Shown here in pieces: positions 1 to 64,000 of a DNA stretch of 64,000 nt. Made by a program: the position numbers and the translations under genes. This DNA is from Sphingomonas sp. SCN 67-18. GTDB taxonomy: Bacteria > Pseudomonadota > Alphaproteobacteria > Sphingomonadales > Sphingomonadaceae. The notes under the pieces were generated by a model. It was not told where the DNA came from, did no database searches, and was given only the letters and a program-made list of their open reading frames with translations. How positions within the stretch are numbered: the stretch's first letter is position 1; every line of letters begins with the position of its first letter. Location of the stretch: the NCBI RefSeq assembly GCF_001724715.1, contig NZ_MEFG01000014.1, positions 1 to 64,000 of the forward strand, written 5' to 3'.

Positions 1-2
1 CC

Positions 3-95
3 GTCGCAACTCGATACGAGAAGCACGACGCAAACTACCTCGCCCTCGTCAAACTCGCCTCAGCCAAAATCTGGATGCGATTTATGAGTCGGTGA
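3..95 (+). mobile_element. 3' end of an IS5-family transposase gene (partial insertion sequence)
   Basis: Reading from base 3, the first 31 codons give a peptide containing the segments RYEKHDANYLALVKLASAKI and WMRFMSR, followed by a TGA at 93-95. This is the usual C-terminus of IS5-family (IS427/IS1031-like) DDE transposases. The rest of the element lies outside the window to the left. The right end of the IS must lie within a few bases of 95-101, because TonB-receptor coding begins immediately afterwards. The identification rests on recall of the family C-terminal pattern; the terminal inverted repeat cannot be verified with only one end visible. Confidence 0.75.
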
Positions 96-1436
96 CCTAA
101 TGCGGACGGCGATTTCATCGATCCGTCGCAGCATATTTTCGGCAAGGACCATTTCACCAAGCTGAGCCAGGAATTCCGCATCGCGACACCCAGCGAGAAC
201 CGGATCCGGCTGGTCGCGGGCGCATTCTACCAGCGCCAGACCCACCTGATCGAACAGGATTACAAGATCACCGATCTCGATCCGGCGCTGTCGGTCAACG
301 GCCATCCCGGCACGATCTGGCTGACCAAGCAGAACCGCATCGACCGCGACTATGCGCTGTTCGGCGAGGTCGCCTTCGATATCAACGACCAGCTGACGCT
401 GACCGGCGGGCTGCGTGGGTTCAAATCGCGCAACACGCTGATCGGCTTCTTCGGCTTCGGCGACGGCTACAGCAGCGGCACCGGCGTGTCGCAATGCTTC
501 AAGGACGGATCGGGCAACTATCTGGGGCCGATCCTCGACGGCGCGCCCTGCACCGATCTGGGCGATGTCGTGGGCAATGAGGTGAAGCCCAAATTGTCTC
601 GCGACACCGGCGTCCTCCACCGGCTGAACCTGACCTACAAGCCCAGCGACGACCAGATGTTCTACGCCACCTGGTCACGCGGTTTCCGCCCCGGCGGCAT
701 CAACCGGCGCGGCGGCATCACCCCCTACAAGCCCGATTTCCTGACCAATTACGAACTGGGCATGAAATTGACGATGATGGACCGGCGGGTCCGCTTCAAC
801 GTCGCCCTGTTCCAGGAACGGTGGAAGGCGTTTCAATATTCCTTCCTGGGCCTGAACAGCCTCACCGAGATCCGCAACGCCGGCAATGCGCGGATCCGGG
901 GGCTGGAGGCAGACCTGAACGTGCGGGCCAGCCCGGGGCTGACCCTCTCGGCGGCCGCGACCTATATCGATGCGAAGACGCGGACCAACTATTGCACCTT
1001 CCTCGACCCCACCTTCACCTGCACCCAGCCGGGCAATTCCATCTCCGCGCCCAAGGGCACCCGGCTGCCGGTGACGCCCAAGCTGAAGTTCAACGCCACC
1101 GCGCGCTATGAATTCGACGCCGGGCCGGTGAAGGCGCACCTGCAGGGCACCGTGGTTCATCAGGGTTCCTCGTCCAGCGACCTGCGCGTGTTCGAGGCCA
1201 GCCTGACCGGCCGGCAGCGCGCCTGGACCAGCGTCGACCTGGCTGGCGGCGTCGCCCAGTCGCACTGGACGGCAGACCTGTTCGTCAGCAACCTGTTCGA
1301 CAAGCTGGGCGATCTCTACCGCTATGCCGAATGCGCTTCGACCACCACGGACGGCCAGGTGGCGTGCGGCGGCAACCCCTATATCGTGCCGATCCAGCCG
1401 CGGACGATCGGGCTGCGGGTGGGATGGAAATATTGA
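96..1436 (+). pseudogene. TonB-dependent receptor, 3' part, interrupted by the IS
   Basis: An open frame runs from just after the transposase stop to a TGA at 1434-1436 without an own start. It encodes about 445 residues of outer-membrane beta-barrel: EFRIATPSENRIRLVAGAFY near the beginning, repeated short amphipathic strands, a DDQMFYATWSRGFRPGG segment typical of sphingomonad receptors, and a final strand ending in an aromatic residue (VGWKY). The plug domain, TonB box and signal peptide are missing from the window. An internal ATG at 486 could give a 316-residue product but would lack the plug and is unlikely to work. Because a transposase tail abuts the barrel directly, the receptor is most simply read as inactivated by insertion. 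Confidence 0.8.
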
Positions 1437-1448
1437 TCGCAGCCCGAC

Positions 1449-1474
1449 GCGCCCGGCACCGTTCCGCCGGGCGC
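1449..1474 (+). terminator. GC-rich hairpin between receptor and permease
   Basis: A perfect 9-bp inverted repeat, GCGCCCGGC (1449-1457) and GCCGGGCGC (1466-1474), encloses an 8-nt loop in the 51-bp gap after the receptor stop and before the permease start. There is no T-run, so intrinsic termination would be weak. It may protect an mRNA end or be a chance GC-rich fold. Confidence 0.35.
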
Positions 1475-1487
1475 GGAGCCTGACCGG

Positions 1488-2831
1488 ATGACCGGCCGGC
1501 CGGCCGCGCCCGCGCGCGCGCTGGGTTTCTGGATGTGCCTTGCGCTGGTCATGGGCAACATGATCGGCTCGGGCGTCTATCTGCTGCCGGCCAGCCTGGC
1601 GCCCTATGGCTGGAACGCGCTGTTCGGCTGGGTGCTGACGGTGGGCGGCGCGCTCTGCCTGGCGGTCGTTTTCGGCCGGCTGGCGCGCACGCTGCCGCAG
1701 GCGGGCGGCGCCTATGGCTTCGTGGAGGCGGGCTTCGGCCGTTTCCCCGCCTTCATCGTCGGCCTGACCTATTGGATATCGGTGCTGATCGCCAATGCGG
1801 CCATCGCCATAGCGGCGGTCAGCTATCTCAGCATCTTCGCGCCGGGCATGGCCGATATTTCCGGCCTGCCCGCCATCATGGCGGTGCTGCTGATCTGGCT
1901 GGTGACGCTCATCAACCTGATCGGCGCGCGCGCCGCCGGGGGGTTCCAGCTGGTGACGACGGTGGTGAAGCTGCTGCCGCTGGCCGCGGTCGCGGTGATC
2001 GCGCTGCTGCTCGCCCTCGGCATCGGCGAGGCGCGCGCGCTGCCCTTCCATGCCGACCAGATATCCGGCTCCGCCATCACGGCCACCGCCGCGCTGACCC
2101 TGTGGGCCATGCTGGGCTTCGAATCGGCGGCGATTCCACAGGGCAAGGTGGACCGGCCGGCGGTGACGATTCCGCGCGCCACCGTGTTCGGCACGTTGCT
2201 GGTCGGCTTGATCTACATCGTCACCTGTTCCGCCATCACGCTGCTGCTGCCGGCCGATCAGGTCGCGCGGTCCAACGCGCCCTTTGCGGATTTCATCGCG
2301 CTTTATTGGGGCCATGGCCCGGCGCTGCTGATCGCGCTGTTCGCGGCGGTGAGCGCGATCGGCGCGCTGAACGGCTGGGTATTGATCCAGGGGGAGCTGC
2401 CGCTGGCGATGGCGCGGGCGGGCAGCCTGCCCCGCTGGTTCGCCGTCACCGGCCGGGGCGACACGCCGGTGCGCGGGCTGATCGTGTCGACCGCCTTCGT
2501 CACCCTGCTGGTGCTGATGAACTACAGCCGCTCGATGGCGGACCTGTTCACCTTCATGGCGCTGCTGGCGACGGCGGCGACGCTGGTGCTCTACCTTGCC
2601 TGCGCCGCGGCGAGCGTGAAGCTGACGCTCAACGGGCGGATGCCGCATTCGACGCCGTTCCTGATCGTCGCCGGTCTGGGCGTGGTCTATGCGGTCTGGA
2701 CCTTCTACGGCGCCGGGCTGGAGGCGAGCGGTTGGATCATCGTCCTGCTTGCCGCCGGCGCGCCGCTCTACCTTCTGCTGCCGCGATCAGTGACCGCGGA
2801 CCATGCGGCCGATGAAGGTGCGGTCGGCTAA
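1488..2831 (+). CDS. APC-superfamily amino acid/amine permease
   Basis: The 447-residue product is an integral inner-membrane protein with about 12 hydrophobic segments. TM1 carries the APC signature GNMIGSGVYLLP (about residues 23-34), the substrate-binding unwound helix of the APC fold. Overall layout resembles AdiC/YcaM-like antiporters or permeases, which move amino acids or amines with protons. The gene runs into the convergent FAD oxidoreductase gene and overlaps its 3' end by 45 bp. Substrate cannot be read from sequence, but the Rieske oxygenase and BetI-like regulator nearby would fit an amino-acid-derived or quaternary amine compound (inference). Confidence 0.85.
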   Translation: MTGRPAAPARALGFWMCLALVMGNMIGSGVYLLPASLAPYGWNALFGWVLTVGGALCLAVVFGRLARTLPQAGGAYGFVEAGFGRFPAFIVGLTYWISVLIANAAIAIAAVSYLSIFAPGMADISGLPAIMAVLLIWLVTLINLIGARAAGGFQLVTTVVKLLPLAAVAVIALLLALGIGEARALPFHADQISGSAITATAALTLWAMLGFESAAIPQGKVDRPAVTIPRATVFGTLLVGLIYIVTCSAITLLLPADQVARSNAPFADFIALYWGHGPALLIALFAAVSAIGALNGWVLIQGELPLAMARAGSLPRWFAVTGRGDTPVRGLIVSTAFVTLLVLMNYSRSMADLFTFMALLATAATLVLYLACAAASVKLTLNGRMPHSTPFLIVAGLGVVYAVWTFYGAGLEASGWIIVLLAAGAPLYLLLPRSVTADHAADEGAVG

Positions 2832-4397
2832 AATCTCGCGCGCGGCGTTATGCCCCGGCGCGCCGGTGACGCCGCCGCCGGGGTGGGTGCCCGCGCCGCA
2901 CATGTACAGCCCCTTCAACGGCCCGCGATAGGCGCCGTTGCCAAGGATGGGCCGCGCCGCCCAAAGCTGGTCGAGCGACATGTTGCCGTGCATGATGTCG
3001 CCGCCCATCAGCCCGAACTTGCGCTCCAGATCGAGCGGGGAAAGGATCATCCTGCCCAGCACCGATGCCCTGAAACCCGGCGCATAGCCTTCCACAGTGT
3101 CGATGATCCGGTCCGCCGCCGCCTCGCGCTCGTCGTCCCAGCTCCGCCCGTCGGGCAGTTCCGGCGCGAATTGCTGGCAGAACAGGCTGGCGACATGCTG
3201 GCCCGGCGGGGCGAGGCTGTCGTCCACGGTGGAGGGGATCAGCATCTCGACGATCGGCCGGTCCGACATGCCGTGCAGCTTCGCGTCGGTGAAGGCGCGG
3301 TCCATATAATCCAGCGTCGGCGCGATGATGATGCCGGACCGGTGATGCTCGCCCGGTTCAGGCAGGCAGGTGAAGCGCGGCAGTTCCGACAGGGCGACAT
3401 TCATGCGGAAGGTGCCTGAACCGACCTTGAAGCCCTTCACCCGGCGGACATAGTCCGGGCCGAGATCCACCGGGTCGATCAGCCGTTCGTAGAGCAGCTT
3501 CGGCCCGACATTGGCAATCACCGTCGCGCAGCCGATCTCCTCGCCGCTTTCCAACCGGACCCCGGCCACCTTGCCGCCGTCCACCAGCACGCGGGACACC
3601 GGCGATTCAAGGCTGATCTCAACGCCCGCCGCCACGCACACCCGGGCCATCGCCTGGGTGATCGCGCCCATGCCGCCGACGCTGTGGCCCCAGGCGCCAC
3701 GCTTGCCGTTCACCTCTCCGAAGACGTGGTGGAGCAGCACATAGGCGCTGCCCGGCGTGTCCGGGCTGGCATAGTTGCCGACCACCGCGTCGAAGCCGAA
3801 GGCCGCTTTCACCGCCTCGCTGTCGAACCAGCCGTCGAGGAAGGTGCGGGCGCTTTTCACGAACAGGTCGAGCACGTCGCGCTGCTGGTCGATCGGCATC
3901 TTCGCCAGCCGGCGGCCCTGGCGCGCTCCGTCGATCAGCGTCTTCAGCCCGTCGCCGATATTGGGCGGCGTCTGCATCGCGAGGTCGCGCAGCACGTCAG
4001 CGACATTTTCCAGCGCGTCATAATAAGCGGGCAGCGTTTCCGCGTCGCGGGCGGAGAATTTGCGGAACTCCGCCTGGGTGCGTTCCAGCCCGCCGCCCAG
4101 CTTCAGATAGCGGCCATCATCCTGCGGCAGGAAATTGGAGATCGGCCGTTCGATGACGCGATAGCCATGATCGGCCAGCTTCATGTCGACGATCACCCTG
4201 GGCTGGAGCAGGCTGACCGTGTAGCTGGCCACCGAATTGCGGAAGCCGGGGTGGAATTCCTCCGTCACCGCCGCGCCGCCCGCCACGTCGCGCCGCTCGA
4301 CGATGCGGACCTTAAGCCCCGCACGGGCAAGGTAGAAGGCGCAGACCAGGCCATTATGGCCGGCGCCGATGATGATCGCGTCCAATTTCCGGGTCAT
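2787..4397 (-). CDS. FAD-dependent oxidoreductase, phytoene desaturase/PYROXD2-like
   Basis: Starting at the ATG at 4397 the protein has 536 residues and begins with a dinucleotide-binding GAGHNGL motif (about residues 11-17) followed by the ERRDVAGGAAVTEEF segment, the usual FAD-binding start of the amine-oxidase/phytoene-desaturase superfamily. The C-terminal part has GLYMCGAGTHPGGGVTGAPG, the second FAD-contact motif of this family. An open frame extends upstream to 4886 but lies inside the Rieske gene. The ATG at 4397 overlaps the Rieske stop as ATGA, which indicates translational coupling. The enzyme likely oxidises a C-C or C-N bond in the same pathway as the Rieske oxygenase; the substrate is unknown. 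Confidence 0.85.
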   Translation of the reverse strand: MTRKLDAIIIGAGHNGLVCAFYLARAGLKVRIVERRDVAGGAAVTEEFHPGFRNSVASYTVSLLQPRVIVDMKLADHGYRVIERPISNFLPQDDGRYLKLGGGLERTQAEFRKFSARDAETLPAYYDALENVADVLRDLAMQTPPNIGDGLKTLIDGARQGRRLAKMPIDQQRDVLDLFVKSARTFLDGWFDSEAVKAAFGFDAVVGNYASPDTPGSAYVLLHHVFGEVNGKRGAWGHSVGGMGAITQAMARVCVAAGVEISLESPVSRVLVDGGKVAGVRLESGEEIGCATVIANVGPKLLYERLIDPVDLGPDYVRRVKGFKVGSGTFRMNVALSELPRFTCLPEPGEHHRSGIIIAPTLDYMDRAFTDAKLHGMSDRPIVEMLIPSTVDDSLAPPGQHVASLFCQQFAPELPDGRSWDDEREAAADRIIDTVEGYAPGFRASVLGRMILSPLDLERKFGLMGGDIMHGNMSLDQLWAARPILGNGAYRGPLKGLYMCGAGTHPGGGVTGAPGHNAAREILADRTFIGRMVRGH

Positions 4398-5587
4398 AGC
4401 ACGGCTTTCGGTTTCGGGTTGTGGTGGCTCCAGCCGGGGGCTGGCGGATGGTGCAGCCGCGCCTCGGGAATCAGCGCGCGCATCTTGCGGCAGAAGGCCC
4501 GCAGGCAGACCTCGTCCGCGCTGAGCGGCCCAACGGTGAAGCTGGGCGATTCCATGCCCGCCTGCACCCGCGCGATCAGCACCGTATCCTCGGCGTTTAC
4601 CTGACGGTTGATCCGCCAGTTGAGGTAGCGGGCGGCCTTCATCTCCCGCCGCGCGTCCGGCAGGGCGTAGCTGATCTCGCGGATTAGCGTCTCGGTGGGC
4701 GAGACCGGCAGGAACTGCATGAAATCGATCTGGTCTGGATAAATGTCGAAGGCGACATTGGGCCAGAGCTTGAAATAGAGCCAGAAACGCTGGCGATCCT
4801 GCGGCAGGTGCGGCACCGGCGGCAGGAGCCGCTGGTAGAGCCGTTCCGACCAGTTTGACGAGGGCGCGTCGATCAGCCCGCCCCACATGCGATCGACATG
4901 GGGTTCCGCCTCGACGCCATAGCCGCGCCCGAACAGGCGGGTCAGCCCGGGATGCGCGACGGGGATGTGCAGCCCGTCCGAATAATTGTCGGCGACATTC
5001 TTCCAGTTGACCGGGCGGGGCCGCAGCGTCACCCGGCCCAGCGCGCGGACATCCTCGAACCGGTAGGGCGCGACCTGCGCCTCATAAGGGGCCATCATGT
5101 CGGCGACCGAGGGGCCGCCGCCTTCCAGCCGCACGAAGATGAAGCCGCGCCAGGTCTCCAGTTCGATCGGCGGCAGGCCATGGTCGGCCATGGCGAAATC
5201 GGGATAGCGCGCCTTGCCGGGAACCCCGCTCAGGCTGCCGTCCAGCTCATAGGTCCAGGCGTGATAGGGGCAGACCAGCTTCTTCGCGCAGCCCGCGGCG
5301 CCATCCACCAGCCGCGACCCGCGATGGCGGCAGACGTTTGAAAAGGCGCGCACCACATCGTCGCGCCCGCGCACCACGATGATGCTTTCGCCCAGAAACT
5401 CCAGCGTGTGCCAGTCCCCCGGCGCGGCGACGTCGCTGACATGGCACACCACCTGCCAGCTGGGGCGCATCACCCGCGCCATCTCAAGGCCGTGGAATTC
5501 CGCATCCCGATATGTCCATGCGGGCAGGCTCCAGCCTTCATCGGGGTCGACGGCGGCGGCGGGGCCGTTCATGGCGAAAGAAGGCAT
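4394..5587 (-). CDS. Rieske non-heme iron oxygenase, alpha subunit
   Basis: The 397-residue protein has a Rieske [2Fe-2S] centre with ligands Cys86-His88 (CRHRGS) and Cys106-His109 (CPYHAW). Its mononuclear iron site includes DNYSDGLHIPVAH, with Asp200 as bridging residue and His207/His212 as ligands. Architecture matches ring-hydroxylating and quaternary-amine monooxygenase alpha subunits (GbcA, CntA and stachydrine demethylase types). Most relatives have Glu where Asp204 stands. It is transcribed away from the TetR gene and coupled to the FAD oxidoreductase by an ATGA overlap. No ferredoxin reductase partner is encoded nearby, so electrons must come from another locus. Function in N-demethylation or hydroxylation is inference. 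Confidence 0.88.
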   Translation of the reverse strand: MPSFAMNGPAAAVDPDEGWSLPAWTYRDAEFHGLEMARVMRPSWQVVCHVSDVAAPGDWHTLEFLGESIIVVRGRDDVVRAFSNVCRHRGSRLVDGAAGCAKKLVCPYHAWTYELDGSLSGVPGKARYPDFAMADHGLPPIELETWRGFIFVRLEGGGPSVADMMAPYEAQVAPYRFEDVRALGRVTLRPRPVNWKNVADNYSDGLHIPVAHPGLTRLFGRGYGVEAEPHVDRMWGGLIDAPSSNWSERLYQRLLPPVPHLPQDRQRFWLYFKLWPNVAFDIYPDQIDFMQFLPVSPTETLIREISYALPDARREMKAARYLNWRINRQVNAEDTVLIARVQAGMESPSFTVGPLSADEVCLRAFCRKMRALIPEARLHHPPAPGWSHHNPKPKAVL

Positions 5588-5608
5588 GGGAATATCCGGC
5601 GATCGTTG

Positions 5609-5624
5609 TTATACATTTGTATAA
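5609..5624. promoter_or_regulatory. Perfect palindromic operator, probable TetR binding site
   Basis: TTATACATTTGTATAA is a perfect palindrome of two 7-bp arms around a TT centre. It sits between the divergent Rieske gene (start 5587) and TetR gene (start 5658), the usual place for a TetR-type operator controlling both. It is strikingly AT-rich against the GC-rich surroundings. Repression of both promoters by the adjacent regulator is inferred. Confidence 0.7.
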
Positions 5625-5657
5625 TAGCATCGACGGGCTGGCAAGGTGGAACGGACC

Positions 5658-6272
5658 ATGGCGACGAAACGACCCGCCGCGACGCGCGAGGCCCCGGACG
5701 TGCGGCGGCAGGCGCTGATCGATGCGACCGCCGCCTGCCTGGCGGAACGCGGCGCGGCCGGCACGTCGGTGCGGACGATCTGCCAGCGCGCAGGCGTGTC
5801 GCCGGGGCTGCTGCGCCATTATTTCGACGGCATCGATGCGCTGATCGCCGAGACTTATCGCGCCACCGCCGCCCGCGTCTCGGCAACGCTGGGCGCGGCC
5901 GCCGCCGACGCCGGGGCGGACCCGCGGGCCCGGCTGATCGCCTTCATCACCGCCAGCTTCCGCCCGCCGGTATCGGATGCGTCGCTGCTGGCGACCTGGC
6001 TGGCTTTCTGGAGCCTGGTGAAGACCGATCCGGCCATCGCTGCGATCCACGCCGAAACCTATCGCGACAATCGCGCCGCGCTGGAATCGCTGCTCGCCGG
6101 GCACGGCCTGCCCGCCGCCCGCGTGCGGCCCGTCGCCATCGCGCTGACCGCGCTGGTCGACGGGCTGTGGCTGGAACGCTCGCTCGATCCGGCCAGCTTC
6201 ACGCCGGAGGAGGCCGGCGCCATGGCGGTGCGCTGGCTCGATACGCTGCTGGAGCGGCCGGGGTTCGACTGA
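5658..6272 (+). CDS. TetR/AcrR-family repressor, BetI-like
   Basis: This 204-residue regulator has an N-terminal helix-turn-helix (TSVRTICQRAGVSPGLLRHY, about residues 36-55) and a C-terminal ligand domain resembling the BetI type, ending in a dimerisation helix with GLWLERSLDPASFTPEEA. The ATG at 5658 is preferred over a GTG at 5646 because AAGGTGG lies 8 bases upstream of the former. BetI-type repressors sense choline or related amines, which would match the adjacent oxygenase cluster, but the inducer is not visible in the sequence. It probably binds the palindrome at 5609-5624. Confidence 0.85.
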   Translation: MATKRPAATREAPDVRRQALIDATAACLAERGAAGTSVRTICQRAGVSPGLLRHYFDGIDALIAETYRATAARVSATLGAAAADAGADPRARLIAFITASFRPPVSDASLLATWLAFWSLVKTDPAIAAIHAETYRDNRAALESLLAGHGLPAARVRPVAIALTALVDGLWLERSLDPASFTPEEAGAMAVRWLDTLLERPGFD

Positions 6273-6275
6273 GCC

Positions 6276-7661
6276 TTATTTCGCCAGATCGGTGAGCAGC
6301 GAACGCCAGTGCGCCAGCGCGGGCGCGATTCCGTTCACCGGAATCCGCTCGTTCAGGCCGTGGGCGAAGCCATCCTCCGCGCGCTGGAACAGCGACGACA
6401 CGCCATAGGTGGGCACGCCCAGCGCGCGGAAATGCAGCCCGTCCGTCGCGCCGGCCGACATGTTGGGCGACACCTGAAGCTTCGGATAGCGGGCGTGGAC
6501 CGCGCGGTTGACCGCCTTCACAACGTCCGGGCGCAGCGGCGACGCGTCGCTGGACGTCGGATCGTCGAGGATCGTCACCGTGGCGCTGTCGTCCGCGATC
6601 ACCCTGACCAGCGTGTCGCGGATCGACGGGATGGTGACGCCGGGGAAGATACGGCAATTGATGTTGGCGGTGGCGCGCTGCGGCAGGGCGTTCTGGGCAT
6701 GGCCGCCATTCACCATGGTCGCGACGCAGGTGGTGCGGACCTGGCCGATATATTCCGGTTCCTGCGAGATGCGGTCCGCCGCAGCGGCATCGGTGGGGTC
6801 GGCGGCGAAGCGGGCCATGGCCGCGCCCAGATCCCCACCCACTTCCCTGGCCGCTGCTTCCAGCGACGCCTTGGTCAGCTCATTGATCTGCGGCAGGAAA
6901 TGATAGGCGTCGAGCCGCGCCAGCGCCTTGCCCAGCCGGTAGATCGCGTTGCTGCCGGTCGGCGCGCTGGAATGGCCGCCGGGATCCGTCACGGTGATCG
7001 CGAAATCGGCATAGGTTTTTTCGCCGGCCTGAAGCCCGTAATAGACCGGCTGGCCGTCGGCGCTGAGCAGCCCGCCGCCGCCGTCGCCGTTCAGCGCCAG
7101 CTCCGCGCCCTTCAGCTGCCCGGCGAGCAGCTTGGTGGTCGCCATATGGGTTTCCTCGTCGCCGGACAGCGCCAGGATCAGCGTGCGGCCGGGCTTGAAG
7201 CCTGCCTTGCGCATCTGCGCCAGCGTCGCGACGATCACGCTGACGTCGAACTTGTTGTCCTCCGACCCGCGCCCGTAAATATAGCCGCCTTCCTCGACCG
7301 CGACGAAGGGATCGCGCGTCCAGTCGGCCGGGTTGGCCTCCACCACGTCCATATGGCCCATCAGCACGATCGGCTTGTCCGCGCGCTTGCCGGGGAATGT
7401 CACCACCAAAGTCGCGGTTTCGCCCACCGGGGTGATGCTGATCTCGCTGTCCGCAAAGCCGCCTGCCTTCAGCACGGAGGCCAGATAGGCGGCATAGGCC
7501 GGCACCTGCCCGCGTCCCTCCACGGTGGGAAAGGCGATCGATTTCTTCAGAATGTCGGTCGCCTGGGCGACATCGGCCGCACTGGGCGCCGCCTGGGCGA
7601 GCGCCGCCGAGGCACTGGCGCCCAGCAGCAGGGCTATGGTCAGTCTGGTCATTGCGCGCAT
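6276..7661 (-). CDS. Secreted M20-family metallopeptidase
   Basis: The 461-residue protein begins with a signal peptide (MRAMTRLTIALLL, then ASAALAQ). M20 zinc ligands are visible: His103/Asp105 in GHMDVVEA, Asp135 in GRGSEDNK and catalytic Glu169/170 in SGDEETH. A central dimerisation domain contains GGHSSAPTGSNAI. The start at 7661 is supported by GGGGAGAAG six bases upstream; the open frame continues upstream without such a site. Family members cleave peptides or N-acylated amino acids; here it acts in the periplasm. The gene is convergent with tetR, with only three bases between the stops. Confidence 0.88.
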   Translation of the reverse strand: MRAMTRLTIALLLGASASAALAQAAPSAADVAQATDILKKSIAFPTVEGRGQVPAYAAYLASVLKAGGFADSEISITPVGETATLVVTFPGKRADKPIVLMGHMDVVEANPADWTRDPFVAVEEGGYIYGRGSEDNKFDVSVIVATLAQMRKAGFKPGRTLILALSGDEETHMATTKLLAGQLKGAELALNGDGGGGLLSADGQPVYYGLQAGEKTYADFAITVTDPGGHSSAPTGSNAIYRLGKALARLDAYHFLPQINELTKASLEAAAREVGGDLGAAMARFAADPTDAAAADRISQEPEYIGQVRTTCVATMVNGGHAQNALPQRATANINCRIFPGVTIPSIRDTLVRVIADDSATVTILDDPTSSDASPLRPDVVKAVNRAVHARYPKLQVSPNMSAGATDGLHFRALGVPTYGVSSLFQRAEDGFAHGLNERIPVNGIAPALAHWRSLLTDLAK

Positions 7662-7779
7662 GGTGATCTTCTCCCCGAATGTCATGGTTTTGCATGCCAT
7701 CGGGGGTGGAAGCAATGTCGCCACGGGCCTTTTCCTGTCGGCTGCGGGGGCAGCGCGCCGGCCGCCCCCGATCACCGGA

Positions 7780-8511
7780 TCAGAGCGGTTCGCCGGTAAC
7801 GGGCGGCGGCGGCGGATCACCGATCAGGCCGCGATAGGCGACACCGGCCACCAGCGCGCCGACGATCGGCGCAACCCAGAACAGCCAGAGCTGCTGCAGC
7901 GCCAGCCCGCCGACCAGAAGCGCCGGCCCGGTGCTGCGCGCCGGATTGACGGAGGTGTTGGTCACCGGAATGCTGATCAGGTGGATGAGGGTGAGCGACA
8001 GGCCGATGGCGATCGGCGCGAAGCCGGAGGGGGCGCGCGTGTCGGTCGACCCCAGGATGACGATCAGGAAACCCAGCGTCAGCACCACCTCGATGATCAG
8101 CGCCGCCGTCATCGAATAGCCGCCCGGCGAATGTTCCCCGAACCCGTTCACCGCCAGCCCGTTGCCGGCCAGCACGAAATCGGGCTGGCCGCTGGCGATC
8201 TGCAGCAGGATGAAGGCGGCGATCACCGCGCCCACCAGCTGCGCGATGATATAGGGGGCGATATCCTTTGCCGGGAAGCGCCCGCCGGACCACAGGCCGA
8301 TCGTCACCGCCGGGTTGAGATGACAGCCGGAAATATGGCCGATCGAATAGGCCATGGTGAGCAGCGTCAGGCCGAAGGCGAGGCTGACCCCCAGAAAACC
8401 GATCCCCAGTTCCGGGAAGGCGGCGGCCAGCACCGCGCTGCCGCAGCCGCCGAACACCAGCCAGAATGTTCCGAATGTTTCGGCGAACAACCGTTTGGAC
8501 AAAGGCACCAT
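7780..8511 (-). CDS. aqpZ: Aquaporin Z-type water channel
   Basis: The 243-residue membrane protein has six hydrophobic helices and both NPA boxes (NPAVT at about 66-70 and NPARS at about 189-193). It has the His and Arg expected at the selectivity filter of water-specific AqpZ (IHLIS and NPAR). The ATG at 8511 has an AAAGGAA ribosome site. An in-frame ATG at 8527-8529 would add six residues. The C-terminus ends in a short proline stretch. It mediates rapid osmotic water flow across the inner membrane. Confidence 0.9.
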
Positions 8512-8556
8512 GATGTTTCCTTTCGTCATCGGCCGCCCCGCACCAACCCCGGCGGC

Positions 8557-9033
8557 CTATTGCGGTGAAGCCCCCTTTTCCGCGGGGAAGAAACGCAGCA
8601 CGTCGCTGCTGTCGGCGCTCAGCACCAGCGCGCCGGTCGGTTCGATCCGCCAGCGGACGACCTGCCGGAGCAGATCCAGATATTTGCTTTCCTGCGCCAT
8701 CAGCGCGGGCGCGCAGGCCATGCGCGTCGTCGCCGCCGGCTCCAGCTTCAGCCCGTCGCCGTCCAGCGCATAGCCGATGGTGTAGCGGTTGCACCCCGCG
8801 CTGCCGCTCGCCCGCCCGGCATCGCCCAGCAGCAGGGTGACGTGGCTGCGGTCGATGATCCCGCCGCCGCCCAGATCCTCCGCCAGCCAGACGGTGCCCG
8901 CCGGCGTTGCCGAAGCGGCAGGTGGCGCGGCGCGCGGCGGATCCGCCATCGGCGCGCAACCCGCCGATAACGCCGCCAGCAGCCCGGCGGCGAGCGCATG
9001 AAAAAGTCCGGAAGTGCAACGCCCTGTCGCCAT
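8557..9033 (-). CDS. META-domain (HslJ-like) lipoprotein
   Basis: The 158-residue protein has a lipobox LSAGC with Cys26. A single META domain follows, with the characteristic WLAEDLGGGGIIDRSHVTLL start, SGSAGCNRYTIGY core and TRMACAPALMAQES segment; the two Cys of the domain are conserved. Proteins of this family are periplasmic or outer-membrane-anchored and of unclear biochemical role (HslJ relates to novobiocin tolerance). The start is set at 9033, where AGGGGA lies upstream and the signal peptide begins. It lies just upstream of aqpZ in the same direction. Confidence 0.8.
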   Translation of the reverse strand: MATGRCTSGLFHALAAGLLAALSAGCAPMADPPRAAPPAASATPAGTVWLAEDLGGGGIIDRSHVTLLLGDAGRASGSAGCNRYTIGYALDGDGLKLEPAATTRMACAPALMAQESKYLDLLRQVVRWRIEPTGALVLSADSSDVLRFFPAEKGASPQ

Positions 9034-9123
9034 GCGGTCCCCTGCCCGATGTCGCGCCGCCAGCATGGCACGGCCGCCGCCCCCGCGCCAAGCCGGAAAT
9101 GAGAACCGGCGGCTATGCGTCCC

Positions 9124-9390
9124 CTATCGCTTCTTACCGGCCGGTTGCGGCCAGCATTTCTCGCAGCGCCGCCAGCAGATGGTGTTAGGCATCCGTTCCG
9201 CCGCGCTCGGCCCCGCGCCGGCGGCGAGCCCCGCGGTGATGTCGGACGAGATGCCCTCCGGCGGGGCAGCCTTGTGGCACAACAGGCAGTGGCGGCGATA
9301 ATCCGCCGCCGTCAGGGTCGACTGGGTCGGCCGCGCAAGGGCGGTCGCCTGTGCGCCCAGGCCCAGCAACACCCACAGACAGGCCACCAT
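9124..9390 (-). CDS. Small exported CxxCH (c-type cytochrome-like) protein
   Basis: An 88-residue product starts with a signal peptide (MVACLWVLLGLGAQATALA) and carries CLLCH at residues 35-39, a canonical haem c attachment motif, followed by KAAPPEG. The C-terminus has a second cysteine cluster (CWRRCEKCWPQ) that is not a haem motif. It looks like a truncated or unusually small cytochrome c; no clear distal Met ligand pattern is seen beyond a single RMPNT. The start is uncertain because the frame is open upstream. It may be a genuine small protein or a remnant. Confidence 0.5.
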   Translation of the reverse strand: MVACLWVLLGLGAQATALARPTQSTLTAADYRRHCLLCHKAAPPEGISSDITAGLAAGAGPSAAERMPNTICWRRCEKCWPQPAGKKR

Positions 9391-9490
9391 GATCGCGCGC
9401 GCCACGGCATCGTCCTCGCCCCGCAAGTCCCGAACGGACTTTGCGCGCCGGGTTCCCGTTTCGCAAGCCATGGCGTCGCCAGCGGCAGAC

Positions 9491-9565
9491 TGGCTGGGGC
9501 GGCAGGATTCGAACCTGCGAATGGCGGCATCAAAAGCCGCTGCCTTACCACTTGGCGACGCCCCA
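9491..9565 (-). tRNA. tRNA-Gln (anticodon TTG)
   Basis: On the minus strand a full cloverleaf is present. The 5' acceptor strand TGGGGCG pairs with CGCCCCA, and there is a TTCGAATC T-loop. The anticodon loop contains TTTTGAT, giving anticodon TTG, and CCA is encoded at the 3' end. The anticodon reads CAA glutamine codons. Confidence 0.95.
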
Positions 9566-9746
9566 ACACGTCCCGGCGATCACCGTGCGCCGCGCTTATC
9601 GCGGCGCGGCGGCGAGTGCAACGCCCGCCCGGCCGAAACCGAGCGGCACGCGCATCCGGCCCATCGTCCCGACCTGGACCATATCGGTCCTATCCGCCCG
9701 TCCTTTGCGCTTGAACGACCGGGATTGGTGGAGCAGACATGACAGA

Positions 9747-10238
9747 ATGTCTGCCCCAAACACCGGCGCTTCGCCGCTCTTTCTTCGTGAAGCCGAAATC
9801 CGGCGCGGCATCGAGCTGATGTATTTCGGTCAGGCCAATCTGGTGCGCGCCGTGGACGAGCGATTGGCGGAGCAGGGGTTGGGGCGGGCTCATCATCGCG
9901 CTCTTTATTTTATCGCTCGCCAGCCCGATCTGACCGTGAGCGAGCTGCTGCGCTTCCTGAACGTCACCAAGCAATCGCTGGGCCGCGTGCTGGGCGAGCT
10001 GGTCGACCGGAATCTGGTCGAGATGCGGACCGGGCGCAACGACCGCAGGCAGCGGCTGTTGCGCCTGACCCCGGACGGCGCGACGTTCGAGGCGGCGCTG
10101 TTCGACAATATGCGCGAGCGGCTTTCCGCCGCCTATGCCGAGGCGGGACAGGGCAGCGTCACCGGTTTCTGGATGGTGCTGGAGGGGCTGCTTTCCCCCG
10201 ACGAACGCGCGCGGGTGGCGGCGCTGCGCAGCCGCTGA
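9747..10238 (+). CDS. MarR-family transcriptional regulator
   Basis: The 163-residue product has a MarR-type winged helix: LTVSELLRFLNVTKQSLGRV as helix-turn-helix, then RTGRNDRRQRLLRLT as the wing with its conserved D-R pair. The ATG at 9747 is chosen because the open frame upstream runs through the tRNA-Gln gene and cannot be coding. Related sphingomonad regulators sit beside proC and the function is not known. It converges tightly with proC (4-bp gap). Confidence 0.85.
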   Translation: MSAPNTGASPLFLREAEIRRGIELMYFGQANLVRAVDERLAEQGLGRAHHRALYFIARQPDLTVSELLRFLNVTKQSLGRVLGELVDRNLVEMRTGRNDRRQRLLRLTPDGATFEAALFDNMRERLSAAYAEAGQGSVTGFWMVLEGLLSPDERARVAALRSR

Positions 10239-10242
10239 CGCG

Positions 10243-11064
10243 TTATTTGCCGGCCGCCATTTCGGCATTGCGGCGGCGCGCGGCCTCCAGCGTGCGGGTG
10301 ACCAGCCCTGTGAGCGCATCCCCTTCGTCAAGCACGTCCAGCCCCTTGCGGGTCGACCCGCCGGGGCTGGCGACCCGTTCCGCCAGGGCGCCGGGATCTT
10401 CATCGGCGGCGGCCGCGAGCATCGCCGCGCCCTCCACCGTGGCGCAGGCGAAGCGCGCCGCCTGATCGGCGGGCAGGCCCAGCGCCGCGCCGCCCCGGGC
10501 AAGCGCATCGATGAAGCGGAACAGGAAAGCGGGGCCGCTGCCCGAAAGCGCAGTGACGGCGTCGAACAGCGCCTCGTCGGCGATCCATTCGGCAAGGCCG
10601 AGCGGCTGCATCATCGCCATGGCCAGCGCGCGCTGATCGTCCGTGCCGCGCGCGGCGTGCAGCCCCACCACGCCACGGCCGATCGCCACCGGCGTGTTGG
10701 GCATCGCCCTGACGATGGCCCCGGCCCGGGGGAAATGGCTGCCCAGCGTCCCGGTGGTGGTGCCCGCCATGATGGAGAGCAGCAGGGTCTGCGGGCCGGC
10801 CGCCGCGGCCACGCCGTCCGCCACGGCGTCCAGCATCTGCGGTTTCACGCCGATCATCAGCGCGGCGGGCGGGCGCTCCCCCGTCGGCACGCCCGTCAGC
10901 ACGCGGACGCCGGGCGCGACCGGACGGCCGCTCTTGCGGATCACGGTGATGCCGGCGGGGTCCACCCCCTGCTCCAGCCAGCGGGCGAGCATCGCCCCGG
11001 CCATGTTGCCGCAGCCGAACAGCCAGAATGTTTCGGGGAATCGGAAGCCGTGCGCCATGTCCAT
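10243..11064 (-). CDS. proC: Pyrroline-5-carboxylate reductase
   Basis: The 273-residue enzyme makes proline from 1-pyrroline-5-carboxylate with NAD(P)H. An N-terminal Rossmann motif (FGCGNMAGAM) and the C-terminal P5CR signature (ALSGSGPAFLF, then ASPGGSTRKGLDVL) are clear. The start is at 11064, after TTAGGGG; an alternative ATG lies six bases downstream. Divergent from the GGDEF gene with about 175 bp between the starts. Sphingomonads usually keep proC near the ybjN, UbiK-like and tspO genes, as here. Confidence 0.93.
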   Translation of the reverse strand: MDMAHGFRFPETFWLFGCGNMAGAMLARWLEQGVDPAGITVIRKSGRPVAPGVRVLTGVPTGERPPAALMIGVKPQMLDAVADGVAAAAGPQTLLLSIMAGTTTGTLGSHFPRAGAIVRAMPNTPVAIGRGVVGLHAARGTDDQRALAMAMMQPLGLAEWIADEALFDAVTALSGSGPAFLFRFIDALARGGAALGLPADQAARFACATVEGAAMLAAAADEDPGALAERVASPGGSTRKGLDVLDEGDALTGLVTRTLEAARRRNAEMAAGK

Positions 11065-11239
11065 GCCCCTTAGGGTCAGGCAGGCAGGTTGCAAAGTCCA
11101 TCGCCATTCGGGCGGAAAACAGCATGAAAGCGGCCAGTGGCGGCCCCGGCGCCGTCCTGCCCCCTTTCCGGCGCGACGAAATTTTCGCCCGCCGCCGTTG
11201 CGGGCGTAAGTTTTTCTGAAAGCGGCCGTTGATGGTTCC

Positions 11240-12448
11240 ATGGCAACACCGCTGCACTCCTCGCCGTCCGCCCCGGAAGAAAACCGGAGCGATTTCCTTG
11301 AAGAAGGCCCCCATGCGCCCACCGGCGAGCGGCGCGTGAACCGCGCCGGCCCGGACGACGCGCGGGGCCGGGCCAGCCGCCTTGCGGTGGCGGTGCGTGG
11401 GCTGTTCGGCCGCGACGGGCGGGAGAGCGGGGAAGAGGCGGCGCCGGCGGGCGATTCCGGCCGGGTGCTCTATGCGCGGATCGGGGAATTCCTGTTCGAC
11501 AATGCGCTGGAGCCGACGCCGCTTCATTATGAACTGGCCCACAGCTATTTCGACGGCAGCAACCGCAAGCTGGTCGATGCCGTCGAGCGGGCGCTGGAGC
11601 GCGGCGACATGACCGCCGAGACCGTCGAGCTGATCATGGCCGAATGCCGCACCGACATGACCGCCGAGCGGCTTTCAAGCCTGGTCGACGAGGCGCAGGC
11701 GGGGCTGAAGACCATCGCCGGCGTGGTCCGCCAGTCCGGCGCGGACGCCATGGCCTATGGCGAGGCGCTGGAGACCAGCGCCGCCGTGCTGGAGGACACC
11801 GCGCTGGAGCCGCACCAGTCGCTGGCCGCGCTGCTGGACCTGACCCGATCGATGATCGAAAAGACCCGCGAGGCGGAGAATGAGCTGCGCCTGACCGGCA
11901 AGCGGATGAGCGCGCTGCGCACCAACCTGGCCGAGGCCCGGCGCGTGGCGCAGAGCGACGTGCTGACCGGCCTCGCCAACCGCCGCGCCTTCGAGGACCG
12001 GCTGAAGCGTGCGGTCAACCAGGCGCGCGAGACGCACCGGCCGCTGGCGCTGGCCTTTTGCGACATCGATCATTTCAAGACGATCAACGACACCCACGGC
12101 CATGAGGTGGGCGACCGCATCCTGCGCTATGTGGCGCGCCAGCTGGCCGCCGCGTCGGGCAATAACTGCTTCGTCGCCCGCCATGGCGGCGAGGAATTCG
12201 TGATGCTGTTCGAGAACGTCACGGTGGAGGAGGCGTTCGACATTGTCGAGGCGTGCCGCGCCGACCTGGCGTCACGCCGGCTGATCGCCCGGAAATCGGG
12301 CGATCCGATCGGCCAGGTGACATTTTCCGCGGGCGTCGCCGGGCTGACCGGCGAGGAATCGGGCCGCGAGATGCTGCGCCACGCCGACGGCGCGCTATAC
12401 CGCGCCAAGAGCGAGGGCCGGGACCGGGTGTTGATCGCCCAGCGCTGA
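11240..12448 (+). CDS. Diguanylate cyclase (GGDEF domain, soluble)
   Basis: The 402-residue protein has about 220 N-terminal residues of helical, non-membrane sequence and a C-terminal GGDEF domain. Visible parts are DVLTGLANRRAFEDRL, DIDHFKTINDTHGHEVGD, and an intact GGEEF active site near residues 316-320. The RxxD inhibitory site expected ten residues before GGEEF is absent (SGNN at that position), so product inhibition at the classical I-site is unlikely. No EAL domain. It should make cyclic di-GMP. Nothing in the N-terminal part is a recognisable sensor domain. Confidence 0.88.
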   Translation: MATPLHSSPSAPEENRSDFLEEGPHAPTGERRVNRAGPDDARGRASRLAVAVRGLFGRDGRESGEEAAPAGDSGRVLYARIGEFLFDNALEPTPLHYELAHSYFDGSNRKLVDAVERALERGDMTAETVELIMAECRTDMTAERLSSLVDEAQAGLKTIAGVVRQSGADAMAYGEALETSAAVLEDTALEPHQSLAALLDLTRSMIEKTREAENELRLTGKRMSALRTNLAEARRVAQSDVLTGLANRRAFEDRLKRAVNQARETHRPLALAFCDIDHFKTINDTHGHEVGDRILRYVARQLAAASGNNCFVARHGGEEFVMLFENVTVEEAFDIVEACRADLASRRLIARKSGDPIGQVTFSAGVAGLTGEESGREMLRHADGALYRAKSEGRDRVLIAQR

Positions 12449-12470
12449 GACGTGAGCAGCGGCGGGGCCG

Positions 12471-12983
12471 TCAGGCCTCGCCCTGCGTTTCGATCAGCGC
12501 GGCGGCGATCGCCTCGCGCGGGGTCTTGTCGCCCCACAGCACGAACTGGAAGACCGGGTAGAAGCGTTCGCATTCGTCGATCGCGGCCTCGACCAGCAAT
12601 TCGGCCTGGTCCAGCGACAGGCTGGCCTCGCCGCCGTCGCCCAGCAGCGCGGCATGGCGGAACAGCAGGATGCCGCTATTGGCCCAAAGCTCGAAATGGC
12701 CGAGCCAGAGCTGTTCGTTGATCAGCCCGATCGTCTCGTAGATCGCGGCGCGCTTGTCATCGACGATGCGGATGTCGGGCAACGCCAGGAACTGGAGGAC
12801 ATGATCGTCCTCGCGCCACACGCCGCGCAGCTCATATTGCGCCCAGCTGCCCTGGAAGGTGGCGACCACTTCGTCCTCGCCCAGCCGCTCGTGCGGCCAG
12901 CCATGCGCCTCATAATAGCTTTCGAGCGTGTCGATGGGCGCTGAATCGTCGCCGCGATCCGCCTCCAGTTCGTCAAGCGTCAT
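12471..12983 (-). CDS. YbjN-domain protein
   Basis: The 170-residue acidic protein matches the YbjN/type III chaperone-like fold family: IDTLESYYEAHGWP, then WAQYELRGVWREDDHVLQFL, and a helical C-terminus. The ribosome site AAGGGGG lies six bases before the ATG at 12983. From memory of sphingomonad genomes it commonly neighbours proC and the UbiK-like gene. The molecular role is unknown; E. coli YbjN affects motility and stress phenotypes. It converges with the GGDEF gene, with 22 bp between the stops. Confidence 0.85.
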   Translation of the reverse strand: MTLDELEADRGDDSAPIDTLESYYEAHGWPHERLGEDEVVATFQGSWAQYELRGVWREDDHVLQFLALPDIRIVDDKRAAIYETIGLINEQLWLGHFELWANSGILLFRHAALLGDGGEASLSLDQAELLVEAAIDECERFYPVFQFVLWGDKTPREAIAAALIETQGEA

Positions 12984-13094
12984 CGGTTGCCCCCTTCAGT
13001 CGCCGGGCAAACGGTGGTCCCGTTGGCGCGTCTCTGCAAGCCGCCATGGCGCGGGCGGCGCAAATAAATGTGGATAAGATGCAAAATAATCGAT

Positions 13095-13385
13095 TCAATC
13101 CTTGGCCTTGCGCGGCCGTTTGGGGCTGGCGGCGGCAGCGGCGGGCGCCTTGCCTTCCAGCGCGTCAAGCCGGGCGCGGAGCGCATCGGCCTCGTCACGG
13201 GCGGCGGCGGCCATTGCCTTCACCGCCTCGAATTCGTCGCGGCTGACGAAATCCAGCCCGCCGATCCATTCCTTCGCCCGCTCGCGCGCGGAGGCTTCCG
13301 CCTCGCGGCCGACGCCGGCCAGCGTCCCCGCCGCGCCGTTCACCATCTTGACGAGATCGTCGAAAAACCTGTTCTGCGATTGCAT
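13095..13385 (-). CDS. UbiK/BMFP-family accessory protein
   Basis: The 96-residue protein begins with MQSQNRFFDDLVKMVNGAAG and continues as an amphipathic coiled coil (SRDEFEAVKAMAAAARDEAD). This is the BMFP/UbiK layout of trimeric fusogenic proteins that assist ubiquinone synthesis. A lysine-rich tail (KRPRKAKD) closes it. The ATG at 13385 is preferred; the open frame upstream overlaps tspO and is not coding. It follows tspO in the same direction, 29 bp downstream. Confidence 0.82.
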   Translation of the reverse strand: MQSQNRFFDDLVKMVNGAAGTLAGVGREAEASARERAKEWIGGLDFVSRDEFEAVKAMAAAARDEADALRARLDALEGKAPAAAAASPKRPRKAKD

Positions 13386-13414
13386 CTTCAAAAACTCCGT
13401 GTGGCCGCGGCCCG

Positions 13415-13969
13415 TTACAGCGCGATCTGGGTTGTCGCCTGCCCCGGCACAAGGGCGTGGGCATCCGGGTTCAGCCGGCCGATCTCGTAATTCAGCACCG
13501 TCGCAAAGCCCAGCCACAGCAGATAGGGCAGCATGAGCCACGCCGCCGCCTTGCGGATGCGGGCGAAAACCAGCGTCGTCGCAATCGACAGCAGCAGGAT
13601 GGCGATGATCACGCCCAGCGCCGTCCACACCTGATGCGCGGCGAAGAACAGGGGCGACCAGCTGAGGTTGAGCAGCAGCTGGATGACGAACAGGGCGATG
13701 GCGATGCCGCGCAACCGCGCGCCGCGCGCGTTGAGGATGATCGCGATGGCGATGCCGAGCAGCACGTAGAGCAGGCTCCACGCCACCGCGAACACCCAGC
13801 CCGGCGGCACGATGTCCGGCTTTACCAGCGCCTGGAACCACAGATTGTCGTAACCCGAATTGGCCAGCCGCCCGGACCCGATACCCAGCAGCAGGATTGC
13901 CGGCACCGTGACCACCGCCCTGCGCAGCAACGACATGAACAGTTGCTGCCGAGACGCCAGTTCCCCCAT
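13415..13969 (-). CDS. tspO: TspO/MBR-family tryptophan-rich sensory protein
   Basis: The 184-residue protein has five hydrophobic helices and the family motifs PPGWVFAVAWSLLY, LNLSWSPLFFAAHQ and PYLLWLGFATVLNY. These aromatic residues line the porphyrin/ligand pocket in TspO. It is an outer- or inner-membrane protein that binds porphyrins and links to stress and photosynthesis-gene regulation in alphaproteobacteria. It is immediately downstream of the RND pump gene in the same direction, with a gap of 14 bases. Confidence 0.92.
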   Translation of the reverse strand: MGELASRQQLFMSLLRRAVVTVPAILLLGIGSGRLANSGYDNLWFQALVKPDIVPPGWVFAVAWSLLYVLLGIAIAIILNARGARLRGIAIALFVIQLLLNLSWSPLFFAAHQVWTALGVIIAILLLSIATTLVFARIRKAAAWLMLPYLLWLGFATVLNYEIGRLNPDAHALVPGQATTQIAL

Positions 13970-13983
13970 GTGCGATTCCCCTG

Positions 13984-16900
13984 CTATTCCGCCGGCACCT
14001 CCGCCCCGTGCGGCCCATCGAGCGCGGCGTCAAGCTTTCTGCTGATCGCTTCGGGCGATCCTGTGTAGCGGGCCACCCGCGAATAAAGCAGCGGAATGAG
14101 GAACAATGTGATCAGCGTGGCCAGCGACACGCCGAACACGATGACGATGCCGATGGCGAAGCGCGCGCCGGCGCCGGCGCCGCCCACCAGCACCAGCGGC
14201 AGCGCGCCCATCACCGTGGCGATTGACGTCATCAGGATGGCGCGCAGGCGCCGCGCCGACGCCTGTTTGATCGCATCGAGCACGGAGGCCCCCTCGTCGC
14301 GCAGCTGGTTGGCGAATTCGACGATGAGGATGCCGTTCTTCGCCGCCAGCCCGACGAGCATGACGATGCCGACCTGGCTGTAGAGGTTGAGCGTCTGCCC
14401 CGTCACGCCGAGGCCGATCAGCCCGCCCGCCACCGCCAGCGGCACGGTGGTGATGATGACGCCGGGGTGGACGAAGCTTTCGAACTGCGCGGCGAGCACC
14501 AGGAAGACGATGACGATGGTCAGCACGAACACGATCATGATCGATCCGCCCGTATCCTTGAACGCCTTGCTTTCGCCGCCATAGCCGACGGTGGTCACTT
14601 CCGGCGACTGGGCGGCGGCGTCCTCGAGGAATTTCAGCGCCTCGCCCAGCGGATAGCCGGGGGCGAGCCCGCCCTGCAGCGTGATGGCCCGCAGCTTGTT
14701 GTAGCGGCCCAGATCGCGCGGGCCGGCCGCCTCGCTGGTGGTGACCAGATTGGAGAGCGGCACCAGCGCGCCGGTGCGGCTGCGGACGTAGATGGAGCTG
14801 AGATCGCTGATCGTCGAGCGGCCGCTCGCCTCCGCCTGGACGATGACGCGATATTCCTCGCCCCGGTCCAGATAGGTGGTGACCCGGCGCGAGCCGAGCA
14901 GGCTTTGCAGCGCCTGGCTGACCGCGTCCACCGACACGCCGAGATCGCCCGCGCGGTTGGTGTCGACGTTGATCTGCAGCTGCGGCTTGGTTTCCTTATA
15001 ATCCGAATCGAGGTTGACGATGCCCGGATTGGCGGCCGCCGCCGCGAGGATGCGGTCGCGCGCGGTCACCAGCCCCTCATAGGTGGTGCCGGCGATGACG
15101 AAGTTGATCGGCTGGCTGCGCCGCCCGCCCAGCGCGGAGCGGAGCTGCGCGTTGCCGCGCACCGCGGGCTGCTGCGCGATCATCCGGTTGATCTTCTGGA
15201 TCACGTCCTGGGTGGATTCGTCACGCTCTTCCCAGGGCTTCAGGAACACGGTGAAGCCGCCGCTGTTGAAATCGTCGCTGGCGCCGAAGCCGCCGGGCGT
15301 GCGCTGGATCATGGAGCGCACCGCGCCCTTGCCCACCAGCGTTTCCAGCTGTTCCTGAAGCTGGAGCATATATTTGTCCATCGTCGCGAAGCCGGTGCCC
15401 TCCGGCGCGGAGATGTTGACATCGGTGATGCCGGGATCCTCGGCGGGCGCCAATTCGGCGCGCATCATCGAGAACATCACGGCGGCGACGCCTAGGAACA
15501 GGCCGGTCGCGACCAGCGGGATCAGCGGCCGCTCTATGGCGATCGACAGGCGGCGGACATAGAAGGATTCCAGCCGCTTGAACCGTTCGTCGATCCACTT
15601 GGACAGCCGGCCCCGCTCCTCGCGCCGCAGCAGCTTGGAACAGAGCATCGGCGCCAGGCTGAGCGCCAGGAAGCCGGAAAAGGCGACCGCCGCGATCATC
15701 GTCACCGCCAGCTCGCGGAACAGCAGGCCGGTCTGCCCGGCGAGGAACATCACCGGCACGAACACGGCGCAGACGACCAGCGTGGTCGAAATGACCGCGA
15801 AGCCGACCTGACGGGTGCCCTTGAACGCCGCGACGAGCGGATCCTCGCCCTGTTCGATGCGGTGGTAGACATTTTCCAGCACCACGATGGCGTCGTCGAC
15901 GACAAGGCCGATGGCCAGCACCAGCGCCAGCAGGGTGAGCAGGTTGATCGAAAAGCCCGCCAGCCACAGCACCGCGAAGGCGCAGAGCAGGCAGATCGGC
16001 ACCGTCACCGCCGGGATCAAGGTGGCGCGCCACGAGCCGAGGAACAGGAAGATGACGAGCACCACCAGCACCGCCGCCTCGGCCAGCGTGTGCCAGACCT
16101 TTTCGATGGCCTTGCTGATGAACAGCGAATCGTCGCTGCCGACGGTGATGGTCATCCCTTCCGGCAGGTCGGCCTTCATCGTCTCGGCAAGATCCTTGGC
16201 GCGCTGCGCCACGTCGAGCGTGTTCGCGCCGGACTGGCGGACGATGCCGACGCCAAGCGCCTGCTGGCCGTTCATGCGGAACTGCTGATAGGGGTTTTCC
16301 GCGCCTTCCTCGATCCGCGCGACGTCGCCCAGCCGGACGAGATAGCCGTCCGGGCCGCGCCCGACGATCAGCTGGGCGAATTCGGCGGGCGTCGCGAACG
16401 GCCGGTTGACGCGCAGCGTGGCGTTCTGGTCCACGGATTCCAGGCGGCCGGCGGGCAGCTCGACATTCTGGCTGCGCAGCGCCTGCTCGATATCGCCGGG
16501 GGTGAGCTGGAACGCGGCCAGCCGCTGCGGCATCATCCAGATCCGCATCGAGGGGCGCGCCTCGCCGCCCACATAGACGCGGGCCACGCCGTCCAGCGCG
16601 GACAGCCGGTCCACCACGTTGCGGTCGACATAGTCGCTCAGCTGCAGGCGGCTCCAGCCGGGCTTGGAAACGACGAGGAAGAGGATTGGGGACGCGTCCG
16701 CATCCACCTTGCGCACTTCGGGCGGCTGGATTTCGTCCGGCAGGTCGTCGGTCGACGCGCCGACGCGGTCGCGCACGTCGTTGGATGCGGAATCGATGTC
16801 GCGGCCGGGGCTGAATTCGATGGTGATATCCGACCGGCCGTCGCGCGAGCGCGAGGTGATCGTCTGGATGCCCTCGATGCCGGCGAGCGCGGCTTCCAGC

Positions 16901-17097
16901 ACCTGGGTGACGCGCGCCTCGACCACGCTGGCGGCGGCGCCGGTGTAGGTGGTCGTCACCGAGACGATCGGCGGATCGGTGTCCGGATATTCGCGGATCG
17001 ACAGGTTGAAGAAGGCGACGAGCCCGACGACGCAGAGCAGGATCGCGACCACCGCCGCGAAAACGGGTCTGCGGACGGAAAGATCGGAAAGCTGCAT
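13984..17097 (-). CDS. RND-family multidrug efflux permease (HAE-1 type)
   Basis: This 1037-residue inner-membrane pump has the usual duplicated layout: TM1 after LSVRRPVFAAVVAILL, a large periplasmic loop (REYPDTDPPIVSV), then a TM4 segment with conserved Asp residues in LAIGLVVDDAIVVLENVYHR. The second half ends with the VGIVMLVGLAAKNGILIVEF helix. It exports hydrophobic or amphiphilic compounds using the proton gradient. The start at 17097 fits the family N-terminus; the frame upstream is unsupported. It is preceded 10 bases upstream by its periplasmic adaptor. No outer-membrane channel gene is in the cluster. Confidence 0.93.
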   Translation of the reverse strand: MQLSDLSVRRPVFAAVVAILLCVVGLVAFFNLSIREYPDTDPPIVSVTTTYTGAAASVVEARVTQVLEAALAGIEGIQTITSRSRDGRSDITIEFSPGRDIDSASNDVRDRVGASTDDLPDEIQPPEVRKVDADASPILFLVVSKPGWSRLQLSDYVDRNVVDRLSALDGVARVYVGGEARPSMRIWMMPQRLAAFQLTPGDIEQALRSQNVELPAGRLESVDQNATLRVNRPFATPAEFAQLIVGRGPDGYLVRLGDVARIEEGAENPYQQFRMNGQQALGVGIVRQSGANTLDVAQRAKDLAETMKADLPEGMTITVGSDDSLFISKAIEKVWHTLAEAAVLVVLVIFLFLGSWRATLIPAVTVPICLLCAFAVLWLAGFSINLLTLLALVLAIGLVVDDAIVVLENVYHRIEQGEDPLVAAFKGTRQVGFAVISTTLVVCAVFVPVMFLAGQTGLLFRELAVTMIAAVAFSGFLALSLAPMLCSKLLRREERGRLSKWIDERFKRLESFYVRRLSIAIERPLIPLVATGLFLGVAAVMFSMMRAELAPAEDPGITDVNISAPEGTGFATMDKYMLQLQEQLETLVGKGAVRSMIQRTPGGFGASDDFNSGGFTVFLKPWEERDESTQDVIQKINRMIAQQPAVRGNAQLRSALGGRRSQPINFVIAGTTYEGLVTARDRILAAAAANPGIVNLDSDYKETKPQLQINVDTNRAGDLGVSVDAVSQALQSLLGSRRVTTYLDRGEEYRVIVQAEASGRSTISDLSSIYVRSRTGALVPLSNLVTTSEAAGPRDLGRYNKLRAITLQGGLAPGYPLGEALKFLEDAAAQSPEVTTVGYGGESKAFKDTGGSIMIVFVLTIVIVFLVLAAQFESFVHPGVIITTVPLAVAGGLIGLGVTGQTLNLYSQVGIVMLVGLAAKNGILIVEFANQLRDEGASVLDAIKQASARRLRAILMTSIATVMGALPLVLVGGAGAGARFAIGIVIVFGVSLATLITLFLIPLLYSRVARYTGSPEAISRKLDAALDGPHGAEVPAE

Positions 17098-17107
17098 CGC
17101 CTTGCTC

Positions 17108-18169
17108 CTATCCCTTGGTTGCCGGCGCCTTCGGTCCGGAAGGCGCGGCATTGTGCGTGCCGGCCAGCTTCACCTTCTGCCCGTTGGTCAGCTTGACGAC
17201 GCCTTCGGTGACCACCGTCTGCCCCGCCCGCAGGCCCCGCGTGATTTCCACGGCCCCGTTCTGGCGCGCGCCGGTCGACACCGGCACGCGGTTCGCGACA
17301 TCCTTTTCGACGACATAGACGAAGCTGTTCTGACCTTCGCCGACCACGGCCAGTTCCGGCACCGCCAGCGCGGACCGGCCGGCGGCTTCCACCACCACCG
17401 TCATCAACATGCCGGGCAGCAGCTTGCGGTCGGGGTTGGGCAGCAGCGCGCGCACGGTGACGGCGCGGGTCTGCGGATTGATGACCGGATCGATATTGGC
17501 GATGGTGCCGTGGAAGGGGGTATCGGGGAAGGCGGCCGAGGTGGCGACGATCGGCTGGCCGGGGGCGACCGCGGACAGCAGCGTTTCGGGAACCGCGAAA
17601 TCGAGCTTGATCCGCGAGACGTCGCTGACCGTGGCGATGGCGGTGCCCGCGGACACCACCGCGCCCTGCGAAATGGTACGCAGCGACACCCAGCCGTCGA
17701 ACGGCGCCCGGACGATGCGATCGCTGATCGAGGCGCGCGCCTGCGCCGCCTGCGCGCGAGCCGACCCGGCCAACGCCATCTGGCTGTCCACCGAGCTGCC
17801 GGTGGCGAAACCGCGCGCCTTGAGCGCCTGGATGCGTTCAAGCTGCTGGTTCGCCTCACGCTCGCGCGCCTGCGCATCCTCCAGCGCCGCGCTCTGCTGG
17901 CCCCGCGCCAACGTGGCGATCACCTGACCCCGGCGGACGAAGCCGCCATCGTCGAAATTCAGGCTGACGATCCGTTCCGTCACCGGGGCGGAGAGCGTCA
18001 CCTGTTCATTGGCGAGCGCGGTGCCCACCGCCTCGATCCGATCAACAAAGCGCTGCGGCGCCACCGGCGCCGCCCGCACCAGCGGCGCGGGCCGTTCCCC
18101 GCCCCCCGCGTCTCCGCCACCGCAGGCGGCGAGCGGAACCAGAAGCAGCAGGGCAACGAAACGGCGCAT
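17108..18169 (-). CDS. RND efflux periplasmic adaptor (membrane fusion) lipoprotein
   Basis: The 353-residue protein starts with a lipoprotein signal (MRRFVALLLLVPLAACGGG, Cys17). It has the adaptor order: beta-barrel/lipoyl halves (VTLSAPVTERIVSLNFDDGG, then DRIVRAPFDGWVSLRTISQG) around a helical hairpin, and a C-terminal membrane-proximal domain. It bridges the RND pump to an outer-membrane channel. The start at 18169 is chosen for the signal peptide. It forms an operon with the downstream permease and lies 16 bases after tlyA. Confidence 0.92.
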   Translation of the reverse strand: MRRFVALLLLVPLAACGGGDAGGGERPAPLVRAAPVAPQRFVDRIEAVGTALANEQVTLSAPVTERIVSLNFDDGGFVRRGQVIATLARGQQSAALEDAQAREREANQQLERIQALKARGFATGSSVDSQMALAGSARAQAAQARASISDRIVRAPFDGWVSLRTISQGAVVSAGTAIATVSDVSRIKLDFAVPETLLSAVAPGQPIVATSAAFPDTPFHGTIANIDPVINPQTRAVTVRALLPNPDRKLLPGMLMTVVVEAAGRSALAVPELAVVGEGQNSFVYVVEKDVANRVPVSTGARQNGAVEITRGLRAGQTVVTEGVVKLTNGQKVKLAGTHNAAPSGPKAPATKG

Positions 18170-18185
18170 CAACACATACCCTCGA

Positions 18186-18962
18186 TTAATGGTGGCATCC
18201 CGCCCGCCCGGCCCGCGCGGTCGCCGCGCTTCCGGCGGTTGAAAGGATGAGAAATTCGACATTGCCCTGCGGGCCGGTGATCGGGCTGGGGACGACGCCC
18301 GTCACGTGCCAGCCCTGCGATTCCAGCCAGTCCGCCACCTCGGCGCAGACCCGCTGATGCACGGCCGGATCGCGGACCACGCCGCCCTTGCCCACTTCGT
18401 CCCGCCCCGCTTCGAACTGGGGCTTGATGAGCGCCACCAGCCGCGCGCCGGCGGCGGCGAAGCCCAGCGGCCGTTCCAGCACCTTGGCGAGGCCGATGAA
18501 GCTCGCATCGCAGACGAACAGGTTGATCGGCTCCGGCACATGGTCCGCCGTCAGGATGCGCGCGCTGGTCTGTTCCAGCACGACGACGCGCGAGTCCTGC
18601 CGCAGCTTCCAGGCGAGCTGGTTGGTGCCGGAATCGACCGCATAGACCCGGGCCGCGCCGTTGGTGAGCAGCACGTCGGTGAAGCCGCCGGTGGACGAGC
18701 CGATATCCATGGCGACGGCGCCTTCGACATCCAGGCCGAAATGGTCGAGCGCATGGGCCAGCTTGACGCCGCCGCGCGACACCCAGGGATGATCCCGCCC
18801 GCGCACCTCGATCGCGGCGTCGGCGGGCACCTGCTGGCCCGCCTTGTCGATGCGGCGATCCCCGGAGAAAACCAGACCGGCGAGGACCAGCGCCTGCGCC
18901 CGGCTGCGGCTTTCGGCCTGCCCGCGATCGACGAGAAGCTGATCGATGCGCTGTCTGATCAT
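18186..18962 (-). CDS. tlyA: TlyA-family rRNA 2'-O-methyltransferase
   Basis: The 258-residue protein has an N-terminal S4 RNA-binding domain (RIDQLLVDRGQAESRSRAQA) and a SAM-dependent FtsJ-like domain with AMDIGSSTGGFTDVLL, the conserved DPAVH region and a PSPITGPQGNVEFL end. TlyA modifies 16S and/or 23S rRNA and is linked to capreomycin sensitivity in actinobacteria; older annotation as hemolysin is misleading. It is transcribed toward the efflux genes. The last residues overlap a glycine/alanine-rich tail of little conservation. Confidence 0.9.
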   Translation of the reverse strand: MIRQRIDQLLVDRGQAESRSRAQALVLAGLVFSGDRRIDKAGQQVPADAAIEVRGRDHPWVSRGGVKLAHALDHFGLDVEGAVAMDIGSSTGGFTDVLLTNGAARVYAVDSGTNQLAWKLRQDSRVVVLEQTSARILTADHVPEPINLFVCDASFIGLAKVLERPLGFAAAGARLVALIKPQFEAGRDEVGKGGVVRDPAVHQRVCAEVADWLESQGWHVTGVVPSPITGPQGNVEFLILSTAGSAATARAGRAGCHH

Positions 18963-19061
18963 GTTTTTTCCGATAGCGTTCGCATCCCCACCCCGGCAAC
19001 CGCTTTGTTCGCTATTGTCTATCGAATTAGTAGAGTCTATTATGACCCCGTCGAGAGAGGG

Positions 19062-19098
19062 TGATCACACGGCGTCCCTTCAATGCGCCGTGTGATCA
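19062..19098. repeat. 13-bp perfect inverted repeat in the leader of the hydrolase gene
   Basis: TGATCACACGGCG (19062-19074) and CGCCGTGTGATCA (19086-19098) form a perfect hairpin or dyad with an 11-nt centre, ending 24 bases before the hydrolase ATG. There is no T-run. It could be an operator shared by the divergent tlyA and hydrolase promoters or a structured 5' leader. Just upstream, TCTAT occurs twice (19018-19022 and 19036-19040), flanking TTAGTAGA. Confidence 0.55.
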
Positions 19099-19122
19099 TT
19101 CCCATGGGCAAGGAGATCGTTG

Positions 19123-19794
19123 ATGGTGCACGATATTCACGAGAATGACCGCCACCACCCGCTGGTCCTTACGGTTCCCGGCCTTAACGGCTCAGGCCCG
19201 TCCCATTGGCAGTCGCTATGGGAAAGCGCACGCCCCGATACCGTGCGAGTCGAGCTGGGAATGTGGTCCCAGCCCCATCGCAACGCCTGGATCACCAAGA
19301 TCGACCAGGCGATTCGCGGGCTGGACCGCCCCGTCATCCTGGTCGCGCACAGCCTTGGCTGCCTGGCCGTGGCCTGGTGGGCGGAACTGTCCGGCCAGCC
19401 CTATGGCTGGCCGGTGGCGGGTGCGCTGCTGGTCGCCCCCGCCGATGTCGACCGGGCCGATGCGCGCGACGAGCTGAAGCGTTTCGGTCCGTCGCCCACC
19501 ACGCCGCTGCCCTTCCCCTCCATCGTCGTCGCCAGCGACGACGATCCATGGATCTCGCCGGACCGCGCCCGCAGCCTTGCCGCCTCATGGGGCAGCCATT
19601 TCGAATCCGCCGGGCCGATCGGCCACATCAACGCAGCCAGCGGCATCGGCTGGTGGCAGGAGGGTCAGCAATTGCTGGAGCGGGTGATCCGCGCGTCCGG
19701 GCGGCTTTCCGGCGGCGTCGAATCCCTGCGCGACGTGCGGGCGATCCTCGCCGTCAGCGGCACTGACGCGGCGCACGCCCATTATTTGCGCTGA
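19123..19794 (+). CDS. RBBP9/YdeN-family serine hydrolase
   Basis: The 223-residue alpha/beta hydrolase has the family start LVLTVPGLNGSGPSHWQSLW. The nucleophile elbow is AHSLGCLA (Ser77), a likely catalytic Asp lies in ASDDDPW and a His in GHINAASG. The ATG at 19123 has AGGAG seven bases upstream; a TTG at 19120 is in frame but less well placed. The physiological substrate of the family in bacteria is unclear. It is followed by an intrinsic terminator. Confidence 0.87.
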   Translation: MVHDIHENDRHHPLVLTVPGLNGSGPSHWQSLWESARPDTVRVELGMWSQPHRNAWITKIDQAIRGLDRPVILVAHSLGCLAVAWWAELSGQPYGWPVAGALLVAPADVDRADARDELKRFGPSPTTPLPFPSIVVASDDDPWISPDRARSLAASWGSHFESAGPIGHINAASGIGWWQEGQQLLERVIRASGRLSGGVESLRDVRAILAVSGTDAAHAHYLR

Positions 19795-19878
19795 ACCGAG
19801 TCCGGCGTTGCAGATTTTCGGGAACTTATGACGCAACGCAGCATTATGCGCTGTCCAGTAACGTGTAGCGTTGCGTGG

Positions 19879-19914
19879 AAGGGCGGGGAGGCATGTGCTT
19901 CCCCGCCCTTTTCA
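19879..19914 (+). terminator. Intrinsic terminator after the hydrolase gene
   Basis: AAGGGCGGGGA (19879-19889) pairs with TCCCCGCCCTT (19900-19910), enclosing a 10-nt loop, and is followed by TTTT. It lies between the convergent hydrolase and dxs genes and could also act for dxs from the other side, though the minus strand lacks a good U-tract. A second inverted repeat, ACGCAACGC (19831-19839) with GCGTTGCGT (19868-19876), sits directly before it. Confidence 0.75.
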
Positions 19915-19922
19915 TGCCGGGA

Positions 19923-21848
19923 TCAGGCGCGCGCGCCCTCGACCATGCCGACGCTGTTTTTCCTCAACGCTTTCAACACGGTGGTGACGATCGCGTCCGC
20001 ATCCAGCCCGGCCTCGGCATATTGCCGTTCCGGCTTGTCCTGGTCCTGAAACAGATCGGGCAGGCGCAGCGTCCGCAGCTTCAGCCCGCCGTCGATCAAC
20101 CCCTGATCGCTGGCCAGCGTCAGCACATGCGCGCCCAGCCCGCCGATGCTGCCTTCCTCCACCGTCACCGCGACCTCATGGCTGGTCAGCAGCCGGCGGA
20201 TCAGCGTCTCGTCCAGCGGCTTGGCGAAGCGCAGATCGGCCACCGTCGTCGAAAGCCCCTGCGCCTCCAGCCGTTCGGCCGCCTTCAGCGCCTCGTCCAG
20301 CCGGGTGCCGAGCGAGAGGATGGCCACCGTCTTGCCCTCGCGGACCACGCGGCCCTTGCCGATCTCCAGCCGTTCCGGAACCGAGGGCAGCGCCACGCCG
20401 GTGCCGTTGCCGCGCGGATAGCGCACCGCGATCGGCCCCGCATCGTGCAGCGCGCAGGTGTGGACCATGTTGACCAGTTCCGCCTCGTCGGCGGCGGCCA
20501 TCACCACGAAATTGGGCAAAGTCGCCAGATAGGTGATGTCGAAGCTGCCGGCATGGGTGGAGCCGTCCGCCCCCACCAGCCCGGCGCGATCGATGCCGAA
20601 GCGGACCGGCAGGTTCTGGATCGCGACATCATGCACCACCTGATCATAGGCGCGCTGCAGGAAGGTGGAATAAATGGCGCAGAACGGCCGCATCCCCTGC
20701 GCGGCCAGCCCGGCGGCGAAGGTGACGGCATGTTGCTCGGCAATGCCGACATCGAAGCAGCGGTCCGGGAAAGCCTGCTGGAACCTGTCCAGCCCGGTGC
20801 CGGACGGCATGGCCGCGGTGATCGCGCAGATTTTCGGGTCGCGCTCCGCCTCGGCGACCAGCGCCCTGGCGAACACGCCGGTGTAGCTGGGCGGGCCGGC
20901 CGGCGATTTCGCCTGCTCGCCGGAAACCACGTCGAATTTCTGGACGCCGTGATATTTGTCGGCCGCCGCCTCGGCCGGGGCATAGCCCTTGCCCTTTTGC
21001 GTGACGACATGGATCAGGATCGGGCCCTCGCCCGTGTCGCGGACATTTTCCAGCACCGGGATCAGATGATCCAGATTATGCCCGTCTATGGGGCCGACAT
21101 AGTAGAAGCCCAGCTCTCCGAACAGCGTCCCGCCCATCGTCATGCCGCGGGCGAATTCGTCCGTCTTGCGGGCGGCGCTGTGCAGCGGGCGGGGCAGCTT
21201 GCGCGCGAAACGCTTGGCAAGATCGCGCAGGCCGATGAATTCCCGGCTCGACACGATCCGCGCCAGATAGGCGGAAAGACCGCCCACCGGCGGGGCGATG
21301 GACATGTCGTTGTCGTTCAGGATGACGATCAGCCGGTTGCCCGCCTGTTCGGCATTGTTCATCGCCTCATAGGCCATGCCGGCGGACATCGCGCCGTCGC
21401 CGATCACCGCGATCGCCTTGCCCGGCGCGCCCGACAGCTTGTTGGCGACGGCAAAGCCGAGGGCGGCGGAAATGGAGGTGGAGCTGTGCGCCGCGCCGAA
21501 CGGATCATAGTCGCTTTCGGCGCGCCTGGTGAAGCCGGACAGGCCACCCGCCATGCGCAGCGTGCGGATGCGGTCGCGCCGCCCGGTCAATATCTTGTGC
21601 GGATAGCATTGGTGGCCGACATCCCAGACCAGCCGGTCATTGGGGGTGTCGAACACATAATGGATCGCCGTGGTCAGCTCGACCACGCCCAGCCCGGCGC
21701 CCAGATGGCCGCCGGTGACCGATACCGCGCTGATCACCTCCTGGCGCAGCTCGTCGGCCAGCTGGCGGAGCTGGTCCGGGCGCAGCCGGCGCAGGTCCTG
21801 CGGCATGTTCACCGTGTCGAGCAGCGGCGTTTGTGGAGTCTGGGACAT
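19923..21848 (-). CDS. dxs: 1-deoxy-D-xylulose-5-phosphate synthase
   Basis: The 641-residue enzyme condenses pyruvate and glyceraldehyde 3-phosphate, the first step of the MEP isoprenoid pathway. It shows the [20 protein letters not shown] start, the thiamine diphosphate motif [18 protein letters not shown] with NDNDMSI, and the transketolase pyrimidine domain with [15 protein letters not shown]. The start at 21848 has an AGAGGAAA ribosome site; the frame is open upstream but unsupported. In this organism the pathway would feed carotenoids and ubiquinone. Confidence 0.95.
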
Positions 21849-21931
21849 CCGTTTCCTCTTTGCCGCCGCTTTAATCAAAGGCTTGCGGCCTGTCGAATGG
21901 AGAAGCCGTGCAGGGCCGCCCGCCGGAAGGG

Positions 21932-22399
21932 TCAGCCCTTGTCGCAATCGGCGCAGCGGCCGCGCACCTCGATCACCGGGCGCTCCGGCGCGAAACCGGC
22001 CTTGCGCGCCGCGTCGCGGACGCCGTCGGACAGGCGGTCGTCGTCGATATGGGTGGTCTGGCCGCAATCGTCGCACACCAGGAAGATGCAATCATGCATG
22101 CAATCGGGGTGAGCGTTTGCGATGTAGGCGTTGGCGCTCTCCACCCGCCGGGCCAGGTTGGACCCGACGAACAGGTCGAGGATGCGGTACACGCTGTTGG
22201 CGGCCACCCGCCGGCCCTCGTTGCGCGACACCGCCTCGGCGATGTCATAGGCGGATGCCGGCCGGTCGAACCCCGCCAGCGCCTCGAACACGCTGGCGCG
22301 CATGGCCGTCCACTGCTCGCCCGACTTCTCCAGCGCGGACTGCGCGGCGATACTCAGCGACTTGCCTTCATGAAGTTCATGGTGGTGATGATGGGGCAT
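21932..22399 (-). CDS. Fur-family regulator, probably Zur
   Basis: The 155-residue protein starts with an unusual five-histidine run ([12 protein letters not shown]). It has the Fur winged helix ([25 protein letters not shown]) and two structural-zinc CxxC pairs, Cys109/Cys112 (CDDC) and Cys149/Cys152 (CADC). The layout is that of Zur, the zinc-responsive repressor. The neighbouring MerC gene and a possible Zur box at 22861-22876 support this. The His-rich N-terminus could be an additional metal-sensing tail. Assignment as Zur rather than Fur is inference from context. Confidence 0.8.
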
Positions 22400-22443
22400 C
22401 CGCCGGATTTAGGCGTTCCGACCCCCCGGAGCAAGCTTTGCGC

Positions 22444-22785
22444 TCAGTCGGCCGCCCGGCGGTTGAGATCATGGCCCAGCGCCAGCAGGCCCACGCCGAC
22501 GATGGTGTAGATCGCCTCCGGCCCGTCATGGGAGAGGGTCATCGCCCCCGCCATCACGCCCAGGCCGAGCGCGCCGATAGCCGCAGGCATCAGATATCCG
22601 TGGCTGAATGCGCCGCGCAGCAGCGTCAGCGCGCCGAGGATGATGGCCAGCGTCAGCCCCGCCTCATGCACGATCGGGTGCAGCCACACGCTGCCGGCAG
22701 ACGCCAGCACCGCCAGGAACAGCGTCGTCGCCAGGCAGTGGACGATGCACAGCCCGGACAGGCCGATCGCGATGCGATCGAGCAT
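22444..22785 (-). CDS. MerC-domain membrane protein
   Basis: The 113-residue protein has four hydrophobic helices. A Cys-His pair in the first helix (SGLCIVHCLATT) is the metal-contact motif of MerC mercuric transporters. Proteins of this size next to Zur in sphingomonads are probably involved in zinc handling rather than mercury resistance, as no mer genes are present. The start could instead be a GTG at 22812, adding nine residues. It is followed by the Fur-family gene 44 bases downstream in the same direction, so the two may be co-transcribed. Confidence 0.75.
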   Translation of the reverse strand: MLDRIAIGLSGLCIVHCLATTLFLAVLASAGSVWLHPIVHEAGLTLAIILGALTLLRGAFSHGYLMPAAIGALGLGVMAGAMTLSHDGPEAIYTIVGVGLLALGHDLNRRAAD

Positions 22786-22860
22786 TCCAGAACGGGCGAA
22801 AACGTTCGTCACGGCGACTCCGGCGGTTGGCTGGCGATGCTCTGCCACGATTCCACGGAG

Positions 22861-22876
22861 GTTACAACATATCATT
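22861..22876 (-). promoter_or_regulatory. Candidate Zur box
   Basis: On the minus strand this reads ATGATATGTTGTAAC, close to the alphaproteobacterial Zur consensus built on GATATGTTATAACATATC. One half (GATATGTT) is perfect; the other half is degenerate. It lies about 50-75 bp upstream of the MerC start and about 50 bp upstream of the divergent ctaA start. Autoregulation of the MerC/Zur pair is the likely role. Confidence 0.4.
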
Positions 22877-22927
22877 GCATCGCGACATGCTTGTTTCGTC
22901 GCGGCGGGGCGGGCATAGGCGGCGGCC

Positions 22928-23968
22928 ATGGCTAACGGCTTCGGCGCATCGCGCTCCCCCCGCCCGGGCGCAATTTCGAACTGGCTGCTGAGCGTGGCCT
23001 TTCTGGTGCTCGTCATGGTCATCGTCGGCGGCATCACCCGGCTGACCGAATCCGGCCTGTCCATCGCCCATTGGAAGCCGATCAGCGGCATCCTGCCGCC
23101 GCTCAACCAGCAGCAATGGATGGTGGAATTCGACGCCTATCGCACCACCACCGAATTCCAGACCGTCAACCAAGCCATGGGGCTGGCGGAGTTCAAGCAG
23201 ATCTATTTCTGGGAATATGTCCACCGCCTGCTCGGGCGGCTGATCGGCCTGGCCTTCGCGCTGCCGCTGCTGTGGTTCATGTGGCGCCGCGCCATTCCCA
23301 AGGGCTTCGGCATCCGGCTGGCCGGCATATTGGCGCTGGGCGGCCTGCAGGGTGGGATCGGCTGGTGGATGGTGGTGTCCGGGCTGGTCGGCCGCACGGA
23401 CGTGAGCCATGTCCGCCTTGCCATCCACCTGCTCACCGCGCTGCTGATCTTCGCGGCGCTGATCTGGACCGCGCTGGACCTGCGCGCGCTGGCGCGGGAC
23501 AACCGCGCCAGGCCGGCGCGCATCACGCTGGTCGCCGTCGTCGCGCTGCTGCTGCTCTATACGCAGATGGCGCTCGGCGCCTTCACCGCCGGGCTGCGCG
23601 CGGGCTATGCCTTTTCGAGCTGGCCGAAAATGGGAGACGAATGGTTTCCCGCCGCCACGCCGATGCTGTCGCCGGCATGGCATAATCTTATCGACAACCC
23701 CATCGTCGTGCAGTTCACCCACCGCTGGTTCGCCTTCTTGGTGGCGGCGGCGCTGGGCGTGCTGGCGATGCGCGCCGCCAAACAGGGCGGGCGCGCGTCG
23801 GGCCGGGCGGTGGCCGGGCTGCTGGTGCTCCAGATCCTGCTCGGCATCTCGACGCTCATGTCGGGCGTGGATATCGGCATCGCGGTCGCCCATCAGGGCG
23901 TCGCCACGCTGTTGCTGGGCGCCTCGGTCAGCGCCGCACATGCCCTGGGAACGCGCAAGAGGTATTAA
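22928..23968 (+). CDS. ctaA: Heme A synthase (COX15/CtaA)
   Basis: The 346-residue membrane protein has eight hydrophobic helices and the paired haem-ligand histidines of the family. Visible segments are GGITRLTESGLSIAHWKPI, WEYVHRLLGRLIG, DVSHVRLAIHLLTALL, FTHRWFAF and AVAHQGVATLLL. It oxidises haem O to haem A for the aa3 oxidase. In sphingomonads it commonly precedes rplM-rpsI, as seen here about 120 bp further on. Confidence 0.93.
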   Translation: MANGFGASRSPRPGAISNWLLSVAFLVLVMVIVGGITRLTESGLSIAHWKPISGILPPLNQQQWMVEFDAYRTTTEFQTVNQAMGLAEFKQIYFWEYVHRLLGRLIGLAFALPLLWFMWRRAIPKGFGIRLAGILALGGLQGGIGWWMVVSGLVGRTDVSHVRLAIHLLTALLIFAALIWTALDLRALARDNRARPARITLVAVVALLLLYTQMALGAFTAGLRAGYAFSSWPKMGDEWFPAATPMLSPAWHNLIDNPIVVQFTHRWFAFLVAAALGVLAMRAAKQGGRASGRAVAGLLVLQILLGISTLMSGVDIGIAVAHQGVATLLLGASVSAAHALGTRKRY

Positions 23969-24088
23969 AATACCCGTCAGCAAAGGCACGGTTTTGCTTG
24001 ACGAATCACGCCTCGCCCGTCATTAGCGCCCTCTCCGCGCTGCTCCCTTGACGGGCGGCGCCTATTTTTTTGAACGAGGTCTGGCCCG

Positions 24089-24568
24089 ATGAAGGCGCTG
24101 ATGAAGACCACCAAGTCGGTCAAGCCGCACGAGGTGGAGAAGAAATGGCATCTGATTGATGCCGACGGCCTGGTGGTCGGTCGCGTGGCGACGATCATCG
24201 CCAACATCCTGCGCGGCAAGCACAAGCCGAGCTTCACCCCCCATGTCGATTGCGGCGACAATGTCATCGTCATCAACGCGGATAAGGTGCGCTTCACCGG
24301 CGACAAGCTGAAGCAGAAGGTCTATTATCGCCACACCGGCTATCCGGGCGGCATCAAGGGCATCACCGCCGGCAAGGTGCTGGACGGCCGCTTCCCGGAG
24401 CGCGTGCTCGAAAAGGCGGTTGAGCGCATGATCCCGCGCGGCCCGCTGGGCCGTGACCAGATGCGCGCGCTGCGCGTCTTCGCCGGGCCGGACCATCCCC
24501 ATGGTGCGCAGAACCCAGAGATCCTCGATGTCGCGGCCATGAACCGCAAGAACAAGGTGGGCAACTAA
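24089..24568 (+). CDS. rplM: 50S ribosomal protein L13
   Basis: The 159-residue protein is typical L13: the core [20 protein letters not shown], then [19 protein letters not shown] and HTGYPGGIK, ending with [19 protein letters not shown]. Its stop codon overlaps the rpsI start (TAATG), giving translational coupling. It belongs to the conserved rplM-rpsI operon and is required early in 50S assembly. Confidence 0.97.
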
Positions 24569-25116
24569 TGTCCGATAACCGCCAGTCCCTGTCCGACCTG
24601 AAGGACCTCACCCAGGCTGCCCAGGCTGAAGCCGCCGCCGCGCCCGCCGCTGCTGCTGCCGCCGCCGTGGACGCGCCCCAGGCGCCCGCAGCCCCGGCCG
24701 CGCCGCTGCGCGAGAAGATCGTCGATGCGCAGGGCCGCGCCTATGCCACCGGCCGCCGCAAGGATGCGGTCGCCCGCGTCTGGCTGAAGCCCGGCACCGG
24801 CAAGATCACGGTCAACGGCCGCGATCAGTCGACCTATTTCGCCCGCCCGACGCTGCGCCTGGTGATCAACCAGCCGTTCGACGTGGCCGAGCGCCGCGAC
24901 CAGTATGATGTCGTCGCCACCGTCAAGGGCGGCGGCCTCTCCGGCCAGGCCGGCGCGGTCAAGCACGGCATCAGCCAGGCGCTGACCCGCTTCGAGCCGG
25001 TGCTGCGCGCGCCGGTGAAGGCCGCCGGCTTCCTGACCCGCGACAGCCGCGCGGTGGAACGCAAGAAGTACGGCAAGGCCAAGGCGCGCAAGAGCTTCCA
25101 GTTCTCGAAGCGTTAA
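24568..25116 (+). CDS. rpsI: 30S ribosomal protein S9
   Basis: The 182-residue protein has a complete S9 core: [19 protein letters not shown], then [20 protein letters not shown] and the C-terminal [18 protein letters not shown] that reaches the P-site tRNA. About 50 extra N-terminal residues, rich in Ala and Pro, precede the core; such extensions are common in sphingomonad S9. It is coupled to rplM and followed by a strong terminator. Confidence 0.97.
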
Positions 25117-25134
25117 GCCGCAAGCCTTTTCAAG

Positions 25135-25171
25135 AAAAAGGGGCCGTCCGGGCGACCGGGCGGCCCTTTTT
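25135..25171 (+). terminator. Intrinsic terminator of the rplM-rpsI operon
   Basis: GGGCCG (25141-25146) pairs with CGGCCC (25161-25166). The stem is extended by A-run/T-run pairing, AAAAAG on the left and TTTTT on the right, and an inner CCGG repeat tightens the loop. It starts about 18 bases after the rpsI stop. Confidence 0.88.
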
Positions 25172-25247
25172 CGTTGCCCGGCGCGTTTCTCGCCGGCTGG
25201 CGCGCCGGGCGCGCCATGGATATGATCGCCCGATCAGGAGGATGCCT

Positions 25248-26687
25248 ATGCACCGGATGTTCGTTGCCGCGCTGGCCGGGGTCAGCCTTGTCGCCGCTCC
25301 CGCCGCCGCCCAGAAGACCGCGACCATATCCGCCAAGGACAAGGCGCAGGGCGCGCAATATCATCCGCAGTTCCTGGCCCAATATGGCGGCGCGATGACC
25401 GGCCCGCAGGCCGCCTATGTGGAACGCGTGGGCAAGCGCGTCGCCGTCCAGTCCGGCCTGTCCAACGCGCAGGGCGATTTCACCGTCACGCTGGTCGACA
25501 GCCCCGTCGAGAACGCCTTCGCCATCCCCGGCGGCTATGTCTACGTCACCCGCCAGCTGCTGGCGCTGATGAACAGCGAGGCGGAACTCGCCTCCGTGCT
25601 CGGCCATGAGATAGGCCATGTCGCGGCCCGCCATTCCAACAAGCGCAACAGCCGTTCCACGCTCGCCTCCATCCTCGCCGCCGGCGTCGGCGCGGTGACG
25701 GGCAGCGACGCGCTGGGCCAGATTGCGGGCTATGGCTCGCAACTCTACACGCTGGGCTATAGCCGCAGCCAGGAATATGAGGCGGACGGCCTTGGCATCC
25801 GCTACATGACCACGGCCGGTTACGACCCCTATGCCGCCGCATCCATGCTGACCGCGCTGGATTCCGGCACGAAATTGCAGGCGCGCATCGCCGGTAGGGC
25901 GGACCAGCAGGTGCCGGGCTGGGCCAGCACCCACCCGAACAGCGCGGACCGGGTGGCGCGCGCCCGCACCCTTGCCGGCAAGCAGACCCGCGCCGTCCGC
26001 GCGTCGGGCGAGGACAGCGCCTTCCTGCGGATGCTGGACGGCCTGCCTTATGACGACAGCCCCCAGCAGGGCGTGGTGGAAGGGCGCGTCTTTTCCCACC
26101 CGATGTTGAAGCTGCGCTTCACCGCGCCCGCCGGCTTCACCCTCGCCAACGCCACCGATGCCGTCACGATCAGCGGCAGCAACGGCCAGGCCCGGTTCGA
26201 AGGCGGCCCGGCCACGGCGGACCTGCCGGCCTATGTCACCCAGCGTTTCACCGCGCTGGCCGGCAATAATGCGGGCAACCGCCAGCTCCACGGCGAAATC
26301 CGGCGGACGCGGATCAACGGGCTGGACGCGGCCTATGCCACCGGCCGCGCCTCCAGCAACGGCAAGGCCGTCGACGTGACCATCGTCGCCTATCGCTTTC
26401 CCGCCGCGACCTATCAGTTCACGGTGGTGACGCCTTCCGGCGCGGGGCTGGGCGCGCTGGCGCCGCTGGTGGAGAGCATGACCCCGCTCAGCGACGCGCA
26501 GGCCGCGCAGATCCGCACCCGGCGCATCCGCATCGTCCCGGTGCGGGCGGGCGACACCATCGACAGCCTGTCGGCGCGCATGGCCTATGCCGATTATCGC
26601 CGCGAGCGGTTCATGACGCTGAACGCCCTTGGCGCCGGCGACACGCTTCGACCCGGCCGCCTGGTCAAGCTGGTCGTCACCGACTGA
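25248..26687 (+). CDS. Periplasmic M48-family metalloprotease
   Basis: The 479-residue protein has a signal peptide (MHRMFVAALAGVSLVAAPAA) and an M48 zinc site with HEIGH at 120-124. A further Glu lies in the SQEYEADG segment near 176. The C-terminal region contains RIVPVRAGDTIDSLSARMAY and a TLRPGRLVKLVV end, which resembles a LysM-like or YfgC-type tail. The ATG at 25248 has AGGAG seven bases upstream; the ATG at 25242 is too close. BepA/YfgC relatives act on outer-membrane protein assembly. It lies just before the island insertion site. Confidence 0.9.
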   Translation: MHRMFVAALAGVSLVAAPAAAQKTATISAKDKAQGAQYHPQFLAQYGGAMTGPQAAYVERVGKRVAVQSGLSNAQGDFTVTLVDSPVENAFAIPGGYVYVTRQLLALMNSEAELASVLGHEIGHVAARHSNKRNSRSTLASILAAGVGAVTGSDALGQIAGYGSQLYTLGYSRSQEYEADGLGIRYMTTAGYDPYAAASMLTALDSGTKLQARIAGRADQQVPGWASTHPNSADRVARARTLAGKQTRAVRASGEDSAFLRMLDGLPYDDSPQQGVVEGRVFSHPMLKLRFTAPAGFTLANATDAVTISGSNGQARFEGGPATADLPAYVTQRFTALAGNNAGNRQLHGEIRRTRINGLDAAYATGRASSNGKAVDVTIVAYRFPAATYQFTVVTPSGAGLGALAPLVESMTPLSDAQAAQIRTRRIRIVPVRAGDTIDSLSARMAYADYRRERFMTLNALGAGDTLRPGRLVKLVVTD

Positions 26688-26867
26688 CCGGCAAGCCGCG
26701 GAAATAATGGCTTGGGAGCCAGAACGCGTGGCCAAAATCAGAGGGGTCTACGTTGACCAGGCCCGGGTGGTTGTGGCAATCGGCCAGCGTATTAAAGGCA
26801 TTGGTGTAAAACGCGCTGTAAAACGTTCCTGATACCGCGCCGTTTTTCCTATACAATTCAATGCGAT

Positions 26868-26941
26868 GCGGGTGTAGCTCAATGGCAGAGCAGAAGCTTC
26901 CCAAGCTTACGACGGGGGTTCGATTCCCCTCACCCGCTCCA
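26868..26941 (+). tRNA. tRNA-Gly (anticodon CCC), island attachment gene
   Basis: GCGGGTG at the 5' end pairs with CACCCGC, the anticodon loop TTCCCAA gives anticodon CCC (26900-26902), the T-arm is GGGGGTTCGATTCCCCT, and CCA is encoded. It reads GGG glycine codons. Its 3' 23 bases are repeated at 56296-56318, so the integrating element rebuilt an intact tRNA when it inserted. Confidence 0.95.
26919..26941 (+). repeat. attL: 23-bp direct repeat within tRNA-Gly
   Basis: The last 23 bases of the tRNA (from TTCGATTCCCC to CGCTCCA) recur perfectly at 56296-56318 in the same orientation. Neither flank matches. The T-loop-to-CCA stretch is the usual core site used by P4-type tyrosine integrases, and the integrase gene starts 166 bases downstream. 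Confidence 0.92.
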
Positions 26942-27106
26942 TCTTGCTGCCCATGCGCAGTTGCTGATGGTTGAAAAAACCCTGAAAATCCGCTAGTTTT
27001 TGAGCACTCACTGGCTTTCGGTGATTGCCCATGATCGCGTGTAGCTGAACGATTCGGGGGCATATCCGGGGGCCTTTCCAAAAGCCCTGATTTGCGAGGC
27101 CCCCAA

Positions 27107-28315
27107 ATGGCGCTCACCGACACCGCGATCCGCAAAGCGAAGCCAAAAGATAAACCTTATAAGGTCTCGGATTCGGGCGGCCTTTATCTTTTGGTCAATC
27201 CGATCGGCAGCAAACTTTGGCGCGTTAAATATCGCCTGCATGGAGTGGAGCGTAAACTGGCGCTCGGCGCCTACCCTGCAATTACGCTCGCCGAAGCGCG
27301 AGCGGCAAGGGATGATGCGAAGAAGCAGCTCGCCCATGCCGTCGATCCGAACACTGCCAAGCGGCAGGCACGAATCGTTGCGAGTATCAGCGCAGGCAAC
27401 AGCTTCGCGGCGGTGGCCGAAGAGCTGATAGCGAAGCGCGAGAAGGAAGGTGTCGCACCCGCGACACTCGAAAAGCATCGCTGGCTTTTGCGTTTGCTAG
27501 GCGCAGAGTTCGGCCGTCGGCCGGTGGCCGACATCACGCCTGCGGAGCTACTTCACGAGTTGAAGAAGCAGGAACGGCGCGGGCGGTTAGAGGCAGCGAA
27601 GCAGGCCCGGGGTTTCGCGAGCCGCGTTTTCCGCTACGCCGCCGCTACGGCGCGAGCCGAACGCGATCCCGCACAGATGTTGCTTGGCGCGCTCATCCAA
27701 CCGACCGTAAAGCATTTTGCGGCGATCACTGACCCACTTGAGTTTGGCGCCCTACTCCGTGCGATTGAGGGATATGTGGGTGATCCAGCGGTGATGCATG
27801 CGCTCAAACTGACCCCGCATGTCTTTCAGAGGCCCGGTGAACTGCGGCAGATGGAATGGACAGAAATCGACTTCGCGAAGGCGGTTTGGACTTTGCCCGC
27901 TGCCAAGATGAAAATGCGCCAACAGCATGCGGTGCCACTGTCACGCCAAGCACTCGCGATTCTGGAAAGTATGCGTGGGCTCTCGGGCAACGGCAGATAT
28001 GTGTTCCCGTCGGTACGAACACGGGCGCGGCCGATCAGCGACAACACGATAAACGCAGCGCTTCGTCGTCTTGGCTATTCCAAGGAGCAAATGACGGCCC
28101 ACGGATTCCGGACCTCGGCCTCTTCCCTGCTTAACGAGTCGGGCAACTGGAACCCCGATGCCATCGAACGTGCCCTTGCTCACATGGTCGCGGGCAGTAT
28201 TCGCCGCATATACAATCAGTCGGCCTATTGGGCTGAACGCGTCGAGATGGCGCAGTGGTGGAGTGATTATTTGTGTCAGCTCCGCGATGGAGGCAATGTA
28301 GCCATCCCTCGCTAG
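27107..28315 (+). CDS. P4-type tyrosine recombinase (site-specific integrase)
   Basis: The 402-residue protein begins with the DUF4102 arm-binding domain (MALTDTAIRKAKPKDKPYKV, SDSGGLYLLV) and ends with a catalytic tyrosine recombinase domain. Catalytic residues are visible: Arg in QRPGELRQMEW, HxxR in AHGFRTSASSLL, then His in ALAHMVAGS and Tyr in IRRIYNQSAYW. An in-frame TTG at 27092 lies upstream, but the ATG at 27107 gives the canonical family N-terminus. It integrates and, with an excision factor, excises the element at tRNA-Gly. Confidence 0.93.
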   Translation: MALTDTAIRKAKPKDKPYKVSDSGGLYLLVNPIGSKLWRVKYRLHGVERKLALGAYPAITLAEARAARDDAKKQLAHAVDPNTAKRQARIVASISAGNSFAAVAEELIAKREKEGVAPATLEKHRWLLRLLGAEFGRRPVADITPAELLHELKKQERRGRLEAAKQARGFASRVFRYAAATARAERDPAQMLLGALIQPTVKHFAAITDPLEFGALLRAIEGYVGDPAVMHALKLTPHVFQRPGELRQMEWTEIDFAKAVWTLPAAKMKMRQQHAVPLSRQALAILESMRGLSGNGRYVFPSVRTRARPISDNTINAALRRLGYSKEQMTAHGFRTSASSLLNESGNWNPDAIERALAHMVAGSIRRIYNQSAYWAERVEMAQWWSDYLCQLRDGGNVAIPR

Positions 28316-28321
28316 GAGAAG

Positions 28322-29182
28322 ATGGTGGACGACCGGAAGGAGATTTTGCCGCTCCGCATTGTCGGAGCTCGCTTCATCAGCACGGAAGAACAAGTCGGCC
28401 TCGTCGAACTGGATCGCATCACGGTGGATGCCTCGCGCGCGATCCAGAACCGATATTGGCTGTGGGCAACCTCATTCATGACAATGGCCTCAGCAACAGT
28501 CGGCTCTGTTCTCATCGGCGGCGCTCTTACGCTTGGCGAGGCGCCGGGTGCGGATATTGCCATCCTGATTGGCCTCGGATGCGCTGTATCGACGATGGCG
28601 ATAGGAGCATCGTGGCGCATGTTCCAATATGGCGGGATGAAAGCGAGATCGCCCCAAGAGCCCTTGTACGCGGACCCGGCCGACCCCGCCGTCCGCAATC
28701 TCGAACGCCTGTTCGGGATCCTTCAACTCGAATCGTCGCCACGGGCCTTCTACCTGACTCGCAATGGGGCGCGTCGGTATGTCGATCACCGCTATTTCTT
28801 CGGAAATCTTCGAGCCGCCCATATCGCCAGGAGCGGCACGATCCGTAGCGCACTATTCGGCCCAGTAGGACTCTGGTTCGACCGCGAACTATTCCTTGAG
28901 GCCGATGTCGCCGAGTTGATCAACCAATCCAAAGCAAAGCCGAGCAGAGCCGGTGCGCCGAAAAAATATGATTACACTAGCGCCATCATATCGTTGATCG
29001 AGCATCCCCAGGTGCAGTCGATCGACATTAACAAAAAGAAGGGCAATCTCACTTTGATCATTGGCCTGCTGGAGAAATGGTATCTCGGTCGGAACCAGAG
29101 ACCGCCCAGCGAAACGCAGCTTTCAGGTTACGCAAACGACATTCTGGAAGCGATCAAAAAAAATCGTTCTTCAAAATCCTAG
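28322..29182 (+). CDS. Unknown protein with two membrane helices
   Basis: The 286-residue product is not recognised. Two hydrophobic helices lie near residues 45-95 (WLWATSFMTMASATVGSVLI and ADIAILIGLGCAVSTMAIGA). About 190 residues of soluble sequence follow, including RNGARRYVDHRYFFGNLRAA and a C-terminal helical basic end. AGGAG overlaps the integrase stop six bases before the ATG, so it is probably co-expressed with the integrase. It could be a cytoplasm-facing effector or an entry-exclusion-like factor; nothing in the sequence decides this. Confidence 0.7.
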   Translation: MVDDRKEILPLRIVGARFISTEEQVGLVELDRITVDASRAIQNRYWLWATSFMTMASATVGSVLIGGALTLGEAPGADIAILIGLGCAVSTMAIGASWRMFQYGGMKARSPQEPLYADPADPAVRNLERLFGILQLESSPRAFYLTRNGARRYVDHRYFFGNLRAAHIARSGTIRSALFGPVGLWFDRELFLEADVAELINQSKAKPSRAGAPKKYDYTSAIISLIEHPQVQSIDINKKKGNLTLIIGLLEKWYLGRNQRPPSETQLSGYANDILEAIKKNRSSKS

Positions 29183-29354
29183 CCGGAATTACCGAGGAAC
29201 GACGTATTTCCGCGCGTTCTGTTCGACGGCAATTACCGGGAAACAGCCGCGAACGGCGGATTCCCAGTGCATAAGCATGCCGTTGGAACTGCCGGCGATT
29301 AGCTGCAAATGATCCTGTCGCCCGCCGCATTGCGGCACTCCAACGGAGGCGACA

Positions 29355-29528
29355 ATGGATGAACTCGCATACTCGATTAACCGCACGGCGAAGGCGCTCG
29401 GCGTCGGCCGGAGCACAATCTACAAGCTCATCAAGACCGGCCAAGTCGATGCGCTGAAGATCGGTACGCGCACGCTGATCACGACCGCATCTATCGCGCG
29501 GCTCACCGAGGCGCGGCCCGAAACTTGA
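29355..29528 (+). CDS. AlpA/excisionase-like small HTH protein
   Basis: A 57-residue protein with a single MerR-like winged helix-turn-helix: SINRTAKALGVGRSTIYKLI then KIGTRTLITTASIARL. GGAGG lies five bases before the ATG. This is the size and pattern of AlpA/DNA-binding excisionases carried by P4-type islands, which assist excision or activate the integrase gene. It is shorter than most ORF-length cut-offs. Confidence 0.85.
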   Translation: MDELAYSINRTAKALGVGRSTIYKLIKTGQVDALKIGTRTLITTASIARLTEARPET

Positions 29529-29589
29529 TGCCGACGCGGCGAATTGCCGCCTGCGCATCTCGATCACGCTCGATTCAGGAGGACAAGAC

Positions 29590-30117
29590 ATGTCCGTTCT
29601 TCGCAACGCTCTTGCGCGTTTCTTTTTTTCGAAGCCAAAGTCCGACATGCACATCGACGCCGATGTTCAGACCGCCATCTACATGTGGCCGATCATCGAA
29701 AAGTTGCTCGCCCATGGCGAGGATGGCGACACCTACCGCGCGGCTGTCAATTTCTGGCGCTACGCCGAGCGACCGCCGCTAGCCACCTACGATGGCGATG
29801 GGAGCCATTGTCACATCGATGGTCCACTTCAAATGGCGGGCGATTTTTGGCTTCCCTTAGGCGGAGAAATCTTCAGCCGCGGCGTCACGATTGCGCTCGA
29901 TCCCTTCGAAGCGAACGACCTTCGCGATCATATGCGGGCCGCTATCGAGCGCGCTATTCTCGCCTGGCTTGCGGACAATGGTCGCCGCGAATCTCCACCG
30001 GCAAAAAATCCTTACGATCGCCAAACGGCCGACCGCAAAGCGAAGGCAATGATCGCCGATTGGGCCGCTCGCAAGGGGGCAAGGCGCCCCGTCACGGAGG
30101 GCCCGGATCATGCCTGA
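29590..30117 (+). CDS. Unknown island protein, conserved-looking
   Basis: The 175-residue product is soluble, with an Asp/His-rich middle (DGDGSHCHIDG) followed by DFWLPLGGEIFSRGVTIAL and a basic helical tail. No family is recognised with confidence. AGGAGG lies upstream of the ATG. It lies between the AlpA-like gene and the mobilisation genes, so a role in the conjugative cycle is possible but unproven. A 72-codon frame at 30110-30328 overlaps its end and is not supported. Confidence 0.65.
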   Translation: MSVLRNALARFFFSKPKSDMHIDADVQTAIYMWPIIEKLLAHGEDGDTYRAAVNFWRYAERPPLATYDGDGSHCHIDGPLQMAGDFWLPLGGEIFSRGVTIALDPFEANDLRDHMRAAIERAILAWLADNGRRESPPAKNPYDRQTADRKAKAMIADWAARKGARRPVTEGPDHA

Positions 30118-30222
30118 ATCGGTTGTCTTTGACGCAAGGTTCCGGGGCCGCGATGCTACGCATCGGACCCGTAATTTGGATACACACCTCACGCACGGGT
30201 GCATCCAGCTTTTCCGCCACTT

Positions 30223-30310
30223 TTCGAGGGTGCGATCAGAGTGCGCTCCGCCGTTGCTTCGCCGAAGTGACGCTATTCCGGCAAAATTCGAGGGTGCGAT
30301 CCGCACCCTC
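30223..30310. repeat. Direct repeats and a palindrome before the mobilisation genes (possible oriT/operator)
   Basis: TTCGAGGGTGCGATC occurs twice in direct orientation (30223-30237 and 30287-30301). The second copy continues into a perfect palindrome, GAGGGTGCG (30290-30298) and CGCACCCTC (30302-30310) around ATC, ending just before the ribosome site of the gene at 30325. In MobF systems the origin of transfer normally lies beside the accessory-protein/coupling-protein/relaxase genes and carries inverted repeats bound by the accessory protein. An operator for the ribbon-helix-helix-like protein is an equal possibility. Confidence 0.5.
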
Positions 30311-30324
30311 AGGGAGGCGGCGCG

Positions 30325-30693
30325 ATGAAGACCGTCCAGCACTCTGTCCGCTTGCCCGCGGCGCTCGACACGGCGCTTCGCGCGCTGGCCGACCGGCAGG
30401 GCAAGACGGTTTACGCGATGCTTCGCCGCTGCGTGAAGACGGGGATCGACGGGCAGACAAATCCCATCGCCAGCCATGCCGACGATCGCGAACTGGTCGC
30501 TGAGGTGGCGTCGATCAGCACGCGCCTCGCCGATGTCGAACGCCTGCTCGACCGAACCTTGCATACGGCCTGCGCTGCCTATTGCTATGCGCGCAGCGCC
30601 GCGAAGGGCGGCGGCAAAAGCGACGAGGTCATCAGCGCCGAGACGCAGCGAGCTTATGACCGACAACGGGCGGCAGCGGAGGAACGGCCATGA
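30325..30693 (+). CDS. Ribbon-helix-helix-like mobilisation accessory protein
   Basis: The 122-residue protein opens with a short strand and helices typical of RHH DNA-binding proteins (HSVRLPAALDTALRALADRQ, then GKTVYAMLRRCVKTGID). A coiled-coil C-terminal part (VASISTRLADVERLLDRTL) follows. Its stop overlaps the start of the coupling-protein gene. Position and fold suggest a TraY/TrwA-like accessory protein that bends oriT DNA and represses its own operon. The palindrome at 30290-30310 is its likely target (inference). Confidence 0.7.
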   Translation: MKTVQHSVRLPAALDTALRALADRQGKTVYAMLRRCVKTGIDGQTNPIASHADDRELVAEVASISTRLADVERLLDRTLHTACAAYCYARSAAKGGGKSDEVISAETQRAYDRQRAAAEERP

Positions 30694-32588
30694 GCGAGCC
30701 TCATGATCTCCGGCTCCATGCTGAGACGCTGCGGCGTCATCTTCGCTACAGCCAGACGCGGCGGTTCAAACGGCATGTTGCCGTCATGCTGTCATCGATC
30801 GCGCTCGGCGGTTTGGCGGCACCCTATCTGATGCTCGACCCGAGTATCCTTCGGGACACCGGCACCCATTATCACGCGAAGATGCTGTCATGGTTTGCGG
30901 GCGACGGCGGCGATCCCGGGATAGTGATCCGTTACGAGGGGAAGGACTATCTGACGCCCGCTCGCACGGTCGCGACCGATCCATATTTTGTCCGCCGGGC
31001 GAGCATCGCCAAGTCGTTTGTCATGCGCGGCGCCATGCTGGGATTTGTCGCTTGGCTGTCGGGCCTGTTCCTGCTCCGCGATGTCGCCGCGCGGCGGCGC
31101 GAACGCGCGCTCCGCGATCGCGTCATCGACGGCACCAAGGTGGCGAGCGAGAAGGAGCTTGTGAAGCTGGCGCGAGCCGAAGCGGGTTCGCATCCGCTGG
31201 CGATCGGCCCCGTCCCCTTTCCCCGCCGCCTCGAAACCCGGCACATTGCGCTGGTCGGAACGACGGGCAGCGGCAAGACGACGGTGCTGCGCCAGTTGCT
31301 CGACGGGATCGCGGCGCGCGGCGAAGCCGCGCTGGTCTATGACACCAGCGGCGAGTTCATCGCCCATTACTTCCGGCCCGAGTGCGGCGACATCATCCTC
31401 AATCCGTTCGACGCCCGCTGCGTCTATTGGTCGCCCTTCGCCGAGATCGCCCACCCCGCCGACGCCGATCGCATCGCGCAGCAACTCGTCACCGAGACCA
31501 GTGATAAGGACAAGGATGTCTGGCTGGAGACCAGCCGCATCCTCGTCGCCAACATGATCCGGGAACTCTGGAAAGAGAAGAAATGCACGCTGCCCAACCT
31601 GCTCGAGGCGCTGCAGAAGATGGACAAGGACAAGCTCAAGACCTGGCTCAAGGACACGTCGTCGGCGCGCACCTTTTCGGACGACGCCGACCGGGCCACC
31701 GGCAGCGTGCTTTTCATGCTCGCGAAGGCGGCGAACCTGATCCAGTTCCTTCGGATGCCTGAAGAGGGCGAGAAGGTCTTTTCGTTCCGGGAGTTCATCG
31801 CCGGTCTCGACGGGACGAAGGGCGCCAAGCCCTGGATCTTCGTGCCGCGGAAGGAAGAGCAATTTGCGGCGTTGAAGCCGCTGCTCGCCTGCTGGCTCGA
31901 ATGCGCCGCGAGCGCCATGCTGGCTCTGGCACCTTCATCCGACCGACGCGTCTGGTTCCTGCTCGACGAGCTTGCCGACTTGCCGCGCGTCGACAATCTG
32001 ACCCGCCTTCTGCCCGAAGGACGCAAGTTCGGGGCGGCGGTCGTGCTGACCTTCCAGGGCGTCGGCCAGATGCGGCATCGCTATGGCGACGACCTCGCCG
32101 AATCCATGCTCGGCTGCTGCAACACCAAGCTCTTCCTCCAGATGGGCGATGGCGAGTCCCGGCGCTGGGCGAGCGACACGATCGGCACCTGCGAGGTCGA
32201 GATCCAGACCATGACCGGCGCGCTCGGCGACGGCGACGACAAGCCGCGGATGACGCTCGGCCGCCAGCGCAAGACCCGTCCCGCCGTGTTCGAAAGCGAA
32301 CTTCGTCTCGCACGCTACGAAGGCTATCTGCTGTTCCCCGACGGGCTCCCGGTCGCGCGCATCGCGCTGAAGGCCGACCATATCGAGAAGCGCGGCGTGC
32401 CGCGCCAGCCCGCCTTTGTCGAGGCAAATCCGGAGACGACACTCTGGCACCGACCATTGGAGGCGGCGCCCAAAGAAGAGCCCGACAGCGCAGTGCCGTC
32501 ACCGTCCGAGGAGCCGGTCGTCGAAAAGCCGAAGGCAAGGAAGAAGCCGACGGCGCCACCGCCCGCTGACGATGGTGGGCCGATCTGA
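30690..32588 (+). CDS. traD: Type IV coupling protein (TraD/TrwB/VirD4 type)
   Basis: The 632-residue ATPase has two N-terminal membrane helices (about 30-50 and 110-130), a Walker A at about 190-198 (GTTGSGKTT) and a Walker B near 422-428 (FLLDELADLP). It also has the HVALVG-like beta strand and the VLTFQGVGQMRHRYGDDLAE motif of TraD/TrwB proteins. The C-terminal 60 residues are charged and Pro-rich, probably a relaxase-interacting tail. It links the relaxosome to a conjugative channel; no such channel is encoded in the element. Its stop overlaps the relaxase start (TGATG). Confidence 0.92.
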   Translation: MSEPHDLRLHAETLRRHLRYSQTRRFKRHVAVMLSSIALGGLAAPYLMLDPSILRDTGTHYHAKMLSWFAGDGGDPGIVIRYEGKDYLTPARTVATDPYFVRRASIAKSFVMRGAMLGFVAWLSGLFLLRDVAARRRERALRDRVIDGTKVASEKELVKLARAEAGSHPLAIGPVPFPRRLETRHIALVGTTGSGKTTVLRQLLDGIAARGEAALVYDTSGEFIAHYFRPECGDIILNPFDARCVYWSPFAEIAHPADADRIAQQLVTETSDKDKDVWLETSRILVANMIRELWKEKKCTLPNLLEALQKMDKDKLKTWLKDTSSARTFSDDADRATGSVLFMLAKAANLIQFLRMPEEGEKVFSFREFIAGLDGTKGAKPWIFVPRKEEQFAALKPLLACWLECAASAMLALAPSSDRRVWFLLDELADLPRVDNLTRLLPEGRKFGAAVVLTFQGVGQMRHRYGDDLAESMLGCCNTKLFLQMGDGESRRWASDTIGTCEVEIQTMTGALGDGDDKPRMTLGRQRKTRPAVFESELRLARYEGYLLFPDGLPVARIALKADHIEKRGVPRQPAFVEANPETTLWHRPLEAAPKEEPDSAVPSPSEEPVVEKPKARKKPTAPPPADDGGPI

Positions 32589-35398
32589 TGGTCGCGTCGG
32601 TATCCGCGCTGACCAGTTCGGCGCAAGCGAGCAACTATTATGAGGCCGACGATTATTATGCCAAGGGTGGCCTGTCGCCATCCGAATGGCACGGCATGGG
32701 CGCTGACGAACTTGGGCTATCGGGCGACGTCGACCGCGACGCCTTTCGCGAACTTCTTGACGGCAAGGTCGCGGGTCAGCAGCTCGGCACGGTTCGTGAC
32801 GGCCAGCTTGAACATCGCCCTGGCTGGGATGTGACGCTGAGCGCACCCAAGTCGGTGTCAATTATGGCCGAGGTTGCGGGCGATCGGCGGTTGATCGCGG
32901 CGCATGGGGAGGCGGTGAAGACCGCGCTCGCGCATGTCGAGGCGCATATGGCCGCGACCCGTGTCCGGCACGGCGGCAGCGTGATGCGCGAGACCACCGG
33001 CAATTTGATTGTCGCGAGCTTTCAGCATGGCACGAGCCGGGCGCAGGACCCGCAGCTTCATACCCACAATGTCATCATGAATGCGACGCAGGGCGAAGAT
33101 GGCTCGTGGCGCAGCCTGGAGCCGCGCGCCATCTATCAGCTCCAGAAGCAGATCGGCGCCATCTACCGGCAGGAGCTGGCCTTGAAAGTCCGCGAGCTCG
33201 GCTATGAGATTGCACCGGGTAAGGAGTCGATGTTCGAGATCAAAGGCGTCTCGGCCGACGTGTTGGCGGCGTTCAGCACGCGCAGCGCCGAGATCGAGGC
33301 GGCGCTTGGCGAGCGCGGAACGACGCGCGAGGAAGCAAGCGCCGCGGAAAAGCAGGTCGCCGCGCTCGATACGCGGCAGGCGAAGTTCGCGGCCGATCAT
33401 GGTTCGCTCGTCGCGGACTGGCGCGAGACCGCCAACCGGGCGGGGTTCGATGCCGGGGCCCGGCTGGCCTTGGTGCGTGAGGCCGAGGCGAGGGCCGCGA
33501 GCGGGCTTCACTTTCCCGATCCATCGATCGCCGATCGCGCCGTCGCCCATGCCGCCGACAAGCTTGGCGAGCGGCAGTCGGTGTTCTCGGTCGCGGCGCT
33601 GCATGAGGAGGCGGGCCGGGTTGGACTTGGGCAAGTCGGCTATGCCGAGATCGGCGACGCGATCGGGCGGGCGGCGAAGGAGGGCGAGCTGGTCGACCGC
33701 ACTTTCCTCGACCGGAGGGGCGCCGCGTTCGCCGGCTTCACGACGCGGCAGAATATCGCGGCCGAGAAGACATTGCTTCGTATCGAAGCGCACGGGCGCG
33801 GTGCGTTCGCGCCGATCGCCTCGCAGCTTACCGCCGCCAAGGCGGTCGCGGGCGCGGCAGCGCAGGCGGAGCGATCGGGCTTCGGCTGGAATGCCGACCA
33901 GAAGACCGCAACCGAGCAGCTTCTTACCAGTCGCAATCGCATCACCGCGGTGCAAGGCTATGCCGGGACCGCGAAGACGACGACGGTGCTCGCCACGTTC
34001 GCGCGCGAGGCCGAAGCGCGCGGCGTGTCGGTGGTCGCGCTGGCGCCGACCGCGTCGGCGGCGATGACACTCGGCGAGGCGCTCGGCACGCGGGGCGATA
34101 CTGTCGCGAGGCATTTGCTCGTGCCGGAAGGTTCGGCGCCCGGCCAGCCGGTGGCTTGGATCGTCGATGAAGCTTCGCTCTTGTCGGCGCGCGATACCGC
34201 GCGGCTGTTCGATTTGGCCGAGCAGCATGATGCCCGCGTCATCCTGGTGGGCGATGTCAAGCAGCTTGGATCGGTCGAGGCCGGAGCGGCCTTCGCGCAG
34301 CTTCAGACCGCCGGCATGGAAACCGCCACGCTGGGCGAGATCGTCCGGCAGAGAAACGCCGCTACCAAGGAGGCGGTGCTCGCGTCGATCGAGGGCGATG
34401 CGAAGAAGGCGCTCGCCGCGCTCGATCGCGGTGGCGGCCAGATCGTCGAACACGCCGATCGCACTGGCCGCTTCGCCGCCATCGCGGAGCGCTATGCCGG
34501 GCTCGACAGGGCGGCGCGGGCGCGAACGCTGGTCATCGAACCCTCACGCGAAGGGCGCGACGCGTTGACGGCGGACATAAGGGCGGCGCTGGTCAGGTCA
34601 GGCTCGCTTTCCGGTCCCGCCGTCGCCGTCGAAAGCCTCGTCAACAAGGGGCTGACCCGCGCCGAGGCGCGCGACCCGCTAAGCTACGACCGGGGCGATG
34701 TCGTGCGCTTCACGCGCGACTATGCCGACAAGGGCGTCGCGCGCGGCGAGGCCTATCGTGTCGAGACGGTCGATCCGGCCAAGGCAGCCATTGCGCTGAG
34801 GTCCGAGGATGGGCGCGAGGTCGATTGGCGGCTCCGCCAATGGGGAGCCGGTAAGGTGCAGGTGTTCGCGCCGCAGAATATGGACCTCAGGACCGGCGAC
34901 AGCATCCGCTTTACCCGCAACGATCGCGAGGCCGGGCGGATCAACGGCGCCCGCGGCGAGGTTACCGCAATCGACGAACAGGGGCGAACTGCGACGGTGC
35001 TCGGTTCTAGTGGGCAGGTACAGACGCTCGACCTCAACGCCGCGCGCGACCGGCATATCGCCCACGCTTATGTCGATACCGCCTTCGCCGCGCAGGGGCG
35101 CACCGCCGAGCATGTCATCATCCATGCCGACAGCAAGGCGACCAATTTGGTCGACCAGAAAAGCTTCTATGTCGGCATCTCGCGCGCGAAGGAGTCGGCG
35201 GCGATCGTCACCGATAATCGCGCGAAGCTGGTTTCGGCGATCAATGAACGCGCTGGCGCCGTGCAGACTGCGCTTTCACCGGCACCCGCGGCGGGGGCCG
35301 CCATGGCGCAAGCAGCTATCCCCGCGCCCGCCGCCAACCAAGCGATCAGCGCGGCGGTCTCGCAAGCGGCGACCTCGCTGCCCGGCATGGGGCTTTAG
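32588..35398 (+). CDS. MobF-family conjugative relaxase-helicase (TrwC/TraI-like)
   Basis: The 936-residue protein starts with the TrwC relaxase domain. It has tyrosine pairs at Tyr17/18 and Tyr23/24 (NYYEADDYYAKGG), LSAPKSVSIMAEVAGD, and the metal-binding histidines in FQHGTSRAQDPQLHTHNVIM (about 145-162). A RecD-type helicase follows with Walker A GYAGTAKTT (about 456) and DEASLL. The C-terminal FAAQGRTAEHVIIHADSKAT is helicase motif VI-like. It nicks oriT and unwinds the transferred strand. It is somewhat shorter than TraI of F and similar to TrwC of R388. Confidence 0.93.
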   Translation: MVASVSALTSSAQASNYYEADDYYAKGGLSPSEWHGMGADELGLSGDVDRDAFRELLDGKVAGQQLGTVRDGQLEHRPGWDVTLSAPKSVSIMAEVAGDRRLIAAHGEAVKTALAHVEAHMAATRVRHGGSVMRETTGNLIVASFQHGTSRAQDPQLHTHNVIMNATQGEDGSWRSLEPRAIYQLQKQIGAIYRQELALKVRELGYEIAPGKESMFEIKGVSADVLAAFSTRSAEIEAALGERGTTREEASAAEKQVAALDTRQAKFAADHGSLVADWRETANRAGFDAGARLALVREAEARAASGLHFPDPSIADRAVAHAADKLGERQSVFSVAALHEEAGRVGLGQVGYAEIGDAIGRAAKEGELVDRTFLDRRGAAFAGFTTRQNIAAEKTLLRIEAHGRGAFAPIASQLTAAKAVAGAAAQAERSGFGWNADQKTATEQLLTSRNRITAVQGYAGTAKTTTVLATFAREAEARGVSVVALAPTASAAMTLGEALGTRGDTVARHLLVPEGSAPGQPVAWIVDEASLLSARDTARLFDLAEQHDARVILVGDVKQLGSVEAGAAFAQLQTAGMETATLGEIVRQRNAATKEAVLASIEGDAKKALAALDRGGGQIVEHADRTGRFAAIAERYAGLDRAARARTLVIEPSREGRDALTADIRAALVRSGSLSGPAVAVESLVNKGLTRAEARDPLSYDRGDVVRFTRDYADKGVARGEAYRVETVDPAKAAIALRSEDGREVDWRLRQWGAGKVQVFAPQNMDLRTGDSIRFTRNDREAGRINGARGEVTAIDEQGRTATVLGSSGQVQTLDLNAARDRHIAHAYVDTAFAAQGRTAEHVIIHADSKATNLVDQKSFYVGISRAKESAAIVTDNRAKLVSAINERAGAVQTALSPAPAAGAAMAQAAIPAPAANQAISAAVSQAATSLPGMGL

Positions 35399-35439
35399 CT
35401 CTTGCCAAAGCAGCCGATCTTCCCGAAGATTCTTGTGAC

Positions 35440-36360
35440 ATGCGTACCGATCTCACCCATCTTCCCGCGGCCAAGCAGCGCGAACTCGAACGGATCGTCG
35501 AGACGATCTTCGAGGAGTTTCGGGGCGCGACCGAGAATGCAAGGGGACCGCGCAAAGGTGCGCGTATTCTCAAGATCATCCTGTTCGGTAGCCATGCGCG
35601 GGGCGACTGGGTCGATGCGCCGCTGTCGGCGAACCAGTATAAATCGGACTATGACATCCTCGTCATCGTCAGCCAGAAGGAGATGACCGACCGCGCCGCC
35701 TATTGGGCGACCGCCGAGGAACGTCTCATTCGCGCCTACACGATCGAAAAGACGCTCCATACGCCGGTCAATTTCATTGTCCATAGCCTGCACGAGGTGA
35801 ATGACGGGCTCTCGCATGGCCGTGTCTTCTTCATGGAGGTCGCGAAGGACGGGATTGCGCTTTACGAAGCGGATGACCGAGAGCTGGCCACGCCTAAGCC
35901 AAAGACGCCGGAGCAGGCGTTGGAAGCCGCCAAGGAGTATTTCGATGAGTGGCTGACCAGCGCCATGGATTTTTACGATCAGGCAAAACATGCGATGGAG
36001 CGTGGGCGCGGCAAAATCGCAGCCTTTGAACTTCATCAGGCGACTGAACGGCTATATTCCTGCGTTTTACTGACGCTGACTCTGTACACGCCTTACAACC
36101 ATAACATCGCGTTCTTGCGCTCTCTGGCAGAGGGGTTGGATCGCCGTCTTTACGGCATCTGGCCCGAAGCCACACATCGCGAACGCGCGATGTTCCAGAA
36201 GCTGAAAGAAGCGTACACGAAGGCAAGGTACTCAAAACATTACCGGATCAGCGAAGAAGAATTGACTTGGCTCGGCCAGCGCGTCGAGGAACTCGGCCGC
36301 GTGGTACATCAGGTGTGTTCGGACAAGATCGCCGAGCTTGAGGCGGCGGCGCGCCGATAG
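35440..36360 (+). CDS. Nucleotidyltransferase (MNT) - HEPN fusion protein
   Basis: The 306-residue protein has a minimal nucleotidyltransferase domain with the active-site pattern GSHARGDW (50-57) and SDYDILVIV (69-77), giving the two catalytic Asp residues 70 and 72. A helical HEPN domain follows (about 140-300), with RGKIAAFELHQATERLYSCV and ARYSKHYRI. Separate HEPN and MNT pairs act as toxin/antitoxin modules in which the MNT adds AMP to the HEPN ribonuclease; here both are on one chain. The strict R-x4-6-H RNase motif is not obvious, so toxicity is uncertain. Confidence 0.85.
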   Translation: MRTDLTHLPAAKQRELERIVETIFEEFRGATENARGPRKGARILKIILFGSHARGDWVDAPLSANQYKSDYDILVIVSQKEMTDRAAYWATAEERLIRAYTIEKTLHTPVNFIVHSLHEVNDGLSHGRVFFMEVAKDGIALYEADDRELATPKPKTPEQALEAAKEYFDEWLTSAMDFYDQAKHAMERGRGKIAAFELHQATERLYSCVLLTLTLYTPYNHNIAFLRSLAEGLDRRLYGIWPEATHRERAMFQKLKEAYTKARYSKHYRISEEELTWLGQRVEELGRVVHQVCSDKIAELEAAARR

Positions 36361-36567
36361 GTGCGCTTGCCGGGACACCCGGATTCTGGCATAATCGTCG
36401 GCACGGAATGGAACGACTGGCGGCCATTCCGGGGATCATCCTGCCAGGCATCATGTAGGTCCGGCCGCGTGTCGGACGGTTGCTGATCGCCGCTCTGGCG
36501 GCACCACAGCGAACACCGCTTGCCCATCCGCGCCCAATCGCGCGGACCGCCGCGGTGCGAGCTGCAA

Positions 36568-37059
36568 ATGACACCCCCAACAACCGACGTTTACGCGCGC
36601 GAAGTCGTAATGGCGCGCGTCGGCCATCTCATCCGGCGCAAGCAGCGCGAAGTCGAGCGCATCACCCGCATATTGCGCGGCCTGTTCGACCCCTCGCAGG
36701 TTCAGGCGCCCGAACCGGGACGGATCAAGCGGATCATCCTGATCGGTCCCTATGCAAGGCGATCCTGGTACGAAGACAGCCGGACGATCGAATTTTCCGA
36801 TTATGAATTCTGGGTCGTCGTCAATCATCCGCTTTTCACTGACGAGCGTTGTTGGCGGCGCACGCGGGCGACGATCGACCGCGAACTTGGCAATCGCTGT
36901 GCGGTCGATGTCGAGATTTATTCGAAGTCGGACATTCGTGCCGCGAAGGCCGAGCGCGACACCTTTATTCTCGATCGGATCGAGGGCGGGATCACCCTCT
37001 ATCGGGCGTCGCGCGATGCGCCGCTGCCGGTGAGTGAGCGCCGGGGAGAACGGCTATGA
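36568..37059 (+). CDS. Nucleotidyltransferase-like protein coupled to the sigma factor
   Basis: The 163-residue protein resembles an MNT-type nucleotidyltransferase fold in which GS-x9-DxD is altered. The first motif is GPYARRSW (60-67) and the second SDYEFWVVV (77-85), with Glu80 in the place of the second Asp. No HEPN domain is attached. Starts at 36568 and 36610 are both possible; neither has a strong ribosome site. The stop overlaps the ATG of the sigma factor gene (ATGA). It may be a regulatory or inactive partner of the preceding fusion protein (inference). Confidence 0.65.
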   Translation: MTPPTTDVYAREVVMARVGHLIRRKQREVERITRILRGLFDPSQVQAPEPGRIKRIILIGPYARRSWYEDSRTIEFSDYEFWVVVNHPLFTDERCWRRTRATIDRELGNRCAVDVEIYSKSDIRAAKAERDTFILDRIEGGITLYRASRDAPLPVSERRGERL

Positions 37060-37571
37060 CTGCCGCCCCCAGTTCGTTCGCGTCGTTCGACGCATTTTAC
37101 CGTTGCGAGAGTAGACAGCTGTTCCATTTTTTCAGGCGCCGCGTTGGACGCGAAGAAGCTTCCGACCTCACGCAGGAAGCGTTCACACGAATGTTACGGA
37201 CCGGAGCTTTTGAACGGGTCGAAAATCCTCGCGCCTATCTCTTTCGCGCTGCCCGCAATCTCGTGATCGAGCGCGCACGCCAAGGAAAACGTAAAGGAAC
37301 GGGACTGTTCCCTTTTGACGACGAACGTGATGCGCCCGCCCGCCCAGAACAGATGTTGGGCATGGAAGCATCGGATTTACGCCGTGGCTTACGACGCGCA
37401 ATTCTTGCGATGCCCCGGCGCACGAGGCGCATTTTCTTGATGCATCGGCTGCGCCGCCAGACCTACCGCGAAATCGCCGCAGAAATCGGCATCCGGGAAC
37501 AGGGGGTCGAATATCATATGATGCGCGCGCTCTCGCGATGTCGGAAGGCGGTGGCATTTCAGCGGTGGTGA
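37056..37571 (+). CDS. ECF sigma factor, FecI-like
   Basis: The 171-residue protein has sigma region 2 (FDAFYRCESRQLFHFFRRRV, EEASDLTQEAFTRML, ENPRAYLFRAARNLVIERAR) and region 4 (AILAMPRRTRRIFLMHRLRR, then TYREIAAEIGIREQGVEYHM). No FecR-type anti-sigma gene follows. Its start overlaps the preceding nucleotidyltransferase-like gene. In many bacteria FecI-type factors control TonB receptors; a receptor gene starts on the opposite strand further along (40841), but it is not adjacent. Its regulon within the island is unknown. Confidence 0.85.
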   Translation: MTAAPSSFASFDAFYRCESRQLFHFFRRRVGREEASDLTQEAFTRMLRTGAFERVENPRAYLFRAARNLVIERARQGKRKGTGLFPFDDERDAPARPEQMLGMEASDLRRGLRRAILAMPRRTRRIFLMHRLRRQTYREIAAEIGIREQGVEYHMMRALSRCRKAVAFQRW

Positions 37572-37690
37572 ACGGAGGGCGATGCTCATTTGAGGAGGCC
37601 GCTTCTGCCCGAAACCAGGCATTCATCCTAGCGTCAGAATGGATGAAAGAGGGTGATGTCTCCGACGATTGCCATGTCAGCGTTCGGCCA

Positions 37691-37924
37691 CTACGAGACT
37701 GGAAAATCAGGCCCTCGATCCTTGACGTCCTCGATTTTCTCCTGGACGTGACCATGCTTCTCAAGAATTTGGAGGATGTAGGGACTAGATATCGGCTCCA
37801 CAATCAAGCGATGACCATCCTTTCGGATTAGTACCTCCTCTCCCGGAAGCTCGAACTCCTTTGGGATTCGAACCGCTTGGGTACGGCCATTTCTGAACAG
37901 CCTGACGACCCGTTCCTCTGCCAT
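37691..37924 (-). CDS. VapB-type antitoxin without a VapC toxin
   Basis: The 77-residue protein has an AbrB/VapB swapped-hairpin domain (RVVRLFRNGRTQAVRIPKEF, then EVLIRKDGHRLIVEP) and a C-terminal acidic tail. No PIN-domain VapC follows downstream on the minus strand; the next open frame there is a shadow of the sigma gene. It may be an orphan antitoxin that neutralises a toxin elsewhere, or the remainder of a decayed pair. GGAG lies eight bases before the ATG. Confidence 0.8.
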   Translation of the reverse strand: MAEERVVRLFRNGRTQAVRIPKEFELPGEEVLIRKDGHRLIVEPISSPYILQILEKHGHVQEKIEDVKDRGPDFPVS

Positions 37925-38147
37925 CACGTTCTCCAGCCACTTTCTAGGATTGTGGCGGAATTATCACAGCAGTAAACTCTATGACAAGCAACCTTTTCGC
38001 CCGGTTTTGCGCGGCGCGAAAGGCCGGTCTGCCCGAACCATCGGAAGTATTGCTCCAAGCGTCGGGATCAATTTGGACCCAACACAAATGCCCGAGGGAG
38101 CCGAAGCATGCCAGCTCCCCCAACATCTTTGCGGATATCGGAAGGCG

Positions 38148-40841
38148 TCAGAATTTCAGTTCGGCGCCGATCGAGAAGCTGCGCCCAACCTTGTAGGTGT
38201 TGACATCGATCCGCGAGTCGCCGGCCTGTTGGAACTCCTGATAGCGAGTACCCGTCAGGTTACGCGCCTCGAACTTGAGTTCAATCTCGGTTCCGAGCAG
38301 CGTGATCCCCTGCCGCGCGACGAAGTCGAGCCGGATGCCCGGCTTCTCCTTGATATCGGGCTGCTGCGGAGTGCCCGACGGGCCGCGGTTCGTCACACGT
38401 TCGCTCGCATAAGTGAGGAGTAAGGTCTGCTGGGACAGCTTGTCCTGGTCCTCAATACCGATCTGGAGGTTGCCGACATGTTCTGACTGGCCCGTGAGGG
38501 GCGCGCCATCGCGAAAGAAATCTGCGGCGGGAAGTACGCCGCCGTTCGCAAAGACTATATTGTCGTCAGCGCCTACGTTGATCTTCGATTTGCTGTACGT
38601 GTAGTTCGCGACGAACACGAGGCGGCGCGATGCAAAGAAGGGAGATTCCGATACCCCGCTGAGAGGGACATATTTGAGCACCTCGACTTCGGCACCATAC
38701 AGCTGCGCTTCCGGCGCATTAGCAAAGCTTGTCTGCAGCTGGCCGGTCGAACGGAAGGCGAAGGCTTCGATCGGATTGTCGATTTTCTTGTAGAAGCCAG
38801 CAAGGGTAAAGCGTTCCCCTTTCCCGAAGAACCATTCGTAGCGGGCTTCCGCGTTGAACAGTTTGCTGTCGACGAGGAAGGGATTGCCGAAGAATTGGCG
38901 ATCGGACTCGGTATCCTGATAGATCTGGAACGCAAGTTCGCGGAATTGCGGGCGCGCGATCGTTTTCGAGGCGTTGAGCCGGAGCTGCATGTCCTCTGCG
39001 AAATTCCAGGTGACCGTTGCGGCCGGCAGCCAATAACTGTTGTTCAGCCGGGTCGAGGTGACGCCGCCGGTCCCGATACCGAATAGATCAACCGGAGTTA
39101 CATGCTGCTTGGCCGATTCATAGCGAACGCCCGCAATGAGAGTCACCCCGGGGCCGACTTCGGCTTCGACCTGACCATAGCCCGCGTGGATGTCCAAGCC
39201 GGCTTCATAGGCGGCCGCCCCCGCTTGACCCGAGGTTTCGGTGAGCTGGATATCATAGGTGTAGATGTTGAAGTCCGACAGGAGATAGTCGGGGCGTTGC
39301 TGAGTCACCGGGATCGGCAGCTCGTCAGCGGGCACGAAGCGAAACTCGCGCCGCGAGGCATCGCGCTTCGTGCTGGTGTAGGCATATCCTCCGTGGACCG
39401 TGATATTCATCGATGTCGGAAGCTTGTAACCGAGGTCGATGGCACCCGCATATACGTCCTCGTTGAGCTCGCTGAACACGATGCGGGCATTCTGTCCGGC
39501 AGCACGCAGGTTGTTGACATAGTCGCCGATGGAATCGTCGAACACATAGCTGAAACTGCGCTCATAGGGCGCGTCGCGCTTGGTATTCGCATAGGTTCCG
39601 CGGATGTCGACGCTGAGGTCATCGAACTTGAATTCGCCAACGAACTGGGTGTCGATAAGTTGCCGCTCGACCCAATTGGTGTCCTGTTTCATGACCCGCG
39701 TATTGTCACCGAGGCCTTCGGTATCGAAACCAGTCGACAAGCGCGACTGCTTGAGGGTGTCGTGGATATAGAGGTTCGTCCAGCGCAGCTTATGCTCGCC
39801 GAATTCAAAGCCGAGCCCGAGCAGCCCGTTGACGACGATGCGGTTGTCGGTGCGCACGGCACGGAAATTGACATTAGGGTCGAGGCGCCCTTCGGTGAAG
39901 CCGCCCGAGAGTTGCTGCACCGCGTCACGCGTCGACCAATTGTTGCTGAACCCTGCGGCGGCGATAAAGCCTAGGCGATTGCCGCCGATATCCCAGCGCG
40001 AGCCGGCACTGAGATCTGCGGAGAAATTCACCGGAATATTGTTGTTGCGCTGAAGAAGCGAGGTCGACGCATTCGACAGGCTCGCCGCGATGTCATGAAT
40101 GTCGCGCGCCGAGAAGTCGGCACCTTCGGTGATGAGCTTGCCGCTGTTCAGAGCAGCCTTGAGAGGGCCTCGGATTGAACGCGTGCCATCGTCATAACCA
40201 AGGAAGTCGAAGTCGCCGCCATAATAGGTATAGCCGAGCTGGCCGGTCGTCTCGCTGTCGCCGCTCATGCCGAAACCGAGTTTGAGAAAAGGTTCGTCGG
40301 GCAAGGCTTTCGTCGTGAGGTTGATCACGCCGCCGCCGAACTCGCCCGGATAATTTGCCGAATAGGTCTTCTGAACGAGTGCGCTGCCGACAATGCTGGT
40401 CGGAAAGAGATCGAGAGGGACGACTCGCTTCAACGGTTCGGGAGACGGAAGCGGCGATCCGTTCAGCAGGGCGAGTGAGTAACGGTCACCGAGACCGCGC
40501 ACATAGACATAGCCGTTGCCCACGACGGACAGGCCGGTCACGCGCTGCAGCGCGCCCGCAATGTCTCCATCGCCCGCGCGTTCGATTTCCTCGTTCGAGA
40601 GCACCGACACGACCTGCGGTGTCGCGCGAACGATATTGGGAATATAGCGGCCGGTGACGACGATTTCGCCGTCGAAAGAAGCACCGGGAACCGAAACCTC
40701 GACTTGTTCATCTTCCGCGGGGGGAGGTGTAGTCGCTGCCGGCGCGGGTTCGGTCTGCTCGCTCGTTTGCGCGATGGCGCTCGGCGCGATGAGCGCCGAA
40801 CTCAGAAGCAGGAGGCTGGAAAATGTGTGCGACGTCCTCAT
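38148..40841 (-). CDS. TonB-dependent receptor (island, possibly phosphate-linked)
   Basis: The 897-residue outer-membrane receptor has a signal peptide (MRTSHTFSSLLLLSSALIAP), a TonB-box region (GEIVVTGRYIP), a plug with VRGLGDRYSLALLNGSPLPS and GEFGGGVINLTTKALPDEPF, and a 22-strand barrel. The last strand ends in Phe (SIGAELKF). The ribosome site GGGGGGA precedes the ATG. The gene follows a lipoprotein gene, separated by a transcription terminator. Receptors of this type paired with a PT-repeat lipoprotein are, from memory, often found near phosphate genes; that role here is inference. Substrate is unknown. Confidence 0.9.
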   Translation of the reverse strand: MRTSHTFSSLLLLSSALIAPSAIAQTSEQTEPAPAATTPPPAEDEQVEVSVPGASFDGEIVVTGRYIPNIVRATPQVVSVLSNEEIERAGDGDIAGALQRVTGLSVVGNGYVYVRGLGDRYSLALLNGSPLPSPEPLKRVVPLDLFPTSIVGSALVQKTYSANYPGEFGGGVINLTTKALPDEPFLKLGFGMSGDSETTGQLGYTYYGGDFDFLGYDDGTRSIRGPLKAALNSGKLITEGADFSARDIHDIAASLSNASTSLLQRNNNIPVNFSADLSAGSRWDIGGNRLGFIAAAGFSNNWSTRDAVQQLSGGFTEGRLDPNVNFRAVRTDNRIVVNGLLGLGFEFGEHKLRWTNLYIHDTLKQSRLSTGFDTEGLGDNTRVMKQDTNWVERQLIDTQFVGEFKFDDLSVDIRGTYANTKRDAPYERSFSYVFDDSIGDYVNNLRAAGQNARIVFSELNEDVYAGAIDLGYKLPTSMNITVHGGYAYTSTKRDASRREFRFVPADELPIPVTQQRPDYLLSDFNIYTYDIQLTETSGQAGAAAYEAGLDIHAGYGQVEAEVGPGVTLIAGVRYESAKQHVTPVDLFGIGTGGVTSTRLNNSYWLPAATVTWNFAEDMQLRLNASKTIARPQFRELAFQIYQDTESDRQFFGNPFLVDSKLFNAEARYEWFFGKGERFTLAGFYKKIDNPIEAFAFRSTGQLQTSFANAPEAQLYGAEVEVLKYVPLSGVSESPFFASRRLVFVANYTYSKSKINVGADDNIVFANGGVLPAADFFRDGAPLTGQSEHVGNLQIGIEDQDKLSQQTLLLTYASERVTNRGPSGTPQQPDIKEKPGIRLDFVARQGITLLGTEIELKFEARNLTGTRYQEFQQAGDSRIDVNTYKVGRSFSIGAELKF

Positions 40842-40868
40842 GAGGAGTCCCCCCTTGTAGTAAATCGG

Positions 40869-40901
40869 AAAAAAGGGGGCGACGGCCCTTGCCGTCGCCC
40901 C
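40869..40901 (-). terminator. Intrinsic terminator between lipoprotein and TonB receptor genes
   Basis: On the minus strand GGGGCGACGGC (40901-40891) pairs perfectly with GCCGTCGCCCC (40886-40876) around a 4-nt loop and is followed by CTTTTTT. It lies in the 78-bp gap after the lipoprotein stop and before the receptor start. Because the receptor has no obvious promoter of its own in the remaining space, partial read-through probably sets a lower receptor level. Confidence 0.85.
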
Positions 40902-40919
40902 TTGTCAATTTGTTGGCGA

Positions 40920-42449
40920 TCAGGCGCTCGGCAGCGAGGTGCAAGCCGAGGCGCTGCCGAAGTCGGCGGTCGCGGAGTCACAGGTCCAGCCGCGGTACCA
41001 GGTGTCGTTCGCGTCGCGAACCGCGCCGATATAAGGCGTTGCCACGAAGAAACTGCTCAGCGTCGAGGCGTCGAACGCGGTCACGCCGCTTTCGTTGGCG
41101 CCGTTGACGAAAACATTGCTCAGCGTCGAGGTGAAGCTCGCATTGTTGTTCGTGCCGGCATTGAAAATCGCCTGGATTGCCGCTGCCGTCACGTTCCCGT
41201 CTTCCGCGAAGGCACCGGCGGTGCAGGCGAAGGCAACCGAGTTCAACACCGGCGGTCCGACGTCGTCGAGACCGGCGTTGGTCGCCTGCATTGTCGTCGC
41301 TCCATCAACGTCGAGACAGAAGCGGGGGCTCGTCACCACGCCATTGACCAGCGTATAGTCGGTGCCGCCGCGCAGCAAGATCGCGTTCGTCGAAGCGGCC
41401 AGCGTGCTGCGGTGCACGAAGGTGAAGTTCGCAAGGCGCGTGTTCTGGCGCGGCTGCGCATCTTCGTTGCCGTTCGAGTCGGCCTCGATCATCGCATCGC
41501 CCGAATTGCCGCCGGCGCGCTGCACCGCGATCACGAACTGGATGAAGCCCTTGTAGCCGAGATCGGTGTCAAGACCATCGTCGTCGGCGCCGGTGATGAC
41601 CAGATTCTTCATGTTCTGGCGCCCACCGAAGGATTCGAGGCCATCGTCCGAACTGTTGTGAATCTGGACATGGTCGATGACCGTTCCCGATCCGACGCCG
41701 CCCGTCGTAAGGCCCTGCAATTCGTTGCCGGGCGCGATTTCGAAACCCGAATAGCGGATTTGTACATAGCGGATCCGGCCGCTGCTGTCGCCCGCAGTAG
41801 CGCCCCCATACAGCGCATTGGTTGCACCTTCGATATTCTGCTGACAGTTAGCCGAACCGCCCACGGCGCCGCTGAGGCAGTCGCTGATGGGCGCGCGGCC
41901 GAGCAGGACGACGCCGCCCCACAGGCCTTGGCTGGTGTCGGTGGCGGTGCCCACGACGTTAGCGCGCGCGGTGAAGATAATCGGGTTCGTGGGTGTGCCT
42001 TCGGCGTTGAGCTTTGAACCACGGTTAACGACAAGGAAGTCATTGCCCGAGGAGGCAAAGATCACAACACCTGGGTCGATCGTGAGGGTCGCAGCCTGAC
42101 CGCCAGCTGCTGCACCATCGCCGCCGATGTCGGTGCCGACGTCGACGCGTCCGGCCAGCGAGTAGATCGTGCCGGGGAGATTTGCGATTTGGAAATTGGT
42201 GTTGAGCCGACCGCTGATTTCGCAGTTTCGACGGTTCGCTATTACGCCGCGATCGACAGTGCCTGTGGGGCAGCCCGCTGCTGGCGAAGTGGGCGTCGGT
42301 GTCGGCGTCGGGGTGGGAGTCGGCGTCGGCGTGGGGGTCGGAGCGGGAATGACTACAACGCCTTCGCCGGGCGAAGCCACATCGTCGGCGCCGCAAGCTG
42401 CCAGCGGCAGGGCTGCGGTTAGCATGAGAAATTTACGCAATCTGGTCAT
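40920..42449 (-). CDS. Surface lipoprotein with (Thr-Pro)n linker and possible beta-helix
   Basis: The 509-residue protein begins with a lipoprotein signal (MTRLRKFLMLTAALPLAAC, Cys19). A linker of alternating Thr-Pro (about 10 repeats) follows, then about 430 residues of Gly/Asn/Asp-rich repeats. These include IHNSSDDGLESFGGRQNMKN and LVITGADDDGLDTDLGYKGF, where DDG recurs at strand turns. The spacing suggests a right-handed parallel beta-helix (inference). Several Cys pairs occur near the C-terminus. It is upstream of the TonB receptor in one operon and could be the surface-exposed binding partner of that receptor, by analogy with other lipoprotein-receptor pairs. Confidence 0.78.
   Translation of the reverse strand: MTRLRKFLMLTAALPLAACGADDVASPGEGVVVIPAPTPTPTPTPTPTPTPTPTSPAAGCPTGTVDRGVIANRRNCEISGRLNTNFQIANLPGTIYSLAGRVDVGTDIGGDGAAAGGQAATLTIDPGVVIFASSGNDFLVVNRGSKLNAEGTPTNPIIFTARANVVGTATDTSQGLWGGVVLLGRAPISDCLSGAVGGSANCQQNIEGATNALYGGATAGDSSGRIRYVQIRYSGFEIAPGNELQGLTTGGVGSGTVIDHVQIHNSSDDGLESFGGRQNMKNLVITGADDDGLDTDLGYKGFIQFVIAVQRAGGNSGDAMIEADSNGNEDAQPRQNTRLANFTFVHRSTLAASTNAILLRGGTDYTLVNGVVTSPRFCLDVDGATTMQATNAGLDDVGPPVLNSVAFACTAGAFAEDGNVTAAAIQAIFNAGTNNNASFTSTLSNVFVNGANESGVTAFDASTLSSFFVATPYIGAVRDANDTWYRGWTCDSATADFGSASACTSLPSA
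42289..42350 (-). repeat. Hexanucleotide tandem repeat encoding the (Thr-Pro) linker
   Basis: About ten copies of a 6-bp unit close to GTCGGC (plus strand) are present with small changes (GTGGGG, GTCGGA). They encode the Thr-Pro linker. Such short tandem repeats can vary in number by slippage, altering linker length without a frameshift since the unit is two codons. Confidence 0.85.
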
Positions 42450-42542
42450 TTAGGCCCCCTTTTGGGTTTGCAGACAACACGACCGGTTGTCCCGGCGCGC
42501 TTTGGTTCGCTGCGGCCTGTATGATTCGATTATTATGCTAAA

Positions 42543-42560
42543 ATGACGAAATGATGAATC
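42543..42560 (-). promoter_or_regulatory. Candidate Pho box and -10 element before the lipoprotein operon
   Basis: On the minus strand GATTCATCATTTCGTCAT contains TCAT twice at 11-bp spacing. Compared with the CTGTCAT-n4-CTGTCAT Pho box it matches 4 of 7 bases in the first half and 5 of 7 in the second. TAATAAT follows about 7 bases downstream and could serve as -10. It lies about 94-111 bases before the lipoprotein start. With pstS and ars genes on the same island, PhoB control is plausible but the match is weak. Confidence 0.3.
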
Positions 42561-42580
42561 TGACTGTCATGTGATTGACT

Positions 42581-43294
42581 TCATACTGTAATGATTGGGC
42601 TGCGCCAGTCCGTGGAAATGCGCAGCATTCCATAGCCATGATGGCGCCAGTTGCCGACCCCGGAAAGCATTAAATCATTCAGCTTGCAAATATTTGATAT
42701 ATTCATCTCGCATCGCAATAATAATGATGGCGTCCATTCGTTGAATGTCTCGTGAATATTTTCACTAATATTTATCGGATCGTATCTCATTTCGACGAGC
42801 TCGATTGTAATTTCTTCCCCGCAGTCGTTAAATTCATTTGCAAGGAATTTCACGCATCGCTGAAGATAACTGTATTCGCTCTGCTTTATGGCTCCCGCCG
42901 GCATTGATCGGTCGGCTTTGAGTTCGGCGTCGGGACATATTCGGACAAGGAAGGCGACCAGTTCACCCGGCTTGAATTTGGGCGCCGGCGCACAATAGGC
43001 GCGCTTGAACTTTATGCTGTTTTCGACGTCCGCCACGCCGCGGCCGCGAGATGGGCGCCGGAGCGCGTCGAGGTCGAATGGCGAGTAGAAGGCTATGCTG
43101 ATACCAAAGCTGTGGTGTCGGATAATGGAAAACGCTTCGGGTGTCCGGTCGCCGAGCAATTCAATCAGGGCATGATGATACAACCTTCCAGGAAGCTGCC
43201 CCCCATTTCGGGGAGCAAACCCTCGATCATTCGCCCACAGGCTCAGCAGCCGCTCGTCGACCCGAAAGTTAAGAGAGAAGAGCGGCGGGGTCAT
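42581..43294 (-). CDS. Orphan Cas6e/CasE-like RAMP-fold protein
   Basis: The 237-residue product resembles type I-E Cas6e. Its N-terminal GRLYHHALIELLGDRTPEAF (37-56; Tyr39, His40/41) parallels the Tyr-x2-His helix and NRPDAARDF segment of E. coli CasE. Its C-terminus has NISNICKLNDLMLSGVGNWR then HHGYGML, parallel to the CasE TINDAPALIDLVQQGIG and glycine-rich loop. No other cas gene or repeat array is in the window. The 3' half is AT-richer than its neighbours, a sign of transfer. The start could be 43354, adding 20 residues; neither start has a clear ribosome site. The assignment rests on remembered sequence. Confidence 0.45.
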   Translation of the reverse strand: MTPPLFSLNFRVDERLLSLWANDRGFAPRNGGQLPGRLYHHALIELLGDRTPEAFSIIRHHSFGISIAFYSPFDLDALRRPSRGRGVADVENSIKFKRAYCAPAPKFKPGELVAFLVRICPDAELKADRSMPAGAIKQSEYSYLQRCVKFLANEFNDCGEEITIELVEMRYDPINISENIHETFNEWTPSLLLRCEMNISNICKLNDLMLSGVGNWRHHGYGMLRISTDWRSPIITV

Positions 43295-43512
43295 CGAGAA
43301 CCAATTGTTTCGTTCGTTCGTACCATGATTGCTTCTTTGTCTGCGAGGCCGCATTCGAACAAGTCTCGACTTGAAACTCGGAACTGGATGGACACTGTCC
43401 GACGAGGCTCGGTGGGCCGATCATTTCAACTATAGCGGCTATGTGCTTGCGGCTTAAAACTCAGGGTCACGCGCAGGACTGAGTCATCGACCCTTTCGCA
43501 CAACCGTATTGG

Positions 43513-43780
43513 TCAAGCGACCGCCGGGTCGTTCCTCAGTCGCTCGGCGACCACTCCCGCAATAGCCTTACGCGCCGGTCGCGGTGCGCTGGATCGCTGC
43601 TTCGATCTGGCGCCGCTTGTTGGCACGCCGTTGTTGCCGGGCCAGCGCCATCGCCTGCATTTGTATCGCATCGATGCGCGACAGGCGGCCGACGCTGTCT
43701 TGCTCGAACTTGATGGGTGAGGTCGCTTCGCGTCCGAGGGCGTCTTCTTCGTTGAGCGCCTGAATCCGCGCTTGCGGCAA
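43513..43780 (-). pseudogene. Remnant of a TraR/DksA-family regulator
   Basis: The minus strand encodes SPIKFEQDSVGRLSRIDAIQ, MQAMALARQQRRANKRRQIE and AAIQRTATGA in one frame. This matches the coiled-coil part of small TraR/DksA proteins that accompany universal stress genes. A TAA replaces the expected Tyr codon after TATGA-encoding Ala. The following GYC and VVAERLRNDPAVA lie in another frame, as expected after one base gain or loss, and the second zinc CxxC is missing. It is thus broken by a nonsense codon, a frameshift and truncation. Confidence 0.75.
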
Positions 43781-43816
43781 TATCGGGCAGTACCAGGTGA
43801 CAGCGGCACCGTGCCC

Positions 43817-44077
43817 TCAGCGGAACAGCAGCACAGGGATGATGGCGGAACGGATCATCTCCGTGGTGGCGCGGCCGACCAGCATGGCGCGCAGCGAACT
43901 ATGGCCATAGGCGCCCATGATGAGCAATTTTGCGCCGCGCGCTTCGATATCGAGCGCGATGACCTCCTCGGGCTTGCGTTCAATCTGGCTGACGCGTGCA
44001 TCCTTGTGCATCACGAGGGTCCGGTGGATGCACCGACGCCCTTTGCGGTGTTCGAGTGATTGAGCAACCATGATCAA
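43817..44077 (-). pseudogene. Remnant of a universal stress protein (UspA C-terminal part)
   Basis: The 86-codon frame ends with IEARGAKLLIMGAYGHSSLR and a RSAIIPVLLFR end, the ATP-binding loop and last strand of UspA-family proteins. A full domain needs about 140 residues. The first strand and its Asp are absent and the N-terminal 25 codons (RKGRRCIHRTLVMHKD) look altered. It lies next to the broken DksA-like gene, its usual companion, so the pair is probably a decaying stress module. Confidence 0.7.
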
Positions 44078-44152
44078 GTCCGAGTTAAGTCGACCGCCGA
44101 TGGCGCTCGGGCCCTGCGTATGATGCGCGCCCGAGCGCCCGGTGGCTCCGCT

Positions 44153-45202
44153 CTATTGGAGATCGCTCCCGTCCATCACCTTCGATGATTTTATCGTCGC
44201 CGCGACGGTCGCTTCCATTTCCTTATGCGGGGGGATCAAGCCCTTCGGAGCCAGATATCCTCCCTCTGCCGAGCCTTTGGCGAACTCGGCGACATATTCC
44301 ATCAATCCCGGCACCGCCCCGATATGCGCCTTTTTGATATAGATATACATGGCCCGAGAGCCCGGATATTGCTCGGACGTGATCGTTTCCATCGAAGGCG
44401 ATACGCCATCGATGGTGAGAGCGCGGATCTTGTCGCGATTGCCGTCCAGATAGCTGAAACCGAAGGCCCCGATGCTCGTGGGGTTCGTGGTGAGTTTGGA
44501 AATGATCAAATTGTCGTTTTCGCCCTGTTCGACGTAGTATGGCGACCCGCGAAGGGTTCCGCATATCTTCTTGTGCTTTTCTTCGTCGCTTGACTTCAGG
44601 GCTTTCATGGCCGGGTCTTTGTCGCAGCCTGCCATCAACAACAGTTCCTTGAAGCTATCGTAGGTGCCGCTTGTCGAAGGGGGACCAAGTACCGAAATCG
44701 CGATCGCGGGAAGCGCCGGATTGACCTCCTTCCAGGTCTTGGCAGTGTTGGGTTTGCCATAGGGAGTAGCGGCGAGCGCCTTGTAGACGTCCACGAGGGT
44801 CAGCGCCATTTCCGGACCCTTGGTCGATTGCCCGAAAGCAAGCCCGTCATATCCGATTTGTATCTCGATGATATCCTTGACGCCGTTGGCTTGGCATCGG
44901 TCGAATTCCGACTTTTTCATCCGGCGCGAAGCATTGGAGATATCGGGTGTCTTCGGGCCGACGCCCTGGCAGAAGCGCTCGAAGCCACCGCCAGTGCCCG
45001 TCGCATCGATCTTGGGAGTTTTGTTGCCGGTCGCTTCGGCGAATTTTTCGGCCACGGCGGTCGCGAAGGGATAGACGGTCGAAGACCCGACGGCAGCGAT
45101 ATAGTCTCGTGTATCGCCTCCGGACGAAGCCTGGTCCTCGCAGGCGGCGAGGAGCAGAGTGGAAGATGCAACGCCAACAGCGAGAATGGATCTATGCAGC
45201 AT
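44153..45202 (-). CDS. pstS: Phosphate-binding lipoprotein, PstS-like
   Basis: The 349-residue protein has a lipobox (STLLLAAC) and a PBP fold of the PstS type. Visible segments are IAAVGSSTVYPFATAVAEKF, then GTGGGFERFCQGVG and ISNASRRMKKSEF, which form the phosphate pocket, and LGPPSTSGTYDSFKELLL. It has extra Cys residues (FCQGV, DRCQA, AGCDKD, KICG) expected to form disulfides. AAGGAAA precedes the ATG at 45202. No pstCAB genes are nearby, so it would hand phosphate to a chromosomal transporter. Position beside the ars operon fits selective phosphate import under arsenate. Confidence 0.88.
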   Translation of the reverse strand: MLHRSILAVGVASSTLLLAACEDQASSGGDTRDYIAAVGSSTVYPFATAVAEKFAEATGNKTPKIDATGTGGGFERFCQGVGPKTPDISNASRRMKKSEFDRCQANGVKDIIEIQIGYDGLAFGQSTKGPEMALTLVDVYKALAATPYGKPNTAKTWKEVNPALPAIAISVLGPPSTSGTYDSFKELLLMAGCDKDPAMKALKSSDEEKHKKICGTLRGSPYYVEQGENDNLIISKLTTNPTSIGAFGFSYLDGNRDKIRALTIDGVSPSMETITSEQYPGSRAMYIYIKKAHIGAVPGLMEYVAEFAKGSAEGGYLAPKGLIPPHKEMEATVAATIKSSKVMDGSDLQ

Positions 45203-45543
45203 GGTGTTTTCCTTCGGGGGAGGGAACGAGCGCGAGAGCTTCCCCGGAGCCTCTCGCTTGATGAAATTGGGACAAGGCTCCCGGCCTTTGGGAGCCCCAT
45301 GTCTCCGCACCGCGAGGCGAGCTTTGACCATCGGAAAGGAGCAGTATCGCTGTTGTTGGCCTGGTCATCGGAATCTCCGGCGCCGGCGCCGGCTTCGGCG
45401 CCGGGTCGAGGATCGGTGCGCCCGTTCGAGAAGGTCGAGAATATTGATTTGCCTCGCGGCGCGGCCGCAAAAAAAGCGAAACGCCGATAAACATGCGCTG
45501 CCCTGCGCGGCTTTTGTCCGGAAGATGTCCGGCAGCCGGCCCA
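45203..45543. other. Intergenic region between arsH and pstS with two hairpins
   Basis: No supported gene lies here; frames present are shadows. Two inverted repeats are visible: GGCTCCC/GGGAGCC (45276-45296, 7-nt loop) in the leader of pstS, and CCGGCGCC/GGCGCCGG (45383-45404). Just after arsH the minus strand has CGCTTTTTTTGCGG, a possible weak terminator. No clear Pho box is seen. A separate promoter for pstS is likely within this stretch. Confidence 0.5.
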
Positions 45544-46359
45544 CTATTCGCCCGAAGCTGCCGCAACGGGCGGTTGGGCCTCGCCTGCCTTGTCGATCGA
45601 CCCCAGAATTGCCGCAACGCCCGTCCTGGATTCCGTTGTATCGACACGGTCGCCGCGATCCTTGCGCTCGGAGTAGCGGTCGACGAGTTGATCGGCATGG
45701 CCGCGTGTCAGTACGGTAAAGCGCACCAGCTCCTCGGCAACGTCCACAATCCGGTCATAATAGCTCGACGGCAGCATCCGGCCCGCTTCGTCGAATTCCT
45801 GATAGGCCTTGGCGACGCTCGACTGGTTGGGAATGGTGATCATCCGCATCCAGCGCCCGAGGATGCGCAGCGTATTGACGCTGTTGAAAGACTGCGATCC
45901 GGCCGACACCTGCATCACCGCGAGCGTGCGCCCCTGTGTCGGTCGGAGGCCCTTGTAGGCGAGAGGGAGATGATCGACCTGCGCCTTCATGATACCGGTG
46001 ATCTGGCCGTGCCGTTCCGGACTGCACCAGACCTGGCCTTCGGACCAGATGGAGTGCTGCCTCAGCTCCTCGACCGCCGGATGATCGTCGTCGGCAATCT
46101 GATCGGGCAGCGGCAGGTCGGACGGATCGAAGATGCGCGTCTCGCAGCCGAAGAGCTGGAGCAGGCGAGCGGTCTCCTCGACGACAAGGCGCGAATAGGA
46201 GCGCTCGCGCAGGGATCCGTAGAGCAGCAGGATGCGCGGCGCCGGATCGAGTGGTCCAAGGCCGAGCGCGGGCTGCGCGCGGAGATATTCGCAGCTGAGC
46301 GCCGGGAGGTGGTCGGGATCGGTAAGTGCGCGCAAGCGCGTGAATTGGGGTTCGGTCAT
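45544..46359 (-). CDS. arsH: ArsH, NADPH-dependent FMN oxidoreductase of arsenic resistance
   Basis: The 271-residue flavoprotein has the FMN phosphate loop [14 protein letters not shown] (45-58), [20 protein letters not shown] and the [20 protein letters not shown] region, all typical of ArsH. ArsH oxidises trivalent organoarsenicals and protects against methylarsenite. The C-terminal 30 residues (from [16 protein letters not shown]) are variable. It is the last gene of the arsR-arsC-arsC-acr3-arsH operon, starting three bases after the acr3 stop. Confidence 0.92.
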
Positions 46360-46362
46360 TGG

Positions 46363-47427
46363 TCAGGCCTCCGAAGGCGTGCTTGCGGGGAACCAGTGGC
46401 GTCCGAGGCGGAAAGCAACGCTGACGAGCAGGATGAGAACGGGGACTTCGACGAGCGGGCCGATGACCGCCGCGAAGGCGACCGGCGAGGCAAGGCCGAA
46501 GGCGGCGATTGCGACCGCGATCGCTAGCTCGAAATTATTGCCCGCGGCTGTGAAGGCGACAGCGGTGGTGCGCGGATAATCGGCCTCGATGAGTTTCCCC
46601 ATCCAGAAGCTGATCAGGAACTGCACGACAAAATAGACGGTGAGCGGAATGGCGATCCGGATCACGTCGCCGGGGATGGTCAGAATCTCGCTGCCCTTGA
46701 GACTGAACATCGCGACGATGGTGAAGAGCAGGGCGACGAGCGTTATCGGACCGATCTTCGGCAGGAAGCGCGTCTCGTACCATTCCTCACCCTTTGCGCG
46801 GGCGAGGAAGCGGCGCGTTAGGTAGCCGGCGAGAAAGGGGATGCCGAGATAAATGAGCACGGCCTCGGCGATCGTCCAGAAACTGACGTCTATGACGCTG
46901 CCTTCGAGCCCGAAGAGCGGCGGCAGGATTGTCAGGAAGAACCAGGCGTAGACGCTGAAGAAGAGAATCTGAAAGATCGAGTTGAAGGCGACGAGCGCCG
47001 CGACATATTGATTATCGCCCTTCGCAAGCTGGTTCCAGACGATGACCATCGCGATGCAGCGCGCAAGACCAATCAGGATGAGACCGGTCATATATTCGGG
47101 TTTGTCGGCGAGGAAGATGACCGCGAGCGCGAACATCAGGACCGGACCGATGATCCAGTTCTGGACGAGCGAAATGGCGAGAACGCGCTTGTCCTCGAAC
47201 ACGCGCGGCAGTTCGTCATATCGCACGCGCGCTAGCGGCGGATACATCATGAGGATAAGGCCGATGGCGATCGGGATATTCGTCGATCCGATCGACATCG
47301 CATCGATCGCAGCGGGGAGGCCTTTGAACAGCGATCCCAGGAGGACGCCGAGCGCCATCGCGAGGAAGATCCAGAGCGTCAGATAGCGATCGAGGAACGA
47401 CAGGCGTTCGCGCTTGGTGTCAGTCAT
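46363..47427 (-). CDS. acr3: Arsenite efflux transporter of the ACR3 family
   Basis: The 354-residue membrane protein has ten hydrophobic helices. The conserved Cys of helix 4 lies in [20 protein letters not shown] and the conserved Glu of helix 9 in [14 protein letters not shown]. It expels arsenite using the proton gradient. The start at 47427 has GGAGACGG before it; the frame upstream is not coding. It lies ten bases after the ArsC (glutaredoxin type) stop. Sometimes annotated arsB, but it is not of the ArsB antiporter fold. Confidence 0.94.
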
Positions 47428-47437
47428 GACCGTCTCC

Positions 47438-47869
47438 TCAGGCCTGGACGCGATTGCCGTCGGCATCGACGACCTGTTCGCCGTCTTCCTTGGTGAAGGC
47501 GCCGAGTTGCGGTGCGGGGAGGATGTCGAGCACGGCCTCGGACGGGCGGCAGAGTTTTACCCCGAGCGGTGTCACGACAAGTGGTCGGTTGATGAGGACG
47601 GGATGCTCCATCATCGCATCGATGAGGGAGCTATCGCTGAGACTTTCGTCTCCGAGGCCGAGTTCGGCATAAGGCGTTCCCCTTTCGCGCAGGAGATCGC
47701 GGGGTGTGATCCCGGCGCGTTCGATCATTTGCTCGAGCAGCGCGCGCGATGGCGGCGTCTTCAGATACTCGACGACATGCGGTTCGATCCCCGCATTGCG
47801 GATAAGCGCGAGCGTATTGCGCGACGTGCCGCATTCGGGATTGTGATAGATGATGATGTCGGCCGTCAT
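47438..47869 (-). CDS. arsC: Arsenate reductase, glutaredoxin-coupled (E. coli ArsC type)
   Basis: The 143-residue enzyme has the catalytic Cys12 in [15 protein letters not shown], the arginines that bind arsenate in [16 protein letters not shown], and the usual end. It uses glutathione and glutaredoxin to reduce arsenate to arsenite. Its start overlaps the stop of the other arsC by four bases (ATGA). Confidence 0.93.
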
Positions 47870-48387
47870 GCGCCCGTCTCCCGCCCGCTGGTCGCTCCTT
47901 CGCTGCGGCCGATTTCCTTCAGCTTTCGCTCCATCGCCATCTCGTCGATGGCCTGGTGCGGCAATGCGAGGAAGAGCGAGATGCGGTTCGAGAGGTAATG
48001 GAGCGCATGTTCGAACGCTTCGCGCTGGCCCGGACCTTCGACCGCGGCAGGGTCCTCGATGCCCCAATGCGCATTCATCGGCTTGCCCGGCCAAATGGGG
48101 CAGGTCTCGCCAGCGGCATTGTCGCAGACGGTGAAGATGAAGTCGAGCTTCGGAGCGTCCGGACCGGCAAACTCGTCCCAGCTCTTCGAACGGAGGTCTC
48201 CCGTCTCGAAGCCGAGATCGCCGAGGAGCGCCAGCGCTTGGGGATGAACCTCACCCTTGGGGAAGCTCCCGGCGCTGTAGGCGCGAAAGCGCCCCTTGCC
48301 ATCGCGGTTCAGCAGCGCCTCAGCGAGGATCGAACGCGCGCTGTTGCCGGTGCACAGGAACAGCACATTATAAATCTTGTCGGTCAT
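47866..48387 (-). CDS. arsC: Arsenate reductase, thioredoxin-coupled (low-MW phosphatase fold)
   Basis: The 173-residue protein has the phosphate loop LFLCTGNSARS with nucleophilic Cys and the redox pair in FTVCDNAAGETCPIWPG, equivalent to Cys82/Cys89 of the S. aureus enzyme. It uses thioredoxin. It is unrelated in fold to the next gene's product, so the operon encodes two independent arsenate reductases. A C-terminal helical extension of about 25 residues follows the family core. Confidence 0.93.
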   Translation of the reverse strand: MTDKIYNVLFLCTGNSARSILAEALLNRDGKGRFRAYSAGSFPKGEVHPQALALLGDLGFETGDLRSKSWDEFAGPDAPKLDFIFTVCDNAAGETCPIWPGKPMNAHWGIEDPAAVEGPGQREAFEHALHYLSNRISLFLALPHQAIDEMAMERKLKEIGRSEGATSGRETGA

Positions 48388-48417
48388 GAAATTCTCCTTC
48401 GACGCCGATTGCGTCGA

Positions 48418-48747
48418 TCAGCAGCAGGAAAGTTCGGCGAGGAGCGGCTCGCAAAGCTCGGCGCGGCCCTGGCAGCAGTCCTTTGCAAGGAAGAGCATCA
48501 GCTCGCGGAGCGTGTCGATCTCGGCGCGCTGGATCTGCTGCCGGCCCCGCTTCTCGGACTTGACGAGTCCGGCTCTGGCGAGAACCGCGAGATGGGTCGA
48601 AAAGGTGCTTTGTGTGAGACCTGATGCACGAACTAGCTCGCCGGTCGACAGACCCTCGGGTTCGTGCTGGACGAGCAGACGAAAAGCCTCAAGGCGAGTG
48701 GGATGTGCGAGTGCGGCCAAAGCCGACAGTGCCGAATCGCTGGTCAT
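48418..48747 (-). CDS. arsR: Arsenite-responsive repressor ArsR
   Basis: The 109-residue protein has a winged helix (LSTGELVRASGLTQSTFSTH, LAVLARAGLVKSEKRGRQQI). The arsenite site is C-terminal in the pattern DCCQGRAELC, matching the Cys95/96/102 arrangement of the Acidithiobacillus-type ArsR rather than the E. coli CVC motif. Further Cys residues end the protein (LSCC). The ATG at 48747 is chosen over upstream starts for the family N-terminus (MTSDSALSALAALAHPTRLE). It represses the operon it heads. Confidence 0.93.
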   Translation of the reverse strand: MTSDSALSALAALAHPTRLEAFRLLVQHEPEGLSTGELVRASGLTQSTFSTHLAVLARAGLVKSEKRGRQQIQRAEIDTLRELMLFLAKDCCQGRAELCEPLLAELSCC

Positions 48748-48749
48748 TA

Positions 48750-48765
48750 ATCGGCAATACCCGAT
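48750..48765. promoter_or_regulatory. Candidate ArsR operator
   Basis: ATCGGCAATACCCGAT has 5-bp arms ATCGG and CCGAT around a 6-bp centre and lies three bases before the arsR ATG. Its location over the promoter/leader of the operon is right for autoregulation. Dyads of this size are also common by chance, and no strong -10 or -35 can be assigned nearby. Confidence 0.4.
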
Positions 48766-49365
48766 GCAATTGAAGACGTCAAATCCCATCGGAAAAAAAC
48801 GATGTTTACGTCGAAAAGGAGAGGGAAAAGCCTTCCCCTGACGGCCGGCCCCTTGATCCGTCCGTACCCTTTCCGCAAGGGCTGGCCGCCCCCGCGACGC
48901 CCCGGAAATTGTGCGCGGTTGAAAATGGGCGCTCGCTGCCGGCGGCAGGCGCCGACAGGGATCGCGCGTCTGCCTTGACCGCGCTGCGCACTCGGTCCGT
49001 CCGTCTTGGCGGGGCGGCGGCTAAGCACATCTGCGCACGCACGCCGCACCGCCTGCGGTCGCTCCGAGAGCGGGTCTGTTCTCACGATCCGCCGAAGCGG
49101 CGGATAAGCTCTTGTCGCTGACGATCATGTCGGCGCCGCGTTGAACGCGGCGGCGTTATCGATCGGCCTCCCGTCTGTCGCTGGGTTGGCCGGCTCTCCC
49201 CTCTGGGCGCGTCCCGGCGTCCCGCAAGCCGCTGCGCGGCTCTTCCTCTTCGTTTCAGCCCTTCGGGTGCGGGCCGCCTTCCTGGCCGCGCCCGGCAGGT
49301 CGTTCTCGCCGCCCACCCCGCTCCGCCGGGGGCCTGATGGTTAGGGGGCGGGAATGGAGGATAGC
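48766..49365. other. Non-coding GC-rich region upstream of the DUF2958 gene
   Basis: About 600 bp without a supported gene. Open frames here have arginine/proline-rich sequence and no recognisable start signals. A hairpin, ATCCGCCG/CGGCGGAT (49087-49105), is present, and the stretch ends with GGAGG before the DUF2958 ATG. Comparable long leaders before this module on sphingomonad plasmids are recalled but not verified. It must hold the promoter of DUF2958 and of the divergent ars operon. Confidence 0.5.
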
Positions 49366-49809
49366 ATGGGAAAGACCAACGAACGCCGTGATCGGCGCAA
49401 GCTCCTGTCCGTTGAACTTCATGATGCCTTACGCGCCAATGACGAGGCGCGACGTGCCGCCGTGATGGCGGGTGCGGTGGAGCCGGACTTCGTGCCGGTT
49501 GCCAAATTCTTCTCGCCGGTCGGTGCGGCGACGTGGCTCGCGACCGAATTGGGCGAGGATGGCGACACGCTGTTCGGCCTTGCCGATCTGGGTTTCGGCT
49601 GCCCCGAACTCGGTTCGTTCAGCCTGTCCGAACTGGCGTCGGTGCGGCTGCCCTTCGGTCTCGGCATCGAGCGCGATCTGGGTTTTGCGTCCGAGGTTCC
49701 GCTGTCGGGCTGGGCCGCTGCGGCGCGCCGCGCGGGATCGATCATCACCGCCGAACAGAATTTCCGCCGTGCCGCGCGCGGCGACGAACTTCCGAAGCCC
49801 AAAGGCTGA
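49366..49809 (+). CDS. DUF2958-domain protein
   Basis: The 147-residue protein contains VPVAKFFSPVGAATWLATEL, then LFGLADLGFGCPELGSFSLSEL and VRLPFGLGIERDLGF, the DUF2958 pattern found on many plasmids and integrative elements. The ATG at 49366 has GGAGG five bases before it, better than the ATG at 49354. The function is unknown; it is usually near ParB-like genes and here precedes one, separated by a group II intron. Confidence 0.85.
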   Translation: MGKTNERRDRRKLLSVELHDALRANDEARRAAVMAGAVEPDFVPVAKFFSPVGAATWLATELGEDGDTLFGLADLGFGCPELGSFSLSELASVRLPFGLGIERDLGFASEVPLSGWAAAARRAGSIITAEQNFRRAARGDELPKPKG

Positions 49810-49957
49810 GGCAGACGCGGGCGGCGCGTCTCGCCGCCGAACCTAAGCCGGTCCGCCCAATCGCGAAACTCGACGGACCGGCACCTTCCACAAAGAGGAG
49901 AGTAGGGATGGTACGCCATACCCCGTCACCGAGGCTGGTTTTACCATCCCTCTCGCC

Positions 49958-49991
49958 GAACCGGACGTGCGGGTTTCCCAGCATCCGGCTC
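49958..49991 (-). ncRNA. Group II intron domain V
   Basis: On the minus strand the 34-nt hairpin opens with GAGCCGGATGC and closes with GCACGTCCGGTTC. The outer stem GAGCCGG/CCGGTTC and the conserved bulge are visible. This is the catalytic core of group II introns. Confidence 0.88.
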
Positions 49992-50021
49992 TCCACGCGC
50001 GACCGGGGTCGCGGGTGTCCG

Positions 50022-51593
50022 TCAGACGGCGGCGCTGAGCCGCAGCATCGGCCAGAAGTCGGTGGGTCGGTCGCCCGTCCACGCTTCCGCGATGGTGTCC
50101 CATCCGTTGGTGATCTTGGTGCCCCGGTAGGGGTAGGGCGCTGTTGCGCCCTCCCAGAACCAGCGCAGGCCCGCATTGCCCTCTGTCCATCGCATCGGAC
50201 CATTCGGCTCCCTTTGGAAGAAGCGTCGCTTGACCGTCCGCGTGGTCTTCGGATGCTTTTTGCGCAGCCATTTGTAGATGCGCCACCACAGCCACCAGTC
50301 CAGTTTCCTAAACTCGCGGCGCGCCCGCATGGCGTGACGATAATAGGTTCGCCACCCCAGTATGAGCGGGTTGAGGTCGTCGATGATCGCGGACAAGGAG
50401 AGCCGAAGACTCGGCCTCTTCGTCCGCCCCTTGATCGTGTCGCGCAGACGCTGCAACCTGTCCAACGGGATCAGCAGCTTGCAGACGAACCGCCCGGTTC
50501 GGGTGGATCGCTTCTTCACGATCCGATAGCCGAGGAAGTCGAAGCCTTCTCGGATATCGGTAATCAAGGTCTTCTCGGGCGACAGCTCAAGACGCAGTTC
50601 CTCGCGGAGGAACGTCGCCAGCGCATCTTTCTCGGCTTCTGCCGCTGCCCTCGGCCCGGATACGAGCACGACGAAGTCGTCGGCGTATCGCACCATGTAG
50701 AAGGTTGCCTTCCCGCTGTTGTAATCGCGGGCGCGACGCTGGGTCGCACTGGTCACCGTCTCATAGGGGCCGGGCGTCCACCGTCGATATCGCTCCTCGA
50801 TTGCCGTCAGCATGATGTTCGACAGCAATGGCGATATGATGCCACCCTGCGGCGTTCCCGCGACAGGATGGCGGACGGTGCTCTCGACCATGATCCCCGC
50901 CCGCAGGAAGGCGAGCACGAGCCGCAGGACCTTGCGATCCGTAATGCGACGGCGCACCCGCTCCATGAGCCGGTGGTGGTCGATGTTGTCGAAGCATCCC
51001 TTGATGTCACCTTCGATCACATAGGTGACCCGCGTATCGCCCCAGCGACCGGGATTAACCTGCCGCTGGATTGTCGCGATGGCGTCGTGGGTGCTTCGAC
51101 CACGCCGGAAGCCGAACGAGGTCGGATAGAAGTCCGCCTCGAAGATCGGCTCCAGAACAAGCTTCAAAGCCATCTGTACCAAGCGGTCTTTCAGCGTAGG
51201 GATGCCCAGCGGTCGGAACCGGCCCGGCTTGCCCGGCTTCGGTATCCACCGCTGCCGGACAGGCTGTGGCCTGTAGGTTCCATCCCGAAGCTGCGCCTCG
51301 ATCTCGTCGAGGAAGCGCTCCACCCCGCCGCTACGCTGTTCGACCTGTATCCGCCCAACGCCATCCGTGCCGGGCGTCTTGCTGCCCGCGTTGCGGGCCA
51401 TCCGACGCCAGGCATAATTGAGCGTTCGGCGGTCACTCACCAGATTGAACACGTCCCCGAACCGCTTGTCCGGGGCCGCCTTACTCCACCGATACAGTTT
51501 GCTCTGCATGTCGAGGATAAACTCGGTATTCACCGCGCCGGGCTTCCGCCCACCTCCTGTCGGCTCACTGTATCCGCTGCCCCCCTTCGCCAT
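50022..51593 (-). CDS. ltrA: Group II intron reverse transcriptase/maturase
   Basis: The 523-residue protein has RT motifs RPLGIPTLKDRLVQMALKLV, EGDIKGCFDNIDHHRL, GTPQGGIISPLLSNIML and the active-site VRYADDFVVLV (near 303). A maturase domain follows (LNPLILGWRTYYRHAMRARR, W-rich) and an end resembling the GIIM type. There is no clear HNH endonuclease after it. It promotes splicing and retrohoming of the intron. The start may be later, at about 51509 (MQSKLYRWSKAAPDKR). It appears intact. Confidence 0.92.
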   Translation of the reverse strand: MAKGGSGYSEPTGGGRKPGAVNTEFILDMQSKLYRWSKAAPDKRFGDVFNLVSDRRTLNYAWRRMARNAGSKTPGTDGVGRIQVEQRSGGVERFLDEIEAQLRDGTYRPQPVRQRWIPKPGKPGRFRPLGIPTLKDRLVQMALKLVLEPIFEADFYPTSFGFRRGRSTHDAIATIQRQVNPGRWGDTRVTYVIEGDIKGCFDNIDHHRLMERVRRRITDRKVLRLVLAFLRAGIMVESTVRHPVAGTPQGGIISPLLSNIMLTAIEERYRRWTPGPYETVTSATQRRARDYNSGKATFYMVRYADDFVVLVSGPRAAAEAEKDALATFLREELRLELSPEKTLITDIREGFDFLGYRIVKKRSTRTGRFVCKLLIPLDRLQRLRDTIKGRTKRPSLRLSLSAIIDDLNPLILGWRTYYRHAMRARREFRKLDWWLWWRIYKWLRKKHPKTTRTVKRRFFQREPNGPMRWTEGNAGLRWFWEGATAPYPYRGTKITNGWDTIAEAWTGDRPTDFWPMLRLSAAV

Positions 51594-52174
51594 GTGAACG
51601 GCTTTCCCGCTCTCGGACTACTACGAGGGCTCCGCCCCACTTTGCCGCGATCATCGGTCGCTTCGATCATCTCCGGGGGAGATGCGGCAACGCGGTTCTT
51701 GGGTTCCATTGCTGACCTTTCACCTGCTGTAGGGACCGACTTTACCCCGTGTGGCAACGGGCCTGCGACCACCACAGTCATAGTCGCAGGCTGGCACGTG
51801 CATCGGCACGCACCCCTAGGCCGCACACCCCAAGGCTGGCCCGGCACACCACTGACCCGAAGGTCCAGCCGCCCACTTCCGCGTTGGCGACAGTCATACT
51901 CTAACGAGGCGTCAGACATCGGTTCGATTGCTCTTCCCTTGGCAGGTTCGCTCGCCGGGACACTTCGGATCGCGGAAGTTCACCGGTCCCCGGCTTTGGC
52001 AGGTTCTGCTCATTTATGGCTCGCCGGAAGCACCCGGTTCACCTCACCCGCCCGCTTTTCCCCCCGCGCTGCGTCGCGTTGGGCGCGAGGTCCTCCCCCT
52101 CGCAAGGTCAGTAACAGCTTTTAATGAAACGAATTTCTCCTTTCTTTTCAAACCCAACGCACAGGAAGAAGATC

Positions 52175-53932
52175 ATGAAACTCGATTTTATCCCGATGGA
52201 CAGATTGTCGATTGCGACGACCAACATGCGCGGGAAGGGCAAGGACCCAGACGTGTCGGACCTGCTCCCCAGCATTCGGGCGCGCGGGGTCATCGTTCCG
52301 CTGCTTGTGCGGCCCGGTCCTGTCTCGAGCAACGTCGAGGGATGTACCGAAGGCCGGTTCGAGATCGTCGCGGGGCGTCGGCGCTTCACGGCGGCGACCA
52401 TTGTCGCCAGCGAAAAGGGCGATGCCGAGCCGCTGCCCTGTGCGATCCTCGAAGAAGGCGATGATGCCGCCGCACTCGAAGCCTCGTTGATCGAGAATGT
52501 GGCGCGGCGCGATGCGGACGAGGTGACGCAATGGGTTACCTATACGCGGCTTGTCTGTGAGGGGCGCAGCATCGCCGATATTTCCGATACTTTCGGAATG
52601 CCGGAGGCGATGGTGAAGCGCATCCTCGCGCTCGGCAATCTGTTGCCGCGCATCCGTTCGCTCTATGCAAAGGAGAAGATCAGCGCGGGAACGGTGCGGC
52701 ACCTGACGATGGCGTCCAAATCGCAGCAGCGCGCATGGCTGGCGCTGTTCGACGACGCGGATGCCTATTGCCCGCAGGGTCAGCAGCTCAAGAACTGGCT
52801 GTTCGGCGGCGGCGCGATCAGTGCGGCTCACGCCCTATTCGACGTCGAGGAGAGCGGCCTCGCGATCATTGCCGACCTGTTCGGCGACGAACGCTATTTC
52901 GCGGACAGCGATGCCTTCTGGACGGCGCAGCTTGCCGCCGTTGAGGAGCGGCGGGCGCGCTTTCTGGACGCGGGCTGGAACGAGGTCATTGTCCTGCCCA
53001 AGGGCGATTATTTTCGCGAATGGGAACATCGTCATGGGGCGAAGCGCAAGGGCGGGCGTGTCTATATCGAGGTGCGCGATAGCGGCGAGGTCGATATCCA
53101 CGAGGGCTATGTCACGGCCAAGGAAGCGGCGCGGATCGAAAAGGGCGAGAAGATCGAAGTCGAACCTAAGGCGTCGCGTCCGGAACTGACTTCGCGGATG
53201 CAGACCTACATCGACCTTCATCGCCATGCCGCTGTGCGCGCCGAACTGACCTGCCATCCGGCTGCCGCCCTGCGGTTGATGGTTGCCCACGCCATCGCGG
53301 GGTCACCGCTCTGGAATGTGCGGGTCGAGCCGCAGTCTGCGAAGGATGACGATGTGCGCGAGAGCATTGAAGTCAGCAAGGCCGAGGCAGTGTTCGACGA
53401 GAAGCGGCGCGCGGTACTGGCGCTGCTCGACTTTGATGCCGAGGAACCGACGGTGACTGGGGGCAATTCTATATCGCTCGCGGACCTGTTCCAGCGGCTG
53501 CTTGACTTGCCCGACCGTGCGGTGATGGACGTGATCGCTATCGTCATGGGCGAGACGCTGTTCGCCGGGAGCGCGGCCATCGAGGCAGTGGGCCTCCATA
53601 TCGGGATCAACATGACGGCATGGTGGAGCGCCGACGACGCTTTCTTCGCCGGTATTCGTGACAAGGAGGTGCTGACCGCACTGGTCGCCGAGGTGGGCGG
53701 AGCCGAGGTTGCCGCCGCCAATGCCGAGGAGAAAGGCGCGACCTTGAAGGCGATCGTTCGCGATCATCTGGACGGCAGCAACGGCCGCGCCAAGGTCGAA
53801 GGGTGGGTGCCGAAGTGGATGGCCTTCCCAGCCGCCGCCTACACCGAGCGCGGTGGGGTCGGTGCCGTGATCGCGCGCAGCGAAGCAGCCTCACATGACA
53901 CCGAGGAAGAACCGCAGCGCAAAGCCGCGTAA
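52175..53932 (+). CDS. ParB/Srx-domain (plasmid-type) protein
   Basis: The 585-residue protein has a ParB N-terminal domain (DRLSIATTNMRGKGKDPDVS; EIVAGRRRFTAATIV; ASLIENVARRDADEVTQW) and a KorB-like helix-turn-helix region (SIADISDTFGMPEAMVKRIL). A long C-terminal part follows, containing KIEVEPKASRPELTSRMQTY. Its length exceeds classical ParB. Found on sphingomonad plasmids and elements without a ParA beside it, as here. AGGAAG precedes the ATG at 52175. It is probably not a partition protein but an NTPase or nuclease-like regulator of this module; the role is unknown. Confidence 0.85.
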   Translation: MKLDFIPMDRLSIATTNMRGKGKDPDVSDLLPSIRARGVIVPLLVRPGPVSSNVEGCTEGRFEIVAGRRRFTAATIVASEKGDAEPLPCAILEEGDDAAALEASLIENVARRDADEVTQWVTYTRLVCEGRSIADISDTFGMPEAMVKRILALGNLLPRIRSLYAKEKISAGTVRHLTMASKSQQRAWLALFDDADAYCPQGQQLKNWLFGGGAISAAHALFDVEESGLAIIADLFGDERYFADSDAFWTAQLAAVEERRARFLDAGWNEVIVLPKGDYFREWEHRHGAKRKGGRVYIEVRDSGEVDIHEGYVTAKEAARIEKGEKIEVEPKASRPELTSRMQTYIDLHRHAAVRAELTCHPAAALRLMVAHAIAGSPLWNVRVEPQSAKDDDVRESIEVSKAEAVFDEKRRAVLALLDFDAEEPTVTGGNSISLADLFQRLLDLPDRAVMDVIAIVMGETLFAGSAAIEAVGLHIGINMTAWWSADDAFFAGIRDKEVLTALVAEVGGAEVAAANAEEKGATLKAIVRDHLDGSNGRAKVEGWVPKWMAFPAAAYTERGGVGAVIARSEAASHDTEEEPQRKAA

Positions 53933-54095
53933 AGCTAAGGGCGGCGATGTGATGTCGCCGCCCCTACGTCTTGGGTCCGAAAAATCGCGCGCCGCTCGCC
54001 CGTTCCGGGCGCGCGACGCATTGCCTTATCGGCCAAATAATCATGGCCGGACAGTCAGGCAGTTGATAGAGCCTCGTTAGAAAAGGAGGCCGCCG

Positions 54096-54557
54096 ATGTC
54101 TGACGATGCCCAAGATATGTTGCTTACGCTGACCGCCGATATTGTAGCAGCGCACGTATCTAACAACAGCGTCGGCATGGCCGATATTCCCAATCTGATT
54201 TCGCGCGTGCATGGCGCGCTCGCGGGACTTGGTGGACCGGTCGAGGTACCCGTTGAAGAACAGAAGCCCGCTGTGTCGATCCGTGCCTCTGTCAAGCCCG
54301 ACTACATAGTCTGCCTTGAGGATGGCAAGAAACTCACGATGATGCGTCGGTACCTGATGACTAACTTCGGCATGACGCCCGATGACTATCGCGCCAAATG
54401 GAACCTACCGAAGGATTATCCGATGGTCGCGCCGAACTATGCAGAGAAACGCCGGGCGCTCGCCAAGGAAATCGGTCTCGGCTCTAAAGGCCGCGGTGGG
54501 GGTCGGAAGCCCGTTGCCAAGGTAGCCAAGGACCCGGCACGGCGGGGGCGGAACTGA
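54096..54557 (+). CDS. MucR/Ros-family transcriptional regulator
   Basis: The 153-residue protein contains PDYIVCLEDGKKLTMMRRYL, then MTPDDYRAKWNLPKDYPMVA and PNYAEKRRALAKEIGLG, the MucR domain. The C2H2 zinc ligands are reduced: the second Cys is Asp (as in many MucR) and the usual His of KRHL is Tyr here (RRYL). An unusual basic tail (KGRGGGRKP, RRGRN) follows. It may bind AT-rich DNA and act as a global or island regulator. A zinc-free fold is possible. Confidence 0.85.
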   Translation: MSDDAQDMLLTLTADIVAAHVSNNSVGMADIPNLISRVHGALAGLGGPVEVPVEEQKPAVSIRASVKPDYIVCLEDGKKLTMMRRYLMTNFGMTPDDYRAKWNLPKDYPMVAPNYAEKRRALAKEIGLGSKGRGGGRKPVAKVAKDPARRGRN

Positions 54558-54628
54558 CCTGACCCCGCACTTAGCCGGGGACGAAACCAATCGCCCGTTG
54601 GCAAAGACGAGACGGGCGGTTTTCCTAA

Positions 54629-55462
54629 TTAAAAGGCGAGTTCGGTTTGCTTCATTGAGCCGAAAGCCTCACGCGGGGGATAGACGAGACTTACAATCAG
54701 CCACTGATCTGGGAAGCGGTGGATGGTGCCCATAAGAAACATCAAATCCGCAGCGGGAAGCTTCTGCTCGAGTTTTTCGCGAAACGGCGCTTCCCAGTTA
54801 TCTCCATGCTGTTGGCGACAGTTCCAAAATAGCGCGCCGGCTTCCCAATCGGCTATTTTATGTCGGTGGGTATGAACCTCGCCATCAACTTCGCATTCGT
54901 AGCGGTAGTGGAACGCGAAAGGCAATTTGCGCAGCGTCCGTATGGCGCCGGCATCTTCATCGTCGAACAGGCCACCCTGCTGCTGACGCTGCACAAGCTT
55001 CTTAAGTTCATCGGCGGTCCAGTCAGGACTGTCGACCGGCGTGATGTCTAACCCCGCTATCTTGCTCGGCCTAACAAGCCCCAACGTCGTCTCTTCCGAT
55101 TCGCGCGACTGATCGAGCGGAACGAAACCTGAGAAAACCCGGAGCTTGTTCAGTTCCCTCCGTCGCGCCTCCCAATTTCGTTTCGGCGAGAGAGGTGGAC
55201 CCTCTAGCTGAATAGTATCGACATAGATTTTGTGGCTCTCGGGACGCCTATCGTCATTCGCCCTGTATATCTGCGCTGAGATCCATTGCCATTTCTTGAA
55301 CTGCTGACCATCACGGATCAAGCGAAAGGGAACAGGAAAAAGCCTGATCAGCGATCCGTTTTCAAGCATTCCGGCCACGCAGGACGTCTCGGTATGCTTC
55401 TCGCTAGGAGACGGGTAAGTCTTGCATAAAATCAGAATTCGTTCGCGTCGCGATCCAGCCAC
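54629..55462 (-). CDS. Unknown protein paired with DUF488
   Basis: The 277-residue protein is not recognised. It begins with RILILCKTYPSPSEKHTETS, then CVAGMLENGSLIRLFPVPFR, a short beta-rich region. The middle has SPDWTADELKKLVQRQQQGG and LFDDEDAGAIRTLRKLPFAF. Near residues 190-215 a His-rich segment with acidic residues (CEVDGEVHTHRHKIADWEAG) may bind metal. It follows the DUF488 gene 42 bases downstream in the same direction. Conserved pairs like this are often defence or nucleotide-salvage modules; this is inference. Confidence 0.7.
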   Translation of the reverse strand: MAGSRRERILILCKTYPSPSEKHTETSCVAGMLENGSLIRLFPVPFRLIRDGQQFKKWQWISAQIYRANDDRRPESHKIYVDTIQLEGPPLSPKRNWEARRRELNKLRVFSGFVPLDQSRESEETTLGLVRPSKIAGLDITPVDSPDWTADELKKLVQRQQQGGLFDDEDAGAIRTLRKLPFAFHYRYECEVDGEVHTHRHKIADWEAGALFWNCRQQHGDNWEAPFREKLEQKLPAADLMFLMGTIHRFPDQWLIVSLVYPPREAFGSMKQTELAF

Positions 55463-55504
55463 ACGATGCCTCCCCGGATACTTTTATCTTCCGGGTTGAT
55501 AGCA

Positions 55505-56014
55505 TCATATCTGAGCAGGTGCCACGCCAACTGGTAGGGCATCTTTGGAGCTGGTACCATTCGAGGCCTTGTTGACGCCGAGATTCTGTATCTTGAAATC
55601 TGCCGCTTTTGACATCTCGTTTGCGACGATCGTGCGATGGCATTCTTTTGGGCTGCGTTCAAAGCATAGCAGGACGGAAATATCGGTCTGCGCAACTTGA
55701 ACGGCTTGCCGGAGCGCGGACTGGCTTTCTTCGGACGCTAGATGAGCGCCGTAGATTTCCAGGAACGCCATATAGTCGCCCCGCCGCATTGCTTCGCGTC
55801 CTTCCTTTGGGTCGCCCAATGACTTCAGGTGCAAATAGGCGATGCCCTCTTCCTCCAAGGCAGCCGACAGTGAGCCTTTCGAGAAGCCGGGCTTTCGCGA
55901 AACCGGAACATCGCGGATATCGATTACCCTTTCGACGCCGCACTCGCGGAGGGTGCTCAAAAACTGCGAGATTTCCGCGCCTTCGTAGCCAATAGTATAG
56001 AGAGTGCGGCTCAT
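55505..56014 (-). CDS. DUF488-domain protein
   Basis: The 169-residue protein has the DUF488 signature: MSRTLYTIGYEGAEISQFLS, ERVIDIRDVPVSRKPGFSKG, YLHLKSLGDPKEGREAMRR and LLCFERSPKECHRTIVANEM (Cys117, Cys125, His126, Arg127). The family is of unknown biochemical role with a conserved Cys-His-Arg triad that suggests catalysis or metal binding. AGGAGA lies before the ATG pair at 56012-56017. It forms a two-gene unit with the downstream unknown gene at the right end of the element. Confidence 0.85.
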   Translation of the reverse strand: MSRTLYTIGYEGAEISQFLSTLRECGVERVIDIRDVPVSRKPGFSKGSLSAALEEEGIAYLHLKSLGDPKEGREAMRRGDYMAFLEIYGAHLASEESQSALRQAVQVAQTDISVLLCFERSPKECHRTIVANEMSKAADFKIQNLGVNKASNGTSSKDALPVGVAPAQI

Positions 56015-56295
56015 CATGTCTCCTTGCCAGAGGCCCGATAAAGGATAATCGAGTCCATAGTGAGGCACATTCTACCTACCTTGATGATCTTGAAAAAGGA
56101 GCGAGCGGATTGATGCATCCAAACGAACGCTCGATCTCCCAAGACTCGGAGGATAAGAGTAGGTGGGGCCCGCAAGCGTCACATTCGGAATCGAACCTGC
56201 GGACTTTTAAGTCCAGTACTGACGGGGGCTTTTCAGGGGGCCCCCAAATCAGCATCGGGCTGAATCACTAGGATTCCCTTCGGTTTTGGCGATTA

Positions 56296-56318
56296 TTCGA
56301 TTCCCCTCACCCGCTCCA
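56296..56318 (+). repeat. attR: second copy of the 23-bp tRNA-Gly core
   Basis: The stretch matches the tRNA-Gly 3' end (26919-26941) base for base in the same orientation. Flanks differ on both sides. It marks the right boundary of the element; no second tRNA is present. Confidence 0.92.
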
Positions 56319-56350
56319 GCTTCCCGCAAAACCTGCTGCGTCCATGCACG

Positions 56351-56384
56351 TGCCGCCCCGCTCCGGAGGCGGAGCGAGGCGGCA
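56351..56384 (-). terminator. Long GC-rich hairpin after the chromosomal TonB receptor
   Basis: TGCCGCCCCGCTCCG (56351-56365) pairs with CGGAGCGAGGCGGCA (56370-56384) apart from one mismatch. An outer ATGCA/TGCAT pair extends it. There is no U-tract, so it may be Rho-type or an mRNA-stabilising fold. It lies 53 bases after the receptor stop (minus strand) and 32 bases past attR. Confidence 0.45.
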
Positions 56385-56437
56385 GCGCGTCGTTGCATGG
56401 CGCATGGCCGGCGTTTCCGCCCGGCCCGCGTCGGGCG

Positions 56438-58438
56438 CTAGAAAGTGACCGAAAGGCGCGCCACCAGCTGGCGGGATTGCTGGTAGGCGAAGGTGTTGCT
56501 GGACACCACTTCCCAGTCATAGACGTTGAACAGGTTGTTCAGCTGCACGCGGAAGGTGGCGGGGCGGCCCGACAGCTTCCAGTTGTAGCGCGCGCCGACA
56601 TTCACCGTCGTCACGCCCGGCACCGTCAGCGTGTTCATCGTGTTGGCGATGCGCCGGCCGGTGGTGGTGCTGCCCACGTCGAAAGTCAGCCCTTCGATCT
56701 GGGGCAGCGCATATTCGGCGTTCAGCGAGACCAGGCTTTTGCTGGATCCGACCGGCTTGGCCCCGACCAGCCCGTCGCGCACGCCCTCGCCCAGCACGGA
56801 TGCGTCCATCAGGATCGCGCCGGCCAGCACGTTCAGCTCGTCCGACAATTTGCCGACCAGCGACAGTTCGACGCCGCGGTGGCGCACCTCGCCCAGCCGC
56901 CGGTATTCGCGATCGGAATCGACGCTGAAATAGGGCTTTTCGACGTTGAACACGCCGCCGATCATCTTCACGCCGGGTGCCAGTTCCCAGCGCAGGCCGG
57001 CATCATATTGGCGGGTGAGGATGGCGGGCGGCGCCTGATCGCGGTTGACGGCGGTTTCCGGCGCGGAGGCGCTTTCCTCCATGCCGCGCGTATAGCCGCC
57101 GTAGAGGACCAGCGAGTTGCTGACCGCGACGGCGACGCCGGCATTGTACAGCCAGGGCTTGGACCGGGTGATCACCGTCGTGCCGTCGGCGGCGTTGGTG
57201 GTCTTCTTGTAATCCGCCTTCTGCACGCCCAGCGACAGCTCGCCCACGCCCTGCCAGATGCCTTCATAGGCGAGGCCGACCGACGCCTGCCGGATCTTGT
57301 CCTTCGCGGTGGGGCCGAAAACGGGATCCGGCTCGTCCAGCCGGGTGCCCGCCTCGACCGCCATCGGCCCATAGTCGAACTGCACGCCGCCGCCATAGAT
57401 GCGGCTCTGGTCGCGCGCGCGGACCGAGACGTGGAATTTATGGCTGCGGTCGCCATCGGCGATGCGGCGCGACAGGCGGATTTCGCCGGATGTCGAGTTG
57501 GTGTCCAGCCCCGGCGATATCACGATCCGGTGATTGGCGGCCACGCCGCTGGCGTTCACCCCCTGGAACTGGTCGGAATAGTTGATGTCCTTCTTGATGT
57601 AGGAATGGAACAGGCCGGACGAAAGCTGCCAGTCGCCCAGGTCGGCGCGGGCGATGACGCCGTAGTTCACATGGTCCTGGGTCCAGATCGTCCAGGGCTG
57701 GCCATAATATTTCACCCGCTTGATCTCAGGCGGCAGCTGGTTGTTGGTCACCGTCATGCGCGGATGGGTGTTCTCGTCCGCATGGGTGAACCAGCTGAAA
57801 AAGGGCAGGATCTCCACATTGTCGGCCGGGCGGATCTTCAGCACCGCCGCCGCCGTGGCGTGGATCGACTTGCCGCCCCAATAGAGCTTCATGTCGTCCT
57901 GCACCTCGATGCCCGCGCCGATCGCCAGCCTGTCACCGGCCAGCGGGGCCTGGATGGTCAGCTCGCCGTTGATGCCGCCATAGCTGTTGCCGCCCAGCAT
58001 GCCGCCGGCCCTGAAGCTGTCGCCGGGGATGCGGAGGCGATAATCGGCGACGCCGGTGGGCGCGGGAAAGGGATAGCCCTGCGCGGAGATGCCGACGCGC
58101 ACCGCGCTGCCGGTCACCAGCTTGTTGTTGGGCAGCGAGACAGCGTCGATATAAAGTCCCTCGATGCGGATGTTGCCCGCCGCATAGGGGGAGAAACCGC
58201 GCACCGAGGAGGGGCTGTAGAGGCCGATCGATTCCCGGCCGATGCTGGTGCCGAAGGCGTCGCTCGCCGCGCGCAGGGCATTGTCGTCCGCCGCCTGCTG
58301 GGGGGCTTGCGGCGCGGGCTGCGGCGCCGCGTCCTGCGCCATGACCGGCGATGCGCCCAGTGCCGATGCGACCGCGATCAAAGCGACCGAACATTGCGCG
58401 AGCTGACGAAACTCAACCCGCATACTCTCCCATGACAT
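56438..58438 (-). CDS. TonB-dependent receptor
   Basis: The 666-residue protein has a signal peptide (QLAQCSVALIAVASALGASP), a plug-like N-terminus (SVRGFSPYAAGNIRIEGLYI, then YGGINGELTI) and a barrel ending with SRQLVARLSVTF. It carries a Gln/Pro-rich spacer after the signal. Two starts are possible, 58438 (AGAAGGGG upstream) and 58423. It lies downstream of a LysR gene and an ABC transporter cluster on the same strand, so it is the likely outer-membrane step of that uptake route. Confidence 0.87.
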   Translation of the reverse strand: MSWESMRVEFRQLAQCSVALIAVASALGASPVMAQDAAPQPAPQAPQQAADDNALRAASDAFGTSIGRESIGLYSPSSVRGFSPYAAGNIRIEGLYIDAVSLPNNKLVTGSAVRVGISAQGYPFPAPTGVADYRLRIPGDSFRAGGMLGGNSYGGINGELTIQAPLAGDRLAIGAGIEVQDDMKLYWGGKSIHATAAAVLKIRPADNVEILPFFSWFTHADENTHPRMTVTNNQLPPEIKRVKYYGQPWTIWTQDHVNYGVIARADLGDWQLSSGLFHSYIKKDINYSDQFQGVNASGVAANHRIVISPGLDTNSTSGEIRLSRRIADGDRSHKFHVSVRARDQSRIYGGGVQFDYGPMAVEAGTRLDEPDPVFGPTAKDKIRQASVGLAYEGIWQGVGELSLGVQKADYKKTTNAADGTTVITRSKPWLYNAGVAVAVSNSLVLYGGYTRGMEESASAPETAVNRDQAPPAILTRQYDAGLRWELAPGVKMIGGVFNVEKPYFSVDSDREYRRLGEVRHRGVELSLVGKLSDELNVLAGAILMDASVLGEGVRDGLVGAKPVGSSKSLVSLNAEYALPQIEGLTFDVGSTTTGRRIANTMNTLTVPGVTTVNVGARYNWKLSGRPATFRVQLNNLFNVYDWEVVSSNTFAYQQSRQLVARLSVTF

Positions 58439-58499
58439 CCAATATGCCCCTTCTACAAGAAAATCGCACGACAAGGATTTGCGAATAGCCATCCGCAAA

Positions 58500-58606
58500 T
58501 CCTGAATTCACCGATTTGATTTGTTGTTTGTGGGGGATGTTATATAGTATGATTTTGATATTATAATTTACATTTATTCGCTGATTAATTCGATCCCATC
58601 ATAAAT
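58500..58606. promoter_or_regulatory. AT-rich intergenic region upstream of the TonB receptor
   Basis: About 105 bp of AT-rich sequence (GTTATATAGTATGATT, ATATTATAAT, ATTTACATTTATTC) contrasts with the GC-rich surroundings and lies between the LysR stop and the receptor start. It probably contains the receptor promoter and LysR or other binding sites. The dyad ATATTATAAT is a weak candidate; no motif is certain. Confidence 0.4.
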
Positions 58607-59506
58607 CTACGGCTTGGGCCACATATTCATCAGCAGGTTGAGGAATTTTTCCGCGGCCGGCGACAGGCTGGCATTGCGCCGCCGCACGATGCCGATCGTC
58701 CGCACCACGGTGGGCGCGCCGATTTCGCGGGATACCAGGATGGGATGCTCGTCCTGCGGCGTCGCCAGCTTGGGGATGACGGAAATGCCCAGATTGGCCT
58801 CGACCAGCCCCAGCGAGGTGGACAGGTGGGTCACCTCGTAGAACCAGTTGAGCTTCACGTTGCGCTTGGCGAGCGCGGCGTCCAGCAGGGTGCGGTTGCC
58901 GCTGCTCCGCGCCACGGTGATCAGCCGGTAAGGCTCCAGGTCCGTCCACTTCACGCTCGGCTTGGTGGCGAGCGGATGGTCCCGGCGGCAGGCGAGCACG
59001 AAGACATCGTCGATCAGCGTATCGAAGATCAGTTCGGAATCGGACGCGCCCATCATGTTGACGCCGAATTCCACCTCGCCCCGCGCCACCGCGTTCAGCC
59101 CGTCGGCGGCGGACAGATCGAGGATGCGGAACTTGATCTTGGGATGTTCCTCGTTGAAGCGGCGGATCGCCGCCGGCAGGAAGTAGAAGGCGGCGGTGGG
59201 GATGCAGGCGATGGTGATCTGCCCGGTGCGCCGCGCGCTGATGTCCTGCACCGCGAACAGCGAGGCGTCGAACTCCTCGATCATCCGCCGGACGAGCGGC
59301 ACCAGCTCCTGCCCCACCGCGGTCGGCGCGACATGGCGGGTGGTCCGCTCGAACAGCGGCGCGCCGATCGAATATTCCAGCTTCTGGATACGCCGGCTGA
59401 GCGCGGGCTGGGAAATGAACAGAAGCTCCGACGCGCGGTGAAAACTGCGAAGTTCGATGATCGCGAGGAACGCGCGAAGATCCAGAATATCGCAGTTCAG
59501 GCTCAT
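58607..59506 (-). CDS. LysR-family transcriptional regulator
   Basis: The 299-residue protein has an N-terminal winged helix (LRAFLAIIELRSFHRASELL, FISQPALSRRIQKLEY) and a periplasmic-binding-fold effector domain (GQITIACIPTAAFYFLPAAI, IGIVRRRNASLSPAAEKFLN). Relatives such as CbbR/CynR types sense small organic acids. The start at 59506 has GGGATG upstream. It lies between the ABC permease and the TonB receptor and may regulate both; the effector is unknown. Confidence 0.88.
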   Translation of the reverse strand: MSLNCDILDLRAFLAIIELRSFHRASELLFISQPALSRRIQKLEYSIGAPLFERTTRHVAPTAVGQELVPLVRRMIEEFDASLFAVQDISARRTGQITIACIPTAAFYFLPAAIRRFNEEHPKIKFRILDLSAADGLNAVARGEVEFGVNMMGASDSELIFDTLIDDVFVLACRRDHPLATKPSVKWTDLEPYRLITVARSSGNRTLLDAALAKRNVKLNWFYEVTHLSTSLGLVEANLGISVIPKLATPQDEHPILVSREIGAPTVVRTIGIVRRRNASLSPAAEKFLNLLMNMWPKP

Positions 59507-59542
59507 ATCGTCATCCCGCAATCATCACGGCCACAGGCCCCG

Positions 59543-60322
59543 CTATATGGCGCCCTGCGACCGGTCATTGTCCGGCCGCCAGGTGATCAGCCGCTTTTCG
59601 GCGACGTTCAATATCTGGTCGATGACCAGCACGAACACCGCCAGGATGATGATACCCGCGAACACGCCGACCGAGTTGAAATTGCCCTCCGCCTGCGCGA
59701 TCAGATAGCCGAGACCGGCCGATGCGCCCAGATATTCGCCGATGATCGCGCCGACCACCGCGAAGCCGACCGACGTGCGCAGCGAAGACAGGATCCAGCT
59801 CGCCGCAGCCGGGAAATAGACGTGGCGCAGCAGGTTGCCGCCGCTCGCCCCCAATATCCGCGCATTGGCGAGCACGGCCGGGTTCACTTCCCGCACGCCC
59901 TGCAGCGCGTTGAAGAAGGTGATGAAGAAAACCAGCGTCACCGCCAAGGCCACCTTCGACCACAGGCCGAGGCCGAGCCAGAGCACGAAGATCGGCGCCA
60001 GCACGACGCGGGGGATGGCGTTCAGGCTCTTGATGAACGGATCGAGGATGCGCGCCGTCCGGGGGCTGAGGCCCAGCCAGACGCCCGCCGCCACGCCCAG
60101 CAGCGTGCCGATGATATAGCCGAGGACGGTTTCCGTCAGCGTGATGACGACATGGTTGTAGAATTCGGAATCCGAGATCCACGTCCAGATCTGGCTGATG
60201 ATGTCCAGCGGCGCCGGGAAGAAGAACGCATCGATGATCCCCGCGCTGACGCCGAGCTGCCACCCGCCGAAAACGAAAACGGACAAGCCGATTTGAATGA
60301 GTCTTTCACTTGATCCGCGCAT
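59543..60322 (-). CDS. ABC transporter permease, nitrate/sulfonate/taurine (SsuC) type
   Basis: The 259-residue membrane protein has six hydrophobic helices and the ABC-permease EAA loop in LQGVREVNPAVLANARILGA, ASGGNLLRHVYFP. The start at 60322 overlaps the ATPase stop (60306), indicating coupling; the frame extending to 60517 is not coding. With the ATPase and binding protein it imports a small organic anion across the inner membrane. Substrate not readable. Confidence 0.9.
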   Translation of the reverse strand: MRGSSERLIQIGLSVFVFGGWQLGVSAGIIDAFFFPAPLDIISQIWTWISDSEFYNHVVITLTETVLGYIIGTLLGVAAGVWLGLSPRTARILDPFIKSLNAIPRVVLAPIFVLWLGLGLWSKVALAVTLVFFITFFNALQGVREVNPAVLANARILGASGGNLLRHVYFPAAASWILSSLRTSVGFAVVGAIIGEYLGASAGLGYLIAQAEGNFNSVGVFAGIIILAVFVLVIDQILNVAEKRLITWRPDNDRSQGAI

Positions 60323-61148
60323 AACTCTTTTCCACTTCCCCGCGCAGGCAATTCCAGATGTTGCGATAAAGTCGGGTGAACTTGTCATCCAGCTTGATCT
60401 CCGACACGTCGCGCGGACGGGGAAGATCGACGGGGAAACTGTCCACCACATAGCTGTTCGGCCCGGACGCCAGCACGACCACCCTGTCGCCCAGCGCGAT
60501 CGCCTCTTCCAGATCATGGGTGATCATGATCACCGCCCGCCGGTCCTCCTGCCACAGGCGCAGCAATTCATTCTGCATCAGGTGGCGGGTATGGACGTCG
60601 AGCGCGGAGAAAGGCTCGTCCATCAGGATGACCTTCGGCCCGGTGATGAGGGCCTGCGCCATCTGCACGCGCTTGCGCTGCCCGCCCGACAATTGATGCG
60701 GATAGCGCGCCTCGAAACCCTGCAGGCCCACCTTGGTGAGCCAGGACTGGGCGAGCGCGGTGCGCTCCGCCTTGTCCATATTGCCCCGGAAACGCGGACC
60801 CAGCTCGACATTCTCGATCGCGGTCTTCCAGGGAAGCAGCGCTTCCTGCTGGAACAGATAGCCGATGTCGTTCTGGATCGACACGGTCGGCACGCCGTCA
60901 ATCTCCACGCGCCCGCCGGCCGGCTTCAGCAGTCCGGCGATCGCGTTCAGGATGGTGCTCTTGCCGCACCCGGTCGGCCCGACGATGGCGAGAAACTCGC
61001 CGTCAGCCACTTCGATGTTCACATTGTCGACGGCGACGAAATTGCCGAACGCCATGCGGACATTTTCCAGCAGGACCATCGGCCTGCCCGCGTCGGCCGC
61101 GGGACCGGCGCTCGCCCTGTTCAACTGGCTCGCGGAGCCGATACTCAT
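60306..61148 (-). CDS. ABC transporter ATP-binding protein, SsuB/TauB type
   Basis: The 280-residue ATPase has Walker A GPTGCGKST (57-65), the Q-loop FQQEALLPWKT, signature LSGGQRKRVQMAQAL and Walker B VILMDEPFSALD (about 172), followed by ITHDLEEAIALGDRVVV. A short N-terminal extension precedes the nucleotide domain. Its ATG overlaps the binding protein stop (ATGA). Confidence 0.92.
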   Translation of the reverse strand: MSIGSASQLNRASAGPAADAGRPMVLLENVRMAFGNFVAVDNVNIEVADGEFLAIVGPTGCGKSTILNAIAGLLKPAGGRVEIDGVPTVSIQNDIGYLFQQEALLPWKTAIENVELGPRFRGNMDKAERTALAQSWLTKVGLQGFEARYPHQLSGGQRKRVQMAQALITGPKVILMDEPFSALDVHTRHLMQNELLRLWQEDRRAVIMITHDLEEAIALGDRVVVLASGPNSYVVDSFPVDLPRPRDVSEIKLDDKFTRLYRNIWNCLRGEVEKSYARIK

Positions 61149-62164
61149 TTTGCGCCTCCACTGGCTGCCGATGCGCGATCGACGAATTCGTTGGTGTAGG
61201 TCCGCGCCAGGTCGATGCGGGTCTTGCGGACATCGGGGTTGAAGGCGGAGAGCACGGCGAGCGGGGCCTTGCCGTCGTCGGGATGGAAACGCCCGTCCTT
61301 CGAGAAGATCGCCTTCGCCTTCTGGATCGCCAGCTCATAGGTCTTGCGGTCGCCCGCCAGATATTCCGGCGGCACGGCGCCGGCGATCGCCTGCGGATCA
61401 TTGTCCTGGATGAAGGTCAGCGCCTTCAGCATCGCCCGCGTGATCTTTTCGATCTGCTCGGGATGCTTGGCGATGAAGTCGCGCTGCGCATAGAGCACCG
61501 ACGCGGGATAGACGCCGCCATAAACCGCCTGCGCACCGCCCTCGCTCCGCGCGTCGATCAGGATCCGGCCGATCTTGCGGGCTTCCAGCATGGTCGCCGC
61601 GGGATCGTAATTGACCAGCAGGTCGATATTGCCCTGTTCAAGCGCCGCCACCGCAGCGGCGCCGGAGCCGACGCCGATCAACGAGATATCGTTGGCGGAG
61701 ATGCCGTTGCGCTGCAGATAATAGCGGATGAAGAAATCGGACGACGACCCCGGCGCGGTGATGCCGACCTTGGACCCCCGGATGGTTTCCGGCCGGGCCG
61801 GGTCGAACTTGCTGTTCTTTCCCGCCGCGAGGACGAGGCCCGAATTGCTCGCCAGCATGACGAAGGCGACGACATCCTTGTTCTTCGTCTGCATCTGGAT
61901 GGTGTGATCGTAAAAACCGACCGCGACGTCCGTCGACCCGGAAACCAGCGCCTGCAGCACCTTCGATCCGCCCTGCGCGAAATTCTCGGTCCTGACCTTG
62001 ACGCCGGCTTCCTCGAAATAGCCTTTCGAATCCGCGATGAAGAAGGGCAGGTTCGGCATGTTGTACGAGGCGACGCTCATACGGACCACCGGCTCGTCGC
62101 TGGAGCCGGAACAGCCCGCGAGCGCCAGGCCGAACGCGCAGATAGCCCAGAGAAAATGACGCAT
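61145..62164 (-). CDS. ABC transporter substrate-binding lipoprotein, NMT1/SsuA type
   Basis: The 339-residue protein has a lipobox (LALAGC) and two lobes of the NMT1/THI5-like fold: VRMSVASYNMPNLPFFIADS, GYFEEAGVKVRTENFAQGGS, KVGITAPGSSSDFFIRYYLQ. Such proteins bind sulfonates, nitrate, taurine, pyrimidine or aromatic acid ligands. It is anchored in the periplasm and is read before the ATPase. The neighbouring PrpF and HbpS genes hint at an organic acid ligand (inference). Confidence 0.88.
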   Translation of the reverse strand: MRHFLWAICAFGLALAGCSGSSDEPVVRMSVASYNMPNLPFFIADSKGYFEEAGVKVRTENFAQGGSKVLQALVSGSTDVAVGFYDHTIQMQTKNKDVVAFVMLASNSGLVLAAGKNSKFDPARPETIRGSKVGITAPGSSSDFFIRYYLQRNGISANDISLIGVGSGAAAVAALEQGNIDLLVNYDPAATMLEARKIGRILIDARSEGGAQAVYGGVYPASVLYAQRDFIAKHPEQIEKITRAMLKALTFIQDNDPQAIAGAVPPEYLAGDRKTYELAIQKAKAIFSKDGRFHPDDGKAPLAVLSAFNPDVRKTRIDLARTYTNEFVDRASAASGGAK

Positions 62165-62168
62165 AGTC

Positions 62169-63317
62169 CTAAAGCTCCACTTCGCTTTCCGCGAGCTGCA
62201 CAGCGTTTTTCCTGATCAGGTCGAAATCCTCGCCCTGCCCGGCGGCGGCCGATGGCGGCTGCAGGAACACGCGCCCTTCGAACAGCCTGCGCGCCGTGCG
62301 CAGCACCCCGGCCATCAGATCGCCCTTGTCGTCATAGGAGAGCGCAACCTCGAACCGGCCGCTGGGATGTTCCACGGTGACGCGGGCGGGAATGGAAACG
62401 GGATCGGCGATGCGCCAGGCGATCGTGCCTTCGGTGGCGCACGCAGTCGCTATGCCCACGGCGCCGGTCGTCGCAATCGCCAGATGGCACTGCCAAGGCA
62501 TGAAATAGCGCGCCCTAATCGTCCATCCGTCCGTCGATCTAGATAGAATAACGGGTTTCGGCACAACCTTTTCTTCGGCGTGATCGATCTTCATCCTGGC
62601 GGCGGCAAGTATTCGTATCCGCTGAAGTCTTTCTATCAGCTCGCGATTTTCATCGAGGTCGGCCGGGTTCTCCCCGCCGGTGAGGCCCAGATCCTCGGCA
62701 TGGATCAACACCATGGGAATGGCGCAATCCAGGCAGGTGACCGGAATGCCGTCTATCTCGTCAATCGCATTGCCGGTCGGCAGCAGCGATCCGGTCACGC
62801 CGCCCGCCGCATCGACGAAGGTCAGCACGATGGGCGCGGCCGTCCCCGGAACGCCGCCGATGCCGGCGTCGCCCTCATAGCGCACCCCGCCATTGGCGGT
62901 CGGCACCCATGCATCGATATATTTGCCGGTATTGATGTTGAAAATGTGGATGCAGGTATTGTCGCCGGTCGCCGCCACCAGCCCGGCCTCGATCGCGAAC
63001 GGCCCGACCGCCGCCAGCATGTTGCCGCAATTGGGCGTGAGATCGACCGCCTTGTCGAGCACCTGAACCTGGATGAACTGATAGTCCACGTCCGCGCCGG
63101 GGCGAGTGGAGGGCGAGACGATGGCTACCTTGCTGGTCAGCGGGTGGCCGCCGCCTATGCCGTTGATCTGCAACGGATGGCCGGACCCCATGATGGACAG
63201 CAGCATGTCGTTGCGGGCATCGGCATCCTGCGGAAGATCGCTCCCCAGGAAGAAAGGCCCCTTGGACGTGCCTCCTCGCATAAGGACGCATGGTATGCCC
63301 TGAAGATCATTCGTCAT
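62169..63317 (-). CDS. PrpF-family tautomerase, 4-oxalomesaconate tautomerase-like
   Basis: The 382-residue protein begins with GIPCVLMRGGTSKGPFFLGS and has INGIGGGHPLTSKVAIVSPS and the conserved PNCGNMLAAVGPFAIEAGLV. This is the PrpF fold, with an overall pattern like GalD of Pseudomonas and LigU of Sphingobium. Those enzymes isomerise 4-oxalomesaconate in the gallate/protocatechuate meta-cleavage routes. Other PrpF proteins act on methylaconitate. The stop lies four bases before the binding protein start, so they are co-transcribed. Confidence 0.85.
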   Translation of the reverse strand: MTNDLQGIPCVLMRGGTSKGPFFLGSDLPQDADARNDMLLSIMGSGHPLQINGIGGGHPLTSKVAIVSPSTRPGADVDYQFIQVQVLDKAVDLTPNCGNMLAAVGPFAIEAGLVAATGDNTCIHIFNINTGKYIDAWVPTANGGVRYEGDAGIGGVPGTAAPIVLTFVDAAGGVTGSLLPTGNAIDEIDGIPVTCLDCAIPMVLIHAEDLGLTGGENPADLDENRELIERLQRIRILAAARMKIDHAEEKVVPKPVILSRSTDGWTIRARYFMPWQCHLAIATTGAVGIATACATEGTIAWRIADPVSIPARVTVEHPSGRFEVALSYDDKGDLMAGVLRTARRLFEGRVFLQPPSAAAGQGEDFDLIRKNAVQLAESEVEL

Positions 63318-63472
63318 TACACATCAGCTCACTGAACATACCGGGCGTCATGGATCACTCGTGACACCGGGATGATTGATTTACGAATGCGAAGATTTTC
63401 CCCGCTGATTACTTTCACGCATCAATCGGCGTGGTTGGTCGCAAAGCCGGATCGATGGCGCCCATGCCGGTC

Positions 63473-64000
63473 TCACTCGCCCAGGACCGCGCCGGCGCGG
63501 CACGCCGCATGGTCCTGCGATGAAAGCGCGCCGCTGCAGCCGATGCCGCCGACGATCCGGCCGTTGCGCATGATCGGAAAGCCGCCGGGCGAAGCGACCA
63601 GCGTGCCGTCCAGCGTCGGCACCACGCCGCCGCCGGGTGCTTCCAGCGCACGGGCGAAAGCCTCCGTCGTCCGCCGAAACCGCGCCGCCGTGCGCGCCTT
63701 GTTGATCGCCACGCCGACAGAGCCGATCTGCGTCTGGTCCATCCGGTAGAGGTAGACCAGCTCCCCGCCGGGGTCGGTCACCGCAACCGCAAGCTTCCAG
63801 TTGCGCGGGGCCTTCATGGCCTCGCCCACCACCCGCCTGACCGCCGCCTCCGCCTCGGCGGCCGTCACCGGCTCGCCATAGGTGATGTCGAAAGGCATCT
63901 GGTCCGGCACCGAAGCCGGCGCCGCCGACTGGGCCACCGCCTGGACGGGAAGTGCGAGGAAGAAGAGTAGCGGAGAGAGAAAAGCGACTGAATATGTTCT
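63473..64000 (-). CDS. Exported HbpS/GlcG-like protein (5' end outside the window)
   Basis: The visible 176 residues start within a signal peptide (VAFLSPLLFFLALPVQAVAQ) and continue with a GlcG/HbpS-type domain: VRRVVGEAMKAPRNWKLAVA, then VTDPGGELVYLYRMDQTQIG, INKARTAARFRRTTEAFARA and GGFPIMRNGRIVGGIGCSGA. The reading frame is open to base 64000, so the start codon is missing. A GTG at 63937 is an alternative but would remove the signal. Such proteins bind haem or small ligands. It heads the minus-strand cluster of PrpF and ABC genes. Confidence 0.82.
   Translation of the reverse strand, partial: RTYSVAFLSPLLFFLALPVQAVAQSAAPASVPDQMPFDITYGEPVTAAEAEAAVRRVVGEAMKAPRNWKLAVAVTDPGGELVYLYRMDQTQIGSVGVAINKARTAARFRRTTEAFARALEAPGGGVVPTLDGTLVASPGGFPIMRNGRIVGGIGCSGALSSQDHAACRAGAVLGE

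Follow-up and report, generated by a model that had tools for sequence, protein, structure and literature searches.

DUF488 proteins, which presumably belong with the rhodaneses and phosphatases (PTPs), have reportedly been placed with DUF4326 and RapZ-C by one research group, which predicted a role in DNA-end processing. Burroughs and Aravind are said to have treated DUF488-N3a proteins encoded beside DuOB as predicted conflict systems in 2023; DuOB is a Pfam family (PF22557) that we take to be a dual-OB domain. DUF4326, as described in PMC9503650, is compared here along with the rhodanese/PTP superfamily. The other arrangement close to the locus analyzed here is PDC-M19, a candidate system in PADLOC-DB. 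The prefix is expanded as “phage defence candidate” in a section of PMC11514479, and part of an archaeal survey states that PDC candidates came from guilt-by-embedding, with validation pending for most of them (PMC12988326). A literature search for the name PDC-M19 returned no paper, and no study of the pair's activity was found; PDC-M19 seems to be catalogued yet uncharacterized.

Position of the gene pair and its match to PDC-M19

The window, i.e., the whole 64,000-nucleotide stretch of Sphingomonas DNA that was analyzed, carries the pair at the right end of an integrated element. The features of the locus are as follows.

55505-56014 including the stop codon (55508-56014 coding), minus strand: gene A, a DUF488 (DUF488-N3a) protein of 169 aa (Pfam, PADLOC-DB, alignment)
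54629-55462 including the stop codon (54632-55462 coding), minus strand: gene B, a predicted dual-OB protein of 277 aa with a GTG start, PDC-M19B / phrog_25907, DuOB-like (PADLOC-DB, model)
56019-56025, minus strand: AAGGAGA, ribosome-binding-site-like, before gene A (read from the sequence)
55469-55475, minus strand: GGGGAGG, ribosome-binding-site-like, before the GTG of gene B (read from the sequence)
26919-26941, plus strand: attL, the 3' end of tRNA-Gly(CCC) (exact 23-bp repeat)
56296-56318, plus strand: attR, a 23-bp copy of the tRNA-Gly 3' end and the right end of the element (exact repeat)
27092-28315, plus strand: integrase-like ORF adjoining attL (by eye, from its first residues and position)

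Genes A and B are consecutive on the same strand, with A before B and 42 bp between them. Gene A starts at the ATG at 56014 (alternative, 56017), with AAGGAGA just upstream, and gene B starts at the GTG at 55462, with GGGGAGG 6 bases upstream. The element is 29.4 kb long, lies in tRNA-Gly, and is bounded by the exact 23-bp attL/attR repeat; 281 bases separate gene A from attR, i.e., the pair lies about 280 bp inside the element. The preliminary description of this DNA had placed a two-gene module beside attR at the end of an element, and both genes and the repeat were indeed found there. When the joined flanks were used as a query for the empty site, 91 of 98 genomes matched, the source genome included; the matches listed outside the source genome comprised the tRNA and short flanks only and ended by base 216 of 400, and no intact empty site was seen among them.

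Between gene A and attR, a second tRNA-like fragment was noticed by eye on the minus strand (window 56150-56250, GGACTTAAAAGTCC...GGTTCGATTCC), and this may be an older attachment-site scar. The element also carries arsenic-type genes (by eye) and an ORF for a group II intron-type reverse transcriptase (50022-51593, by eye), which has an ars-like cluster (45544-48789, by eye) on one side and, on the other, a gene (52124-53932) whose ParB-like product matches PF02195 in Pfam.

In PADLOC-DB, protein A matched PDC-M19A (PDLC04505, E = 5.4e-34, profile positions 149-290 of 294) and protein B matched PDC-M19B (PDLC04508, E = 1.3e-57, residues 6-266). These sequence matches and the adjacency of the genes place the pair in the candidate system PDC-M19, which it resembles in both components, standing side by side. 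It differs in arrangement: in the window, both genes share a strand with A first, whereas most pairs of its nearest large group converge. The pair had been put forward as possibly undescribed; because both proteins match PDC-M19 components, this proposal falls, and the parallel arrangement of DUF488 with DuOB exists as well.

Pairing, gene order, and genomic surroundings

Relatives of B were collected by searches of genome contigs (best 80 of 215 confirmed) and viral contigs (25, 1, 4, 33, and 0 loci), together with genome samples and 13 opened plasmid or phage regions. This yielded 185 sources with B, of which the window is one, and dropping 12 identical B proteins left 173 distinct ones. DUF488 was encoded within 500 bp of B for 167 of these 173 proteins (in one case incomplete where the contig ends). 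The order was convergent in 104 loci, A before B in 61, and B before A in 1; two of the remaining loci were cut by a contig end, and four had no DUF488 within 500 bp (L028, L064, L174, and L015). The 3.2-Mb source genome contains three DUF488 matches, i.e., two besides gene A, and one B. The pairing of A and B is far beyond chance, so the two genes are anything but rarely adjacent in other genomes, and the conserved co-occurrence on which the preliminary description depended is borne out. Since convergent, A-before-B, and B-before-A orders all occur, the link has survived rearrangement.

Two kinds of disturbed locus were also seen. In Novosphingobium nitrogenifigens (L028), a transposase-like ORF (6551-7885, by eye) stands between A and B and DUF488 is 1575 bp away, which is a natural interruption of the pair. 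A broken copy of B with two internal stops still lies beside an intact DUF488 ORF in L183 and L184 (G536).

The 3' ends of convergent A and B genes overlapped by exactly 44 bp in 61 of 107 pairs (e.g., L013:6001-7255), and the extremes were a gap of 21 bp and an overlap of 62 bp. This count was made without six named duplicates, pairs more than 500 bp apart, and B matches of fewer than 200 residues, and some duplicates remained in it. The 44-bp overlap is a fixed antisense overlap of convergent genes. On a quickly built tree of 117 B rows, six changes of orientation were required, three of them forced by well supported branches; these counts are rough, because in the AU test a constrained B tree beat the free tree by 49 log units.

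Window A shares 40-60% identity with its counterparts in the same-strand phage subfamily and 29-51% with most convergent A proteins, and window B shares 48-67% with the convergent group (outliers, 37 and 28) and 26-30% with the same-strand subfamily. In the A tree, the sphingomonad A proteins grouped with the same-strand ones. A partner swap is nevertheless unsupported, as AU tests, from which thirteen divergent rows were left out, accepted alternative splits: on the A data, the B-like split was not rejected (p = 0.284) and keeping the convergent and sphingomonad rows together scored above the free tree (p = 0.672), and the B data were compatible with the A split (p = 0.934).

B was found in 12 of 385 class-level, 6 of 98 close-relative, and 10 of 398 phylum-level genomes, i.e., in 2.5-6% of the genomes in these partly overlapping samples, each of which included the source genome. 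Its distribution is sporadic. Among 72,556 plasmid records, 23 carried B, 11 of which were typed conjugative; among 50,697 phage records there were 7, all with one Gordonia host strain and the same identity. In phage Eviarto, an immunity repressor is followed by B, the convergent neighbor of which matches the A profile, and an integrase lies three genes further. A viral scan with a cyanobacterial B returned no relative. In the viral loci L136-L168, which have same-strand pairs, a ParB/DNA-methylase-like family was seen upstream in 22 loci and a terminase-like family downstream in 12 (both by eye).

The surroundings of 79 genome-contig loci were scanned with PADLOC models at E <= 1e-10, using a simple GC-based gene caller. 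The nearest genes on each side (147 of 149 scanned) matched 123 families and those lying over 5 kb away (122 of 124 scanned) matched 132, as against 10 for a control of 147 of 304 genes in 20 arbitrary chromosomal stretches from other, mostly alphaproteobacterial genomes; this ratio overstates the number of genes, because families were counted and one helicase matches many GajB models. Among the 25 families listed for each set, GajB-type and NERD-UvrD helicases, mads, AriA, and PDC-S18 were near the pair, and type I, IIG, and IV restriction enzymes, GajB, reverse-transcriptase, and TIR models were far from it. The near and far sets are alike, so it is whole regions, beyond the immediate neighbors, that are rich in defense-type genes. 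The expectation that defense genes would lie nearby therefore holds around the relatives, but none was found beside the pair in the window element.

Conserved residues and predicted folds

Protein A matches Pfam DUF488 (PF04343) at E = 5.6e-30, with 104.9 bits against a gathering cut-off of 22.2, and DUF488-N3a (PF22751) with 27.1 bits, just over the gathering cut-off of 27; DUF488-N3a was matched at E <= 0.1 by 119 of 120 aligned A proteins. The Cys-His-Arg motif pointed out previously corresponds to C125-H126-R127. Its conservation is matched by that of C117 and E119: each of these five residues occurs in 181 of 182 aligned rows (duplicates kept in), the remaining row being gapped there. A appears to keep the active-site residues of the “active” subclade of DUF488-N3a, and we infer that these residues define it. 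The invariant cysteines fit the presumed placement of DUF488 with rhodaneses and phosphatases.

AlphaFold2 models of A (pLDDT 88.4, pTM 0.81) and B (pLDDT 86.3, pTM 0.85) were built on alignments of the window protein with the loci gathered in this analysis. For A, a sequence search for related solved structures gave none at E <= 0.001, and a Foldseek search of the PDB gave no match under E 0.001; in the Foldseek ranking (all E > 0.001), SonM-type and tetrapyrrole methylases came first and SsoPTP 29th. By VIA-align, CobF and CbiL were top among the matches listed (Z 9.4, rmsd above 6), laforin had Z 9.0 (2.7 Å over 114), SonM had Z 8.7, SsoPTP had Z 8.6 (2.6 Å over 110), and many diphthine synthase entries had Z 8.5-8.6. 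As modeled, A is a Rossmann-like protein that matches both phosphatases and methylases. It may resemble the rhodanese/PTP proteins (laforin, SsoPTP) in its predicted fold, and it shares with them a conserved Cys ending a core strand. It differs from them in having CxE...CHR rather than CX5R, i.e., Cys117-x9-Arg127 plus Cys125-His-Arg in place of the PTP P-loop spacing, and methylase-type folds match it equally well or better.

One DUF488 subfamily has a conserved N-terminal domain of ~160 aa (RQKLLL...FVPYKFGCFSFQSYADRRKL). Long A variants with an N-terminal domain lie at the following positions.

L003:2311-3222: long A variant
L132:1160-2113: long A variant
L134:1975-3042: long A variant
L173:2314-3291: long A variant

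A Pfam search with this N-terminal domain gave no convincing match. A comparison with the Panacea antitoxin domain, which used five of six fetched Panacea loci, gave no support for that identity (hhalign E 0.09, probability 0.6%). CTP binding is described in one paper for a ParB-fold DUF488-HTH fusion.

Searches of Pfam and NCBIfam gave no family for window B, which matched phrog_25907 (E = 8.6e-44), a family for which PHROG gives no function; a sequence comparison with proteins of solved structure gave nothing convincing. The model of B consists of two OB folds. Foldseek returned 11 PDB matches at E <= 0.001, with low TM-scores (0.22-0.34): ten were titled RPA, CST, telomere-end-binding protein, or Teb1, and the eleventh was chain N of a nucleotide-excision-repair complex. 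By VIA-align, the first domain reached a best Z of 7.4 (2.8 Å over 87 residues), in a list that also includes some unrelated barrel proteins, and residues 106-265 reached Z 6.4-6.6 with RMI1, Teb1 OB-C, and RPA; according to the tool, Z values at this level (<8) perhaps reflect only a common arrangement. Because the Z values are below 8 and the TM-scores are low, we claim for B a tandem OB fold and no specific homology, i.e., B is a predicted tandem (dual) OB-fold protein with fold-level similarity only. It would share tandem OB folds with RPA, CST, and telomere-end-binding proteins in predicted structure, but it has no detectable sequence similarity to them.

In 116 sequences, the invariant residues of B are P17, E25, C28, A30, R40, P43, D71, R73, E75, S76, D205, W206, E207, and G245, and all of these except E25 and A30 are also invariant in a 16-sequence set that includes Sulfolobus and Gordonia. 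The His-rich acidic segment noted in the preliminary description is visible (HTHRHK, LFDDED) but is not among the invariant residues; what is invariant near the His-rich stretch in the 116 relatives is Asp205-Trp206-Glu207.

A scan for DuOB gave no hit among 190 genomes from the window's class and hits in 10 of 274 from another class. Eleven DuOB loci were fetched from 10 genomes, and nine of them (eight genomes) have a DUF488 ORF, L188 and L194 having none. Two consecutive DUF488 ORFs occur in four of the loci (L185, L186, L187, and L189), and in L185 one is over and the other under the DUF488-N3a cut-off. Window B gave no match to DuOB at E <= 1, the gathering cut-off being 27 bits. DuOB weakly matched 6 of 116 B relatives (best, 5e-4), and PIG-X, an unrelated family, weakly matched 9 (best, 0.0012); the Sulfolobus and Gordonia B proteins matched DuOB at 0.002 and 0.0019, respectively, and divergent relatives reached 18.7 of the 27 bits. 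In hhalign, the first OB regions of B and DuOB were in register (E 0.0078, probability 5%). Formal membership in DuOB was rejected given the score under the cut-off, this hhalign probability, and the larger number of relatives matched by PIG-X; on sequence grounds, we read B as a DuOB-like protein outside the Pfam family. The window pair is like the DUF488-N3a/DuOB pairs in that A is over the DUF488-N3a cut-off, B is a predicted dual-OB protein, and DUF488 neighbors DuOB. It differs in that B is under the DuOB cut-off and that it has one DUF488 gene where four DuOB loci have two.

On three Sulfolobales plasmids, two of which are nearly identical at this gene, B is followed by a gene for a protein of 163-168 aa instead of DUF488. 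Positions of this gene are as follows.

L015:6852-7355: nuclease-like partner of B, Sulfolobales (by eye)
L196:4864-5352: nuclease-like partner of B, Sulfolobales (by eye)

The protein has two versions with IEID...FExK in common, a pattern that recalls PD-(D/E)XK nucleases when judged by eye, and a Pfam search gave nothing convincing for this partner. It was found in 3 of the 72,556 plasmid records, namely these three B-carrying plasmids. If it is a nuclease, the dual-OB protein B would be the constant part and the catalytic part would vary.

Possible roles of the pair

Our preferred reading, which we hold tentatively and at slightly less than an even chance, is a defense module of mobile elements: B would bind ssDNA or DNA ends and deliver A to them for processing. 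The pair would act as a PDC-M19 module against phages or competing elements while being carried on mobile elements itself. B, with its two predicted OB folds, would bind ssDNA or DNA ends exposed in infection or element transfer and would recruit or activate A, a putative cysteine-dependent transferase or phosphatase, which in turn would process or modify the bound nucleic-acid end by phosphate or sulfur transfer via Cys117 or Cys125. Support computed here comes from the pairing, the predicted folds, the invariant residues, the carriage on elements, and the defense-gene-rich surroundings. From these we infer ssDNA binding, an A-B interaction, the chemistry, and an anti-phage effect, and a defense role is likelier than the proposed chemistry. 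The nucleic-acid function suggested in the preliminary description is plausible on the models. Against the preferred reading, the structural matches of B are at the level of the fold, the best predicted-fold matches of A are not phosphatases, and A has no CX5R motif. In the window element, the pair is accompanied by arsenic-type genes (by eye), with no defense genes found beside it. In one phage subfamily, moreover, the neighbors of the pair are ParB/methylase-like and terminase-like (by eye), a setting that can also house functions of the phage itself.

It is unlikely, in our judgment, that the pair serves the element instead, with B coating ssDNA in transfer or replication and A trimming or capping DNA ends, thereby helping establishment or shielding the element from host nucleases (anti-defense or repair). 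Such a role would suit the carriage of the pair by plasmids (11 of 23 records conjugative), phage contigs, and an integrated element, the predicted RPA/CST-like folds of B, and the phage subfamily with ParB/methylase-like and terminase-like neighbors (by eye). However, the pair also occurs in chromosomal regions rich in defense-type genes, although these regions may be elements themselves. Quite improbable is a toxin-antitoxin or addiction module, in which A would modify a host nucleic acid or nucleotide and B would restrain A. Two small linked genes on mobile elements, 42 bp apart in the window, resemble such a module, but 104 of the 166 full pairs are convergent, so A and B are transcribed separately, and a search for the Panacea domain at the N-terminal end of the long A variants did not find it. 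B also has two predicted OB folds, a structure that, to our knowledge, is unlike the usual antitoxins. A housekeeping role in the metabolism of nucleotides or sulfur, unconnected with conflict, is highly improbable: DUF488 does occur away from B, as in the two other matches in the source genome with its single B, but the sporadic distribution of B, in just 12 of 385, 6 of 98, and 10 of 398 genomes, argues against it, and in this respect too the preliminary proposal stands.

The defense reading may extend further, to a class of immune modules with a fixed RPA/CST-like dual-OB sensor for the ssDNA or DNA ends of incoming elements and a replaceable effector, in which PDC-M19 would form one branch and the DUF488-DuOB pairs another, across bacteria and archaea; we consider this doubtful, though worth stating. 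The effector would usually be a DUF488 cysteine enzyme with a new DNA-end chemistry, and would be nuclease-like on the Sulfolobales plasmids. To the catalogued PDC-M19, this analysis adds the predicted dual-OB assignment, the invariant residues, the parallel with DuOB, the overlap of the convergent genes, and the nuclease-like replacement in archaea, and it provides a concrete hypothesis for the system, in which DNA-end sensing would be coupled to a cysteine enzyme.
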